NCBI GenBank assembly: GCA_024400305.1 | Contig: JAKSMX010000022.1 | Coordinates: forward strand, 1-47,699 | Origin: Bacteroidales bacterium | Lineage (GTDB): Bacteria > Bacteroidota > Bacteroidia > Bacteroidales > F082 | Length of the DNA: 47,699 nucleotides | Direction of reading: 5' to 3' | In this document: positions 1 through 47,699 of the stretch, one piece after another | How the letters are laid out: each line of letters starts with the position of its first letter | Numbering within the stretch: position 1 is the stretch's first letter | Program-made: the position numbers and the translations under genes | The notes under the pieces: model-generated | The model's input: the letters and a program-made list of their open reading frames with translations, nothing else | Database searches by the model: none | Told to the model about the DNA's origin: nothing

Positions 1-436
1 ATGCCAATCCGACGCTTTCCAATTCGCATTCGGCCTCCGGCAGCGGTCTGGGCAGCTTCTCCGTGGCATTGACTGATTTAGAGGCGGATGCGACATATCA
101 TGTCCGTGCTTACGCCACCAATTCTACGGGAACTTGCTATGGCGAAAATTTAAATTTCACCACGAAAGATGGCTTGCCGACGGTTGTCACAGGCGACGTT
201 AGTGATTTAACCGCGACATCAGCAGAATGCAGCGGCGAAGTGACGGGCGACTGCGGCATCGCTGTTATCGAACGCGGCGTGTGTTGGGACAAAAATGCCA
301 ATCCGACGCTTTCCAATTCGCATTCGGCCTCCGGCAGCGGTCTGGGCAGCTTCTCCGTGGCATTGACTGATTTAGAGGCGGATGCGACATATCATGTCCG
401 TGCTTACGCCACCAATTCTACGGGAACTTGCTATGG
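1..436 (+). repeat. 294-bp tandem coding repeat, two near-identical copies
   Basis: Bases 1-142 recur exactly at 295-436, an offset of 294 bp or 98 codons. The first difference is a synonymous GGC/GGT change at 143/437. The repeat encodes the fibronectin-like module of the surrounding gene. More copies may lie to the left of the window. Perfect identity, including third codon positions, points to recent duplication or gene conversion. Confidence 0.9.
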
Positions 437-1175
437 TGAAGATTTGGTCTTCACTACTTTGGATGTAATTACCTTTACTGTCAACGGCGTTTCTTTTGAT
501 ATGGTTTACGTCGATGGCGGCACCTTTACTATGGGTGCGACTGCGGAGCAGGGCAGTGACGCGGAAGACAATGAGAAGCCGGCGCACAGTGTCACGTTGA
601 GCAGTTTCCACATGGGCAAGTTTGTGGTGACGCAGGAACTTTGGGAGGCTGTGATGGGCAGCAATCCGAGTTATTTCAAGGGCGACAACCTTCCAGTGGA
701 ACAAGTCAGCTGGAATAACTGCCAGACATTTATAAACAAACTGAACCAACTTTGTGCGGGGCAGCTTAATGGGATGAGGTTCTCTTTGCCCACAGAGGCT
801 CAGTGGGAGTACGCGGCACGTGGCGGAAACAAGAGCAATCATTACAAGTACTGCGGAAGTGATAATATAGGTGATGTGGCGTGGTATGTGGAGAACAGCG
901 GCGATGAGACACATGTCGTTGGTACGAAGTCACCCAACGAGTTGGGGCTTTACGACATGAGTGGCAGCGTGTGGGAATGGTGTCAGGATTGGTATGGGGA
1001 CTATAGCGGCGATTCTCAAACAGATCCGACAGGACCTTCATCTGGCGTTGTCCGTGTTTATCGTGGCGGCAGCTGGTGCAGCGATGCGATATACTGCCGT
1101 GTGTCGTACCGCATCAACGGCCCGCTCAACTACACCTACAACAATTTGGGTTTTCGTCTTGCTCTTGTTTTTTAG
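3..1175 (+). CDS. Surface protein, fibronectin-like repeats plus FGE/SUMF1-like domain (5' partial)
   Basis: The reading frame is open at the left edge, so the true N-terminus lies outside the window; 390 codons are visible. It begins inside a roughly 98-residue repeat with the pattern GVCWDKNANPTLS...YHVRAYATNS...F.TT, of the fibronectin-III-like kind common in Bacteroidales surface proteins; one full and one partial copy are visible. From about residue 158 onward follows a formylglycine-generating-enzyme-sulfatase domain (MVYVDGGTFTMG, LPTEAQWEYAARGG, SGSVWEWCQDW, YRGGSWC, GFRLAL). In Bacteroidota such domains usually occur in exported lipoproteins and need not be catalytic; the function here is inferred only from the family. 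There is no T9SS tail after the domain. The two repeat copies are identical in DNA over 142 bp. Confidence 0.85.
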   Translation, partial: ANPTLSNSHSASGSGLGSFSVALTDLEADATYHVRAYATNSTGTCYGENLNFTTKDGLPTVVTGDVSDLTATSAECSGEVTGDCGIAVIERGVCWDKNANPTLSNSHSASGSGLGSFSVALTDLEADATYHVRAYATNSTGTCYGEDLVFTTLDVITFTVNGVSFDMVYVDGGTFTMGATAEQGSDAEDNEKPAHSVTLSSFHMGKFVVTQELWEAVMGSNPSYFKGDNLPVEQVSWNNCQTFINKLNQLCAGQLNGMRFSLPTEAQWEYAARGGNKSNHYKYCGSDNIGDVAWYVENSGDETHVVGTKSPNELGLYDMSGSVWEWCQDWYGDYSGDSQTDPTGPSSGVVRVYRGGSWCSDAIYCRVSYRINGPLNYTYNNLGFRLALVF

Positions 1176-1233
1176 TTTTACCAAAAGACATCAGTCCGAA
1201 ATGCCAAGTTGAGAAAGAGAGATTTGAAATGTC

Positions 1234-1261
1234 GTAGAGACGGTGTGCGCGCCGTCTCTAC
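1234..1261. repeat. Inverted repeat GTAGAGACGG...CCGTCTCTAC
   Basis: A perfect 10-bp inverted repeat (1234-1243 with 1252-1261) around an 8-base loop. The TAG stop codon of the minus-strand methyltransferase (1258-1260) lies inside the right arm. A GTAGAGACGG palindrome of this kind is, from memory, a common intergenic element in Bacteroidota; it can also act as a transcription stop between the two convergent genes, although no clear T-tract follows. Confidence 0.7.
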
Positions 1262-2031
1262 TGCTGCAAACCACAGAAGTTTCTCCTGAAAACCTCCGCC
1301 ATGATGATTCCCGCCGCCATGCTTGCGTTCAGCGACTCGGTCTCGCTGCCGTGAGCTTTTGGTATCGTGATGGGGCAGCTGACGTATGGCATCACGTTCT
1401 CCCTGATCCCGTGCGACTCGCTCCCGATGATGATAACCCCTTGATTGTCCTTGATATGTGTCTGATAAAGGTTCTTTCCATGCATCAAGGCACCGAAAAC
1501 GGGTGCTTTCACGTCTTTTAAAAAATCAACGATATTTGTCTTAGCAATCTGTGTCCTGAAAATCGATCCCATCGTTGACTGTATCACTTTCGGCTGCCAC
1601 GGGTCGGTCGTGTCTTCGGAGATGACGATTTTCTTTATTCCGAACCAGTCGGCGGTGCGGACGATGGTGCCGAGGTTTCCGGGGTCGTTGATGCCGTCGA
1701 GCATCAGGATGAGTTCGTTGCCGGCATCTTCCGGCGTTATCCTGAACGACGGGATTGCTGCGGTCACGAAGATGCCCGGTGCTGTCACGAAGTTGGTTAT
1801 CTGTTCCATCTGTTTCGTGGTAATTACTTCGTAACCAGTGATTTTCATTGCTAATGAAGAGTATTTCTCAACCCATTGCTCGGTGACGAGAATGTTGTTG
1901 ATCCTGAATTTCGTTTTCAGAAGTTCCTCGACCAGCTTGTTGCCTTCAACGGCGAAGATGCCGTGTTCCCTGCGCCCTTTCGCCTGACGCAGCGACTGCA
2001 GTTCCTTTATGTCGTTCTTTGTTATCGCCAT
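1258..2031 (-). CDS. TrmH/SpoU-family RNA methyltransferase
   Basis: Predicted 257-aa S-adenosylmethionine-dependent 2'-O-ribose methyltransferase of the SpoU (SPOUT) class acting on rRNA or tRNA. The three SpoU motifs are all present: NDPGNLGTIVRTADWFG at about 115-131, IIGSESHGI at 201-209 and SLNASMAAGI at 233-242. The N-terminal 100 residues match the substrate-binding extension of RlmB/TsnR-like proteins. The exact target nucleotide cannot be read from the sequence. It lies downstream of the rpsF-rpsR-rplI operon but is separated from it by a hairpin terminator, so it may depend on read-through or its own promoter. Its stop codon sits within an inverted repeat. Confidence 0.88.
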   Translation of the reverse strand: MAITKNDIKELQSLRQAKGRREHGIFAVEGNKLVEELLKTKFRINNILVTEQWVEKYSSLAMKITGYEVITTKQMEQITNFVTAPGIFVTAAIPSFRITPEDAGNELILMLDGINDPGNLGTIVRTADWFGIKKIVISEDTTDPWQPKVIQSTMGSIFRTQIAKTNIVDFLKDVKAPVFGALMHGKNLYQTHIKDNQGVIIIGSESHGIRENVMPYVSCPITIPKAHGSETESLNASMAAGIIMAEVFRRNFCGLQQ

Positions 2032-2066
2032 GATTAATTCTTAATTGTCTGAAAATCACCGAACCG

Positions 2067-2100
2067 CGTAGCGGTTTCATATCCGTAGCGGTTTCATATC
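2067..2100. repeat. 17-bp perfect tandem duplication
   Basis: CGTAGCGGTTTCATATC occurs twice head-to-tail (2067-2083, 2084-2100), preceded by GAACCG so that CCGCGTAGCGG forms a small palindrome. It lies between the methyltransferase start and the rplI terminator. No coding role is visible; it looks like an intergenic repeat element. Confidence 0.85.
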
Positions 2101-2134
2101 AGTAAAAAAGCCGGGGAAAACACGTTTCTCCGGC
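2101..2134 (-). terminator. Rho-independent terminator of rpsF-rpsR-rplI
   Basis: On the minus strand, a 10-bp stem (2125-2134 with 2110-2119, one G-U pair) with loop ACACG on the plus strand is followed by CTTTTTTACT. It lies 39 bases after the rplI stop codon and is a textbook intrinsic terminator. Confidence 0.85.
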
Positions 2135-2172
2135 CAAAATACAAAAAACCTTAATATGAAAAATCTTCAAAC

Positions 2173-2622
2173 TTATTCGGCGAAAACTTCAAGTCCGATT
2201 TCGACCATCACATCTTTGTGGAGACGGATCTTCACGTTGTGCTTGCCGACCTCTTTGATTGTGTTTTCATCGAGCATGATCTGCTTGCGGTCAATCTCGA
2301 TGCCTTTGGCTTCCTTGATTGCGTTTGCGATCTGTACGTTGTTGACCGATCCGTAGATCTTGCCTGTTTCGCCAGCCTTTGTAGGGATGCGAAGTGTGAG
2401 GCCTTCGAGGACTGCTGCAACGCTTTCGGCGTCTTTCTTGATCTTCTCGAGTTTGTAGGCCTGCTGACGCATATTCTCGGCGAGGACTTTGCGTGCCGAT
2501 TCTGTGGCGAGGATTGCGAAACCCTGTGGAATCAAATAGTTGCGTGCGTAACCAGGTTTAACGGTGACGATGTCGTTTTTGTAACCTAAATTTTTAACGT
2601 CTTGTGTAAGAATGATATCCAT
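2173..2622 (-). CDS. rplI: Large ribosomal subunit protein bL9
   Basis: The 149-aa product has the bL9 layout: an N-terminal rRNA-binding domain starting MDIILTQDVKNLGYKNDIV and containing VKPGYARNYLIPQG (the family signature), a long charged connecting helix (about 45-80), and a C-terminal domain with GETGKIYGSVNN. bL9 binds 23S rRNA near the L1 stalk and helps reading-frame maintenance. Length agrees with the family. It is the last gene of the rpsF-rpsR-rplI operon, 18 bases after rpsR, and is followed by an intrinsic terminator. The start is ATG at 2622. Confidence 0.97.
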   Translation of the reverse strand: MDIILTQDVKNLGYKNDIVTVKPGYARNYLIPQGFAILATESARKVLAENMRQQAYKLEKIKKDAESVAAVLEGLTLRIPTKAGETGKIYGSVNNVQIANAIKEAKGIEIDRKQIMLDENTIKEVGKHNVKIRLHKDVMVEIGLEVFAE

Positions 2623-2640
2623 TGTCTTTCCTCCTCCTTA

Positions 2641-2910
2641 TTATTTCAAACAATCAGCTAAATACGGCATCAAAGCAAGGTGACGGGCTCTCTTGATGGC
2701 CTGTGCGACTTTCCTCTGATATTTTGTTGATGTGCCTGTGATGCGGCGCGGCAGAATCTTGCCCTGTTCGTTCACGAATCTCAACAAGAAATCTGCATCT
2801 TTGTAATCGATGTATTTGATGCGGTTCTTCTTGAAGCGGCAGTATTTTTTCTTCTTTGTATCGACTGCGATTGGAGTCAAATATTTGATGTCTGTGTTAG
2901 GTTGTGCCAT
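2641..2910 (-). CDS. rpsR: Small ribosomal subunit protein bS18
   Basis: The 89-aa product carries the bS18 core: [21 protein letters not shown], then [19 protein letters not shown] and [13 protein letters not shown]. bS18 binds the 30S platform next to bS6. The start was set at ATG 2910 (MAQPNTD); an in-frame TTG nine bases upstream would add MIE, which is less likely. It sits between rpsF and rplI, the usual order, with a 26-base gap to rpsF. The first cysteine-containing strand typical of zinc-binding paralogs is reduced to a single Cys, so a zinc-free form is likely. Confidence 0.97.
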
Positions 2911-2936
2911 TTCTATCAAAATTTAATGTTAAACAA

Positions 2937-3287
2937 TTAGTTGTTTGCCTGTGCTGCTTCCTGAGCTTTGCGGCGTTTCTTCTCGTTGTAAGCGACAGCG
3001 TGCTTGTCGAGTTTCACCGTGAGGAAACGGATGACGCGCTCGTCACGCTTCAATTCTGTCTCAACTGTGTCGATAACATTGCCTTCAGCCTTGTATTCTA
3101 TCAACTGATAGAAGCCTGAAGATTTCTTTTGGATAGGATAGGCGAGCTTGCGCATTCCCCAGAAATCCTTGAAAACGATCTCTGCTCCGTTGTCTGTGAG
3201 CAAAGTCTCGAACTTGTTGACCGCTTCCTTCATCTGTTCTTCAGATAAAACGGGAGTTAAAATGAAAACGGTTTCGTACTGATTCAT
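2937..3287 (-). CDS. rpsF: Small ribosomal subunit protein bS6
   Basis: The 116-aa protein begins [18 protein letters not shown], the standard bS6 N-terminus, followed by [23 protein letters not shown] and [15 protein letters not shown]. It has a ferredoxin-like fold in the family and binds 16S rRNA as a heterodimer with bS18, encoded next. A basic Ala-rich tail follows the core. It is the first gene of its operon: a TATTTTTG promoter element lies at 3348-3355 and the leader is long and AT-rich. Confidence 0.97.
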
Positions 3288-3347
3288 AATTTAATTTATT
3301 GATTATTAAATATTTATGTTAATAATAATTGTTATTTTTAACGTCTG

Positions 3348-3355
3348 CAAAAATA
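3348..3355 (-). promoter_or_regulatory. -7 promoter element TATTTTTG for rpsF operon
   Basis: Matches the Bacteroidota primary-sigma consensus TAnnTTTG on the minus strand, followed by GCAG. It is 61 bases upstream of the rpsF ATG. The leader between the two is extremely AT-rich (3288-3347). Confidence 0.65.
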
Positions 3356-3435
3356 TGAATTTTTTTGATTCAAGAAACAAAATTCAATAATTTTTATAAA
3401 AAAATCGAAAATCCTGAAAATCAGCTGTTTGGAAT

Positions 3436-4173
3436 CTATAATTCCTCGTTGTCTGCGAAACTGTAATAATTGTTTTCACCTATTATTATATGGTCAAGGA
3501 CTGTGATCTCCAAAATCCTGCCTCCGGAAACAATGTGGTCCGTGAGTTTCCTGTCGGTTTCGCTTGGACTGACATTGCCCGACGGGTGGTTGTGACACAG
3601 CATCAATGCCGTTGCGTGATTTTCAATGGCTGTGCTGAAAATCACCTTCGGGTCGGCTGTGGTGCCGTTTATGCCGCCTACGCCAATGCGTTCCAATTTC
3701 AGGACTTCATTCGAGGAATTGAGAAGCATGACCCAGAATTGCTCGTGTGACAAGTCCGACATCCTCGAATAGAAATATTCGAATGCTTCCGAACTGTTGT
3801 TAATCTTGGTTTTCTGGGCGGCTTCGGCGAAGCGTCTTCTTCTTCCGAGTTCGAGGGCTGCGGCAATCGTGACAGCCTTGGCCTCGCCTATGCCGTCGTA
3901 CTGCATCATGTTGCCGATGCTCAATTGTGAGAGTTTTATGAGATTGTTGTCAACATCGGAGAGGATGCGTCTCGACAGGTCAACGGCGGTCTCCTTCTTG
4001 TTGCCTGACCCCAAAAGAATAGCGACCAATTCCGCATCACTCAGGGTTTCTCTTCCTTTGATCAGCATTTTTTCTCTGGGGCGGTCTTCAGTGGCCCAGT
4101 CTTTTATTGTGCTATTTCCTGAAAATTTCGTCAAGATTTCTGGATTTTTTGTGTTGTTTCTTGCTTGTGACAC
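3436..4173 (-). CDS. radC: RadC-family JAB-domain protein
   Basis: 245 aa from a GTG start. It contains IKDWATEDRPREKML (23-37), the conserved RadC N-terminal motif, a helix-hairpin-helix region (about 86-103) and a C-terminal JAB/MPN metalloprotease-like domain with HNHPSGNVSPSETD (His194, His196, Asp207). RadC was once linked to DNA repair, but its biochemical role remains uncertain. Because the IKDW motif must be included, translation starts at GTG 4173 or possibly TTG 4134; either way the gene begins inside the end of the upstream outer-membrane-protein gene (62-bp overlap with the GTG start). Confidence 0.92.
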   Translation of the reverse strand: MSQARNNTKNPEILTKFSGNSTIKDWATEDRPREKMLIKGRETLSDAELVAILLGSGNKKETAVDLSRRILSDVDNNLIKLSQLSIGNMMQYDGIGEAKAVTIAAALELGRRRRFAEAAQKTKINNSSEAFEYFYSRMSDLSHEQFWVMLLNSSNEVLKLERIGVGGINGTTADPKVIFSTAIENHATALMLCHNHPSGNVSPSETDRKLTDHIVSGGRILEITVLDHIIIGENNYYSFADNEEL

Positions 4174-4984
4174 TCATTTTACGGAATATTTTGCTTGTCT
4201 CTTCACAACCCGGCTTCCTGATTTTTTTCGGGATGCTTATGTGAAGGTTGCATTCGAGAGCTCTGTTAAATCTCGTGCCGGTGATGTTGTAAGCGTGAAT
4301 GTTCGTCGGAATGGACGACTCGTCAATTTCCATTTCAGAGAAACTATTGATGAAGCCGATATTATAACCTGCATCTAATCTGGTGAGCATCATGTAGTTG
4401 CCAATCTTGAATTTCCAGCGGACACCGAACCCGAAGTACAGCCCCGCATCTATGTCATGCATGTTCGCCTTCCCGATATTGATGTTCGCTTCCGGAATCG
4501 GTAGCCCTTGTTGATCAAGGGTTATTTCACCACCGAGAAGATAGCTGAAATCCGGCGCCAAAAACAGGAACGGTTGGATGTTGTGGTTGTTGCCAATTGA
4601 AAATCTGAACATTAAAGGTATCCTGAAGGAAACGTATCTTGATTTGACCTCGTATGTCACGTCGTAAAGTTCTTCGCCGTATGAATATGTTGTATTGAAG
4701 CCTTTATGCGCAACGAGCAACTCCGGCGAAATGGAAAACACATCACCTATCGGCACTTCGATGAAAACGCCGAAATTTGGTCTCAATGCGTGATCATTCG
4801 GGAGGCTGGACAGGTTCTCGTCTGAATATTTGAATCTCGCGGTGCCGATGCCGCCCACGATACCGAAAACAGGCTTGTTGCCATATTTGGCTAATTCGTT
4901 TCCCTTGACTGGCTGTCCGATTTGTCCTGACAAACTCGCCGCGGCCGCAAGCAAAACAAAAATGGATAAAATGATTTTCTTCAT
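4112..4984 (-). CDS. Outer-membrane beta-barrel protein (PorT/OMP_b-brl type)
   Basis: 290 aa with a signal peptide (MKKIILSIFVLLAAAASLSGQ). The mature part has alternating aromatic/hydrophobic strands such as FGVFIEVPIGDVFSISPELLVAHKG, YVSFRIPLMFRFSI and FGVRWKFKIGNYMMLTRLDAGYNIG, as in small outer-membrane barrels of Bacteroidota. The function is unknown. The last strand-like segment (LECNLHISIP) is followed by a highly basic 36-residue tail (KKIRKPGC...IFRK) that overlaps radC in another frame. The tail looks like translation past the natural end, perhaps by stop-codon loss or a frameshift. Confidence 0.75.
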   Translation of the reverse strand: MKKIILSIFVLLAAAASLSGQIGQPVKGNELAKYGNKPVFGIVGGIGTARFKYSDENLSSLPNDHALRPNFGVFIEVPIGDVFSISPELLVAHKGFNTTYSYGEELYDVTYEVKSRYVSFRIPLMFRFSIGNNHNIQPFLFLAPDFSYLLGGEITLDQQGLPIPEANINIGKANMHDIDAGLYFGFGVRWKFKIGNYMMLTRLDAGYNIGFINSFSEMEIDESSIPTNIHAYNITGTRFNRALECNLHISIPKKIRKPGCEETSKIFRKMSVTSKKQHKKSRNLDEIFRK

Positions 4985-5004
4985 GACAATAAATCTCTTA
5001 AGAT

Positions 5005-5646
5005 TCAGTTTTCCGCAATTCTTTCCGCAAGACCGTCCTCATCCCTGTAAATGAAAAAAACACCTTTATCATAACTGATAGGGATGCCTGTGGTGTCGTC
5101 TGAATCGTCGTGTACGTCCAAAATGATATTTGCGAAATAAGGGTCCTTTATGCCGTCGTCGCAGATTTCTCCTTTGATGAGAACCGCTCGTTTGATGTTT
5201 ATTGTATTTGCGCCATCGAATAAGGACTTCTCCTCAAGACCATATATGGTGAAATAATTGTCGTGACCTATAATGTAAACTGTATCTGTCCTTGTCTCGA
5301 AGGCCTCTTCGAGAATGAAAATTGCCTCTCTGTTGTGCTGGTCTTTAATGGTTAGAGGCATCTCGCGCTCGTAAACATCAAGTGGCCATAGTTCAGTGGT
5401 GTTTGAATAAACTCTCTGTTTCCTGTTCACAATATAGTCGCCTTCGATTTTCGGGGGGATGTAGCCTTCATGAATTTCTCCGAATTCAGCCAGAAATGAG
5501 TTTTGCAAAGAATCTGGAATCATTTCGATGATGTCTTGGACGTATGTCTCCTTGCCCAGAAGGATCACTGTTGTCTCGTCGTTCTTCGTGCAGCTGAATA
5601 CGATGAATGATACTATCGCTAATGCAAAGATGTTCAGATATTTCAT
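5005..5646 (-). CDS. Putative lipoprotein, unknown function
   Basis: 213 aa beginning MKYLNIFALAIVSFIVFSC, a lipoprotein signal peptide with the lipidated cysteine at residue 19. The rest is acidic and beta-rich, without a recognised domain. Its ATG overlaps the TGA stop of the preceding T9SS cargo gene (ATGA), so the two are probably translationally coupled and may work together at the cell surface. The downstream barrel gene starts 20 bases later on the same strand. The function was not recognised. Confidence 0.75.
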   Translation of the reverse strand: MKYLNIFALAIVSFIVFSCTKNDETTVILLGKETYVQDIIEMIPDSLQNSFLAEFGEIHEGYIPPKIEGDYIVNRKQRVYSNTTELWPLDVYEREMPLTIKDQHNREAIFILEEAFETRTDTVYIIGHDNYFTIYGLEEKSLFDGANTINIKRAVLIKGEICDDGIKDPYFANIILDVHDDSDDTTGIPISYDKGVFFIYRDEDGLAERIAEN

Positions 5647-8072
5647 TTATTAATGTGTTTTGTTAAACGTTTTGTGAGTTTCCTGTCCGATGTCACAATC
5701 TCTATCACGTATATCGAGTCGGGCAGTTCGCTGATGTCAATGGTGACAAAGTCTTCTCTTTCGAACACGAAAGTCTTCATCACCGTGCCTGATGCGTTTA
5801 CTACGTTCACGACCTCGATGCCGTCGGCCTCAATGTTCACGTATCCGTCAGACGGGTTGGGATAGACGTTCGCTCCCGCCGCCTCGTTCTCGTCAACGCC
5901 GAAGAAATCGGCGTAAATATCGATGGATTTTGATACGGTGTTGCATGAGTTGTTTGCCCATACTGTGAGTGTGCTGGTCTCAGGTGTGGTGACGATTATT
6001 ATGCACTCGTTCATGTTGGGGTACATGCCCCACTTTTCGTTGTCAAGTTCCCAGTGATATTCATCACATCCGTCGATTGGGTCAATACTGTACTTGTATT
6101 TTCCCGGGAGCAAGTCTGTCACGACGAAGACGTTGCTCGGCCCGTAGAGCGTGTCGGGAGACTTTAATTTGGCTGTCACCACGAAGCTCACGTCGAAGAT
6201 GCTGTCGCAGCCGAGTTCGGTCTCAAGTTCGGAGATGATATTGTTGTATGTCCCTGGTTCCGGTTGCTGGATGTTAAGTCCGTAGTTGGTGTAGTCGTCG
6301 TCCTCACAGATTGTGTCGATGTCAGGTGCGGTGTAATAGGTCGATGCCACATAAAGGTCAAGGTAAACCGTGCTGCTGCAGCCATATTGGTCGGTGATGT
6401 CATTGGTGAATGTGTGGTTTCCGACATCCAGCCCCTCGAAGTGAAAATACTGGTCTTCGTATTCATCCCCTAAACAAATTGTGTCTGATGGCAAATAGAT
6501 GTCAGGATGTTCGTGGACGGCAATTTCAATGGAGTTCTCGACATAACCTTCGATACATCCGATTTCGTCAATTCCTCGTAAATAGTATGTTCCTGCGTCA
6601 TCAGCCGTGATATTGGAAATGGTGAATGGGAATTCATTGACATGCACTCCGTTGGGTCCGAATAACTCGGCGTTGATGACATTGACGCCGATGTAGTCGA
6701 GAACCAGGTCGTCTCCCTCGCAGTAATCCGTCTTGTCAGGTCTGAACATGATTTTTGAAAACTCGTTGTAGTCGGAGAAAAAGCCGTATGTGCAGGTGTT
6801 GACATTTGCGGAAAGAACGCCGAGCTGGAAATATCCGTCTCTGTGGGTGTTCTCAATTCTCATGATCGAGTTGACGGGTATGTGGTTGGAGATGTCTTTC
6901 CTGCAATATGAATATTCGTGGTTTGAGGGCACCTCACTGAAATCCGACGCCTTGATGATGTTTGCGTCGCCATTTACTATGAAGCCGTCGGTGTTTTTTG
7001 TCTCAATCACAATGGTGACAATCATCTTGCACCCGCCGCCGATATCGGGACGTCTGTACAATACGACGTTCGATCCTGTGCATTGGATTTGTGGCAGCAC
7101 AGTCCCGCCCATTTCGTCAGATTCATTGACTGTCAGTTGAAAAACGGAGATCGGTTTGTCGGATGTTATGTGGCACACGTCGTCTGCCATCTGATACATG
7201 TAATCTTCTCCGATTGAAAGTGTTGCTGTCTGATTGCCATTTATGGATATTTTTGTGTCGCTTTGTATGGGGTAGATGTAGAGTCTGTCCTCCTTGTCTC
7301 CCGATCTCACTGTGAAATATTCCATCCCGAGTAAATCCGTCGGCACCAATTGGTCTCCGACAAGGTCGAAGTGCTTGTCTGATCCGGTGGCGGAGTCGTC
7401 GGAAGAGTTCACGGCGATTGGTTTGTCGGACGTGATGCGGGTTCCTTTTAGATGTCCTTCGGGGGCGTTGCTTGCGGCTTCCACTGCGTACGACTGCCCG
7501 CGGTTGAGCGTCACGGTGACGGGTTGCCCTGCGGGGATGTCTCCCTTCAAAGGCACGTTTGACACGATGGTGACACTTGTGTTGTCATAAACGGCCACAA
7601 ACTCCGCTCTGCTGCAAGTGGTGCTGTACTTGTTCGGATATGTATGTTGTGTTGAGACGACAAAACTCTTGCCGAGCGCGTTGGAGCCTTTCAAAGTGTA
7701 TATTTCACTGTTGTTGTTGTTTGATTCGTAATAAATGGATACGGGGGAGCTTGAAGTTATGCGGAAACCGTAGTTTACAACGGTGTTGTAAGGCTGTGTC
7801 TCAACAATTCCGATAATGTCTGAAACATCATAAGTCTCAAATGAATTTGGTGCAAGATAGAATGTTTGAGGTTCATAACCATCTTGATTCGCCGGCTGCG
7901 AAAACGTTACGGTGGCGGGTTCATTGTACGAAGTTATGCAGAAACGGATGGGGTGTTCTGCATGTTTCTGCTCTAAATCCGGAGCGGCAAACCAGAATTC
8001 GGTTCCAATCTGCGCTTTCAGTGACAGCCCTAATATCAGAAATAATAATGTATATAATGTTTTTCTTGTCAT
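5643..8072 (-). CDS. IgGFc-binding-like secreted protein with T9SS C-terminal sorting domain
   Basis: 809 aa from ATG 8072 (MTRKTLYTLLFLILGLSLKAQ, a signal peptide). The open frame continues 120 bases upstream, but a -7 promoter element at 8150-8157 lies within that extension, so the later start is right. Residues about 20-430 resemble the IgGFc-binding domain (GTEFWFAAPD, repeated ITSDKPI/ITSSSPV units). Ig/PKD-like segments with paired cysteines follow. The last 75 residues (VYPNPSDGYVNIE ... VIEIVTSDRKLTKRL) form a type A T9SS sorting domain, which directs export across the outer membrane and anchoring. The natural ligand is unknown; the domain name comes from mucin-like mammalian proteins. 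Confidence 0.88.
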   Translation of the reverse strand: MTRKTLYTLLFLILGLSLKAQIGTEFWFAAPDLEQKHAEHPIRFCITSYNEPATVTFSQPANQDGYEPQTFYLAPNSFETYDVSDIIGIVETQPYNTVVNYGFRITSSSPVSIYYESNNNNSEIYTLKGSNALGKSFVVSTQHTYPNKYSTTCSRAEFVAVYDNTSVTIVSNVPLKGDIPAGQPVTVTLNRGQSYAVEAASNAPEGHLKGTRITSDKPIAVNSSDDSATGSDKHFDLVGDQLVPTDLLGMEYFTVRSGDKEDRLYIYPIQSDTKISINGNQTATLSIGEDYMYQMADDVCHITSDKPISVFQLTVNESDEMGGTVLPQIQCTGSNVVLYRRPDIGGGCKMIVTIVIETKNTDGFIVNGDANIIKASDFSEVPSNHEYSYCRKDISNHIPVNSIMRIENTHRDGYFQLGVLSANVNTCTYGFFSDYNEFSKIMFRPDKTDYCEGDDLVLDYIGVNVINAELFGPNGVHVNEFPFTISNITADDAGTYYLRGIDEIGCIEGYVENSIEIAVHEHPDIYLPSDTICLGDEYEDQYFHFEGLDVGNHTFTNDITDQYGCSSTVYLDLYVASTYYTAPDIDTICEDDDYTNYGLNIQQPEPGTYNNIISELETELGCDSIFDVSFVVTAKLKSPDTLYGPSNVFVVTDLLPGKYKYSIDPIDGCDEYHWELDNEKWGMYPNMNECIIIVTTPETSTLTVWANNSCNTVSKSIDIYADFFGVDENEAAGANVYPNPSDGYVNIEADGIEVVNVVNASGTVMKTFVFEREDFVTIDISELPDSIYVIEIVTSDRKLTKRLTKHINK

Positions 8073-8149
8073 AATTTGATGTAAATTCCTGTATTCGTTA
8101 GCAAAATCATGCATACGACATGGTCGTGCGCCAAAGTTTAAAAACGTTG

Positions 8150-8157
8150 CAAAGATA
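8150..8157 (-). promoter_or_regulatory. -7 promoter element TATCTTTG for T9SS cargo gene
   Basis: Exact TAnnTTTG match on the minus strand, about 78 bases before the ATG at 8072. It fixes the start of the T9SS cargo gene downstream of 8150. Confidence 0.6.
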
Positions 8158-8190
8158 CGATTATTATTCACATGTTGAGGAAATAAAAAC

Positions 8191-8224
8191 AAAAAATCCT
8201 CTCCGTTTCCGAAGAGGATTTTTT
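8191..8224 (-). terminator. Rho-independent terminator after rpsT
   Basis: The stem TCCTCT (8197-8202) pairs with AGAGGA (8213-8218) and is flanked by complementary A6 and T6 tracts, so it can terminate in either direction. It lies 31 bases past the rpsT stop codon on the minus strand. Confidence 0.85.
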
Positions 8225-8254
8225 CTGTCCCTTGATATAAAACCGATACCCGAC

Positions 8255-8509
8255 TTATGCCAGTTTCGCTGCGAAATGTGCGAGCTTTGACTTCAAGTTT
8301 GCAGCCTTGTTGCGGTGGATGATGCCGCGCTTTGCCGTGCGGTCGATGACCTTGTACATCTCCGAAAGCTTCGCTTCCGCATCAGCTTTGCTTGTTAATT
8401 CCCTGAAGCTTCTGACTGCTGCGCGCATTGCTCTGGCATAGAAGCGGTTGTGTAAACGTCTTTCTTCTGTCTGACGGATTCTCTTCAACGACGATTTGTG
8501 ATTTGCCAT
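8255..8509 (-). CDS. rpsT: Small ribosomal subunit protein bS20
   Basis: 84 aa, starting MANHKSSLKRIRQTEERRLHNRFYARAMRAA, the typical bS20 N-terminus; AKRGIIHRNKAANLKSKLA near the C-terminus is also conserved. bS20 binds 16S rRNA at the bottom of the 30S subunit. It is transcribed alone: a TAATTTTG promoter element is at 8558-8565 and an intrinsic terminator at 8191-8224. Just upstream lies the left copy of the 96-bp direct repeat that bounds the MntA-HepT cassette. Confidence 0.97.
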   Translation of the reverse strand: MANHKSSLKRIRQTEERRLHNRFYARAMRAAVRSFRELTSKADAEAKLSEMYKVIDRTAKRGIIHRNKAANLKSKLAHFAAKLA

Positions 8510-8557
8510 ATTTCTTATCTATTTTTATTTCTTTTTCTATACTTCTTTTTCGAGCTG

Positions 8558-8565
8558 CAAAATTA
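8558..8565 (-). promoter_or_regulatory. -7 promoter element TAATTTTG for rpsT
   Basis: Exact TAnnTTTG match on the minus strand followed by GCAG, 49 bases upstream of the rpsT ATG. Upstream, TTTTTCGTATGCA resembles TTTTTCGTGTATGCA found ahead of mntA. Confidence 0.6.
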
Positions 8566-8616
8566 TACATTTTTTGCATACGAAAAACATTTTTCTTAAA
8601 AATTTTTTCAACAAAT

Positions 8617-8712
8617 CATTTCCGAGTTGTCACCTTTATTAATGATGTCTTTCAAAGTGACTTCAACGAAGGTGTTTCTTTCTAACCCTTTGGTTTTCAG
8701 CCTCAACGGGAT
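8617..8712 (-). repeat. Direct repeat, left copy (duplicate of mtaB 3' end)
   Basis: 96 bp identical to 9494-9589. In the minus-strand reading it carries 32 codons of the mtaB C-terminal region (from IPLRLKT to NSEM), followed here by ATC? -like sequence giving codons I and C and then a TGA stop, so it is only an orphan gene fragment. The last two codons and stop of hepT (8703-8708) fall inside it. Confidence 0.95.
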
Positions 8713-9095
8713 TTGATTTCCGTCTTGACATCTTCGGCCCACAATTTCCAGTCGGTTTCTTCCAGATATTTTTCAACTTGTTTCCGCAATTCGGGGATGT
8801 TGTTAATGGTAGTCTCATACAAAGTCAAGGCATTCACACTTGCATATCCATGAACCAAAATGTGTCTCATGCCCTGTATAATATCCCATGGGGTCTCCGG
8901 ATGTGTGTCTTTGAATTCTTTTGTCAACATATATGCAGCTTCCCCGACAATTTCAACAGTTTTCATCACGGCAAAGTACGACCTGACATCGTTCACGAAA
9001 TCATTATAAGACATCTCTTTCACGATATTTTCGGCGATTTCGGAATAATGTCTTATGTCTTCAAGCCGCCCCTTGTCTCTGACACGTTCTCTCAT
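8703..9095 (-). CDS. hepT: HepT-like toxin (HEPN domain, DUF86)
   Basis: 130 aa, all-helical HEPN ribonuclease-type protein. The catalytic RX4HXY motif is intact as RHILVHGY (Arg77, His82, Tyr84), and KTVEIVGEAAYMLTKEF is typical of DUF86. In studied MntA-HepT pairs, HepT is an RNA-targeting toxin that is inactivated when MntA adenylylates the Tyr of this motif. The ATG lies 35 bp inside the upstream mntA, the usual overlapping arrangement. Its stop codon is supplied by the 96-bp repeat copied from mtaB, suggesting the original 3' end was replaced or joined at the insertion. Confidence 0.88.
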   Translation of the reverse strand: MRERVRDKGRLEDIRHYSEIAENIVKEMSYNDFVNDVRSYFAVMKTVEIVGEAAYMLTKEFKDTHPETPWDIIQGMRHILVHGYASVNALTLYETTINNIPELRKQVEKYLEETDWKLWAEDVKTEIKSR

Positions 9096-9381
9096 AAATC
9101 AGCTTTTTGTCTTTTTCCGCACTCGCATTGGCGTATGGGCGCAATGAGCCATCCTCCACCAAATCGATTTCCCGGCCAAGTAAGTTCTTCAAATCCTGAT
9201 GCATCTTGGACATTGTAAACAGCGTGAACGGCCCGCCTGAACGGTCAGCCACAAAAAGCACATCAATGTCGCTGTCTGATGTCTCTTCGCCACGAGCATA
9301 CGAGCCAAACAACCATGCCTTCAAGACAGGCTGCGTCTTGAAATAATTTGCAATCATTTCTATCATGTCTTGTGTACTCAT
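9061..9381 (-). CDS. mntA: MntA-like antitoxin nucleotidyltransferase
   Basis: 106 aa from ATG 9381. It is a minimal nucleotidyltransferase with the GSX10DXD motif (Gly26-Ser27, Asp38, Asp40; LFGSYARGEETSDSDIDVLF) and a downstream EIDLVE acid. In characterised systems MntA transfers AMP to a HepT tyrosine and neutralises it. The open frame extends upstream to 9510 through mtaB sequence, but the promoter element at 9405-9412 lies inside that stretch, so ATG 9381 is preferred. It overlaps hepT by 35 bp, and the two form one cassette. Confidence 0.88.
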   Translation of the reverse strand: MSTQDMIEMIANYFKTQPVLKAWLFGSYARGEETSDSDIDVLFVADRSGGPFTLFTMSKMHQDLKNLLGREIDLVEDGSLRPYANASAEKDKKLIYERTCQRQGAA

Positions 9382-9404
9382 GATCCTGCTGTTTAAACAT
9401 GGCG

Positions 9405-9412
9405 CAAAAATA
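9405..9412 (-). promoter_or_regulatory. -7 promoter element TATTTTTG for mntA-hepT
   Basis: Exact TAnnTTTG match followed by GCGCC, 24 bases upstream of the mntA ATG, giving a short leader. Confidence 0.6.
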
Positions 9413-9469
9413 CTATAATTTTTTTGAAAAAAATCAGTGCATACACGAAAAATTTTTTTTAGGAAGTTG

Positions 9470-10762
9470 TCATTTTGCCGGTGTGATGGCTTCCATTTCC
9501 GAGTTGTCACCTTTATTAATGATGTCTTTCAAAGTGACTTCAACGAAGGTGTTTCTTTCTAACCCTTTGGTTTTCAGCCTCAACGGGATGTAATTCTCGC
9601 CGTAGCCTCTCGCCGTGCCGTCGGCCATGACGCGCTCGACCAGCATTTTCTGCGGCTTGCCGAGCATCCGGTTGAAATATTTCAATTTGTTTTCAGACGA
9701 AATCTGTCTTATTACTGCACTCCGTTCGGTCTTCACCGTTTCCGGAATCTGATTCGGCAAGGAGGCGGCTTTCGTTCCTGTCCTGACGGAATATTTGAAG
9801 GTGTGAATGTGGCTGAAGCCGATTTTTCTGCACAGCTCCGCGCTTTCCGCGAAGTCTTCTTCCGTTTCGCCGGGGAAACCGACAATTACGTCCGTCGTGA
9901 TGTTGAAATCTGGAACCGCGCTCTTGATTCTGCCGCACATCTCCTTGAACTGCGCCGCCGTGTAATGACGGTGCATCTCGCGCAAGGTGTTCTCGGCTCC
10001 GCTTTGCAGGCAGATGTGCATGTGCGGTGCCAACTTCGGATTCTCAAACAGCTTCAGGAAACGGTCGCTGAAATTGTCGGGTTCGATCGACGAGACCCTG
10101 ACCCTAAAGTCGCCGTCGATTTTCAGGATTCCTTCAATCAGCTGTTCGAAATTCACGTTTTCGTATTGATAACGCCCCATGTTCACGCCGGTCAGGACGA
10201 TTTCCTTGAAGCCGTGGTCAACCACCTGACGTATGTTTTCGTATATCTCTTTGTCGCAACGGCTTGTGGCTCTGCCTCTTACGTTCGGGATAATGCAATA
10301 GGAACAGAAGTTGTTGCATCCGTCGTGTATCTTTATCAGGCTTCTGGTGTGGAAGGTGTCGAAAGCCGGGCTGTAACTGAAAAGGTCTTTGTCGAAGCCT
10401 TCGGGGTCAACGGGTTCGCCTTTTACATAGCCGTCAATGATGTTGAATAGTGCGTATTTCCTCTCGTTGTCGATGGCGAAGTTGATGACGCCGGAGTCGA
10501 GCATCTCCTGTCTCCTGTGGTTCACCATGCAGCCTGTCGCGGCGATGACGGCGGTGGGGTGGGAGCGGCGTATCTGATTCAACGCCTGCCTGCATTTCTG
10601 GTCGCTCTGGTTCGTCACAGTGCATGTGTTTACGATGTAGATGTCGGCATCGTCATCATTCTCAACGATTTCGTAGCCTGCTGCCTTGAACTGCGACGCC
10701 AGCGCATCCGTCTCATACAGGTTCACCCTGCAACCCAATGTCTTAAACGAGACCTTCACCAC
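9470..10762 (-). CDS. mtaB: tRNA (t6A37) methylthiotransferase MtaB
   Basis: 430 aa radical-SAM enzyme that adds a methylthio group to t6A at tRNA position 37. The N-terminal UPF0004 domain carries the three cysteines for the auxiliary 4Fe-4S cluster (Cys11, Cys47, Cys78) and the radical-SAM CX3CX2C is at Cys149/153/156 (CNNFCSYC). TLGCRVN near the start separates MtaB from MiaB and RimO. A C-terminal TRAM-like part follows. It starts at GTG (10762 or 10759) within a GAAAGT repeat, 19 bases after the miaB stop, so the two thio-modification genes form one unit. Its last codons are duplicated at 8617-8712. Confidence 0.93.
   Translation of the reverse strand: MVKVSFKTLGCRVNLYETDALASQFKAAGYEIVENDDDADIYIVNTCTVTNQSDQKCRQALNQIRRSHPTAVIAATGCMVNHRRQEMLDSGVINFAIDNERKYALFNIIDGYVKGEPVDPEGFDKDLFSYSPAFDTFHTRSLIKIHDGCNNFCSYCIIPNVRGRATSRCDKEIYENIRQVVDHGFKEIVLTGVNMGRYQYENVNFEQLIEGILKIDGDFRVRVSSIEPDNFSDRFLKLFENPKLAPHMHICLQSGAENTLREMHRHYTAAQFKEMCGRIKSAVPDFNITTDVIVGFPGETEEDFAESAELCRKIGFSHIHTFKYSVRTGTKAASLPNQIPETVKTERSAVIRQISSENKLKYFNRMLGKPQKMLVERVMADGTARGYGENYIPLRLKTKGLERNTFVEVTLKDIINKGDNSEMEAITPAK
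9494..9589 (-). repeat. Direct repeat, right copy (inside mtaB)
   Basis: 96 bp identical to 8617-8712 with no mismatch. This copy is part of the intact mtaB gene and is followed by seven further codons (EAITPAK) and the stop at 9470. The cassette between the copies contains mntA and hepT only; the repeat offset is 877 bp. Confidence 0.95.
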
Positions 10763-10800
10763 TTTCTACTTTATAAACTTTCTACTTTCTACTTTCCAAC
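10759..10800 (-). repeat. GAAAGTT-type short tandem repeat (miaB/mtaB junction)
   Basis: On the minus strand: words GAAAGTA, GAAAGTA, GAAAGTT, TAAAGTA, GAAAGTG in tandem. The miaB stop codon and its last residues (LESRK) and the mtaB GTG start are all made of this repeat. Related copies are at 12207, 15454, 23672, 23732 and 29797. Confidence 0.75.
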
Positions 10801-12206
10801 TCCGCAAGCTCGCCTTCGATTGACAGCTCCGTCGCGCTCGTCACCTTCACTGTCACGATCTGCCCGATGAGTCTCTTGTCCGCCGATTTGAAACGGATGA
10901 CGATTTTGCCTTCCGTGTGTCCTGTCAGATAACCGTTTTTCCTGTCGCAGCCTGTGACAAGCATTTTCTGTGTCTGACCTATAAGTCCCTGATTATAAAC
11001 GAGAGAGTGTTTCATCAATTCGTTTGTCAAGATGTGATAACGTTCGCGTTTCTTCGATTTCGGGACGTCGTCGGCCCATGTTGAAGCCACCGCGCCCGGA
11101 CGTACGCTGTACTGCGCGATGAACGCCATGTTGTACTTGAACTCCTCCATCGCCTTGCGCGTGTTCTCGAACTCCTCTTCCGTCTCGCCAGTGAAACCCA
11201 CGATGATGTCGGTGAATATCGTCGCCGTCGGCAGTAATCTTCTGATTGTCTGAATGATGTGACGGTATGCCTCGAGGTTGTGCTTGCGGTTCATGCGTTG
11301 AAGCATGGCGTCGTCGCCCGACTGAATCGGGATGTGAATCTGCTTCGCCAGGCACTTGTACTGCGAGATGACCTCGATGACCTCGTCGCTCATGTCGCGC
11401 GGGTGAGGCGAGGTGAAATAAACCCAGAACTCCTTTCCGCTTGCGTCGCCGTACTGTCCGACGCGTCTCAACAACTCAGCGAAGTTTATCTCTTCGCCTT
11501 TCTTGTCGAGGCCGTACGAATTGACGTTTTGTCCGAGCAAGGTGATTGATTTATAACCTTTGTCAACAAGACATTTCAGTTCGGCTAAAATTTCCTCCGA
11601 TTTTCTTGAGACCTCGCGCCCTCTCGTGTAAGGCACGGCGCAGTATGTGCAGAACTTGTTGCATCCGTTCTGTATCGGGATGAACGCCTCGAACTCCGAA
11701 AGATGGTCCGGTTCGATGACCCAGAAACGGTCCATGTTCGCAGACGGGTTTATGTTCTCAAAACGCTTTGGTGTCGGATTATTAATGTAAGGTGCGGTGA
11801 AGTGAACCTGCTTGATTTGTCCGGCTGGAGCATTGTCGGTCGGTCGCTGTCCGTTGACAGGCACGAAGACTCCGTATTGCCTTATCATGTCGGGCAGGTC
11901 AGGGAGTTCGTTCATCGTGAAGACGAGGTCAAACAACTTTACGAAACGCTCGCGGTCGGCGGGGAGGATGCAGCCAGAAACGAAGGTGATGCAGTTGCGG
12001 TTCGCTTTCATCTCGTTCCATTTCAGGATGCGGCTATAGACTTTGTCGATGCCTTTCTGCCGAACCGAACACGCTATGACGCCCAAAATCGTCGCATCTT
12101 CTTCCTTGTCGGTTTCATTGAAACCCATTCCCTTCAACACTGTCCTCACACGTTCCGTGTCGCTTCTGTTCATCTGGCAGCCCAATGGCAGTAAAAAGTA
12201 CTTCAT
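10782..12206 (-). CDS. miaB: tRNA ms2i6A methylthiotransferase MiaB (divergent type)
   Basis: 474 aa. Auxiliary-cluster cysteines are Cys10 (LPLGCQMN), Cys46 and Cys79, and radical-SAM cysteines are Cys182/186/189 (NGCNKFCTYCAVPYTRGRE). LGQNVNSYG and a C-terminal TRAM domain (about 400-470) are typical of MiaB, which converts i6A37 to ms2i6A37. The region around Cys46 reads IACSVRQKGIDKVYSRI and Cys79 is followed by ILPADRERF, instead of the usual NTCxIRxxAE and CMAQR forms; in my memory this pattern is usual in candidate-phyla (Patescibacteria) MiaB. The last residues (LESRK) are encoded by a short tandem repeat. A TAATTTTG promoter lies at 12276. Confidence 0.88.
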   Translation of the reverse strand: MKYFLLPLGCQMNRSDTERVRTVLKGMGFNETDKEEDATILGVIACSVRQKGIDKVYSRILKWNEMKANRNCITFVSGCILPADRERFVKLFDLVFTMNELPDLPDMIRQYGVFVPVNGQRPTDNAPAGQIKQVHFTAPYINNPTPKRFENINPSANMDRFWVIEPDHLSEFEAFIPIQNGCNKFCTYCAVPYTRGREVSRKSEEILAELKCLVDKGYKSITLLGQNVNSYGLDKKGEEINFAELLRRVGQYGDASGKEFWVYFTSPHPRDMSDEVIEVISQYKCLAKQIHIPIQSGDDAMLQRMNRKHNLEAYRHIIQTIRRLLPTATIFTDIIVGFTGETEEEFENTRKAMEEFKYNMAFIAQYSVRPGAVASTWADDVPKSKKRERYHILTNELMKHSLVYNQGLIGQTQKMLVTGCDRKNGYLTGHTEGKIVIRFKSADKRLIGQIVTVKVTSATELSIEGELAELESRK

Positions 12207-12245
12207 CAGTTTGAAAGTTTGTAAAGTTCTTAAAGTTTTTAAAAA
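12207..12245 (+). repeat. GAAAGTTT-type short tandem repeat upstream of miaB
   Basis: TTTGAAAGTTTGTAAAGTTC followed by TTAAAGTTTTTAAAA reads on the plus strand, antisense to miaB, immediately before its ATG. It is the same word family as at 10759 and 15454. Confidence 0.7.
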
Positions 12246-12496
12246 CAGATGATTTTACCGAAAATAAAAATCGTGCAAAATTACAAAAATCTATCTTACC
12301 AACTGTTTTCAGGTGAAAATATTTGTGAAATTTATGTCAACAGCATGAAAAATCCAAATGTTTTCTGTCACAGAAATGAAAACAGAGTGTTTGATATGTG
12401 AGAAACAAAATCGAAATTCGCCTGATTTGGCAAATGTGCAATACTTCCTTTTCTGTTGCTTATGTCGTTTTTTCGTGAAAAGATCTGAATGTCAGA
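12246..12496. other. Intergenic AT-rich region without a gene
   Basis: No convincing open frame. It holds the miaB promoter element TAATTTTG (minus, 12276-12283) and a small inverted repeat around 12359-12383 (TTTCTG/CAGAAA within GTTTTC/GAAAAC) that could end transcription of the dipeptidase gene, though its T-tract is poor. Confidence 0.5.
12276..12283 (-). promoter_or_regulatory. -7 promoter element TAATTTTG for miaB-mtaB
   Basis: Exact TAnnTTTG match followed by GCACG, 70 bases upstream of the miaB ATG. The leader contains the short tandem repeat. Confidence 0.6.
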
Positions 12497-13861
12497 TTAC
12501 TTCTCCACAAAATGCTGATAGAACGCCACTATGGTCTCGATGCCCTTGAAGAAGTGGTCGAGCCGGTAGTTCTCGTTCGGCGAGTGTATGGCATCGGAGC
12601 CGAGGCCGAAGCCCATGAGTATCGACTTGATGCCGAGCACCTGCTCGAAACGTGAGATGATCGGGATGGAACCGCCGCTTCTCATCGGGATTGGCAGCTT
12701 GCCGTAGGTGTTGTAGAACGCCTTTTCCGCAGCCTTGTATGCCGGCACATCAATAGGGCAGCCGTAAGCCTGTCCGCCGTGCAGACATTTCACGTTCACA
12801 GTCACATAATCAGGTGCTATGCTCTCGAAATATTCCTTGAAGAGCCGGCCTATCTTCTCATGGTCCTGATTAGGGACGAGACGGCATGAAATCTTCGCGT
12901 AAGCCTTTGAAGGAAGCACTGTTTTGGAACCTTCGCCGGTGTAACCGCCCCAGATGCCGCAGAGGTCGAAGGTCGGACGGATGCCGACGCGTTCGATTTT
13001 GGTGTAGCCTTCCTCTCCGCGCAACGCCTTGACACCTAATGAGTTCTTGAACTCTTCCTCGTTGTAAGGGGCCATGTTGAGCATCTCGCGTTCCTTTGCG
13101 GAAGCCTCAACGACATCATCGTAGAAATGAGGTATGGTGATGTGGCTGTTCTTGTCCATCACTCCGGCGACCATCTCGCACAAGGTGTTGAGCGGGTTCG
13201 CCACTGCGCCGCCGAACAGCCCTGAATGAAGGTCGGCGTTAGGTCCGGTGACCTCCACCTCCCAGTAGGCGAGGCCGCGCAGTCCTGTGGTGATCGACGG
13301 ACAGTCGCTGGCGATCATGCTGGTGTCGGAAACGAGGATGACATCGGCCTTGACGAGGTCTTTGTATTCCTCAATCCATTTTGAGAGGCTGCCCGAGCCG
13401 ATCTCCTCTTCGCCTTCGAGCATGAATTTCACGTTGCATGTCAGCGTGCCGGTCCTCACCATCGTCTCGAAAGCCTTGGCGTGCATGAAGGCCTGGCCTT
13501 TGTCGTCGTCGGCGCCGCGAGCCCAGATCTTGCCGTCTTTGATGACCGGCTCGAACGGATCGGTGTTCCACAGCTCAACAGGGTCAACAGGCATGACGTC
13601 GTAGTGGCCGTAAACCAACACTGTCGGCAGCGACTTGTCGATGATTTTCTCGCCATAGACGATGGGGTTGCCTTCCGTCGGCATCACCTCGGCCTTGTCG
13701 GCACCGGCCGCCAAAATGCTGTCACGCCAATATTCCGCCGCTCTGACCATGTCGGGCTTATGCGCTGATTCTGAACTGATTGATGGGATTCTGATAAGTC
13801 CGAAAAGCTCCTCCAAGAAGCGGTTTTCGTTTTCCTTGATGTAATTTTTGATCTTGTCCAT
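12497..13861 (-). CDS. M20-family dipeptidase
   Basis: 454 aa cytosolic metallopeptidase. Zinc-site motifs are VYGHYDVMP (His86, Asp88), RGADDDKGQ (Asp118-120) and EGEEEIGS (Glu151-153), and a dimerisation lid domain with TGPNADLHSG follows. The C-terminal GSGG/MRSGGSIPI and LGSDAIHSPNE segments complete the M20 fold. The family cleaves dipeptides and small peptides; the substrate cannot be told from sequence. It has its own TAACTTTG promoter at 13896-13903 and no operon partner. The ATG start at 13861 gives the usual length. Confidence 0.92.
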   Translation of the reverse strand: MDKIKNYIKENENRFLEELFGLIRIPSISSESAHKPDMVRAAEYWRDSILAAGADKAEVMPTEGNPIVYGEKIIDKSLPTVLVYGHYDVMPVDPVELWNTDPFEPVIKDGKIWARGADDDKGQAFMHAKAFETMVRTGTLTCNVKFMLEGEEEIGSGSLSKWIEEYKDLVKADVILVSDTSMIASDCPSITTGLRGLAYWEVEVTGPNADLHSGLFGGAVANPLNTLCEMVAGVMDKNSHITIPHFYDDVVEASAKEREMLNMAPYNEEEFKNSLGVKALRGEEGYTKIERVGIRPTFDLCGIWGGYTGEGSKTVLPSKAYAKISCRLVPNQDHEKIGRLFKEYFESIAPDYVTVNVKCLHGGQAYGCPIDVPAYKAAEKAFYNTYGKLPIPMRSGGSIPIISRFEQVLGIKSILMGFGLGSDAIHSPNENYRLDHFFKGIETIVAFYQHFVEK

Positions 13862-13895
13862 ATTAATAAACCTTTGACGTTTTTAAATAATTCCG

Positions 13896-13903
13896 CAAAG
13901 TTA
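13896..13903 (-). promoter_or_regulatory. -7 promoter element TAACTTTG for M20 dipeptidase
   Basis: Exact TAnnTTTG match followed by GCGG, 35 bases upstream of the ATG. It lies back to back with the promoter of the candidate toxin-antitoxin pair. Confidence 0.65.
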
Positions 13904-13947
13904 AAAAAAACATTGACAACCCACTTGACAAAAATGCGAAATTAGTG

Positions 13948-13955
13948 TACTTTTG
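13948..13955 (+). promoter_or_regulatory. -7 promoter element TACTTTTG for small ORF-GNAT pair
   Basis: Exact TAnnTTTG match followed by GCGG, with CTTG 20 bases upstream as a possible -33 element. It is 24 bases before the ATG of the 52-aa gene, which supports that gene being real. Confidence 0.6.
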
Positions 13956-13978
13956 CGGAAATTTTAAAAATAAACGAC

Positions 13979-14137
13979 ATGGCAAGAGACATAGCACCAA
14001 CACCGCCGTTGCACGGACAAGATGCAATAGATTTTATCGCGGAGCTTGAGAAGAACGAGAAAGTGAGTGAAGAGGAAAGAAAAAGGATTTTCGCGAATGC
14101 GGAAATTTTTAAATCATGGTTGACATTTAAATTCTGA
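13979..14137 (+). CDS. 52-aa small protein, candidate antitoxin
   Basis: Encodes MARDIAPTPPLHGQDAIDFI then a charged helix (AELEKNEKVSEEERKRIFANAE) and IFKSWLTFKF. The P-x-L-x-G-x-D-A pattern followed by a basic helix resembles short proteins that I recall lying before GNAT or PIN genes in Bacteroidota, but it matches no named antitoxin family that I can state. It has a good promoter element 24 bases upstream and its TGA overlaps the ATG of the acetyltransferase gene by one base (TGATG), which implies translational coupling. The function as antitoxin is inferred from position and size only. Confidence 0.7.
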   Translation: MARDIAPTPPLHGQDAIDFIAELEKNEKVSEEERKRIFANAEIFKSWLTFKF

Positions 14138-14673
14138 TGGCACAACTTACAGCTGATTTACGGATGTTTCGGCTGAAAGAGGAATATGTCATTGGAGATT
14201 TTGACTGCGGAAACCAAGACCTTAATGATTTCTTGTTAAATGAAGCCAAACTTTTTTCAAAATATTTACTTTCAGTCACTTACATAATTGAACAACGCGG
14301 AGATGTTGTGGCATTCTTTTCGTTGTCAAATGATAAAATTTCAATTCCAGACAGTGATAAATCCACATGGAGAAAGATTAAATCGAAATTTCCACGCAGG
14401 AAACATCGTTCGGATTATCCTGCTGTCAAGATTGGACGACTTGGAGTCGCTAAACAATACCATAATCAAAACATTGGAACTGTGATACTTAATGCGGTTC
14501 AGACAATGTATGTGGAAGAGAATCGCGCCGGCTGTACCTTTATAACGGTTGATGCCTTGAAAGAAGCTGTTCCGTTTTATTTGAAAAATGGTTTCAAATT
14601 TTTGAAAAAGTCGGAAGAAAACGATGGTAAAGAAACAAGTCTCCTTTATTTTAATTTGACAAGTCTGTCTTAA
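14137..14673 (+). CDS. GNAT-family acetyltransferase, candidate toxin
   Basis: 178 aa. The N-terminal FDCGNQDLNDFLLNEA stretch, the IGRLGVAKQYHNQNIGTVIL acetyl-CoA-binding motif A (an R/Q-x-x-G-like N-Q-N-I-G form) and the C-terminal ITVDALKEAVPFYLKNGF segment match stand-alone GNATs of the TacT/AtaT-like group, which acetylate aminoacyl-tRNA and act as toxins. It is one base overlapped with a small upstream gene, as in type II toxin-antitoxin operons. The pair is more AT-rich than its neighbours and lies on the opposite strand to them, which suggests acquisition. An ordinary small-molecule acetyltransferase remains possible. Confidence 0.82.
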   Translation: MAQLTADLRMFRLKEEYVIGDFDCGNQDLNDFLLNEAKLFSKYLLSVTYIIEQRGDVVAFFSLSNDKISIPDSDKSTWRKIKSKFPRRKHRSDYPAVKIGRLGVAKQYHNQNIGTVILNAVQTMYVEENRAGCTFITVDALKEAVPFYLKNGFKFLKKSEENDGKETSLLYFNLTSLS

Positions 14674-14683
14674 ACAAAACGGG

Positions 14684-15436
14684 TTACTGATAGTTTTTAA
14701 GTCTCATTTCCTCTCCGTCGAATTCGGCGTAGGTGAAGTCCCTGAGCCAGTTGCCGACGACGGTGGTGACAGCGTGGCTTCCGGTCTTGTACTGCATTGC
14801 CTTGTGCTGGTGTCCGAAGACGAAGAAGTCGATTGTCGGGTCTTTTTCCGATTCAATCTGTGCGTATTTGTAAAGCCGCGTGTTCTCGATGTCAGAATAA
14901 TAGTTGCCATTGGCTTCTTTTTCGAGTTTCATGACGCGGTGGTTGTGCGACCATTTTAATGCTATTTTGATTCCAAGGTCGGGGTGTATGATTCTGAAAA
15001 GCCACTGGTTGAACTTGCACTCGAACACTCTCTTCAGGAATTTGTAACCGCCGTCACCGGGGCCGCGTCCGTCGCCGTGGACCATGAAGAATTTCTTTCC
15101 TTTAAGCATCATCACTTCCGGTTCCCTGTGAACCTGGATGCCGACTTCTTCCTGAAGATACGAGAACGTCCAGAGGTCGTGGTTGCCGGCGAATAGATGA
15201 ACCGCGATGCCGCTGTCGATGAATTCGGCGAGTTTGCCGAGCAGCCTGACGTGCCCGCGCGGGATCACCGTCTTGTATTCAAACCAGAAGTCGAAGAGGT
15301 CGCCCATGAGGAAAAGCCCCTCGCACGATTCCTTGATTGAATCAAGAAAAGCGATGAGTTTCCTCTCGCGCATCTGGCTGTCTTCCAATGTCGGCACGCC
15401 AAGATGAAAATCAGTAACGAAATATATTTTCCCCAT
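14684..15436 (-). CDS. lpxH: UDP-2,3-diacylglucosamine diphosphatase LpxH
   Basis: 250 aa calcineurin-like phosphoesterase. The metal-binding blocks are VTDFHLG (Asp9, His11), GDLFDFW (Asp46), GNHD (Asn85, His86), a central HGDG and FGHQH near the C-terminus. LpxH hydrolyses UDP-2,3-diacylglucosamine to lipid X in lipid A synthesis at the inner membrane. It is on the same strand as pnp and lpxK (another lipid A gene) and follows pnp after 63 bases of short tandem repeat, so the three could be co-transcribed. The GNAT gene ends 10 bases away on the opposite strand (convergent). Confidence 0.9.
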   Translation of the reverse strand: MGKIYFVTDFHLGVPTLEDSQMRERKLIAFLDSIKESCEGLFLMGDLFDFWFEYKTVIPRGHVRLLGKLAEFIDSGIAVHLFAGNHDLWTFSYLQEEVGIQVHREPEVMMLKGKKFFMVHGDGRGPGDGGYKFLKRVFECKFNQWLFRIIHPDLGIKIALKWSHNHRVMKLEKEANGNYYSDIENTRLYKYAQIESEKDPTIDFFVFGHQHKAMQYKTGSHAVTTVVGNWLRDFTYAEFDGEEMRLKNYQ

Positions 15437-15453
15437 TTCCCCCGGAATTTAAA

Positions 15454-15512
15454 CCTCTTTTAACTTTCAAACTTTATAAACTTTACAAACTTTCAAACTT
15501 CACAGACTTTCC
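15454..15512 (-). repeat. GAAAGTTT-type tandem repeat (pnp/lpxH junction)
   Basis: On the minus strand: GGAAAGTCTGTGAAGTTTG, then further AAAGTTTGTAAAGTTTATAAAG and TTTGAAAGTTAAAAGAGG units. It supplies the pnp stop codon (C-terminus ELESL) and the lpxH leader. The GAAAGTTAAAAGAGG part links this family to the in-frame repeats in murB and the TPM gene. Confidence 0.75.
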
Positions 15513-16342
15513 AGCTCCATCTCGTCAAAGCGTTTCATCATTTCCTTGAGTATCGCACTCATCTTCGGCTCCGCCACGTTCGCGGCGTTGATGACTTCTT
15601 CGTGTGTCACTTCGCACGGCAAGTCTTTCCCGCCGAGGTCGGTGATGACCGACATGGCGAAGACCGGCAGCCCGCAATGGCGAGCCACGATTACTTCCGG
15701 TACCGTTGACATCCCGACGCAGTCGCCGCCGATGATGCCGTAGTAGTTGTATTCCGACGGCGTCTCGTATGACGGGCCTGAGTCAGCGACATAGACGCCA
15801 TGCTGCACTTCGATTCCCAGTTCATTGGCGATCTTGTCAGCCAAGGCGATGGCTTTTTTGCTGTAAGCCTCGCTCATCTCGGGGAAACGCGGTCCGATTC
15901 TGTCGTCGTTAGGTCCGAGGAGCGGATTCGGCAGCAGGTTGATGTGGTCGGTGATTATCATGATGTCGCTCACACGGAATGTTTTGTTTATGCCGCCGCT
16001 GGCATTTGAAAGCACCAGAAACTTAATCCCCAGATATTTCATCACCCTGATGGGGAAGGTGATGGTCTTCGTGTCGTAGCCTTCGTAGTAATGGAAACGT
16101 CCTTGCATCACGACAACCTTGCGGCCGCTCAACGTCCCGAAAATTAATTTGCCTGCGTGTCCTTTTACAGTGGAGACTGGAAAATTCGGAATCTCCTCGT
16201 ATGCTATTTCGTATTGAATGTCAATGTCTTCGGTCAGACCGCCGAGGCCGGAACCTAAAACAACGCCTGCCAACGGCTCGAACGAATCCGTCTTTGAATT
16301 TATAAAGTCAACAGTCTCAAGAATCTTTTCTAACTCCAACAT
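15500..16342 (-). CDS. Purine nucleoside phosphorylase (trimeric PNP type)
   Basis: 280 aa from ATG 16342; an in-frame upstream start would add 13 residues through lpxK sequence and is unlikely. Family motifs include VVLGSGLGGL near the N-terminus, VKGHAGKLIFG, MQGRFHYYEGY, LSNASGGINKTF, ADSGPSYETPSEYN and VGMSTVPEVIVARH. It phosphorolyses inosine or guanosine-type nucleosides in purine salvage. It overlaps the end of lpxK by 26 bp on the same strand, so it is probably co-transcribed. Its last codons are part of a short tandem repeat. Confidence 0.93.
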   Translation of the reverse strand: MLELEKILETVDFINSKTDSFEPLAGVVLGSGLGGLTEDIDIQYEIAYEEIPNFPVSTVKGHAGKLIFGTLSGRKVVVMQGRFHYYEGYDTKTITFPIRVMKYLGIKFLVLSNASGGINKTFRVSDIMIITDHINLLPNPLLGPNDDRIGPRFPEMSEAYSKKAIALADKIANELGIEVQHGVYVADSGPSYETPSEYNYYGIIGGDCVGMSTVPEVIVARHCGLPVFAMSVITDLGGKDLPCEVTHEEVINAANVAEPKMSAILKEMMKRFDEMELESL

Positions 16343-17369
16343 AATCAAATATTTCTTTGGTGAAAACTTTCTCGTTGTCATTGTGGAAACGCACCTTTAT
16401 CGGAATAGTGAAAAGCGGCACGTTTTCAAATTTGCAAAGGTAGGAATTATTCGCCAATCTCATGAAATCTTTTTCGGTCGTGACGACAATTTTCCTTCTT
16501 CCTATAATGTGATCGTAATTGCTGATTATCTCGTCAACGTCTTTTTCCGTGAAGTTGTGATGATCCTTGAAGTGCATGATACTTAGTGCGTTGGTTTTTC
16601 TGTTCACATAGTCTTCAAGTGGATATGGGTTGGCGATGCCGCAGAAAAGCAGGATCGAACGGTTTTCGCTCAAATCAGTTGTTTGGGCGATTTCGTTTAC
16701 GGGGTTGAAATCATCAAAGCTGATGCGGGAGAAAAGAATTTTCTGGTGGCTTTTCGGTTTCAGGGATTCAGTTATGCTTTTTTTGGTGTATGGGTCAAGC
16801 ACTGTGGGGCATTTCGTCACGATGATGATGTCGGCGCGTCGTGCAGCATATTTTATATCGCGCAGATTTCCGGTTGGGGTCAGCCTGTCTTTTGAATAAA
16901 GATTGTGATAATCAGTGAGTAAGATGTTGAAACCTGGCTTTACGTAACGGTGTTGGTAAGCGTCATCGAGCAGAATCACGTCGGGTTTGTCTTCCAATCC
17001 CATAAGTTTCCTGATTCCGTCGGCGCGTTTCTCGGCAACGGCGACGGTGATTTCCGGAAATTTGGTGAAATATTGCATCGGTTCGTCGCCGATGTCTTCG
17101 TGCGTGACGCCTTCTTTGGCCAAAATAAAACCTTTTGTCTTTCTGCCATATCCTCTGCTTAAAACAGCCACTTTCATGGATTCCGAAAGCAGTCTGATGA
17201 GGTACTCGGTGTGTGGTGTCTTTCCTGTCCCGCCAAACGAGAGATTGCCGACGCATATCACCGGAATGTCAAATGTTTTTGATTTTAATATATTGAAATC
17301 GAACAATTTATGTCTGATAAATAGTATGATTGAATATATTAACGACAATGGGTATAATAGTGATTTCAT
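16317..17369 (-). CDS. lpxK: Tetraacyldisaccharide 4'-kinase LpxK
   Basis: 350 aa membrane-associated kinase that phosphorylates the 4' position of the lipid A disaccharide. An N-terminal hydrophobic helix (YPLSLIYSIILFIRH) precedes the P-loop VGNLSFGGTGKTPH (about 40-53), then VLSRGYGRKTKG, GDEP and VILLDDAYQHR. The late segment TTEKDFMRL is also conserved. It has its own promoter element at 17398-17405 and reads into pnp with a 26-bp overlap. The start ATG at 17369 gives family length. Confidence 0.93.
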   Translation of the reverse strand: MKSLLYPLSLIYSIILFIRHKLFDFNILKSKTFDIPVICVGNLSFGGTGKTPHTEYLIRLLSESMKVAVLSRGYGRKTKGFILAKEGVTHEDIGDEPMQYFTKFPEITVAVAEKRADGIRKLMGLEDKPDVILLDDAYQHRYVKPGFNILLTDYHNLYSKDRLTPTGNLRDIKYAARRADIIIVTKCPTVLDPYTKKSITESLKPKSHQKILFSRISFDDFNPVNEIAQTTDLSENRSILLFCGIANPYPLEDYVNRKTNALSIMHFKDHHNFTEKDVDEIISNYDHIIGRRKIVVTTEKDFMRLANNSYLCKFENVPLFTIPIKVRFHNDNEKVFTKEIFDYVGVRKDS

Positions 17370-17397
17370 GACACGTCTCTTGTATAGTAAAAGTCTG

Positions 17398-17405
17398 CAA
17401 AAATA
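17398..17405 (-). promoter_or_regulatory. -7 promoter element TATTTTTG for lpxK-pnp-lpxH
   Basis: Exact TAnnTTTG match followed by GCAG, 29 bases upstream of the lpxK ATG. Confidence 0.6.
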
Positions 17406-17511
17406 CGAATAATTATTTGGAAATCAAGAATTTTAATAAATTTTTTTCAAAAAAGACGGTTTTGTGAAATAATATGAAAAAAATACTTAATTTCGCCGAA
17501 AAATTTATGTG

Positions 17512-18303
17512 ATGAGAAAAGTCAGTGAAATTGTGGCTTGCATAACAGAGATTGCGCCGTTGGAATGGCAGGAATCGTGGGACAATGCGGGGCTTTTGGT
17601 CGGCGATGCCGATATGACGGTTGACAAGGCTTTGGTGGCTCTTGATGTCACCGAGGCTGTCATCGATGAAGCGATTGAAAAGGGATACCATCTTGTGATA
17701 AGTCATCATCCGTTGATTTTCAAGCCTTTAAAACATCTTCTTTCGGAAAACACGTTGGAGAGAACCGTGATGAAAGCGATAAAGAACGACATTGCGATTG
17801 CATGCATGCACACTAATCTCGACAACAGCAGAATCGGTGTGAGTTTTGAACTCGCGAAAAAACTCGGCTTGAAAGACGTTCACGTGCTTGAACAAATCAA
17901 GGGAATTGACGTGGAAGCCGGCTGCGGAATGGTCGGATTTCTTGAAAACGAGATGGATGAACGTGATTTTTTGACTTTGGTGAAGGATAATCTCGGCGTA
18001 AAAGCACTCCGGCATTCAGATTTTCTGAACAGGAAAATAAGGAAAGTTGCGGTGTGCGGCGGATCGGGATTTTTCTTGTTAAATGATGTAAAACATTGTA
18101 ATGCAGATGCTTACGTGACGGCGGATGTGAAATATCACGACTTCTTTGAGGCCGACGGCAAACTGCTTTTGGTCGATGCCGGACATTATGAAACGGAACA
18201 ATTCACAAAAGAATTAATTGCTGATGTTATTTTAAAAAAAATTACTAATTTTGCAGTTTCAATTTCTGAAGTAAAAACGAACTCGATAAATTATTTTGTA
18301 TAA
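17512..18303 (+). CDS. Nif3-like dinuclear metal center protein
   Basis: 263 aa from ATG 17512 (GTG at 17509 is directly in front). Conserved features are EIAPLEWQESWDNAGLLVGD near the N-terminus, ISHHPLIFKPLK (metal-binding His pair), MHTNLDN, and the C-terminal TADVKYHDF and VDAGHYETEQF with further metal ligands. The family is annotated as GTP cyclohydrolase I type 2-like or Nif3; its reaction is not firmly known. The gene for a C4 zinc-ribbon coiled-coil protein follows after 17 bases; the two genes are neighbours in many bacteria, which suggests a common function. Confidence 0.9.
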   Translation: MRKVSEIVACITEIAPLEWQESWDNAGLLVGDADMTVDKALVALDVTEAVIDEAIEKGYHLVISHHPLIFKPLKHLLSENTLERTVMKAIKNDIAIACMHTNLDNSRIGVSFELAKKLGLKDVHVLEQIKGIDVEAGCGMVGFLENEMDERDFLTLVKDNLGVKALRHSDFLNRKIRKVAVCGGSGFFLLNDVKHCNADAYVTADVKYHDFFEADGKLLLVDAGHYETEQFTKELIADVILKKITNFAVSISEVKTNSINYFV

Positions 18304-18320
18304 ATTAAAATAATACATAA

Positions 18321-19109
18321 ATGGCTGAAAATCAAGAAAATAAGCTAAACGAAGAAGAACAGGTTGAAATTACTGTTGAAAAGAAACTTGTTGCACTTTA
18401 CACTTTGCAGCAGATTGATTCAAAGATTGACAGAATCCGCATCCAGCGTGGTGAGCTTCCAGAGGAAGTCCAAGACCTTGAAGACGAAGTCGCCGGTCTT
18501 GAGACACGTATAGAAAACTACAATGAAGAAATCAAGAAGTACAAGACGGATATCGCGAACTTCAAGATTAAGATTAAGGAGACTCAGGCAAAGATCAAGA
18601 AATATCAGGAACAGCTCGACAACGTGCGTAACAGCCGTGAGTATGATTCTCTCCAGAAAGAGACTGAATATGAGTCACTTGAAATTCAACTTTGCGAAAA
18701 GAAGATTCATGAGTGCACCTTCAAAATGGAAGATGTGAAGAAGAATCTCACCGATACGGAGGAGAAAGTCGCGGAACGCAAGTCTTATCTCGAAGGCAAA
18801 CGTTCGGAGCTCAACACTCTCATTGAGGAGACTGAAAAAGAGGAGAAGACACTGATGGCGCAGTCGGCTGAGAGTGAGTCGGTCATCGAAGACCGTCTGC
18901 TCACCGCATACAAACGTATCAGAAAAGGCGCACGCAACGGCCTCGCGGTCGTGAACATCGAACGTGACGCCTGCGGCGGCTGTTTCAGCAGAATACCTCC
19001 GCAACACCAACTCGACATCCGCATCCATAAGAAAATCATCGTTTGTGAGTATTGCGGACGTATCCTCGTTGACGACGATATCATTGAACAATACAAATCA
19101 ATGAACTAA
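18321..19109 (+). CDS. C4-type zinc-ribbon coiled-coil protein
   Basis: 262 aa. About residues 20-195 form a long antiparallel coiled coil rich in Glu/Lys (QIDSKIDRIRIQRGELPEEV, then ENYNEEIKKY-like heptads and NSREYDSLQKETEYES). The C-terminus has CGGCFSRIPPQ and CEYCGRIL, a CxxC...CxxC zinc ribbon (family zf-RING_7/DUF164). Relatives in other bacteria have been linked to translation or nucleic-acid binding, but no defined role can be stated. It lies directly behind the Nif3-like gene and ends at a strong intrinsic terminator. Confidence 0.88.
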   Translation: MAENQENKLNEEEQVEITVEKKLVALYTLQQIDSKIDRIRIQRGELPEEVQDLEDEVAGLETRIENYNEEIKKYKTDIANFKIKIKETQAKIKKYQEQLDNVRNSREYDSLQKETEYESLEIQLCEKKIHECTFKMEDVKKNLTDTEEKVAERKSYLEGKRSELNTLIEETEKEEKTLMAQSAESESVIEDRLLTAYKRIRKGARNGLAVVNIERDACGGCFSRIPPQHQLDIRIHKKIIVCEYCGRILVDDDIIEQYKSMN

Positions 19110-19120
19110 CGATATCAAAC

Positions 19121-19157
19121 AAAAAAAGCGTCATCTGCAAAGGTGACGCTTTTTTTT
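19121..19157. terminator. Bidirectional intrinsic terminator with GCAA tetraloop
   Basis: The arm 19121-19136 pairs with 19141-19156 (AAGCGTCATCT / AGGTGACGCTT with one wobble), closed by GCAA, a GNRA tetraloop. A and T tracts flank both sides, so it serves the zinc-ribbon gene (plus) and the porin gene (minus). Confidence 0.9.
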
Positions 19158-19171
19158 ATGCTCTTGGTTTT

Positions 19172-20677
19172 CTAATCCAACTTGAACTTGAGTGACATCA
19201 CAATCTGATGCAGGTTTTTCGTCTCATCGATTATGTTTGTGTTCTCAAAATCCGCCTCCGGGATCTGGTCGGAGTAAGGTGCGTAAACGTAATACGAGTT
19301 GGTTGTGCGACCATACACGTATGCGGCGTCGATGGTGAAGCTATGGATTGTGTGTCCGATACCGAGTGAGAAATTGTTTGTCCTGAAGTTCTTCTCCGAC
19401 AATCCGTAAGGGCTGCCGTAGAATGCGTAACCAGCTCTGAAACAGACGCTTTTGACTCTGTATTCGCCGCCGAGACGGAAGTTTGAAGTTGCCTTGAAAA
19501 TGTCGTCCAATGCTCTGTTTATGTATGAGTAATCGTAATCCCTGCAACTCAGATACGCATTTCTGTAGTTGACAAATTCGTAGTCGAATGTTATCATGCC
19601 TTTGTTGCCGAAGATGAAGGCCGCGCTGGCGTCAAAACGCAGCGGCGTGGTGAGTTTGTAACTGTAGTTACTTGTCGGAGTGTCGTAGTTCTTTATGTTG
19701 CTGTGGCTGCTCGGACTTGGATCCGGATCCGACTTGTATTGCGCTGTCGTATATGTTCTCCAGCTTTCGTCGATGTCGTAAAGCGTTGGCGTGTGGAACG
19801 AAAGACCAAGACGCAGCCATTTCGCGGGATATCCGATCAAGCCGAACTTGCCGCCGACACCCCAGCCGTTGGTTGAGATGATTTCCTCCTGCATCCAATA
19901 CTGGAAGTTGCGGAATGTCGGGTTGTTCGACTGGTTCACCTCCTTGTAGTCGTTTGTGGTGTATCTGTAAAGCCTTGGGATGTCGAGTGACAGACCGATG
20001 AACCATTTGTCGCACAGGTTGAAACTTAAGGAAATGGAGATTTCATCGGTGTAACCTTTTTTCAACATTCCGCGCTGCTGGGTTATGTAGCCATCTGGGA
20101 CGGTTGTCGTGTAAAGGTTGTTCTCACTGGCACCTATGACGTAAGTCTCCCAAAGTGGATAGATGTAATTCGGTGAGAATGAATACAATTCATCGGCGTT
20201 GTTAATGTCGCTTGCCGCCATGTCGATGAAATATGCGTCAACGAGGGAACTTGTTGTGTTCAGACCTGACGCAAATGTTTCCTGTGTGTAGTTGTTGATT
20301 CTGTTCATTCCGATGCCGAAGTTCACCGACTTCAGAATTTCATCGTTTTCTTGGAATACCACCGCCGCTCCGATGTTGTTTAAGGGCAATCTTATCTCGG
20401 TGGCGGAATTGGAATATCCGTTGAATTCCGATTTCGTGTTGGCTATCGTCAGACCTGGTGTGAACACGAAGGAAGAATGTCTGAACAGTCCTAATCCAGC
20501 AGGGTTGATTGAGATGGAGGAGAAGTCTTGTCCCACCGCGCCCATGGCGTTGCCCATAGCCGCGCTTTTTGCCGTTCCCTGATAAAATGATGTGGAAAAG
20601 TCATAGACATCCAATATTCCCTGAGCCTTGATGAACAAAGGCGTCATTAATGCTAATATTAATAATGTGCGTTTCAT
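19172..20677 (-). CDS. FadL/OmpP1-like outer-membrane porin
   Basis: 501 aa with signal peptide MKRTLLILALMTPLFIKAQG. The beginning of the mature protein (FYQGTAKSAAMGNAMGAVGQDFSSISINPAGLG) is the hallmark of the OmpP1/FadL/TodX family, in which an N-terminal plug and NPA-type motif precede a 14-stranded barrel. Many aromatic-ended strands follow, and the C-terminus (HQIVMSLKFKLD) is a final strand. The family imports hydrophobic molecules; the substrate here is unknown. It follows the repetitive lipoprotein gene by 41 bases on the same strand, so the two may share a transcript. Confidence 0.88.
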   Translation of the reverse strand: MKRTLLILALMTPLFIKAQGILDVYDFSTSFYQGTAKSAAMGNAMGAVGQDFSSISINPAGLGLFRHSSFVFTPGLTIANTKSEFNGYSNSATEIRLPLNNIGAAVVFQENDEILKSVNFGIGMNRINNYTQETFASGLNTTSSLVDAYFIDMAASDINNADELYSFSPNYIYPLWETYVIGASENNLYTTTVPDGYITQQRGMLKKGYTDEISISLSFNLCDKWFIGLSLDIPRLYRYTTNDYKEVNQSNNPTFRNFQYWMQEEIISTNGWGVGGKFGLIGYPAKWLRLGLSFHTPTLYDIDESWRTYTTAQYKSDPDPSPSSHSNIKNYDTPTSNYSYKLTTPLRFDASAAFIFGNKGMITFDYEFVNYRNAYLSCRDYDYSYINRALDDIFKATSNFRLGGEYRVKSVCFRAGYAFYGSPYGLSEKNFRTNNFSLGIGHTIHSFTIDAAYVYGRTTNSYYVYAPYSDQIPEADFENTNIIDETKNLHQIVMSLKFKLD

Positions 20678-20718
20678 TTCTTTAACCTTTTTATTTTTAA
20701 CCTTAACTTTTCACCTGA

Positions 20719-22083
20719 TTACCGTCTTCCGCCTCCTCCGACACTCCCGCCGCTGCGTCCGCCTCCGCCGAAACTGCCGCCTCCGCTACGACCGCCCCCG
20801 AAGCTTCCGCCACTGCTGCGACCCCCGCCGAAACTGCTGCTGCCGCTTCTTGATGAACCGCTTGAAATCGTGTTGCCGGAGCTTCTTCCAGAAGCGTTGT
20901 TTGAAGAACTTCTTGTGGTCGTTGTCGTGCGCACGCTCGTGCCTGTGGAATTATTGCCGGAACTGTGGTTTGTTGTCCGCGTGACTGTGGAATTCTGTGG
21001 TCTCACGTACTCGGATCCGGTTTGCGTCGGACGTGAACTTGTTCCGCCGGTGCCGTTGTTCACTGCGCTCTGTGTGCGCTGGTACGAATTTTCAAGTCCT
21101 GATGACACCGAGGTTCTTGTTGACTGGCTCGGTCTCGTGCTTTGTGCCGGTCTTGAACCTGTGTTCCCATTGACTGAGGCTGGCCTCGTTGAAGTGCCCG
21201 TCGATGTCGGTCTTGTTGAAGTGCCCGTCGATGTCGGTCTTGTTGAAGTGCCCGTTGTCGTTGGCCTTGTCGAAGTTCCAGTTGTTGTCGGTCTCGTTGA
21301 AGTGCCCGTTGATGTCGGTCTCGTCGAAGTGCCCGTTGTCGTTGGTCTCGTTGATGATGTCCTTGAACCTGCTGCCACCGATGCTGACGATGAGCCTGTG
21401 CGTCCGGTTCTCACGTCAGTTTGTGCCGCTTCTCTCGCCGACCTGCTTGCACGGGCGTTGTTCGCCACCTGCAATCCGCTGCTGACGTATTTGCTTCTGC
21501 CGCCGGAGATGCTTCCGTAATTATGCCCGTTGTTGTGATTTGAGTGCGGACGGTCCCATGCGTAATTGTAAACATTCTGGTAAACAACAGGATGGCAGCA
21601 GCAGCACGGATACCAAGGATGTGCCGGTCCCCATGGCTTCCAGTAATTCCAGTGCCAGTACGTGCCGTACCACGGGTCGTAACTCCAGCCGAAATACCAT
21701 GATGGCATATAATACGGGCCGTAATAAGGTCCATAATAAGGTCCGTAGTATGGCCAGCCCCAGCTGTAATACGGCCAGCCTACACCAACGCCGAACTCAA
21801 TCGTGAATGTCGTTTTCGGCTTGCTTTCCTCAATGATATAGACCGTCTCGCCACCCGCATTTGAGTTGCCTTCCGGGTAATATTCCGAATAGTCGTAGTT
21901 TTTGTTTTCTCTTATGGCCGATGAACCGAAGTTGCCGCCGTTTGACGTCACAAGTGTTCCGCTTATTACCGTTGTCTCGTCGTAAGGTGAATAATAAGCG
22001 TCGTCATTGACCAAGCCGCCGCTTGACGAGCAGGATATTAGCATAGCTAACATGCCGATTATCAATACAAATGACTTTTTCAT
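20719..22083 (-). CDS. Repetitive low-complexity lipoprotein
   Basis: 454 aa from ATG 22083 ([23 protein letters not shown], lipobox cysteine at residue 18). In order it has: a short acidic head, a Tyr/Trp/Pro-rich stretch with [12 protein letters not shown] and a CCCCHP cluster, a series of TSTRPTTTG-type nonapeptides encoded by 27-bp repeats (21188-21349), a Ser/Thr/Arg-rich part and a Gly-rich tail of (S)FGGGRS(G)G units. No enzyme domain is visible. It looks like a surface-exposed, disordered structural protein. Its promoter element overlaps that of the divergent proS gene. The low complexity argues against confident function. Confidence 0.8.
21188..21349 (-). repeat. Six 27-bp tandem repeats encoding TSTRPTTTG-type nonapeptides
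   Basis: Copies begin at 21188, 21215, 21242, 21269, 21296 and 21323. Copies one and two are identical; the others differ by a few bases, giving TSTRPTSTG or TSTRPTTTG. The number can vary by slippage without loss of frame because 27 is divisible by three. Confidence 0.9.
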
Positions 22084-22148
22084 AACTATGATATTTTTAA
22101 GGTTGTCAATTTTAATTGTTTTTAAAAAAAGTATGCAGAATTTTTTTG

Positions 22149-22168
22149 TAATTTTGCACGCAAATATA
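22149..22168. promoter_or_regulatory. Overlapping divergent -7 elements: proS (+) and lipoprotein (-)
   Basis: TAATTTTG at 22149-22156 (plus) serves proS; TATATTTG at 22161-22168 (minus) serves the lipoprotein. They are four bases apart and face each other, so the expected transcription starts lie inside one another's core promoter. The two polymerases could not bind at once. Confidence 0.6.
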
Positions 22169-22198
22169 CTAACAATTTTCATACCAAAAATAAAAAAA

Positions 22199-23671
22199 AT
22201 GGCAAAAGAAATTACAACACGTCAAGAGGATTATTCAAGATGGTACACAGACATTGTGAATAAAGCGGAACTCGCTGAAAATTCGGCAGTTAGAGGTTGT
22301 ATGGTTATTAAGCCCTACGGATATGCGATATGGGAGTTCATGCATGAGGCTCTCGACAAGATGTTTAAGGCGACGGGTCATGTGAATGCGTATTTCCCGC
22401 TTTTCATCCCGAAAAGTTTCTTCTCGAAGGAGGCGAGCCACGTGGAAGGCTTCGCCAAGGAATGCGCTGTCGTCACGCATTACCGTCTGATGAAGAACCC
22501 GGAAGGGCCGGGTGTCGTCGTTGACCCTGAAGCGAAGCTCGAAGAGGAACTCATTGTCCGCCCGACTTCGGAGACGATCATCTGGGACACATACCGCAAC
22601 TGGATCAAGAGTTACCGCGACCTCCCGATATTGTGCAACCAATGGGCCAACGTGGTCCGCTGGGAGATGCGCACGCGTCTGTTCCTCCGCACCGCGGAGT
22701 TTCTGTGGCAGGAAGGCCACACCGCTCATGCGACACGCGAGGAGGCGATGGCTGAAGCCGAGAAGATGCTTGGCGTTTACGCTGATTTCGCCGAGAAATA
22801 CATGGCGGTGCCTGTCATCCGCGGCATCAAGTCGGCAAACGAACGCTTCGCCGGCGCTGTCGAGACATTCTGCATCGAAGCCATGATGCAGGACGGCAAG
22901 GCTCTTCAGGCAGGGACGTCACACTTCCTCGGACAGAACTTCGCCAAGGCCTTCGACGTGAAGTTCCTCAACAAAGAAAACAAACTCGAATACGTGTGGG
23001 CCACGTCATGGGGTGTCTCAACACGTCTGATGGGCGCACTCATCATGGCTCACTCCGACGACAACGGCCTCGTGCTTCCTCCGAAAGTCGCCCCGATAGA
23101 AGTCGTCATAGTCCCTATCTACAAGACCGACGACCAGCAGCAGAACGTCCTCGACTACTGTCGTTCCATGAAAGAACGCCTTGAGGCAAAAGGCCTCAGG
23201 GTGAAATTCGATGACCGCGACACCCAGAAACCTGGCTTCAAGTTCGCCGAATGGGAAATGAAAGGCGTGCCGGTGCGTCTCGCCGCAGGCCCGCGCGATG
23301 TCGAGAACGGCACGGTCGAGATCGCACGCCGCGACAACATGACAAAGCAGGTCATTTCTGAACAGGAGATGGAAGACCATATCATAAGCCTCCTCGACGA
23401 CATCCAGAGCAACCTTTACAACAGGGCTCTCGAATACCGCAAGGCCAACACCCACCGCGTCGATACGTGGGACGAGTTCAAGCAGGTCGTCGAAAACGGC
23501 GGCTTCGCTTACGCCCACTGGGACGGCACCACGGAGACCGAACTCGCCATCAAGGAGGCGACAAAGGCCACGCTGCGCTGCATCCCGCTCGATGACGACC
23601 TCGAAGACGGCATCGACCCGTTCTCCGGCAAACCGTCAAAGAGAAGAGTTATCTTCGCAAAAGCATACTAA
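22199..23671 (+). CDS. proS: Prolyl-tRNA synthetase, archaeal/eukaryotic-type
   Basis: 490 aa from ATG 22199 ([16 protein letters not shown]). The frame is open further upstream, but that part lies across the promoter. Class II motifs are present: [12 protein letters not shown], motif 2 [22 protein letters not shown] (first 20 residues [20 protein letters not shown]), and motif 3 [14 protein letters not shown] long C-terminal anticodon-binding part and an end near FAKAY follow. The compact form without an editing insertion is the archaeal-like ProRS, normal in Bacteroidota. It charges tRNA-Pro in the cytosol. A strong hairpin terminator follows. Confidence 0.96.
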
Positions 23672-23768
23672 GTGGAAAGTCGGAAAGGTGAAAGTTGAAA
23701 GTGGCTGGCGCATCATGTTGTGCGTCAGCCATTTTCAACTTTATGAACTTTACAAACTTTCTACTTTT
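23672..23768. repeat. GAAAGTT-type repeats in inverted arrangement
   Basis: 23672-23700 carries GGAAAGTCGGAAAGGTGAAAG units on the plus strand; 23732-23768 carries the same words on the minus strand (GTAGAAAGTTTGTAAAGTT). The right copy provides the last codons and stop (KVESL) of the GIN-domain gene. Confidence 0.75.
23691..23742. terminator. 22-bp hairpin terminator between proS and GIN lipoprotein
   Basis: Bases 23691-23712 pair with 23721-23742 without interruption, apart from two G-U pairs; the loop is TCATGTTG. The outer half of each arm (AAAGTTGAAAG and its complement) is the GAAAGTT repeat word, so the repeat elements themselves build the terminator. Confidence 0.85.
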
Positions 23769-24502
23769 ATCAGCCTCCCTTTCGCGTTCTCGCCGTATTC
23801 CTCGATGATTTTCACAGGCTCACCTTTGTAATACACATCGCCGGAATGGTCGATGCGGGATTTTAAATGTTCATTGGCTTTCACCCAGCAGTCGCCTGAA
23901 CTTTTGTTTGTGACGATGACACTGTCTGCGTCATAGTTTTCGGCATGAATCAATCCGTAATCGAGTTTGTGAATCCGCAGGCGCTTGTTGTTTTCGCCGT
24001 ACAGATTCATCCTGCTGGTGCCGTAGAGGTAGTTTATATCTAATCTCTCACAATTGTTCAGCTCCATGAAGATGTCGCCCGAACCGCCGTCAACTTCGAT
24101 TGTGTAATCTGATTCTTCGGCGTTGAATTGATTCTCCGTGTGCAGCTCGCCGCAGGCGCCGAATATTATTTTGCTGATGTCGGTGAAGTGCAGTGTCGCG
24201 TCAATACGGTAGTCGTAGGTGCGTATCCAGCTGATTTTGTTGTCGTTCTTGATGGTCAGAATGCTGTCGTCAACAGTTGTGATGATGTTGTCGATGATGT
24301 TTTCCCCGGCGCATATTTCGATATAGCATGAATCCGATCTCACGAGCGTCACGTTGATGTCGTTGTTTATGACGAGTGTGTCGAACGGTTCAAGCTCTCT
24401 GTTTTGCACAACGGTCCTGCCGATTGTCAGCGGTGCTTTTTTGCATGAGGCGAAAGCCAGGATAAACGCCGATATTATGATTGTAAACGTCTTGATTCTC
24501 AT
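23750..24502 (-). CDS. GIN-domain (DUF2807) lipoprotein
   Basis: 250 aa. The signal is MRIKTFTIIISAFILAFASC, with the lipobox cysteine at residue 20. The mature part is a single-sheet beta-solenoid-like GIN (head GIN) domain, with LEPFDTLVINNDINVTLVRS, a later ISKIIFGACGELHTEN and DGGSGDIFMELNNCERL typical of DUF2807. Such proteins are periplasmic or surface exposed and of unknown role. The upstream PagL-like gene ends one base before its ATG (TGA-C-ATG), so both are translated from one message. The C-terminal residues KVESL are encoded by an interspersed short repeat. Confidence 0.85.
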   Translation of the reverse strand: MRIKTFTIIISAFILAFASCKKAPLTIGRTVVQNRELEPFDTLVINNDINVTLVRSDSCYIEICAGENIIDNIITTVDDSILTIKNDNKISWIRTYDYRIDATLHFTDISKIIFGACGELHTENQFNAEESDYTIEVDGGSGDIFMELNNCERLDINYLYGTSRMNLYGENNKRLRIHKLDYGLIHAENYDADSVIVTNKSSGDCWVKANEHLKSRIDHSGDVYYKGEPVKIIEEYGENAKGRLIKVESL

Positions 24503-24503
24503 G

Positions 24504-25652
24504 TCAATTTATTTTAAAACCGAGACCGAAGCCGAGATAGTCGGCCCATCCCCAGTGTGTGGTTAGCCCGAGGGTGAGGAAGATGTGTTCGCTGATGTTC
24601 TGTTTCAGACTGAATTTCTGATATATCCTGCCCTCGCAAAGCTCCTTGCCGCCGACATGACAGCCGAAGTTGAAAAGGAAAGAGGTTGATTCCAGAACGA
24701 GCTCGTACGCCACGCTGATGCCCGGCTTGATGATCTCCGCCGAGGTATATGGAATCACCTTGAACTGAAGAATCTCTTTGTCGGTCTCATCGTAAACCAA
24801 GTCGAAGCCTATGCCGACCTTGCTCATCCGCGAGACGCGTTTCATCACATCTAACCTGATGTTGTAAACCGACCAGTGCTTCCCGTATCCCATGTATTCG
24901 TCGATGTCTTTCACGGAATACAGGAAACCGAAGTACCATGAGATGTTTTTCTTCTCCCAACTTTTATACTGTTCATTGTCAATTGTTTCCAATGGCAGAC
25001 GGTCTTCTGGCTGTTTCAGGTGGCATCGTCCGCTCAAACCGAACTGCCATAGGTTAATGCCGTTGTTTGGGCATCTAAATCCTCCGTTCGACAAATGCGT
25101 CATTCCTGTGTAGAGTGACAGCTGCCAGCGTTCTGAAAGCATCCGGCTGTATTCAAAGTTGATGCTGAAAAGCGCGTTGAGGTGCGAGCCGAGGAATGTG
25201 TTCTTGGGGTTGTCTTTGGCATCCCATTTGTTTGTGGCGTAACCGGCGCCGACGCCGAGACGTGCGTTGAGCATGTTTCTCTTGCTTTTCAGGAAGTTGA
25301 AACTCATGTACGTGTAAGCCCCGAATATGCTCCCGATCTCGGGCATCCCGCCAAGGCTTGAATATAGCACCGTGATGCCTGCCGCAGGGTAGTTGAGCAG
25401 CTGATGCCATGCCTCGGTGCCGAAGGTCTGTTGCTGCACGCTCACCTCGAAAATCGGGAAATGCGCCCTGAAAAGCTGCATCTCCTGATGATGGCACATC
25501 ATGAACGACCAGCTCGTTCGCAGTTCGATTTGGATGTCGCTCCTGCTGACGGTGTCGTTGCCTTTCGCCGCGATGTCTCCTGTGAAAACGAAAAACAATG
25601 TCATCGCTAAAATGACATTAGTTGACATGAAGTATTTCTGATTTTTTTTCAC
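24504..25652 (-). CDS. PagL-like acyloxyacyl hydrolase / lipid A deacylase
   Basis: 382 aa. The N-terminal segment (residues 1-30) is a signal peptide if GTG 25652 is used; ATG 25628 is an alternative. The protein is an outer-membrane beta-barrel and has TGMTHLSNGG (His186, Ser188), which corresponds to the catalytic HxSN motif of PagL-type lipid A 3-O-deacylases. A partner acid can be sought in the barrel C-terminal half. It would trim acyl chains from lipid A at the outer membrane. It forms an operon with the GIN-domain lipoprotein gene (one-base gap). The promoter element TAACTTTG at 25657 lies only a few bases ahead of the GTG. Confidence 0.78.
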   Translation of the reverse strand: MKKNQKYFMSTNVILAMTLFFVFTGDIAAKGNDTVSRSDIQIELRTSWSFMMCHHQEMQLFRAHFPIFEVSVQQQTFGTEAWHQLLNYPAAGITVLYSSLGGMPEIGSIFGAYTYMSFNFLKSKRNMLNARLGVGAGYATNKWDAKDNPKNTFLGSHLNALFSINFEYSRMLSERWQLSLYTGMTHLSNGGFRCPNNGINLWQFGLSGRCHLKQPEDRLPLETIDNEQYKSWEKKNISWYFGFLYSVKDIDEYMGYGKHWSVYNIRLDVMKRVSRMSKVGIGFDLVYDETDKEILQFKVIPYTSAEIIKPGISVAYELVLESTSFLFNFGCHVGGKELCEGRIYQKFSLKQNISEHIFLTLGLTTHWGWADYLGFGLGFKIN

Positions 25653-25656
25653 GCTG

Positions 25657-25664
25657 CAAAGTTA
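25657..25664 (-). promoter_or_regulatory. -7 promoter element TAACTTTG for PagL-like gene
   Basis: Exact TAnnTTTG match, followed by GCAG. The distance to the GTG at 25652 is only 4 bases, so either the message is nearly leaderless or ATG 25628 is the start. Confidence 0.6.
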
Positions 25665-25695
25665 CAATTAATATTAACAGCTACATTGTTTTTTG

Positions 25696-25703
25696 TATTT
25701 TTG
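25696..25703 (+). promoter_or_regulatory. -7 promoter element TATTTTTG for mazG
   Basis: Exact TAnnTTTG match followed by GCAG, 15 bases before the mazG ATG at 25719. It rules out an ATG-like start at 25686 upstream. Confidence 0.6.
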
Positions 25704-25718
25704 CAGAAATTTTTTGAA

Positions 25719-26495
25719 ATGGATAAAAGACTTGAGGCCTTCAAAAGGCTTTTGGACATCATGGACGATCTTCGCGCCGGATGCCCGTGGGACAGGAAAC
25801 AGACTATAGAAAGTCTGCGTCATCTGACAATTGAAGAGACGTTTGAACTCAGTGAGGCGATTATTGCTTCTGATTATCAAGATGTTAAAAAAGAACTCGG
25901 CGACCTGATAATGCATATCGTGTTTTATTCCAAGATTGCTGACGAGCGCGGGCTTTTCGATATTTCCGATGTCATCAACAGCATCTGCGACAAGCTCATC
26001 GTTCGTCATCCGCACATCTACGGCACAGAAAAAGTGGAGACGGCGGAGGATGTCTTGCAGAATTGGGAGAGGATAAAGATTCAGAAAGAGGGGAACCGCA
26101 GCGTCTTGGGCGGTGTCCCGGCCGGTCTGCCGCCGCTTCTGAAGGCGTACCGCATGACCGACAAGGCCTCCGGCGTGGGTTTCGATTGGGAAAATAAAGA
26201 AGACTGCTGGAAGAAAGTGCTTGAGGAGATGGACGAGCTTCAGGAGGAGGTGCGCAACGACGGCACCAAGGAACGCAAGGACGAGGAGTTCGGCGACCTG
26301 CTCTTCGCTCTCGTCAACTACTCGCGTTTCATAAAAGTCAACGCCGATGACGCACTCGAACACGCCAACGCGAAGTTTAAGAGACGCTTCACTTACATGG
26401 AGGAACGCGCCCGCGAGATGGGACGCAGCGTGGCCGACATGACCCTCGACGAGATGGAAGAACTCTGGCAGGAAGCGAAATCGGAAGGGAAATAA
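25719..26495 (+). CDS. mazG: Nucleoside triphosphate pyrophosphohydrolase MazG
   Basis: 258 aa all-alpha NTP pyrophosphohydrolase with two MazG repeats. First: LRAGCPWDRKQTIESLRHLTI, with EETFELSEAI and KKELGDLIMHI (first domain up to about 115). Second: CWKKVLEEMDELQEEV and DEEFGDLLFALVNYSR (about 165-215). The EExxE and ExxD metal ligands are visible in both. The enzyme removes non-canonical NTPs and, in some bacteria, lowers ppGpp. The start is ATG 25719, just downstream of a promoter element that excludes an upstream start at 25686. The purB gene follows with its own promoter. Confidence 0.94.
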   Translation: MDKRLEAFKRLLDIMDDLRAGCPWDRKQTIESLRHLTIEETFELSEAIIASDYQDVKKELGDLIMHIVFYSKIADERGLFDISDVINSICDKLIVRHPHIYGTEKVETAEDVLQNWERIKIQKEGNRSVLGGVPAGLPPLLKAYRMTDKASGVGFDWENKEDCWKKVLEEMDELQEEVRNDGTKERKDEEFGDLLFALVNYSRFIKVNADDALEHANAKFKRRFTYMEERAREMGRSVADMTLDEMEELWQEAKSEGK

Positions 26496-26566
26496 ACAGC
26501 AAAAGACAGCTGCGGATCCATGTTGAAAAAAGTTTTATTTATGTTTTCTCTTTGCCAAAAAATTTC

Positions 26567-26574
26567 TATTTTTG
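26567..26574 (+). promoter_or_regulatory. -7 promoter element TATTTTTG for purB
   Basis: Exact TAnnTTTG match followed by GCAG, 33 bases upstream of the purB ATG. Confidence 0.6.
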
Positions 26575-26607
26575 CAGATTGTTTTTTAGCAAATAGAATA
26601 GAAAGGT

Positions 26608-27954
26608 ATGACTATATCAGAATTAACCGCGATTTCGCCTATCGACGGTCGCTATCGCAAAAAGGTCGAGAAACTCGACGAATATTTTTCGGAATTCGGT
26701 CTCATCCGCGCCCGCGTCATGGTGGAGGTGGAGTATTTTATCGCTCTTTGTGAGCTTCCGTTGCCGCAGCTCAAAGACTTCGACCATTCAAATTTTGAAG
26801 CCTTGAGAAATATTGTGAATGATTTTCAAGTCGCTGACGCACAAGAGATTAAAGACATTGAAAAGACCACAAACCACGATGTGAAAGCCGTCGAATATTT
26901 CCTCAAGAAACGTTTCGACACAATGGGTCTCGAACGCTTCAAGGAGTTCATCCATTTCGGCCTGACCTCGCAGGACATCAACAACAGCGCGGTGCCATAC
27001 ACCATGATGCAAGCCAACAACAAATTGCTTCTTCCGGAACTTGAACAGCTTGTCGAGAAGCTCAACGCGATGGCGGAGCAGTGGCGCGACATTCCGATGC
27101 TCGCCCACACTCACGGCCAGCCGGCCAGCCCGACACATCTCGGAAAAGAAATTTACGTCTTCGTTGAACGTCTTGAAAACCAACTCGATACCCTCGCTTC
27201 CATTCCGTTCACGGCGAAGTTCGGCGGCGCGACAGGCAACATGAACGCACATAAAGTAGCCTATCCGCAAGTCGAGTGGAAAGAGTTCGCCAACGCCTTC
27301 ATCGCAAGCCTCGGACTGCAACGTCAGACCACGACAACGCAAATCGAACATTACGACGTGATGGCCGAATATTTCGACGCCGTGAAACGCATCAACACGA
27401 TTTTGATTGACATGTCGCGTGACATCTGGCTTTACATCTCGATGGATTATTTCAAACAGAAAATCAAGGCGGGCGAAGTCGGCTCGTCGGCGATGCCGCA
27501 CAAGGTGAATCCTATTGATTTCGAGAACGCTGAAGGCAACCTCGGAATGGCCGACGCCATCTTCGAGCACCTCAGCCGCAAGCTCCCGATTTCGAGAATG
27601 CAACGCGACCTCACCGACTCGACGGTCACGAGGAACATTGGCGTGCCGCTGGCTCACACACTCATCGCAATAAGCTCATTGTCAAAGGGTCTGGACAAAC
27701 TCATACTCAACGAGACGAAGCTCCGCGCCGACTTGCAGAACAACTACGCTGTCGTCGCGGAAGCTATACAGACAATCCTCCGCCGCGAACAGGTGGATGG
27801 CGCCTACGAACTTCTCAAGGGCCTCACGCGCACCAACGAGAAGGTGACACGCGAGTCAATAGACGCATTCATCGACCAACTTCCTGTAAATGAGGATGTC
27901 AAGGCCGAGATGCACGCCATAACACCAGAAAACTACACCGGATACGGTTTCTAA
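26608..27954 (+). CDS. purB: Adenylosuccinate lyase
   Basis: 448 aa. Begins MTISELTAISPIDGRYRKKV. It carries the fumarase/aspartase superfamily blocks: FGLTSQDINNSAVPY, the HTHGQPASPTHLGKE substrate-binding stretch, and the signature loop SSAMPHKVNPIDFENAEGN (about 292-310) with the mobile catalytic Ser. The enzyme works twice in purine synthesis: it splits SAICAR and adenylosuccinate, releasing fumarate. Length fits the family. An ABC exporter follows after 12 bases on the same strand. Confidence 0.96.
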   Translation: MTISELTAISPIDGRYRKKVEKLDEYFSEFGLIRARVMVEVEYFIALCELPLPQLKDFDHSNFEALRNIVNDFQVADAQEIKDIEKTTNHDVKAVEYFLKKRFDTMGLERFKEFIHFGLTSQDINNSAVPYTMMQANNKLLLPELEQLVEKLNAMAEQWRDIPMLAHTHGQPASPTHLGKEIYVFVERLENQLDTLASIPFTAKFGGATGNMNAHKVAYPQVEWKEFANAFIASLGLQRQTTTTQIEHYDVMAEYFDAVKRINTILIDMSRDIWLYISMDYFKQKIKAGEVGSSAMPHKVNPIDFENAEGNLGMADAIFEHLSRKLPISRMQRDLTDSTVTRNIGVPLAHTLIAISSLSKGLDKLILNETKLRADLQNNYAVVAEAIQTILRREQVDGAYELLKGLTRTNEKVTRESIDAFIDQLPVNEDVKAEMHAITPENYTGYGF

Positions 27955-27966
27955 ACTGAAATACAA

Positions 27967-29796
27967 ATGAAAAACAACAAGAATTTCCGCAGAATCCTGC
28001 ATTATGTAAAGCCTTACTCCGGCAGCGTGGCTTTGAATATCTTATTCAACATATTGGGAATCGTATTCTCATTGTTTTCATTTTCAATGATTGTCCCGTT
28101 CCTGAACATCTTGTTCAACCCCGACAAATTGGTCACGGTGAGGCCGGAGTTCGCCCTCAATTCCGACACTTTGCTTGACACGCTCAACTATTGCGTGAGC
28201 TACATGATCATCAATTACGGGCAGTCCACCGCGTTGATTGGGATTTGCGTGATGCTCGTCACGGCGTTCATGCTCCGCAATCTGAACACTTACCTCGCGC
28301 TTTATTTCATGGTCGGCGCCAGAACCGGCACGCTGAAGGACATCCGCAATGACCTTTACAGAAAGATAATGATCTTGCCGCTTTCTTTTTACAGCAAAAA
28401 CAAAAAAGGCGACATCATGGCGCGTATCACCACCGATGTCCAGGAAATCGAGGTGTCAATAATAAGTTATCTCGATGTCTTCATCAAAGACCCCGTCACA
28501 ATCATCGCCTATTTCCTCTTCATGCTTGGAATAAGCTGGAAACTGACGGTGTTTGTGCTTGTGCTCCTTCCGCTTGCTGGAATCGTCATCGGTAAGATCG
28601 GCAAGTCTTTGAAAAAGGACTCCGTCAATGGACAACGTCGTTTCGCCGGCATGATTGCAACGATAGAGGAGACCATAGGCGGACTTCGTATCATCAAGGC
28701 ATTCAATGCGATAGGTTATTCCGGAAAGAAATTCAACGAGCAAAATGAGGAATATACGAGGGTCGTCAGGTATGTGAACCGCAAGAGAGACCTGAGTTCT
28801 CCGATGAGCGAATTCATGTCGTCGATAGTGATTGCAATCGTGCTTTGGTTCGGTTCGACGCTTATCCTCGACGGAAACTCAACGGTTACGGCGGCGAATT
28901 TCATCGCTTACATCGTGATTTTCTCACAGATAATCTCTCCTGCCAAATCGTTTTCTCAAGGTTTCTATTGTCTTCAGAAAGGAATGGCTTCTGCCGACAG
29001 AATCTTTGAAATCCTTGATGCAGAAGAGGTTATAGTTGAAAAGGAAAATGCTGTCTCCATCAAGGAGTTTAACGACAAAGTCGTTTATGACAATGTCAGC
29101 TTCCGCTATGGCGAGAACGACGTTCTGAAAAATATCGATTTGTCTATTTCCAAAGGCAAGATGGTCGCTCTCGTGGGCGAAAGCGGCGGCGGGAAATCGA
29201 CGATGGTTGACCTCCTGCCGCGTTTCTATGATGTCTGTCATGGCTCGATAAAGATTGACGGCACCGACATCCGTGACTTCAAAATCAGCGACGTGCGCGG
29301 CCTGATGGGAATCGTGACGCAGGAGAGTATTTTGTTCAACGACACGGTATTCAACAACATAGCGTTCGGGATGGAGAACGCGACCCGTGAGGCCGTCATC
29401 GAAGCGGCGAAGGTGGCCAACGCCCACGAGTTCATCATGCAACTCGAAAAAGGCTACGACACCGTCATCGGCGACCGCGGGATGAACCTCTCCGGCGGAC
29501 AACGGCAGCGTCTCAGCATCGCACGCGCAGTCCTCAAAAACCCCCCGATACTGATTCTCGACGAGGCGACATCGGCTCTCGATACCGAATCGGAACGCCT
29601 TGTGCAGGAAGCACTTGCAAAGGTCATGTCGAACAGAACGTCAATTGTCATCGCACACCGGCTCTCCACAATACAAAACGCCGACGAGATTATTGTCCTT
29701 GTCAAAGGTAAGATTGTGGAACGCGGCAAACACGACGAACTCATCGCCAAAGGCGGCGTATATAAACGCCTAACCGACTTGCAGTCATTTAATTAA
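27967..29796 (+). CDS. MsbA-like ABC exporter (TM-NBD fusion)
   Basis: 609 aa. Residues about 20-330 hold six membrane helices of an ABC type IV exporter; residues about 370-609 are the nucleotide-binding domain with Walker A GESGGGKST (404-412), Q-loop VTQESILF, signature LSGGQRQRLSIARA, Walker B ILILDEATSALD and H-loop IAHRLST. It is a half-transporter working as a homodimer. The best guess is lipid A/phospholipid flipping as for MsbA, but multidrug or lipoprotein export cannot be excluded. It lies 12 bases after purB and may be co-transcribed. Confidence 0.9.
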   Translation: MKNNKNFRRILHYVKPYSGSVALNILFNILGIVFSLFSFSMIVPFLNILFNPDKLVTVRPEFALNSDTLLDTLNYCVSYMIINYGQSTALIGICVMLVTAFMLRNLNTYLALYFMVGARTGTLKDIRNDLYRKIMILPLSFYSKNKKGDIMARITTDVQEIEVSIISYLDVFIKDPVTIIAYFLFMLGISWKLTVFVLVLLPLAGIVIGKIGKSLKKDSVNGQRRFAGMIATIEETIGGLRIIKAFNAIGYSGKKFNEQNEEYTRVVRYVNRKRDLSSPMSEFMSSIVIAIVLWFGSTLILDGNSTVTAANFIAYIVIFSQIISPAKSFSQGFYCLQKGMASADRIFEILDAEEVIVEKENAVSIKEFNDKVVYDNVSFRYGENDVLKNIDLSISKGKMVALVGESGGGKSTMVDLLPRFYDVCHGSIKIDGTDIRDFKISDVRGLMGIVTQESILFNDTVFNNIAFGMENATREAVIEAAKVANAHEFIMQLEKGYDTVIGDRGMNLSGGQRQRLSIARAVLKNPPILILDEATSALDTESERLVQEALAKVMSNRTSIVIAHRLSTIQNADEIIVLVKGKIVERGKHDELIAKGGVYKRLTDLQSFN

Positions 29797-29830
29797 AATG
29801 TGCTTTTAAAACTTTAAAACTTTTAAACTG
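29797..29830 (+). repeat. AAACTTT-type short tandem repeat
   Basis: Reads CTTTTAAAACTTTAAAACTT and TTAAACTG between the ABC exporter stop and the flavoprotein ATG; it matches the complement of the GAAAGTT word family, in a degenerate form. Confidence 0.5.
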
Positions 29831-29832
29831 AC

Positions 29833-31068
29833 ATGGAGTCTCCGATTTTCACGCCTTGTAAGATAGGTCCTATAGAGTTGAGAAACAGGACGATACGGTC
29901 GGCGGCGTTTGAGAATATGGCAATCGACAACAAGCCGTCGGAACTGTTGTTTGACTATCATACCGCGGTGGCTCGCGGCGGCGTCGGCATGACAACGGTG
30001 GCCTACGCTGCCGTCAACCGCAGCGGGCTGTCGTTCAACGGGCAGCTTCTGATGTGCGAGGAAGCCGTGCCGGAACTGAAGAGACTCACCGACGCGATTC
30101 ATGCCGAAGGCGCAAAGGCATCGATACAGATTGGACATTGCGGCAACATGACACACCGCAGCACCTGCGGCTGCCTGCCGTTGGGTGCGTCGCGCGGATT
30201 CAACATGTATTCGCCTACATTTCACGCCAAACTCAATGAAAAAGAGATACTTGGCCTGATAAAGGACTTCGGCGACGCTGTACGTCTCGCACGAAAAGCC
30301 GGCTTCGACTGTGTGGAGATTCACGCCGGACACGGCTACCTCATCAGCCAATTCCTGTCGCCATACACCAACCGCCGTCACGACAGATGGGGCGGAAGCC
30401 TCGAAAACAGAATGCGTTTCATGCAGGAGGTCGTAAAGGAGTGCCTCGCCGCCGCCGGTGATGACATCGCCGTTATCGTCAAGACGAACATGTTCGACGG
30501 TATGCGCCGCGGACTAAACGAAGAAGAATGCCTGAAGGTGGCGAAGGAACTGCAACGTCTTGGTGTTCATGCACTTGTACTGACAGCCGGTTTCGTGAGC
30601 TGCGCCCCGATGGAGGTGATGGCAGGTGCGATGCCGATGAAGACATTGATACATTACATGCCGTGGAGGTCGATGTGGTGGCTCAAGGCGATGATTTGGC
30701 TCGGCGGCCGGATGATGATCAAGGAAGTGCCTTACAAAGACGCGTATTTTTACGAAAGAGCGATGCGTTTCCGCAAGGAACTCACAATGCCGTTGATATA
30801 CGTCGGCGGAATGGTTGACATCAACGACATGGAGAAAGTCGTCGGCAGCGGCTTCGTCGCGTTCCAGATGGCACGCGCACTCGTCAATGACACCGACTTC
30901 GTGAACAAACTCCGTTCCGGCGTGCTGACAAAGAGTCCGTGCGGACATTCGAACTACTGTATCGGCAGAATGTATTCAGAACCAATGATTTGTCATCATT
31001 GCGTGAAAGAAAAAATGCCGAAGAAGATTGAAAGGGAAGTGGAGAGTCTGGAGAGGAAATGGAAATAA
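29833..31068 (+). CDS. Old-yellow-enzyme family NADH:flavin oxidoreductase
   Basis: 411 aa TIM-barrel flavoprotein. It has IGPIELRNRTIRSAAFENM at the N-terminus, the substrate-binding and flavin motifs HAGHGYLISQFLSPYTNRR and HDRWGGSLENRMRF, and IYVGGMVD near the end of the barrel. Unlike classical OYE, it has a C-terminal cysteine group (Cys370, Cys376, Cys387, Cys390), and an extra hydrophobic segment (about residues 265-305). The cysteines recall the iron-sulfur site of 2,4-dienoyl-CoA-reductase-type relatives, but the spacing does not match exactly. An SDR oxidoreductase gene follows, which suggests a shared redox pathway. Confidence 0.85.
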   Translation: MESPIFTPCKIGPIELRNRTIRSAAFENMAIDNKPSELLFDYHTAVARGGVGMTTVAYAAVNRSGLSFNGQLLMCEEAVPELKRLTDAIHAEGAKASIQIGHCGNMTHRSTCGCLPLGASRGFNMYSPTFHAKLNEKEILGLIKDFGDAVRLARKAGFDCVEIHAGHGYLISQFLSPYTNRRHDRWGGSLENRMRFMQEVVKECLAAAGDDIAVIVKTNMFDGMRRGLNEEECLKVAKELQRLGVHALVLTAGFVSCAPMEVMAGAMPMKTLIHYMPWRSMWWLKAMIWLGGRMMIKEVPYKDAYFYERAMRFRKELTMPLIYVGGMVDINDMEKVVGSGFVAFQMARALVNDTDFVNKLRSGVLTKSPCGHSNYCIGRMYSEPMICHHCVKEKMPKKIEREVESLERKWK

Positions 31069-31116
31069 ATCTGCGGGACGGTATTTTTTATCGCCAAACT
31101 TTCTAAAAAGTTTTAT

Positions 31117-31956
31117 ATGGAGAAAAATCAAGACAAAGCGATAGTCACTGGCGCGTCGGGAAGCATCGGAAGCGCCGCGACTAAAATGTTGATAGATAAA
31201 GGTTTCGGTGTCATCATGGCTTGCCGTAACCTTGAAAAAGGTGAAGAAGTCCGTGCGGGCATTCTTGTGGAACGCCCGAATGCTGACGTTGAGCTTCTAC
31301 AACTTGACCTCACTTCTTTCAAGTCGATAGAAAATTTCGCCAAAGAGATTGAAAATCTTGAAGTTAAACCGAAATATCTGCTTAACAATGCCGGAATTAT
31401 CTGCCGACATTTCAACACGACAGAAGACGGCTTCGAGACGACTCTCGGAACTAATTTCATAGGAACGGCTTACCTTACCAAATTGATGATGCCGTTGATG
31501 GGCGACGGCTTCCACATAGTGAACACCGTTTCGCTGACACGTTATATCTCCGATGTCAATCAGGATGTTTTCGATGTCAATGAAAAGAAATTCAGGCAGT
31601 TAAAAACGTATGGCGTTTCAAAATACGCACTTCTGCTGTATTCGCTGAAGCTTTCACAAATCGTTCCTGAAGGCTGTCATGTCAATATGACAGACCCCGG
31701 TGTCGTCAACAGCAACATGATTACGATGCACCGTTGGTTTGATCCTCTCGCCGATGTCTTGTTCAGACCTTTTTTCTGTTCCACACCTGAACAAGGTGCG
31801 ATACCGGCTTGCAACGCATTGGTTTCCAATGAGAACGGAATGTTTTTCCATAAGAATAAATCAAAAAAACTTCCGGAAAAATATTACAATCACAAATTGA
31901 TGGATTGGCTTTGGGACGAAACAAACTCGGTCATTGAGAAAACTCAAAAAAAATAA
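31117..31956 (+). CDS. Short-chain dehydrogenase/reductase
   Basis: 279 aa Rossmann enzyme. The cofactor motif TGASGSIGSAA (TGxxxGxG), LLNNAGI and the catalytic Ser, YGVSK (Tyr-x3-Lys) motif are present, along with VNMTDPGVV after the active site. The NAD(P) preference and substrate cannot be determined. Its nearest relatives by feel are retinol-dehydrogenase-like SDRs. It lies downstream of the flavoprotein gene (48-base gap) and both are read in the same direction. Ends before the DUF5606-type gene, which has its own promoter. Confidence 0.88.
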   Translation: MEKNQDKAIVTGASGSIGSAATKMLIDKGFGVIMACRNLEKGEEVRAGILVERPNADVELLQLDLTSFKSIENFAKEIENLEVKPKYLLNNAGIICRHFNTTEDGFETTLGTNFIGTAYLTKLMMPLMGDGFHIVNTVSLTRYISDVNQDVFDVNEKKFRQLKTYGVSKYALLLYSLKLSQIVPEGCHVNMTDPGVVNSNMITMHRWFDPLADVLFRPFFCSTPEQGAIPACNALVSNENGMFFHKNKSKKLPEKYYNHKLMDWLWDETNSVIEKTQKK

Positions 31957-31978
31957 ACGCACAAAACAAAAAAAACAC

Positions 31979-31986
31979 TATTTTTG
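31979..31986 (+). promoter_or_regulatory. -7 promoter element TATTTTTG for DUF5606-like gene
   Basis: Exact TAnnTTTG match followed by GCGC, 22 bases before the ATG at 32009. Confidence 0.6.
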
Positions 31987-32008
31987 CGCAAAATTTTAAA
32001 GAAGAAAT

Positions 32009-32581
32009 ATGGATTTAAGTAAAGTTCTTGCAATTTCAGGCAAACCAGGTTTGTTCCTGATTACATCACAAGGCGCAGGAAAGCTCATAGTTGAGTCACT
32101 TTTGGACGGAAGACACACTCCTGCTTTTGCAAACGATAAGATCAGCTCTCTCGAAGAGATCAGTATTTTTACAACTGAAGATGACATTCCTTTGAAGGAT
32201 GTTTTCACGAGCATTCATGAGAAGATAGGTGATAAACTTGACTTCGACCCGAAAAAGGCATCTCCGGTCGAACTTAAGGAAAAGTTCGTGATGGTTCTTC
32301 CTAACTATGATGAAGACGCTGTTTATCAATCAGATATGAAGAAAGTGTTCCAATGGTATCAGCTTCTCAATGACAAAGGTCTTCTCGATTTCACTGTTGA
32401 AGAAAAGAAAGAAGAAACGACTGAAGACGATCCTGCAACAGAAGAGGCTGCCGATAAAAAGCCGGTGAAGAAGGCTGCCGCAAAAAAAGAACCGGCAAAG
32501 AAGACGGTCGTAAAGGAAACGGCAAAGAACACTACAAGTGCAGGCACTGCAAAGACTGTAAAAGGTCTTAAGAAAGTGTAA
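32009..32581 (+). CDS. DUF5606-like protein with basic Lys/Ala tail
   Basis: 190 aa. The N-terminal 125 residues (MDLSKVLAISGKPGLFLITS, GRHTPAFANDKISSLEEISI, VPLKDVF-type and FVMVLPNYDEDAVYQSDMKK) match a conserved Bacteroidota domain that I recall as DUF5606; its role is unknown. From about residue 130 to the end the protein is a low-complexity tail: first acidic (EEKKEETTEDDPATEE), then KPVKKAAAKKEPAKKT, a histone-H1-like KKAA pattern. That suggests binding to nucleic acid or ribosomes. A clear intrinsic terminator follows. Confidence 0.82.
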   Translation: MDLSKVLAISGKPGLFLITSQGAGKLIVESLLDGRHTPAFANDKISSLEEISIFTTEDDIPLKDVFTSIHEKIGDKLDFDPKKASPVELKEKFVMVLPNYDEDAVYQSDMKKVFQWYQLLNDKGLLDFTVEEKKEETTEDDPATEEAADKKPVKKAAAKKEPAKKTVVKETAKNTTSAGTAKTVKGLKKV

Positions 32582-32605
32582 CCGCCTGAAAATAAATTGA
32601 TTTAT

Positions 32606-32639
32606 AGTCCGGCGGAAATTTTTTTCGCTGGACTTTTTT
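32606..32639 (+). terminator. Rho-independent terminator after DUF5606-like gene
   Basis: Stem AGTCCGGCG (32606-32614) with CGCTGGACT (32626-32634, one G-U pair), then TTTTT. Confidence 0.85.
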
Positions 32640-32675
32640 GGTATGAGCAGTTTTTGAGTTTGTAAAATTATAAAA

Positions 32676-33440
32676 ATGAAAAAAATCTCTGACTTTAAAG
32701 TCATCGAAAAACAAACATGGCCGCGGGCGGCGTTTTTGCGTCTTCAGTGCGGGGAGCAACTGCCTGAAATCCTCGGCGGTCAGTTCGTACAGGTGCGTGT
32801 TGACGGCGGTCAACATACTTATCTCCGCCGTCCGATTTCAATCCATGATGTTGATTGTCAGAATAATACGATTGACCTTCTGATTCAGGAGAAACATGAA
32901 GGGACGAAGATTCTTTGCTCGCTTCCTGTCGGCGCGGAGGTGAATCTTGTCTTTCCGCTTGGAAACGGATTCACGATGCCTGAAAAAAACGACGAGATAT
33001 TGCTTGTCGGTGGCGGGATAGGAATAGCTCCGTTGCTTTATTTTGCCAAGACGATAAAGGCGAATCGCGGCAATAAGGTCTCGTTCCTGCTCGGCGGACG
33101 TTCTGCCGACGACCTCATGCTTCTTGAACGTTTCCGTGAAGTCGGCGATGTGTTCCTGACCACGAACGACGGAAGCCTCGGTGAACAAGGTTTCGTGACG
33201 CAGCATTCGCTTTGGAATACGAAGAAAATCAATAAGATATACGCTTGCGGCCCTATGCCGATGATGAAAGCGGTGGCGAAAGTCGCGAAAGAGAAAGACA
33301 TCTGGTGCGAAGTCTCGCTCGAAAACCAGATGGCCTGCGGCATCGGCGCGTGCCTGTGCTGCGTTGAAAACACAACAGAAGGAAACCTCTGCGTCTGCAA
33401 AGAAGGTCCGGTTTTTAACATAAATCGATTGCTATGGTGA
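32676..33440 (+). CDS. pyrK: Dihydroorotate dehydrogenase electron-transfer subunit PyrK
   Basis: 254 aa iron-sulfur flavoprotein. In order: FAD-binding beta-barrel ([11 protein letters not shown]), NAD-binding part ([28 protein letters not shown]) and C-terminal [2Fe-2S] cysteines 221, 226, 229 and 241 ([11 protein letters not shown]...C). PyrK lets the PyrD1B catalytic subunit pass electrons to NAD during pyrimidine synthesis. It overlaps pyrD by 7 bp, so the two are translated together. Confidence 0.95.
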
Positions 33441-34345
33441 ACACAGAAATAAAACTCAAGGGACTCACTCTTAAAAACCCGGTCATGACAGCGTCCGGGA
33501 CTTTCGGCTACGGCGAGGAATACGCTGATTTCGTGGATCTTGCGGAACTCGGCGGCATCGTCGTGAAAGGTACCACATTGCATCACCGCGAAGGAAACCC
33601 TTATCCGAGAATGGCCGAAACGCCGATGGGAATGCTCAACTGCGTCGGTCTCCAGAACAAAGGCGTGGATTATTTCATCGAGACGATTTATCCACGAATC
33701 AAAGACTTCGACACTAATGTCATCGTGAACGTAAGTGGCTCAAACATAGATGATTACATCGCCGCAGTTTCAAAGATTGATGCTTTGGAGAACATCCCCG
33801 CCATTGAACTCAATGTCTCTTGTCCTAACGTGAAACAGGGCGGGATGGCGTTTGGCGTCACTTGTTCCGGAATAGAACAGGTGGTTCGCGCTGTCCGTGA
33901 TGTCTATCATAAACATCTGATTGTCAAGTTGTCGCCGAATGTCACAAACATCGCCGACATTGCCATGGCCGCTGAATCTGCGGGTGCCGACTCCGTTTCA
34001 TTGATTAACACTCTTCTCGGAATGGCCATCGATGCCGAGACACGCAGGCCGGTGCTTTCCATGGTGACGGGCGGGTTGTCAGGAGCTTGCGTAAAACCTG
34101 TCGCATTGAGAATGGTATGGCAGGTCGCCAAAGCCGTGAAGATTCCTGTAATCGGACTTGGCGGCATTTCTTCTGCGACAGACGCGATAGAGTTTCTGCT
34201 CGCCGGAGCCTCCGCAATAGAAATCGGAACCGCCAACTTCATCGACCCCGCAATTTCCGCCAAGGTCGCGAAAGGCATTGCGGAATATTGTGAACGTCAA
34301 GGAGTTAAAGATGTCAACGAACTCATCGGCGGATTGAGACTTTGA
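33434..34345 (+). CDS. pyrD: Dihydroorotate dehydrogenase, class 1B catalytic subunit
   Basis: 303 aa TIM-barrel FMN enzyme. Features are [12 protein letters not shown] (17-30), [41 protein letters not shown] with the class 1 catalytic Cys130, and [20 protein letters not shown]. It oxidises dihydroorotate to orotate in pyrimidine synthesis. The class 1B assignment rests on pairing with PyrK. A hairpin terminator follows the stop. Confidence 0.95.
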
Positions 34346-34366
34346 TATTTGATGTCGAATCTGATG

Positions 34367-34406
34367 AAAACAGGTGTTTGGAATTTAGTTTCAGACACCT
34401 GTTTTT
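34367..34406 (+). terminator. Rho-independent terminator after pyrD
   Basis: Stem AAAACAGGTGT (34367-34377) with ACACCTGTTTT (34395-34405) and a T-tract at the 3' side. Confidence 0.85.
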
Positions 34407-34458
34407 GCATTTATAGATAAAAAAATGATGGATAATTATAAAATTGAATAAAAATTTG

Positions 34459-34466
34459 TACCTTTG
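34459..34466 (+). promoter_or_regulatory. -7 promoter element TACCTTTG for NPCBM-like gene
   Basis: Exact TAnnTTTG match, 90 bases before the ATG at 34557. The -33 part is not clear. Confidence 0.5.
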
Positions 34467-34556
34467 CCACGCTGTTCACTTTAAATTTCGGTTAAATGAC
34501 TTCACGAAGTTTAGAGGACAAGCACGTAAATGTTAAAAACAGAAGTCTCTTTTGTA

Positions 34557-36962
34557 ATGATGAGGAAAATATTTATATTGCCGATACTGCTTTTATGTTG
34601 TTTGTCTGCAAATGCGCAGTCGCTTCTCGTAAATACACTTAAGCCGATGGATTATAATCATTTCCATTCGGATAATACTTCTTTGAACATCGGCGGCCGG
34701 AAGATTGGCGGCTCCTTCATGCTTGACGCCCCGAAATCAGGCCTGATAGGATCCGGAGAGTCGTCTTTCGTGACATACAATCTCGGAGGCCTGTACGACA
34801 AACTCACCTTCATGATGGGTCCGGCCGTCGCCAATCCGAACGGCATCGGGGATGTCGGCATCATCGTGGTCAGCGCTGACGGACGTACCCTGCTGGATGA
34901 GGTGGTGCACGACTACGACGCGACGAGATATGTCACGCTCAACATGGCCGGTGTAAATAAACTCACGTTCAAAGTCGTAAAGGGAAGCCAGAATGTAGGA
35001 ATCGGCGCCCCTAAACTGTGGAAAGCCGGGCAGCGCGTCGTGGCCGACCCCAATCCGTTAGACGACCTTCCGAAGGGCAGGGTCAAGCTCGTGGAGCAGC
35101 TGAAACCGTATTTTACAAGGGGGACTTTCGTCCAACAGGTCACGGATGACAAAGAACTGATATGGACCGAAAGAGCCGAGTCCATAAGCATAAGCCGCAA
35201 GACCTTCGACTCCGGGCTTCAGATGAACTGTCCTGAAGGTCTGGTGGAGGACCAAAAGGGCTGGAGTTTCTTCTGGCTCAACAAACGCTACGACAAAGTC
35301 TCGTTCATCGTGGGGCCGCGCGACAACCAAAGTACCAACTCGACGGCTTGGCTGGTCGTCAAGGCTGACAACAGGATCATATTTGAAGAAGTTGTGACCC
35401 AGAAGGACCTTCCAAGGCAGATTGTCCTTAATGTCACCGGCATCGAACAGCTGGCTTTCATAAGCGAGCGACGCTCCGGCGACCTGCTCGGCAACATAAC
35501 TTATGGCGTCGTGGATATCTACGCGTATCCTGCAGGTTGTACGGATATCCCGCAGGAAGGTGTGGTGAACCTGAACAAGGACAGGATATCGGCTCTGCCT
35601 GACGTCTGTCCGCTCATGTCAAACATCCGTCCTTTCTCCGTGCGCGGATTCAACAAGGCCGACGACGTGATGTTTTACGGAGAGTCAAGACATTATCACT
35701 TCTCCATGGGCGGCGTCCAATATTGGGAGGGAATGCTCTTCACCACGGGCAACACCTTGATGTCGGACATGATAGATTCGTATGCGGAGTTTGACCTGGC
35801 CGGAGAGTTCGACTATTTGAGTTTCGATGTGGGATGCCTCACGAAAAGACATGCGATGGATGATGACTTCCTGAGGATTTATGCGGATGACAGGCTCGTC
35901 TTTGATGAAAAGATATATTGCACGTGGCCGAACCGGCACTTTGAGATTCCTCTCGGCAAGTGCCGTACACTGCGCTTTGAGAAGCCGGGAAACGGGAAGA
36001 AGAAACAGACGGTAATCGGTGTGGGAGACCTCATCCTGTATAGAGGTCAGCCTGTCGCGAATGATATTTTTGAGCATGAAATTCCCTATTGCCCTAATAA
36101 TGTGGATCTTATAGATCTCTGCGGTGCGCCGTATTTCCACTATTGCGGACGCTTTGTCAGCACCCTGACCAACTTCTCGATGGATGACTGCTTCCGCGAC
36201 GGCAGCACCAGGACGAAAAGTTTCAAGATGAAGGATGGCAGCGAGATTTACAAGGGCTTCATGCTTGAAGCGAATGTCGCTATGGGCTTGGAAGATGTTA
36301 CATTAATGGATGCAGTGTTCATGTTCCTGACCGGAGCTGGAGCAAATATCAGCAATTCCGACGTCTCCGCACATACAGGCACGACTGCGGGTGCAAGCGG
36401 ACCAATGCTCGGTGGAATCTCCCTGCTGTTGTGCAACGGCGAACATCAGTCCTCGGCGGCGGCATTCAATCCGTTCGGAGAATACGAAAGCTGCACCTTC
36501 ACGGTGGCGAATGTGTACGAGCATATTGATGAATTTGACAAGACCTTTGGCAACAAAAGCGAAAAGGCTGTCCTTAATCCAGTGAAACTCAACGTTTTTG
36601 CAGACCAGATACTGGTGGGAGAATTCTGGCTCGACAACAAGACTGAGCCAACGACCATCACCGTCCCGATTTTCAAGTGCCACCAGCTTATGTTTTGGCT
36701 GGAGTGCGGCGACCAGCGTTCGGGACAGTTTGTGTTCTATGACCTGAAAGTCAGCAAAGACCCGTGTTACATTCCGATTCCTGAAAAATATTCTTCAAAA
36801 AAATCTTCCGATGGCCGTGGTGCCGAGTCTGTTGGTGACGGCGGTAAATCGAATAAGAAAGAAAAGAAAAAACTTACGGAAGAAGAGAGGAAGGAAAGAC
36901 GTGAAAAAGCGGCGAAAGCAGTCGAAAACGGCTTGGGAATCATAGAATCTTTGCTGAAATAA
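34557..36962 (+). CDS. Secreted protein with four NPCBM-like modules
   Basis: 801 aa. ATG 34557 or 34560 (MMRKIFILPILLLCCLSANAQ) gives a signal peptide; an upstream in-frame ATG at 34530 is less likely. About residues 30-160, 175-320, 345-505 and 525-745 form four related beta-rich modules that each end with a pattern like VTLNM..G..KLTF or FEIPL.KCRTLRFE, the signature of NPCBM carbohydrate-binding-type domains. The fourth has a hydrophobic insertion (LMDAVFMFLTGAGANISNSD) not found in the others. A very basic tail (NKKEKKKLTEEERKERREKA) closes it. There is no catalytic domain. Function in binding surface glycans is inferred. Confidence 0.75.
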   Translation: MMRKIFILPILLLCCLSANAQSLLVNTLKPMDYNHFHSDNTSLNIGGRKIGGSFMLDAPKSGLIGSGESSFVTYNLGGLYDKLTFMMGPAVANPNGIGDVGIIVVSADGRTLLDEVVHDYDATRYVTLNMAGVNKLTFKVVKGSQNVGIGAPKLWKAGQRVVADPNPLDDLPKGRVKLVEQLKPYFTRGTFVQQVTDDKELIWTERAESISISRKTFDSGLQMNCPEGLVEDQKGWSFFWLNKRYDKVSFIVGPRDNQSTNSTAWLVVKADNRIIFEEVVTQKDLPRQIVLNVTGIEQLAFISERRSGDLLGNITYGVVDIYAYPAGCTDIPQEGVVNLNKDRISALPDVCPLMSNIRPFSVRGFNKADDVMFYGESRHYHFSMGGVQYWEGMLFTTGNTLMSDMIDSYAEFDLAGEFDYLSFDVGCLTKRHAMDDDFLRIYADDRLVFDEKIYCTWPNRHFEIPLGKCRTLRFEKPGNGKKKQTVIGVGDLILYRGQPVANDIFEHEIPYCPNNVDLIDLCGAPYFHYCGRFVSTLTNFSMDDCFRDGSTRTKSFKMKDGSEIYKGFMLEANVAMGLEDVTLMDAVFMFLTGAGANISNSDVSAHTGTTAGASGPMLGGISLLLCNGEHQSSAAAFNPFGEYESCTFTVANVYEHIDEFDKTFGNKSEKAVLNPVKLNVFADQILVGEFWLDNKTEPTTITVPIFKCHQLMFWLECGDQRSGQFVFYDLKVSKDPCYIPIPEKYSSKKSSDGRGAESVGDGGKSNKKEKKKLTEEERKERREKAAKAVENGLGIIESLLK

Positions 36963-37075
36963 AGGATTCCGAAACGGTCTCATCGGCACGATGACACCAC
37001 GGAAAAGCGGTTCGTGGATGAGTGTCCAAGCAAACGGTTTTCAGCTCTGCAAATGCATGGAGCGTGGATGTCAGT
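36963..37075. other. Short intergenic region, no feature found
   Basis: 113 bases between the convergent NPCBM-like and murB genes. No hairpin with a T-tract and no open frame were noted. Confidence 0.5.
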
Positions 37076-38164
37076 TCATGTCCGGGAAGAAATCCTGTCT
37101 GGAACAATGTTTACTTCTGGCTTTATTTCAATGCCGAATCTCTCTTTGACCGAAATTTGGATTTTATTCATCAATTCAATGATTTCTAACGGTTTGCCGC
37201 CGCCGTAATGAACCAAAACAAGTGCCTGCCTGTCCCACACGCCGACATGGTTTTCGCGATAGCCTTTCCAACCTGCCTTGTCGATGAGCCAGCCCGTCGG
37301 GATTTTCACTTCACTTTCATTGACCGGGTACGATGGCATTTCCGGATATGATGTTTTCAATTCTAAATATTTATCCATGCTGACAATGGCGTTTTGGAAA
37401 AAACTTCCGGCACTGCCGACAATCCCGACCTCGGGCAGTTTCTCTTTCCTTATCTCCTTGACGGAAATTGCCACATCTTGAATCGTTGGATTTGTTATGT
37501 TTTTGGAAATCAAATTGTTGCGAATGTTCCCATAGTCGAGTTTCAACTCTCCATTCTTCTTTAAAACAAAATCAACGGCAAAAATCAACGGGTAAAAGCC
37601 AATGGCCGCTTCGCGCTCGCTTAACGCTCCTCTCTTAACTTTCAACTCTTTAAAAATGCTGTTTCTGTACGAAAAATGACATTCTTCGTTCGTGAAAATC
37701 TTAATTTCACCGGATGACAAATCAATCGTATGTACTTGATTTATAACGTCTTTGACCTCTGCGCCGTAAGCACCGATGTTTTGTACAGGCGCGGCTCCGA
37801 CCTTGCCGGGGATGTCGGAAAGATTTTCGAGGCCGTAGAGATTCCTGGAAACGGTGTAGTCAACGAAATCTTTCCAGACTTCGCCGCCAAAACACCTTAT
37901 TATAATATGGTCGTCATTTTCTTCAATCGTTTCAATGCCTTTGAAATTCGGATAGATGACAAATCCGTCGTAAAAGTCATCTTTGAACAAGATGTTGCTG
38001 CCGCCGCTCAAAATCAAAAAGTTGTTTGAGTCTCTGTGCTGCTTAAAATATTGATTTTCAATCAGGACATAAACATCTTCAAGGCTTTTGATTTCTTGAA
38101 AATATTTCACCTTGACATCAAATCCGAACGTGTTTAATTCCCTTAATGAGAAATTTTTTTCCAT
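37076..38164 (-). CDS. murB: UDP-N-acetylenolpyruvoylglucosamine reductase MurB, with in-frame repeat insert
   Basis: 362 aa from ATG 38164 (MEKNFSLRELNTFGFDV); the frame is open upstream but overlaps the divergent glycosyltransferase. FAD-binding and substrate motifs are ILSGGSNILF, IPGKVGAAPVQNIGAYG, CHFSYRNSIFK, GSAGSFFQNAI and FGIEIKPEV. MurB makes UDP-N-acetylmuramate, the peptidoglycan precursor. Residues 173-187 (ELKVKRGALSEREAA), directly after YRNSIFK, are encoded by a 45-bp interspersed repeat that also begins the TPM gene at 42011. The insertion falls in a surface loop and leaves the frame and motifs intact, so the enzyme should be active. Confidence 0.92.
   Translation of the reverse strand: MEKNFSLRELNTFGFDVKVKYFQEIKSLEDVYVLIENQYFKQHRDSNNFLILSGGSNILFKDDFYDGFVIYPNFKGIETIEENDDHIIIRCFGGEVWKDFVDYTVSRNLYGLENLSDIPGKVGAAPVQNIGAYGAEVKDVINQVHTIDLSSGEIKIFTNEECHFSYRNSIFKELKVKRGALSEREAAIGFYPLIFAVDFVLKKNGELKLDYGNIRNNLISKNITNPTIQDVAISVKEIRKEKLPEVGIVGSAGSFFQNAIVSMDKYLELKTSYPEMPSYPVNESEVKIPTGWLIDKAGWKGYRENHVGVWDRQALVLVHYGGGKPLEIIELMNKIQISVKERFGIEIKPEVNIVPDRISSRT
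37604..37648 (-). repeat. 45-bp repeat inserted in frame in murB
   Basis: Identical to 41967-42011 at 39 of 45 bases by hand alignment. It encodes ELKVKRGALSEREAA. The word GTTGAAAGTTAAGAGAGG links it to the intergenic GAAAGTT family (compare 15454-15512). Confidence 0.8.
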
Positions 38165-38243
38165 TTTCCAAAAATTTTCCAAAATTAAATATTTTTTGTT
38201 AAACAACAGAATAAAATCTCTATTTTTATCGTTTGTAAAAATC

Positions 38244-39365
38244 ATGGGAAAGAAACGTGCTATAGTATCGGTAATCAATGACTTAGTAACTGACCAACGT
38301 GTAAACAAGTCGTGTTTGACCTTGCAGAAAGCTGGTTTTGAGGTGCTTCTTGTCGGTCGCCGCCAGCGGAAATCGCCGCCGATGGATGAGCGTCCGTACA
38401 AATCTCATCGGATGAAGCTGCTTTTTGAAAAAGGCCCGTTGTTTTATGCTGAATACAATGCGAGGTTGTTTCTTTTCCTGTTGTTTCATCGTGCTAATTG
38501 TCTGCTTTCCAATGACTTGGATACATTGCTTCCTAATTTCTGGATTTCAAAACTGAAACGTGTCAAACTGATTTACGACAGTCACGAATATTTTACGGAG
38601 GTGCCGGAACTGGTGAATCGTCCGAAAGTGCAGAAAGTGTGGAAACGCATTGAAGAATATGTCGTTCCGAAATTACCGGAGATGATAACTGTCTGTAAAT
38701 CAATCGCCGACATGTTCCATGAGAAGTACGGGCTGAAAGTTCATGTCATCAGAAACATCCCGATGCGCAGGATGCTTCCGGCAACGTCAATGCGTACCGA
38801 AGTCGGATTGGATGAAAAAAAACATATTCTCGTCCTTCAAGGCTCCGGGATAAATATTCACCGCGGTTCGGAGGAATTGGTCGAGTCAATGCGTTATCTT
38901 GATGATTGCCAATTGGTTATAATCGGTGGGGGAGACGTGCTCCCGATTTTGAAAGAGAAGGTCGCACAAAATCATTGGGAAGACCGCGTGAAATTCTTCC
39001 CGAGAATGCCGTACCAAAAAATGATGGCGATAACGCAGCTCGCCGAACTCGGATTCACCTTGGACAGGGACACGAATCTGAATTACAGATTCAGTCTGCC
39101 GAACAAACTTTTCGATTACATACAGGCCGGCGTTCCTGTTGTGGCATCGCAACTCGTTGAAATTAAAAGAATTATAGAAAAATATAACATCGGAACTTTT
39201 GTTGAAAACCACGAGCCGGAGTCGATTGCGAAGACAATTAGAGATGCGTTAAACGATAAAGAATCGTTGGCGTTGTGGAAAAATAATCTCTCTGTTGCGG
39301 CGAAAGATTTGTGTTGGGAAAACGAGGAAAAGGTTTTACTTGATATTTATGCGAAATATGTCTGA
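38244..39365 (+). CDS. Family 4-type glycosyltransferase (1)
   Basis: 373 aa from ATG 38244 (MGKKRAIVSVINDLVTDQRV); the frame upstream overlaps murB and is rejected. It has a GT-B fold layout: an N-terminal part with YDSHEYFTEVPEL, and a C-terminal donor-binding part with GSGINIHRGSEELVE, IIGGGDVLP, and FSLPNKLFDYIQAGVPVVAS, the usual GT4 block. The sugar and acceptor are unknown; a role in surface polysaccharide or lipopolysaccharide is inferred. It overlaps the next glycosyltransferase by 8 bp, so both are made together. Confidence 0.88.
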   Translation: MGKKRAIVSVINDLVTDQRVNKSCLTLQKAGFEVLLVGRRQRKSPPMDERPYKSHRMKLLFEKGPLFYAEYNARLFLFLLFHRANCLLSNDLDTLLPNFWISKLKRVKLIYDSHEYFTEVPELVNRPKVQKVWKRIEEYVVPKLPEMITVCKSIADMFHEKYGLKVHVIRNIPMRRMLPATSMRTEVGLDEKKHILVLQGSGINIHRGSEELVESMRYLDDCQLVIIGGGDVLPILKEKVAQNHWEDRVKFFPRMPYQKMMAITQLAELGFTLDRDTNLNYRFSLPNKLFDYIQAGVPVVASQLVEIKRIIEKYNIGTFVENHEPESIAKTIRDALNDKESLALWKNNLSVAAKDLCWENEEKVLLDIYAKYV

Positions 39366-40476
39366 TAATCATATACATATCGTTTCTTTCGATGTGCCGT
39401 ATCCTGCCAATTACGGCGGCGTGATCGATGTTTTTTTCAAGCTGAAAGCGTTGTCGGAACGCGGCGTGAAAGTTCATCTTCATGTTTTTGAATATGGCCG
39501 CGGACATTCTGATGTCTTGGAAAAAATCTGTTTTTCGGTCAATTATTACAAACGCGATACGTCTTTCAAAAAATCACTGCAAAGACTTCCGTATATTGTA
39601 ACTTCAAGAATATCAACGGAATTGATTCAAAATCTGAATAGCGACAATTATCCGATTCTGCTTGAAGGACTTCATACGTGCGGCGTTCTGCTCGATAAAT
39701 CGTTTGAAGGAAGGCGGGTTTTCGTCAGGACTCACAACATTGAGCACGATTATTACCGGCACCTCGCAAAAAGCGAGAAAAACATTTACAAGAGGTTGTT
39801 TTTCGTGACGGAATCGGCGAAGTTGAGGAAGTTCGAGCCGGTTTTGAGAAAGGCTTCGGGCATTCTTGCAATCTCCAATAACGATTTCGACTATTTCAGC
39901 CGTCATTACAAAAATGTTCATCTGATACCTGCTTTCAATGGTTTTGAGAAAGTCAATATCGTTGAAGGTCAAGGTGATTACGTGCTTTATCATGGGAAAC
40001 TTGATGTGGCGGAAAATTATAATGCGGCGGAGTTTTTGCTGACAAAAGTCTTCAATGACCTTGATGTGAAATTGAAAATAGCGGGCATGAATCCGCCGGC
40101 GCATCTTGTGGCATTGGCTTCTGTAAATCCGAATGTTGAGCTGATCCCGAACCCTGATGACGATGCCATGCAGAATCTGGTTCAAAATGCTCATGTCAAC
40201 ATTCTTGTGACGGCACAGGCTACGGGTTTGAAACTTAAACTTCTCAACGCCTTGTTCAACGGACGTTATTGTCTTGTCAATTCAAAGATGGTTGATGGTT
40301 TGAATATCAATGAATTATGTATTGTTGCGGATTCGCCGTCCGATTTGAAAACCGCTGTACGCAATCTCATGTCAAAGCCTTTTGACAGAAAACAGATCGA
40401 AATCAGAAAGAGAGGGATGGACGCTTTTTACAATGCGTCTGAAGCTGCTGACAGGATTATTGAATTACTTGGATAA
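39358..40476 (+). CDS. Family 1/4-type glycosyltransferase (2)
   Basis: 372 aa from ATG 39358 (MSDNHIHIVSFDVPYPANYGG); an ATG nine bases upstream is also possible. The N-terminal VPYPANYGGVIDVFFKLKAL, VRTHNIEHDYY and the later VLYHGKLDVAENYNAAEFLL follow the GT-B donor domain; TGLKLKLLNALFNGRYCLVNS replaces the usual E-x7-E loop. It is probably not identical in activity to its neighbour. The gene overlaps the first transferase by 8 bp and the convergent ftsE gene by 12 bp at its end. Confidence 0.85.
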   Translation: MSDNHIHIVSFDVPYPANYGGVIDVFFKLKALSERGVKVHLHVFEYGRGHSDVLEKICFSVNYYKRDTSFKKSLQRLPYIVTSRISTELIQNLNSDNYPILLEGLHTCGVLLDKSFEGRRVFVRTHNIEHDYYRHLAKSEKNIYKRLFFVTESAKLRKFEPVLRKASGILAISNNDFDYFSRHYKNVHLIPAFNGFEKVNIVEGQGDYVLYHGKLDVAENYNAAEFLLTKVFNDLDVKLKIAGMNPPAHLVALASVNPNVELIPNPDDDAMQNLVQNAHVNILVTAQATGLKLKLLNALFNGRYCLVNSKMVDGLNINELCIVADSPSDLKTAVRNLMSKPFDRKQIEIRKRGMDAFYNASEAADRIIELLG

Positions 40477-41133
40477 CCTTATCGTTCCGTCGTTGCAGTT
40501 TATGACTGTTGACGGATATTTTATGATGAGGTTGTAGTTGTGAGTCGCCATCAGGATTGTCGTTTTCTGGTCGCGGATCTTCATGAAAAGTTTCATTACG
40601 TCAGTCGATGTGTCAGGGTCGAGGTTGCCCGTCGGCTCGTCTGCCAAAATGACATCCGGGTTGTTGAGCAGTGCTCTCGCTATCGCCACTCCTTGTTGTT
40701 CGCCACCTGAAAGGCGGTAGGGCATTTTGTCTTTTTTGTCTTGTAAACCAATGAGATTCAGAACGTCGTCGATGCGTTTCGAGATGGATTTCTCGTCTTC
40801 CCAGCCTGTGGCTTTCAACACGAACGAAAGATTTTGTTCGACATTTCTGTCATAAAGGAGTTGGAAATCTTGAAAGACGATGCCGATTTTCCTTCTCAGG
40901 AACGGGATTTCTTTCTTTTTTATCTCATTCAGATTGAAGCCTGCGATTTGGAAGCTGCCTTCTCTTGCCGGGAGGTCGGCGTATAAAGTCTTGAGCAGCG
41001 TTGACTTGCCCGATCCGCTTTTCCCGATGAGATACACAAACTCGCCTCGCCCTATTTCGAGGTTTATGTCTTTGAGGACACGGTTCTCGTTTTGGAACAC
41101 CGAGCCGTTTTTTATTGAAATGACACTTTCCAT
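40465..41133 (-). CDS. ftsE: FtsE-like ABC transporter ATPase
   Basis: 222 aa from ATG 41133 (MESVISIKNGSVFQNENRVL); the open frame upstream is Arg-rich and overlaps the TPM gene, so it was not used. Motifs: Walker A GKSGSGKST, Q-loop FQDFQLLYDRNVEQN, LSGGEQQGVAIARAL, Walker B VILADEPTGNLDP and H-loop MATHNYN. The LLYDRNVEQN and EPTGNLDPDTS blocks are typical of FtsE, which with FtsX regulates cell-wall hydrolysis at division. No ftsX is near, so a related ABC role is possible. It is 29 bases behind the TPM gene; its end overlaps the convergent glycosyltransferase by 12 bp. Confidence 0.87.
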   Translation of the reverse strand: MESVISIKNGSVFQNENRVLKDINLEIGRGEFVYLIGKSGSGKSTLLKTLYADLPAREGSFQIAGFNLNEIKKKEIPFLRRKIGIVFQDFQLLYDRNVEQNLSFVLKATGWEDEKSISKRIDDVLNLIGLQDKKDKMPYRLSGGEQQGVAIARALLNNPDVILADEPTGNLDPDTSTDVMKLFMKIRDQKTTILMATHNYNLIIKYPSTVINCNDGTIRLSK

Positions 41134-41162
41134 TATAAAAATTTTTGCAAAAATAAGTATTT

Positions 41163-42017
41163 TTACCATGACCCGCTTGCGCCGCCGCCGCCGAAGTGAC
41201 CGCCGCCGAACCCGCCGAATCCTCCGCCGCCATAACCGCCGGAACCGCCGCTGAAACCGCCCCATCCGCTGCTGCGGTTGCCGTTGTTCAAAAGGTTCAA
41301 CCAGAACAACGTTTTCCAGATGTTGTGGTCATTGCCTTTGCCCGACATTGTTCCGCCGTTGTTGCCTCTGCCCAAAATGCATAAGAGCAGGACGATGAAG
41401 AAAATCGAGAATAAAAGAATCACAATGCCTTCAGCGTCGCCGCCGTTTCCGATGTCTTCCGCTTTGAATTGCCCCGACACCAAACCCATTATGACTGATG
41501 TCGCCTTGTCGATGGCTGTGTAATAATCGTTTTCCTTGAAAGAAGGTATCATCACCTGCTCGATGATGCGTTTTGCGACGGCGTCGGTCACGAAAGGCTC
41601 AAGCCCGTAGCCGGTCTGTATGGTGACGCCGCCCGATTCGTTGCCTTTTTTAGGCTTGACGAGGATGACGGCTCCGTTGTTCTCCTTGTGTCCGACACCC
41701 CATTTCTCGCCGATCTGATATGCGAAATCGGCGACGGTGGTGCCGCCTAAATCATCGATGGTGATGACGCATATCTGCGTCGATGTGGTGTCGTTGAAAC
41801 GCACGAGCTTGTTTTCAAGAAGCTGTTCCTGCTTGGCACTCAATATATTAGCGAAGTCGTTGACCAACCTCGGCGGCACAGGCCTCGCCGGAATGTCCTG
41901 TGCGGAAACAGAAAATGAAATCAAAAACGCAGCAACTGCGACGACAAACCCACGAAGCCCCCACCTCGTCGCTTTGCGCTCTCTTAACTCTCCTCTCTTA
42001 ACTTTTAACTCGTTCAC
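41163..42017 (-). CDS. TPM-domain (YgcG-like) protein with Gly-rich tail
   Basis: 284 aa from GTG 42017, which overlaps the TGA of the preceding TPM gene (GTGA). Residues 3-17 (ELKVKRGELRERKAT) come from the interspersed 45-bp repeat and precede the signal peptide (about 20-40, ending SVSAQ). No other start codon lies between the GTG and the signal. The TPM domain follows (PPRLVNDFANILSA, ICVITIDDLGG, GVTIQTGYGLE), then a membrane helix (about 200-222) and a Gly/Ser-rich tail ending GGASGSW. TPM proteins are membrane proteins often encoded beside LemA and of poorly known role. Confidence 0.85.
   Translation of the reverse strand: MNELKVKRGELRERKATRWGLRGFVVAVAAFLISFSVSAQDIPARPVPPRLVNDFANILSAKQEQLLENKLVRFNDTTSTQICVITIDDLGGTTVADFAYQIGEKWGVGHKENNGAVILVKPKKGNESGGVTIQTGYGLEPFVTDAVAKRIIEQVMIPSFKENDYYTAIDKATSVIMGLVSGQFKAEDIGNGGDAEGIVILLFSIFFIVLLLCILGRGNNGGTMSGKGNDHNIWKTLFWLNLLNNGNRSSGWGGFSGGSGGYGGGGFGGFGGGHFGGGGASGSW
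41967..42011 (-). repeat. 45-bp repeat at the N-terminus of the TPM gene
   Basis: Translated as ELKVKRGELRERKAT. It is identical to murB 37604-37648 at 39 of 45 bases. It begins two codons after the GTG start and before the signal peptide. Confidence 0.8.
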
Positions 42018-42460
42018 GCCTCCTCCTTTCCGAAAGAAATGTCATCGGGCAGCTCGTTCACGTCGTCGCTTTGATACGGGAAGAAGACTTTCAGTTTCTC
42101 GCCCACGCGGAGGATGCCGTTTGCAATGCCGCCTGTGAAATCGCCTTCGCGGAAACATTTTGCCATCTCGTCTTTCACGTCGTTCCAGAAGTCTCTTTCA
42201 ACCAATCTGTTGATGCCTTCGTCGCCGATGATGGAGAATTTCTTGTCTTCAACGGCAAGATAAATCAAAACGCCGTTGCGGTTGGCGGTTTTGTTCATTT
42301 TGAGCATGTTGAAAACCATCACGCTGCGATCCATGATGTCGCCTTTGCAATGGTTCTCGACATGCACTCTGATTTCGCCGCTGGTGTTCAGCTCGGCGGT
42401 TTTGATTGCATCAACGATTTGTTGCTGCTGCTCGGTGTTAAAGAATTTTTTCGGATTCAT
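42014..42460 (-). CDS. TPM-domain protein (cytoplasmic-type)
   Basis: 148 aa from ATG 42460 (MNPKKFFNTEQQQQIVDAIK). It has the TPM segments TSGEIRVHVENHC, NGVLIYLAVEDKKFSIIGDEG and a C-terminal GDFTGGIANGILRVGEKLKVFFP, but no signal peptide or membrane helix. It is the second TPM gene of the lemA-TPM-TPM cluster, an arrangement common in Bacteroidota. The gene is translationally coupled to the next TPM gene by a 4-bp GTGA overlap. Confidence 0.88.
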   Translation of the reverse strand: MNPKKFFNTEQQQQIVDAIKTAELNTSGEIRVHVENHCKGDIMDRSVMVFNMLKMNKTANRNGVLIYLAVEDKKFSIIGDEGINRLVERDFWNDVKDEMAKCFREGDFTGGIANGILRVGEKLKVFFPYQSDDVNELPDDISFGKEEA

Positions 42461-42477
42461 ATTATACAAATTTGGTT

Positions 42478-42519
42478 GCCTGCGGCAAATGTGCGTAAGC
42501 GACCACATCAGCCGCAGGC
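42478..42519 (-). promoter_or_regulatory. Stable stem-loop between lemA and TPM gene
   Basis: GCCTGCGGC (42478-42486) pairs perfectly with GCCGCAGGC (42511-42519); an inner helix ATGTG/CACAT continues after a small bulge. There is no T-tract, so it is not a plain terminator. It may stabilise or process the polycistronic message, or be a repeat element. Confidence 0.6.
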
Positions 42520-42532
42520 TGTCACTTCGAAA

Positions 42533-43126
42533 TTAAAACTCGACTTTTGGCGCGACCTCGCTGTCGGCCGCGGCTTTGAAATATCCGACCTTCTCGAAGT
42601 CAAACATGTTCGCGATGATGTTGCGCGGGAATGACCTTACAAGCTGGTTGTATTCCTTCGCCTTGTCGTTGAATTTCTGGCGCTCGACAGTGATGCGGTT
42701 CTCCGTGCCTTCAAGCTGCGACTGAAGCTCCATGAAGTTCTGGTTCGCCTTGAGGTCGGGGTACTGCTCTACGCTGACAAGGAGTCTCGACAGCGCGCCT
42801 GACAGCTCGTCCTGCGCCGCCTGGAACCTCGCGATGTCTTCAGGTTCGAGGTCTGTCGGGTCGATGGTGATGCCTGTGGCTTTCGCGCGGGCGTTGATGA
42901 CATCCGTCAAAGTGCTGCTCTCGTGTTCGGCGTAGCCTTTCACCGTGGCGACGAGGTTGGGGATGAGGTCGGCCCTGCGCTGATAGACGTTCTCGACCTG
43001 AGCCCATTGTGACTCAACGCCTTCCTGCATCGAGACCATGCTGTTGTAACCGTTCTTGAACCATCCGAAGATTGCCAATACTGCAACGACGATTACTACA
43101 ATCCAAATGATTTTCTTTTTGTTCAT
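42533..43126 (-). CDS. lemA: LemA family membrane protein
   Basis: 197 aa. One N-terminal membrane helix (KKIIWIVVIVVAVLAIFGWF) is followed by an alpha-helical cytoplasmic or periplasmic domain with YNSMVSMQEGVESQWAQVENVYQRRADLIPNLV and ENRITVERQKFNDKAKEYNQ, the family's hallmarks (both shortened here: VESQWAQVENVYQRRADLIP). The role of LemA is not settled, but it often pairs with TPM proteins. A short repeat region (43134-43207) separates it from htpG, 89 bases upstream. Confidence 0.92.
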   Translation of the reverse strand: MNKKKIIWIVVIVVAVLAIFGWFKNGYNSMVSMQEGVESQWAQVENVYQRRADLIPNLVATVKGYAEHESSTLTDVINARAKATGITIDPTDLEPEDIARFQAAQDELSGALSRLLVSVEQYPDLKANQNFMELQSQLEGTENRITVERQKFNDKAKEYNQLVRSFPRNIIANMFDFEKVGYFKAAADSEVAPKVEF

Positions 43127-43133
43127 TTTTTTT

Positions 43134-43207
43134 AGGTGTTTAGGTGATTAGTAATTTAGGTGTTTAGGTGTTTAAGGGGTTTGGTACCTTAAATTCCTTA
43201 AACACCT
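43134..43207. repeat. AGGTGTTTAGG-type repeats with 12-bp inverted repeat
   Basis: 43134-43151 is AGGTGTTTAGGTGATTAG; AGGTGTTTAAGG (43166-43177) and CCTTAAACACCT (43196-43207) are perfect 12-bp inverted arms. The same 18-mer reappears inverted at 45266-45283 (17 of 18 bases). It lies between the lemA start and the htpG stop. Confidence 0.8.
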
Positions 43208-43215
43208 CAAACTCC

Positions 43216-45123
43216 TTATATTCCTGATAATTCGTTGAAATTTCTCTTGATAAATTCGCTTAACTCTTTGCCTTTCAATAAGTTCTTTGACAGACGTGCG
43301 AGGTCGTAAAGCTGGCTTATTGTGGCTTTCTGTTCTTCTTCGCTCTTTTCGGGCAATGTGGCGATCGCCGGGTTGTTGGTGTTGAGCATCAGCGTGTAGT
43401 TGTCGGGCATGTCGCCCCACATCGCCATTCCGCCCATCTGGTTCATCTCCTTGTAACGGCGCATCCACTCGTTCTGTATGACCTCGACAGGTGCGCTGTC
43501 GTCGTCCATCGTGCTGAACTCGACGTTGAAGTGTACTTTGTCGATGATGTCTTCAAATGCTTTCTTCACGTCTTCCTTCTGCTTGTCATCGAGTTTCGAC
43601 TCTTTCTTATTTTCTTCTTTCTCAATGAGTTTGTCGATGGTGTTGGAGTCAACGCGTGCGAAGGAGGTGTGCTCGAATTTCTGCTCGAAGTTGCTGATGA
43701 AGTGCGAGTCGAGCATTCCGTCGAGCATCAGGACGTTGTAGCCGCGTGCCTTGGCGTTCTCGATGTTGGTGTATTGCTCGTCCTGGTTGGTGGCGTACAG
43801 ATAGACGACGTTGCCGTCTTTGTTTTTCTGAGTTTCTTCAATGAGTTTCTTGTATTCCTCAATGGTGTAATGCTTTCCGTCGGTGTCTTTGAAAAGCATG
43901 AATTTCTCGGCTCTCTCGAAGAACTTCGGGTCTGTGATCATCCCGTAGGTGATGAAAATCTTGATGTCGTCCCATTTCTTCTCGTAATCTTCGCGGTCTT
44001 TCTTGAAGAGTTCCTCGAGTTTCTCGGCCACCTTTTTGGTGATGTAACCGGAAATCTTCTTCACGTTCTGGTCGTTCTGCAGGAATGAACGGCTGACGTT
44101 CAGAGGGATGTCGGGCGAGTCGATGACACCGTGGAGCAGGCTCAGGAAGTCGGGCAAGATGCCTTCAACAGAATCGGTTACGAAGACCTCGTTGCAGTAA
44201 AGTTGGATCTTGTTGCGCTGGAACTCGTATTTGTTGCTGATTTTCGGGAAGTAAAGGATGCCCGTGAGGTTGAACGGATAATCGACGTTCAGGTGGATGT
44301 GGAACAGCGGCTCGGTGAAGTTCATCGGGTACAAGGTGTGATAGAAATCGTCGTACTCCTTGTCTTCAATCGAGCTTGGCGACTTCTTCCAGAGCGGTGC
44401 CACCTCGTTGATGATCCACGGTTTCTCGACTTCCTTGGTCTTCTGTTTGCCGTCCTTGTCGGTTTCGCCTTCAATCGGCTCCTGCACTTTCTTGGTTCCG
44501 AACTGTATCGGTGTTGACATGAACTTGCAGTATTTGTTCAGAAGCTCGCGGATTTTGCCTTCTTCGAGGAAGTCGGCGCAGTCGTCTGAGACATAAAGTA
44601 TCACGTCGGTTCCGCGGTTGCCTTTCATGATAGGATTCATGGTGTATTCAGGCGAGCCGTCGCATTCCCAGATGACGCCTTTCTCGTCGTCGGCCTGCTT
44701 GTATGACTTGGTGATCAACGAGACTTTCGACGACACCATGAACGCTGAGTAGAAGCCGAGGCCGAAGTGCCCGATGATGTTTGCCGACTCCGCCTCGCTG
44801 TTTGTCTTGAATTTCTCGACGAACTCCGTCGCGCCCGAGAAAGCGATCTGGTTGATGTATTTATCGACCTCCTCTTCTGTCATGCCGATGCCGTTGTCGC
44901 GCACGGTGATGGTCTTTTTCTTCTTGTCAACCTCAACGTGAATCGTCAGGTCGCCGAGGTCGCCGGTGAATTCGCCGGCGGAGGCGAGAGTCTTCAACTT
45001 GCTTGTCGCATCAACTGCGTTGCTGATTATTTCACGCAGAAATATCTCATTTTCAGAATATAAGAACTTTTTGATTACCGGAAAAATGTTCTCGGTCTTT
45101 ACTCCAATAGATCCTGTTTGCAT
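43216..45123 (-). CDS. htpG: Chaperone HtpG (Hsp90)
   Basis: 635 aa. N-terminal GHKL ATPase domain: MQTGSIGVKTENIFPVIKKF, ENEIFLREIISNAVDA (nucleotide-binding Glu/Asn), DNGIGMTEEEVD, IGHFGLGFYSAFMV. The middle domain contains NVSRSFLQNDQNVKKI, and the C-terminal dimerisation domain extends to ELSGI. HtpG is an ATP-dependent cytosolic chaperone. The lemA-TPM genes follow on the same strand after 89 bases of repeats. A weak promoter-like AAATTTTTG region lies upstream; it was not given its own entry. Confidence 0.97.
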   Translation of the reverse strand: MQTGSIGVKTENIFPVIKKFLYSENEIFLREIISNAVDATSKLKTLASAGEFTGDLGDLTIHVEVDKKKKTITVRDNGIGMTEEEVDKYINQIAFSGATEFVEKFKTNSEAESANIIGHFGLGFYSAFMVSSKVSLITKSYKQADDEKGVIWECDGSPEYTMNPIMKGNRGTDVILYVSDDCADFLEEGKIRELLNKYCKFMSTPIQFGTKKVQEPIEGETDKDGKQKTKEVEKPWIINEVAPLWKKSPSSIEDKEYDDFYHTLYPMNFTEPLFHIHLNVDYPFNLTGILYFPKISNKYEFQRNKIQLYCNEVFVTDSVEGILPDFLSLLHGVIDSPDIPLNVSRSFLQNDQNVKKISGYITKKVAEKLEELFKKDREDYEKKWDDIKIFITYGMITDPKFFERAEKFMLFKDTDGKHYTIEEYKKLIEETQKNKDGNVVYLYATNQDEQYTNIENAKARGYNVLMLDGMLDSHFISNFEQKFEHTSFARVDSNTIDKLIEKEENKKESKLDDKQKEDVKKAFEDIIDKVHFNVEFSTMDDDSAPVEVIQNEWMRRYKEMNQMGGMAMWGDMPDNYTLMLNTNNPAIATLPEKSEEEQKATISQLYDLARLSKNLLKGKELSEFIKRNFNELSGI

Positions 45124-45244
45124 GATATTTATTTTTTGATTATTAACTTAATTATTGAAAATTTGTTTCGTGACATTCAAAAATTATGCCAAAAACATGA
45201 AATTTTTTCTGACTGACAAATTGTCGCTGTTATGATAAATGTCG

Positions 45245-45252
45245 TATTTTTG
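45245..45252 (+). promoter_or_regulatory. -7 promoter element TATTTTTG for methyltransferase gene
   Basis: Exact TAnnTTTG match followed by GCAA, 45 bases before the ATG at 45298. The leader contains the inverted AGGTGTTTAGG repeat at 45266-45283. Confidence 0.6.
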
Positions 45253-45265
45253 CAACCTGAAATTC

Positions 45266-45283
45266 CTAATTACCTAAACACCT
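45266..45283 (-). repeat. Second copy of AGGTGTTTAGG repeat
   Basis: CTAATTACCTAAACACCT, the reverse complement of the 43134-43151 word with one mismatch. It lies in the 5' leader of the methyltransferase gene. Confidence 0.75.
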
Positions 45284-45297
45284 ATAACACTTGAGTA

Positions 45298-46473
45298 ATG
45301 GAAAACTTTTTTGAGAAACTGAACGCATCGCTTCTGGACGGCTCGATGGTGAAGATGACCCTCTCGAAGCCCGTTGATAGAAATAATGAGTTGCGTAATG
45401 TGTATGTGAAACCTGTCTTGTTGAAAAACAATAAGATGTTTCAGTTTGTGTTCCGTTATGAACGCCGTGACGAGACAAAGAACTACGATGCGGTTCAGAC
45501 GATGGAACTGATTAAAAGTCTTGTCCCTGAAGTTTTTCAGAACGTGTCGCTTTTTACAATTTCCGAAGATATTACGTTGCTAATCAACAAGAAAGGAAAG
45601 CCTTCGTTGGTTCGCAAGCCGGTGAAGGAACAGCGTACTCAAGACCTGAACCACGACCATGAAAAAGCTCGCTTGATTGACCCGACGAAGCCGTGGTGGT
45701 TTCTGCTCGGACTGACGACACGCGAGGGGAAGGTTCTCGCCGACATGCAACATAAGTTCAAACAGATTTGCAAATATGTTGAAATCGTTGACGGCGTGAT
45801 GAAAAACGTGAAATTCGGCGACGAGATCCACATCGCCGACATGGGTGCGGGGAAAGGCTATCTCACTTTCGCGCTTTATGAATATCTCACTTCAAAATAC
45901 AACAGACGAATCGTGATGGAAGGCGTTGAAATCCGTCAGGATTTAGTGCTGAAAATCAATGATATAATTGGAAAATGCGGCTTGAAGGATTTCAGGTTCG
46001 TCGAAAATTCCATCGAAGACTACATACCTGGAAAGCTCGATGTCCTCATCGCACTTCACGCCTGCGACACCGCTACGGACGACGCCATATTAAAAGGTGT
46101 GCGCAACAATGCGAAACTGATAATATGCGCCCCGTGCTGCCACAAACAAATCAGGCGGGAGATGGAGAAGTCGGGGAGAACCGACGCCATCACGCGGTTC
46201 GGCATTTTCCTTGAACGTCAGGCTGCCATGATCACCGACGCCGTCCGCGCCTTGGTGATGGAATATTGCGGCTACAAGACAAATGTCATGGAGTTCATCG
46301 AGATGGAAGACACCCCGAAGAACGTCCTTCTTGTCGGGAAAAAAAGCGACACCCCCGTTGACAAAGTTGCTGTCTCAAAGCAAATCAACGATTTGTTCGG
46401 ACAATACGGCATCGGCGAGCATTACCTCTGGAGGAATCTGTGGACGAATCACGCACGTTCTGTTATGCAGTAA
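45298..46473 (+). CDS. SAM-dependent methyltransferase (Methyltransf_32-like)
   Basis: 391 aa. The N-terminal part (about 1-170) has no recognised domain. The C-terminal Rossmann domain has the SAM motif IADMGAGKGYLTFALYEYL (near 180-198), MEGVEIRQDLV, then DVLIALHACDTATDDAI and IICAPCCHKQI, a Cys-rich catalytic region found in the Methyltransf_32 family whose eukaryotic relatives are GSTCD-like. The substrate is unknown, perhaps RNA. It is monocistronic: a clean promoter is at 45245 and the next gene is convergent. Confidence 0.85.
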   Translation: MENFFEKLNASLLDGSMVKMTLSKPVDRNNELRNVYVKPVLLKNNKMFQFVFRYERRDETKNYDAVQTMELIKSLVPEVFQNVSLFTISEDITLLINKKGKPSLVRKPVKEQRTQDLNHDHEKARLIDPTKPWWFLLGLTTREGKVLADMQHKFKQICKYVEIVDGVMKNVKFGDEIHIADMGAGKGYLTFALYEYLTSKYNRRIVMEGVEIRQDLVLKINDIIGKCGLKDFRFVENSIEDYIPGKLDVLIALHACDTATDDAILKGVRNNAKLIICAPCCHKQIRREMEKSGRTDAITRFGIFLERQAAMITDAVRALVMEYCGYKTNVMEFIEMEDTPKNVLLVGKKSDTPVDKVAVSKQINDLFGQYGIGEHYLWRNLWTNHARSVMQ

Positions 46474-46480
46474 CAAAAGG

Positions 46481-47542
46481 CTACAGACCGTTGACAATCT
46501 CGATTGGCAGGGTGGTCATTTTTGCGATGTCTTCGATGGACAGCCCCGCTTTCTTCAAGGCTCTCGCCGAAGCGACAAGAGCTTGATTTTTTTCGTTTAT
46601 CTGCGCATCCTTTTCGTTTATCTGCGCATCCATTTTATTTATCTGTGAACCCATCTCGTTTATTTGTGAACCCATCTCGTTTATCTGCGAACCCATTTCA
46701 TCTATCTGCGCATCCATTTCACTTATCTGCAGTATCTTTTGGCTCACCTCGATGTCAAGTTCCTGTATCTGCTTGTCCTTCTCCTTTGCTGCGGCCACGC
46801 TCTTGTCGAGTTCATGGAAATACTCCTCTTCGATATTCATTTCCCGCCGCACTTTCGCACTCGCGCCGGCCGCCCCGAGACGGCGGACGATACGCTCCAT
46901 CTCTGTGTCGCCCTCGAGGTAATTGTCTTCTATGTTCAGCATCTGCGCATTGTGCGCGTCCTTGTTCGTCTGGTCGAAAACCGACAGTATCTTCTCAAGG
47001 CGGTTGTTTTTCCTGCCATGAAGCAGCGGCAGCTGGACGATGATGCTGTCATGAACGAGACTCTCCACGAACGGATCCGGCAGGCCTTTGGTGACAGGTT
47101 TGCCGTCGTAGTCGAAGGCCTGGTGACGCACATACAGAATCGGCTCCTCGATGCTGCCCACGCGATGGCCGAGCAGATACACGGCCACCATCGGGATGCC
47201 GTGGTTCTTCCACTTGTCGTCCTTCACCATGTTGCCTTCGTTGGAATACTGTGTCCCGAGATACTGACGGAAACGGAGCGGCTCCGACTCAAGCCACGTC
47301 TTCTGCAACTCTATCAAGACCAACTTGTAACTGCCGTCGTCCTGGAGAACCTGCGCTCCGAAGTCTATCCTGAACAGCGAAATGTCATCGCGGTTCACGT
47401 TTGAATATTCATGTTTCCTCAATTCCACCGACTTCACGTCGCGCTGCAACAAGGCGGAAATGAGGGTCTTCACGATGCGCTCGTCTTCCAGCAGATACTT
47501 GAACACCGTGTCATAAATTGGATTTGCCACACTGATAATCAT
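46481..47542 (-). CDS. Rpn-family PD-(D/E)XK nuclease/transposase-like protein
   Basis: 353 aa. The N-terminal nuclease fold has YDTVFKYLLED, RIDFGAQVLQ (Asp60) and LVLIELQ (Glu78, Gln80), a D-x17-E-x-Q form of the PD-(D/E)XK site seen in Rpn (recombination-promoting nuclease) proteins. The residues from 272 to 320 form seven heptads of the QINEMGS type, a coiled coil. It ends with a helix-turn-helix-like part (KKAGLSIEDIAKMTTLPIEIV). Rpn proteins of Bacteroidota are mobile or phage-defence-like and may vary in number. The promoter TAACTTTG is at 47570. Confidence 0.85.
   Translation of the reverse strand: MIISVANPIYDTVFKYLLEDERIVKTLISALLQRDVKSVELRKHEYSNVNRDDISLFRIDFGAQVLQDDGSYKLVLIELQKTWLESEPLRFRQYLGTQYSNEGNMVKDDKWKNHGIPMVAVYLLGHRVGSIEEPILYVRHQAFDYDGKPVTKGLPDPFVESLVHDSIIVQLPLLHGRKNNRLEKILSVFDQTNKDAHNAQMLNIEDNYLEGDTEMERIVRRLGAAGASAKVRREMNIEEEYFHELDKSVAAAKEKDKQIQELDIEVSQKILQISEMDAQIDEMGSQINEMGSQINEMGSQINKMDAQINEKDAQINEKNQALVASARALKKAGLSIEDIAKMTTLPIEIVNGL
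46583..46729 (-). repeat. Seven 21-bp tandem repeats encoding heptads
   Basis: The series encodes QISEMDA, QIDEMGS, QINEMGS, QINEMGS, QINKMDA, QINEKDA and QINEKNQ. Each unit is 21 bp; copy number could vary in steps that keep the frame. Confidence 0.85.
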
Positions 47543-47569
47543 AATGCTTTATATTTTTTAAACCGGCTG

Positions 47570-47577
47570 CAAAGTTA
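47570..47577 (-). promoter_or_regulatory. -7 promoter element TAACTTTG for Rpn-like gene
   Basis: Exact TAnnTTTG match followed by GCAG, 28 bases before the ATG at 47542. Confidence 0.6.
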
Positions 47578-47610
47578 TAAATTTTTTTTGATACGTGATT
47601 ACATTTTTTT

Positions 47611-47699
47611 TTAGATCCGCTCAATCACGCACTCGTGGGTCTTCTTCTCCCTGTCGTAGCTGATGCCGACGAGCATTATCTCGCCTGAATACTCCGCGA
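47611..47699 (-). CDS. C-terminal tail of AAA-ATPase-like/PD-(D/E)XK protein (5' partial)
   Basis: Only the last 28 complete codons are in the window: A-E-Y-S-G-E-I-M-L-V-G-I-S-Y-D-R-E-K-K-T then HECVIERI and TAA. The GEIMLVGISYD...K.H.CVIE pattern is, from memory, the C-terminal strand-turn-strand of AAA-ATPase-like proteins with a DUF1703 nuclease domain that are abundant in Bacteroidales. The rest lies outside the window to the right. Confidence is limited by the short fragment. Confidence 0.6.
   Translation of the reverse strand, partial: AEYSGEIMLVGISYDREKKTHECVIERI

Follow-up and report, generated by a model that had tools for sequence, protein, structure and literature searches.

The window, a stretch of 47,699 nucleotides that forms contig C15 of a genome (G000) in the genus Candidatus Limimorpha, contains a gene for an mtaB-like tRNA methylthiotransferase followed by mntA, hepT and rpsT, the last of which is the usual downstream gene of mtaB in this genus (Table 1). 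Both mntA and hepT are located between two direct repeats, a right copy (R) and a left copy (L), which enclose 781 bp and agree in 96 of 96 bases, as originally predicted, with mismatches at the flanking bases on both sides; a relaxed repeat search stretches the pair to 117 nt at 92% identity. The mtaB reading frame runs 24 nt beyond R, comprising seven further codons and a stop, and hepT obtains its stop codon from L, again as proposed. Among the ORFs of at least 60 aa, none between the copies is integrase-sized, and neither of the two products encoded there is a site-specific recombinase according to a family search, in agreement with the notion that the unit lacks an integrase. A promoter-like stretch precedes mntA. 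The Bacteroidales −7 promoter element has the consensus TAnnTTTG, and a sequence of this type also lies upstream of mntA in four other genomes (G041, G074, G058 and G011).

Table 1. Features of the mtaB-rpsT region, in window coordinates.
Feature	Position	Strand	Remarks
mtaB-like tRNA methylthiotransferase gene	9470..10762	-	UPF0004 and Radical_SAM
R, 96-bp repeat copy, coding, near the mtaB 3' end	9494..9589	-
mtaB tail after R, seven codons (EAITPAK) and stop	9470..9493	-	similar tails after R in G041 and G074
Promoter-like TATTTTTG	9405..9412	-	fits the Bacteroidales −7 element TAnnTTTG
mntA, antitoxin gene (predicted), 106 aa	9061..9381	-	motif GSX10DXD
hepT, toxin gene (predicted), 130 aa	8703..9095	-	motif RX4HXY; last codons and stop in mtaB-derived DNA
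hepT/L junction, 20 nt	8713..8732	-	differs from G041 at 5/20 positions
L, 96-bp repeat copy, placed in the ancestral mtaB-end context	8617..8712	-
Native mtaB end and mtaB-rpsT spacer	8510..8616	-	mtaB-frame stop at 8608-8610
rpsT, ribosomal protein S20	8255..8509	-	usual gene downstream of mtaB in the genus

The whole window contains no third exact copy of the 96-bp repeat, and a search of G000 with window positions 8560-9620 as query returned no further copy, so that a dispersed element was rejected. An insertion sequence or MITE was likewise rejected, because none of 12 inverted pairs has its arms at the insert ends and the duplication, at 96 bp, is not short.

The product of hepT matches the Pfam family HepT-like (5.2e-21) and that of mntA the family NTP_transf_2 (1.1e-14), so that the two genes form the adjacent PF01934 (HEPN) and PF01909 (MNT) pair by which class I HepT/MntA systems are recognized. 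The signature motifs are present in both proteins, with RHILVHGY at position 77 of HepT (RX4HXY) and GSYARGEETSDSDID at position 26 of MntA (GSX10DXD). In the available excerpts of PMC7641770, RX4HXY and GSX10DXD are given as the class I motifs, and the HepT/MntA pair SO_3166/SO_3165 of S. oneidensis combines PF01934 and PF01909 with both of them, as observed here. Judging from these sequence features, the pair in the window is predicted to be a class I MntA-HepT toxin-antitoxin system, with HepT as the presumptive toxin. Toxins of this class are RNases that are neutralized by adenylylation. A search of the PDB yielded no relative of HepT and two weak nucleotidyltransferase matches for MntA, and in PADLOC, MntA resembled the PDC-S09 candidate models and HepT matched no model. 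A second, diverged HepT (39%) is encoded in the same genome (G000:C12:98341-98682, L098), with an MntA-like gene alongside.

Filled and empty mtaB-rpsT sites in Candidatus Limimorpha

We searched 99 genomes of the genus, 90 of which gave a strong match to mtaB, and examined the mtaB loci of 46 genomes, drawn from the best matches and including the window's own, with one genome sampled per species. In 39 of these loci, mtaB lies directly by rpsT and no cassette is present. Three carry the cassette with both repeat copies, namely the window, Candidatus Limimorpha caballi (G041, JAGHUX010000016) and G074 (JAUNNU010000116), and in two others mntA-hepT follows an mtaB end that is present only once (G058, JAFYIE010000010, and G062, with broken genes; accessions were assigned through near-identical sequence). 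The remaining two are G064, with an island of ~38.6 kb, and G015, whose contig ends before any rpsT. In G062 (L090, 6023-6491), the remnants of mntA-hepT lie right after mtaB and are followed by other genes and then rpsT. The island of G064 is situated between mtaB and rpsT (L109 and L110; G064:C15, about 41.7-80.3 kb) and, judging from its ORFs, we take it to be a Mu-type prophage.

Both G041 and G074 share the arrangement and the hepT/mtaB fusion of the window, and their cassette regions are 86% and 84% identical to it, respectively, over ~1.3 kb including both repeats. Because two other genomes have the same arrangement, chance or assembly error is very unlikely to be the source of the repeats; the latter had been listed as a finding that would overturn the original prediction. 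Six genomes have MtaB proteins that are at least 91% identical, and the cassette is present in three of them and absent from G006, G069 and G070. In the latter three, the empty site is seamless and contains the repeat only once, precisely the allele that had been suggested as a check.

In G006, the sequence after the mtaB end is that following L in the window and not that following R. When the mtaB side of R and the rpsT side of L were joined in silico to a 300-nt site for each of G000, G041 and G074, the joined sites aligned gap-free with the three empty sites over all 300 nt in nine of nine comparisons (245-286 matches), whereas the 100 nt downstream of R could be aligned with the empty sites only by introducing 34-114 gap positions. 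This difference shows that the surroundings of L are the ancestral ones of the mtaB end and that R reads into a tail, EAITPAK, that belongs with the insert. Tails of this type are absent from all three empty sites, and similar ones were found by eye in other species of the genus. The proposal that R represents the true end of mtaB thus holds insofar as R is joined to the gene, but the gene continues past it and the ancestral downstream context lies with L. The more general idea, an insertion at the 3' end of a gene with regeneration of that end, is supported by these comparisons.

The occurrence of a housekeeping gene 3' end on both sides of an insert is also typical of integrative elements that enter such ends and restore them, and the locus could accordingly be viewed as a tyrosine-integrase element that targeted the mtaB end and was then reduced to its cargo, leaving att-like repeats behind. 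We consider this origin highly improbable. Unlike such elements, the cassette has only 781 bp between its copies and contains no integrase, and the 96-bp repeat is longer than their usual att core. In addition, the island of G064 occupies the same place without a second mtaB end, G058 and G062 hold mntA-hepT together with other genes there behind a single mtaB end, and the repeats at other bracketed loci (see below) vary in both sequence and length.

Similarity of the repeat copies and age of the arrangement

Within a 94-nt core, R and L differ at 0 (G000), 5 (G041) and 4 (G074) sites, as opposed to 9-19 differences between copies from different cassette genomes. Fourteen core sites are alike within each genome and different among genomes, and none splits R from L. 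Between G000 and G041, 13-14 of the 94 sites differ, yet the copies are alike inside each genome. A tree that groups the copies by side was rejected (AU p=6.7e-8; delta lnL of 40.9 in the test and 35.5 when fitted alone). Because the copies group by genome and grouping by side is rejected, the identity of R and L most likely results from gene conversion, one of the causes originally offered, and not from youth. Perfect flanking repeats are therefore no proof of a recent insertion. Among the L copies, 11 of the 19 variable sites fall on third codon positions of mtaB (P=0.024), a share similar to that in the R copies (11 of 22) and a bias that weakly suggests copying of L from the coding copy.

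The original prediction had also offered a recent arrival of the cassette. We rejected it as our preferred explanation, since the arrangement recurs in G041 and G074 with a divergence comparable to that of neighboring genes. Among the three cassette genomes, third-position identity is 64-84% for mntA/hepT. The corresponding values are 73-77% in miaB, 77-78% and 67-76% in two segments of mtaB, 60-76% in gyrA and 66-84% in rpoB. Since the values for mntA/hepT lie within the range of the other genes, the arrangement may be about as old as the split of the species, or recombination may have carried it from one to another. In the cassette tree, G000 pairs with G041, G074 joins next and G011, G058 and G062 stand apart, and the miaB tree places G000 with G041, G006 and G069 (support 0.95), leaving G074 and G070 outside. 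The gyrA and rpoB trees instead group G000 with G074 (support 1.0; rpoB was not found in G070), and in a tree of the mtaB 5' part, G070 is not joined to G074 (support 0.49 at one node), contrary to gyrA and miaB. Moreover, G000 and G041 agree at 83-84% of third positions in the cassette, as compared with 60% in gyrA and 66% in rpoB. Given that the cassette tree differs from those of gyrA and rpoB and that the G000 and G041 cassettes are more alike than these genes, the locus has probably recombined between species, and the discordance among the cassette, miaB, gyrA and rpoB trees suggests a history that is partly its own.

The 20-nt junction next to L, which does not read as mtaB, is common to G000 and G041 (15/20 alike), as are the R tail and the adjoining spacer (83/108, with 13 gaps), and the matching stretch of G074 is still mtaB-like. 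The junction probably represents what decay has left of the upstream portion of the initial duplication and, because it is common to both genomes, G000 and G041 most likely go back to one shared insertion. A comparison of the 40-nt flank next to the core takes in some hepT codons, so that its divergence overstates the decay of the duplication.

It is conceivable that the cassette instead arrived by repeated, independent and later insertions at the same place, each duplicating its own mtaB end, with the copies being alike simply because they are young. Independent insertions would likewise cluster the copies by genome, and they would agree with the empty site of G070 beside its close relative G074 and with a cassette tree unlike those of gyrA and rpoB. 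A separate event in G074 is compatible with its mtaB-like junction, which G000 and G041 do not have, and the comparison with the single G070 copy, from which the L and R copies of G074 differ by 1 and 3 sites, also fits a later event in this genome; the pattern of presence and absence, in turn, fits the empty sites either as losses or as the ancestral state. Nevertheless, we regard this scenario as rather unlikely, considering the common fusion point of G000 and G041, their non-mtaB junction and their common R tail and spacer, as well as the finding that the three cassette genomes all have a hepT gene of 130 codons whose end lies within mtaB-derived codons, in an identical frame.

Proposed origin and relation to known systems

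HepT homologs with 86-88% identity are found in G058, where mntA-hepT follows mtaB, and in G011 (CAJOHD010000004, assigned through near-identical sequence), where the pair resides at another locus, after a gene that we take to be ppdK. The DNA common to G011 and G058 begins ~110 bp ahead of mntA, reaches as far as the hepT stop and outlines a shared module. L073 and L092 contain a repeat (TCATTTCGACCG.AGCGAAGCGGAGTGGAGAAATCT) that precedes mntA by about 70-110 bp and marks the upstream limit of this common DNA, and similar copies follow mtaB in other species. HepT comprises 122 aa in G058 and 121 aa in G011, in comparison to which the 130-aa proteins bear a short extra tail. At the threshold used, no flanking repeat was detected around the G011 cassette (L039), and among 30 HepT loci of the genus only three are spanned by direct repeats, all of them representing the mtaB case and leaving 27 without such repeats. 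The module is thus not bracketed wherever it occurs.

We favor, with a probability of roughly two in three, an insertion of a class I MntA-HepT module that generated a long target duplication without a recombinase of its own, after which the copies evolved in concert and some lineages probably lost the module precisely. This reading builds on the identity of the copies, the arrangement shared among genomes, the seamless empty sites and the clustering of the copies by genome. A module with its own promoter-like stretch would have inserted between mtaB and rpsT in an ancestor of six sampled Candidatus Limimorpha genomes, duplicating at least 96 bp of the mtaB 3' end (114 nt are still recognizable in G074). 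The duplication would have left an mtaB end and the rpsT spacer intact, with the mtaB copy supplying the final codons and the stop of hepT. The route may have been recombination, assisted by homology or microhomology, between an mtaB-rpsT allele that had the cassette and one that was empty, and a single junction between the two could give the observed layout in one step. Later recombination between the copies would have homogenized the core, with the stretch of L outside it decaying in G000 and G041. If loss is indeed the direction of change, recombination of this kind probably also removed the module precisely from G070 and from the lineage of G006 and G069. Sister species may thus be without the pair and retain no trace of it. 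The suggestion that the cassette may be a minimal mobile unit gains partial support from the homologous mntA-hepT pair at another locus in G011, but the unit encodes no transposition function.

Nobusato et al. (2000) reportedly described the insertion of restriction-modification systems with long target duplication. How small addiction modules move without a transposase has, to our knowledge, remained an unsettled question since such duplications were recognized around restriction-modification genes. In the available excerpts of PMC1643837 and PMC3874152, insertion with long target duplication is described for Helicobacter pylori and tied to restriction-modification genes; in those of PMC3874152 and PMC2654758, the pattern again concerns restriction-modification systems, and in the portion of PMC3031569 at hand, the phrase occurs as a reference title in the same context. 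The mtaB locus resembles these cases in that a small addiction-type unit is enclosed by direct duplications on the order of 100 bp, with insert-free alleles in related genomes (here G006, G069 and G070). It differs from them in its cargo, a toxin-antitoxin pair instead of restriction-modification genes, and in its host, a Bacteroidales lineage instead of Helicobacter, as well as in the signal of concerted evolution across species and in the stop codon that the duplication provides to the toxin gene. By analogy, the locus appears to follow the pattern of insertion with long target duplication, with another cargo class. Our searches of open-licence literature revealed no description of such a duplication for MntA-HepT, and it may have been reported elsewhere. 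The locus represents a toxin-antitoxin case that combines empty sites, an older shared arrangement and a measurable gene-conversion signal with brackets in other Bacteroidales; as insertion, loss and repeat homogenization can be measured in one locus family, the question of how such modules move becomes testable.

Direct repeats around other modules

Direct-repeat pairs span the module in 9 of 29 HepT loci from GTDB genomes. Leaving out the Limimorpha loci L111-L114 as well as L133 and L139 (cut at the gene, not scorable), 7 of the 23 other MntA-HepT loci of this one GTDB scan are spanned, whereas 20,000 random placements gave 0.41 on average and never more than 4; two of the seven, L115 and L116, lie on one contig and have a common repeat, so that the independent number is 6. 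Several of the bracketing repeats, in our reading, appear to hold a terminator-like hairpin or a promoter-like stretch. Other sets gave few such cases: 2 of 30 PF01934 loci across the order (L187, 56 nt, and L191, 120 nt, next to nine other pairs), 2 of 30 DUF4160 loci of the genus, 1 of 19 mtaB loci (by a 37-nt repeat) and 0 of 30 acetyltransferase loci, whose five other pairs all fall in one locus. In 25 rpoB/gyrA loci, whose genes are themselves too long for the spacing limit of a spanning pair, no repeat pair was found in 140 kb. Given 7 of 23 against a mean of 0.41 and the low counts in the other sets, brackets of this type are overrepresented around closer MntA-HepT relatives and confined to a minority of loci elsewhere.

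These counts also bear on the simplest account of the window, an ordinary tandem duplication or assembly artefact that flanks the toxin-antitoxin pair by chance. Direct repeats as such are not rare, since the GTDB loci, 262 kb in all, contain 15 other pairs. However, the excess over random placement around MntA-HepT, the lack of brackets at acetyltransferase loci and the recurrence of the arrangement in three separately assembled genomes leave this account with very little probability.

Gene ends also occur in duplicate around other genes. In G109 (L040, 826-2764), a HepT-containing stretch is flanked by two copies of a 336-nt gene 3' end that are 87% identical; their spacing of 1606 is just beyond the spacing limit, placing the locus outside the spanning count, and a DNA comparison of its upstream region with 24 other loci of the genus gave no match. 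In G011 (L114, 6987-7943, and the same place in L255), the end of a lipid A acyltransferase gene occurs as two 134-nt copies (93%) that enclose a DUF4160-DUF2442 pair. This insert is absent from all 19 other acyltransferase loci fetched, 16 of which have one copy of the gene end, two a second, shorter match (L258 and L264) and one none at the threshold (L272), and the sequence beyond the far copy in G011 was not found in any of the 19, so that none of them represents a strict empty site. In one of them, from G075 (L258, 597-1632), the second copy of the gene end measures 104 nt (80%), and a different ORF of 158 aa, with a weak match to LPD3 below the family cut-off, lies between the copies. 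L258 thus appears to represent the same landing place as that of the DUF4160-DUF2442 pair, with different cargo.

It is tempting to speculate, although we hold it to be doubtful, that in gut Bacteroidales, toxin-antitoxin modules have inserted time and again with no recombinase of their own, duplicating ~45-340 bp of a neighboring gene end or terminator. The duplication would make the insertion harmless and the cassette reversible and seamless, with gene conversion maintaining the similarity of its repeats. If true, landing at gene ends would be a general mode of entry for addiction modules and not confined to restriction-modification systems. On the RUG12193 contig (L116, 4566-7212), MntA-HepT, a PIN-domain gene and a pair of a 200-aa and an HTH gene follow each other, with copies of a single terminator-like repeat between them, in what looks like an array of toxin-antitoxin units.
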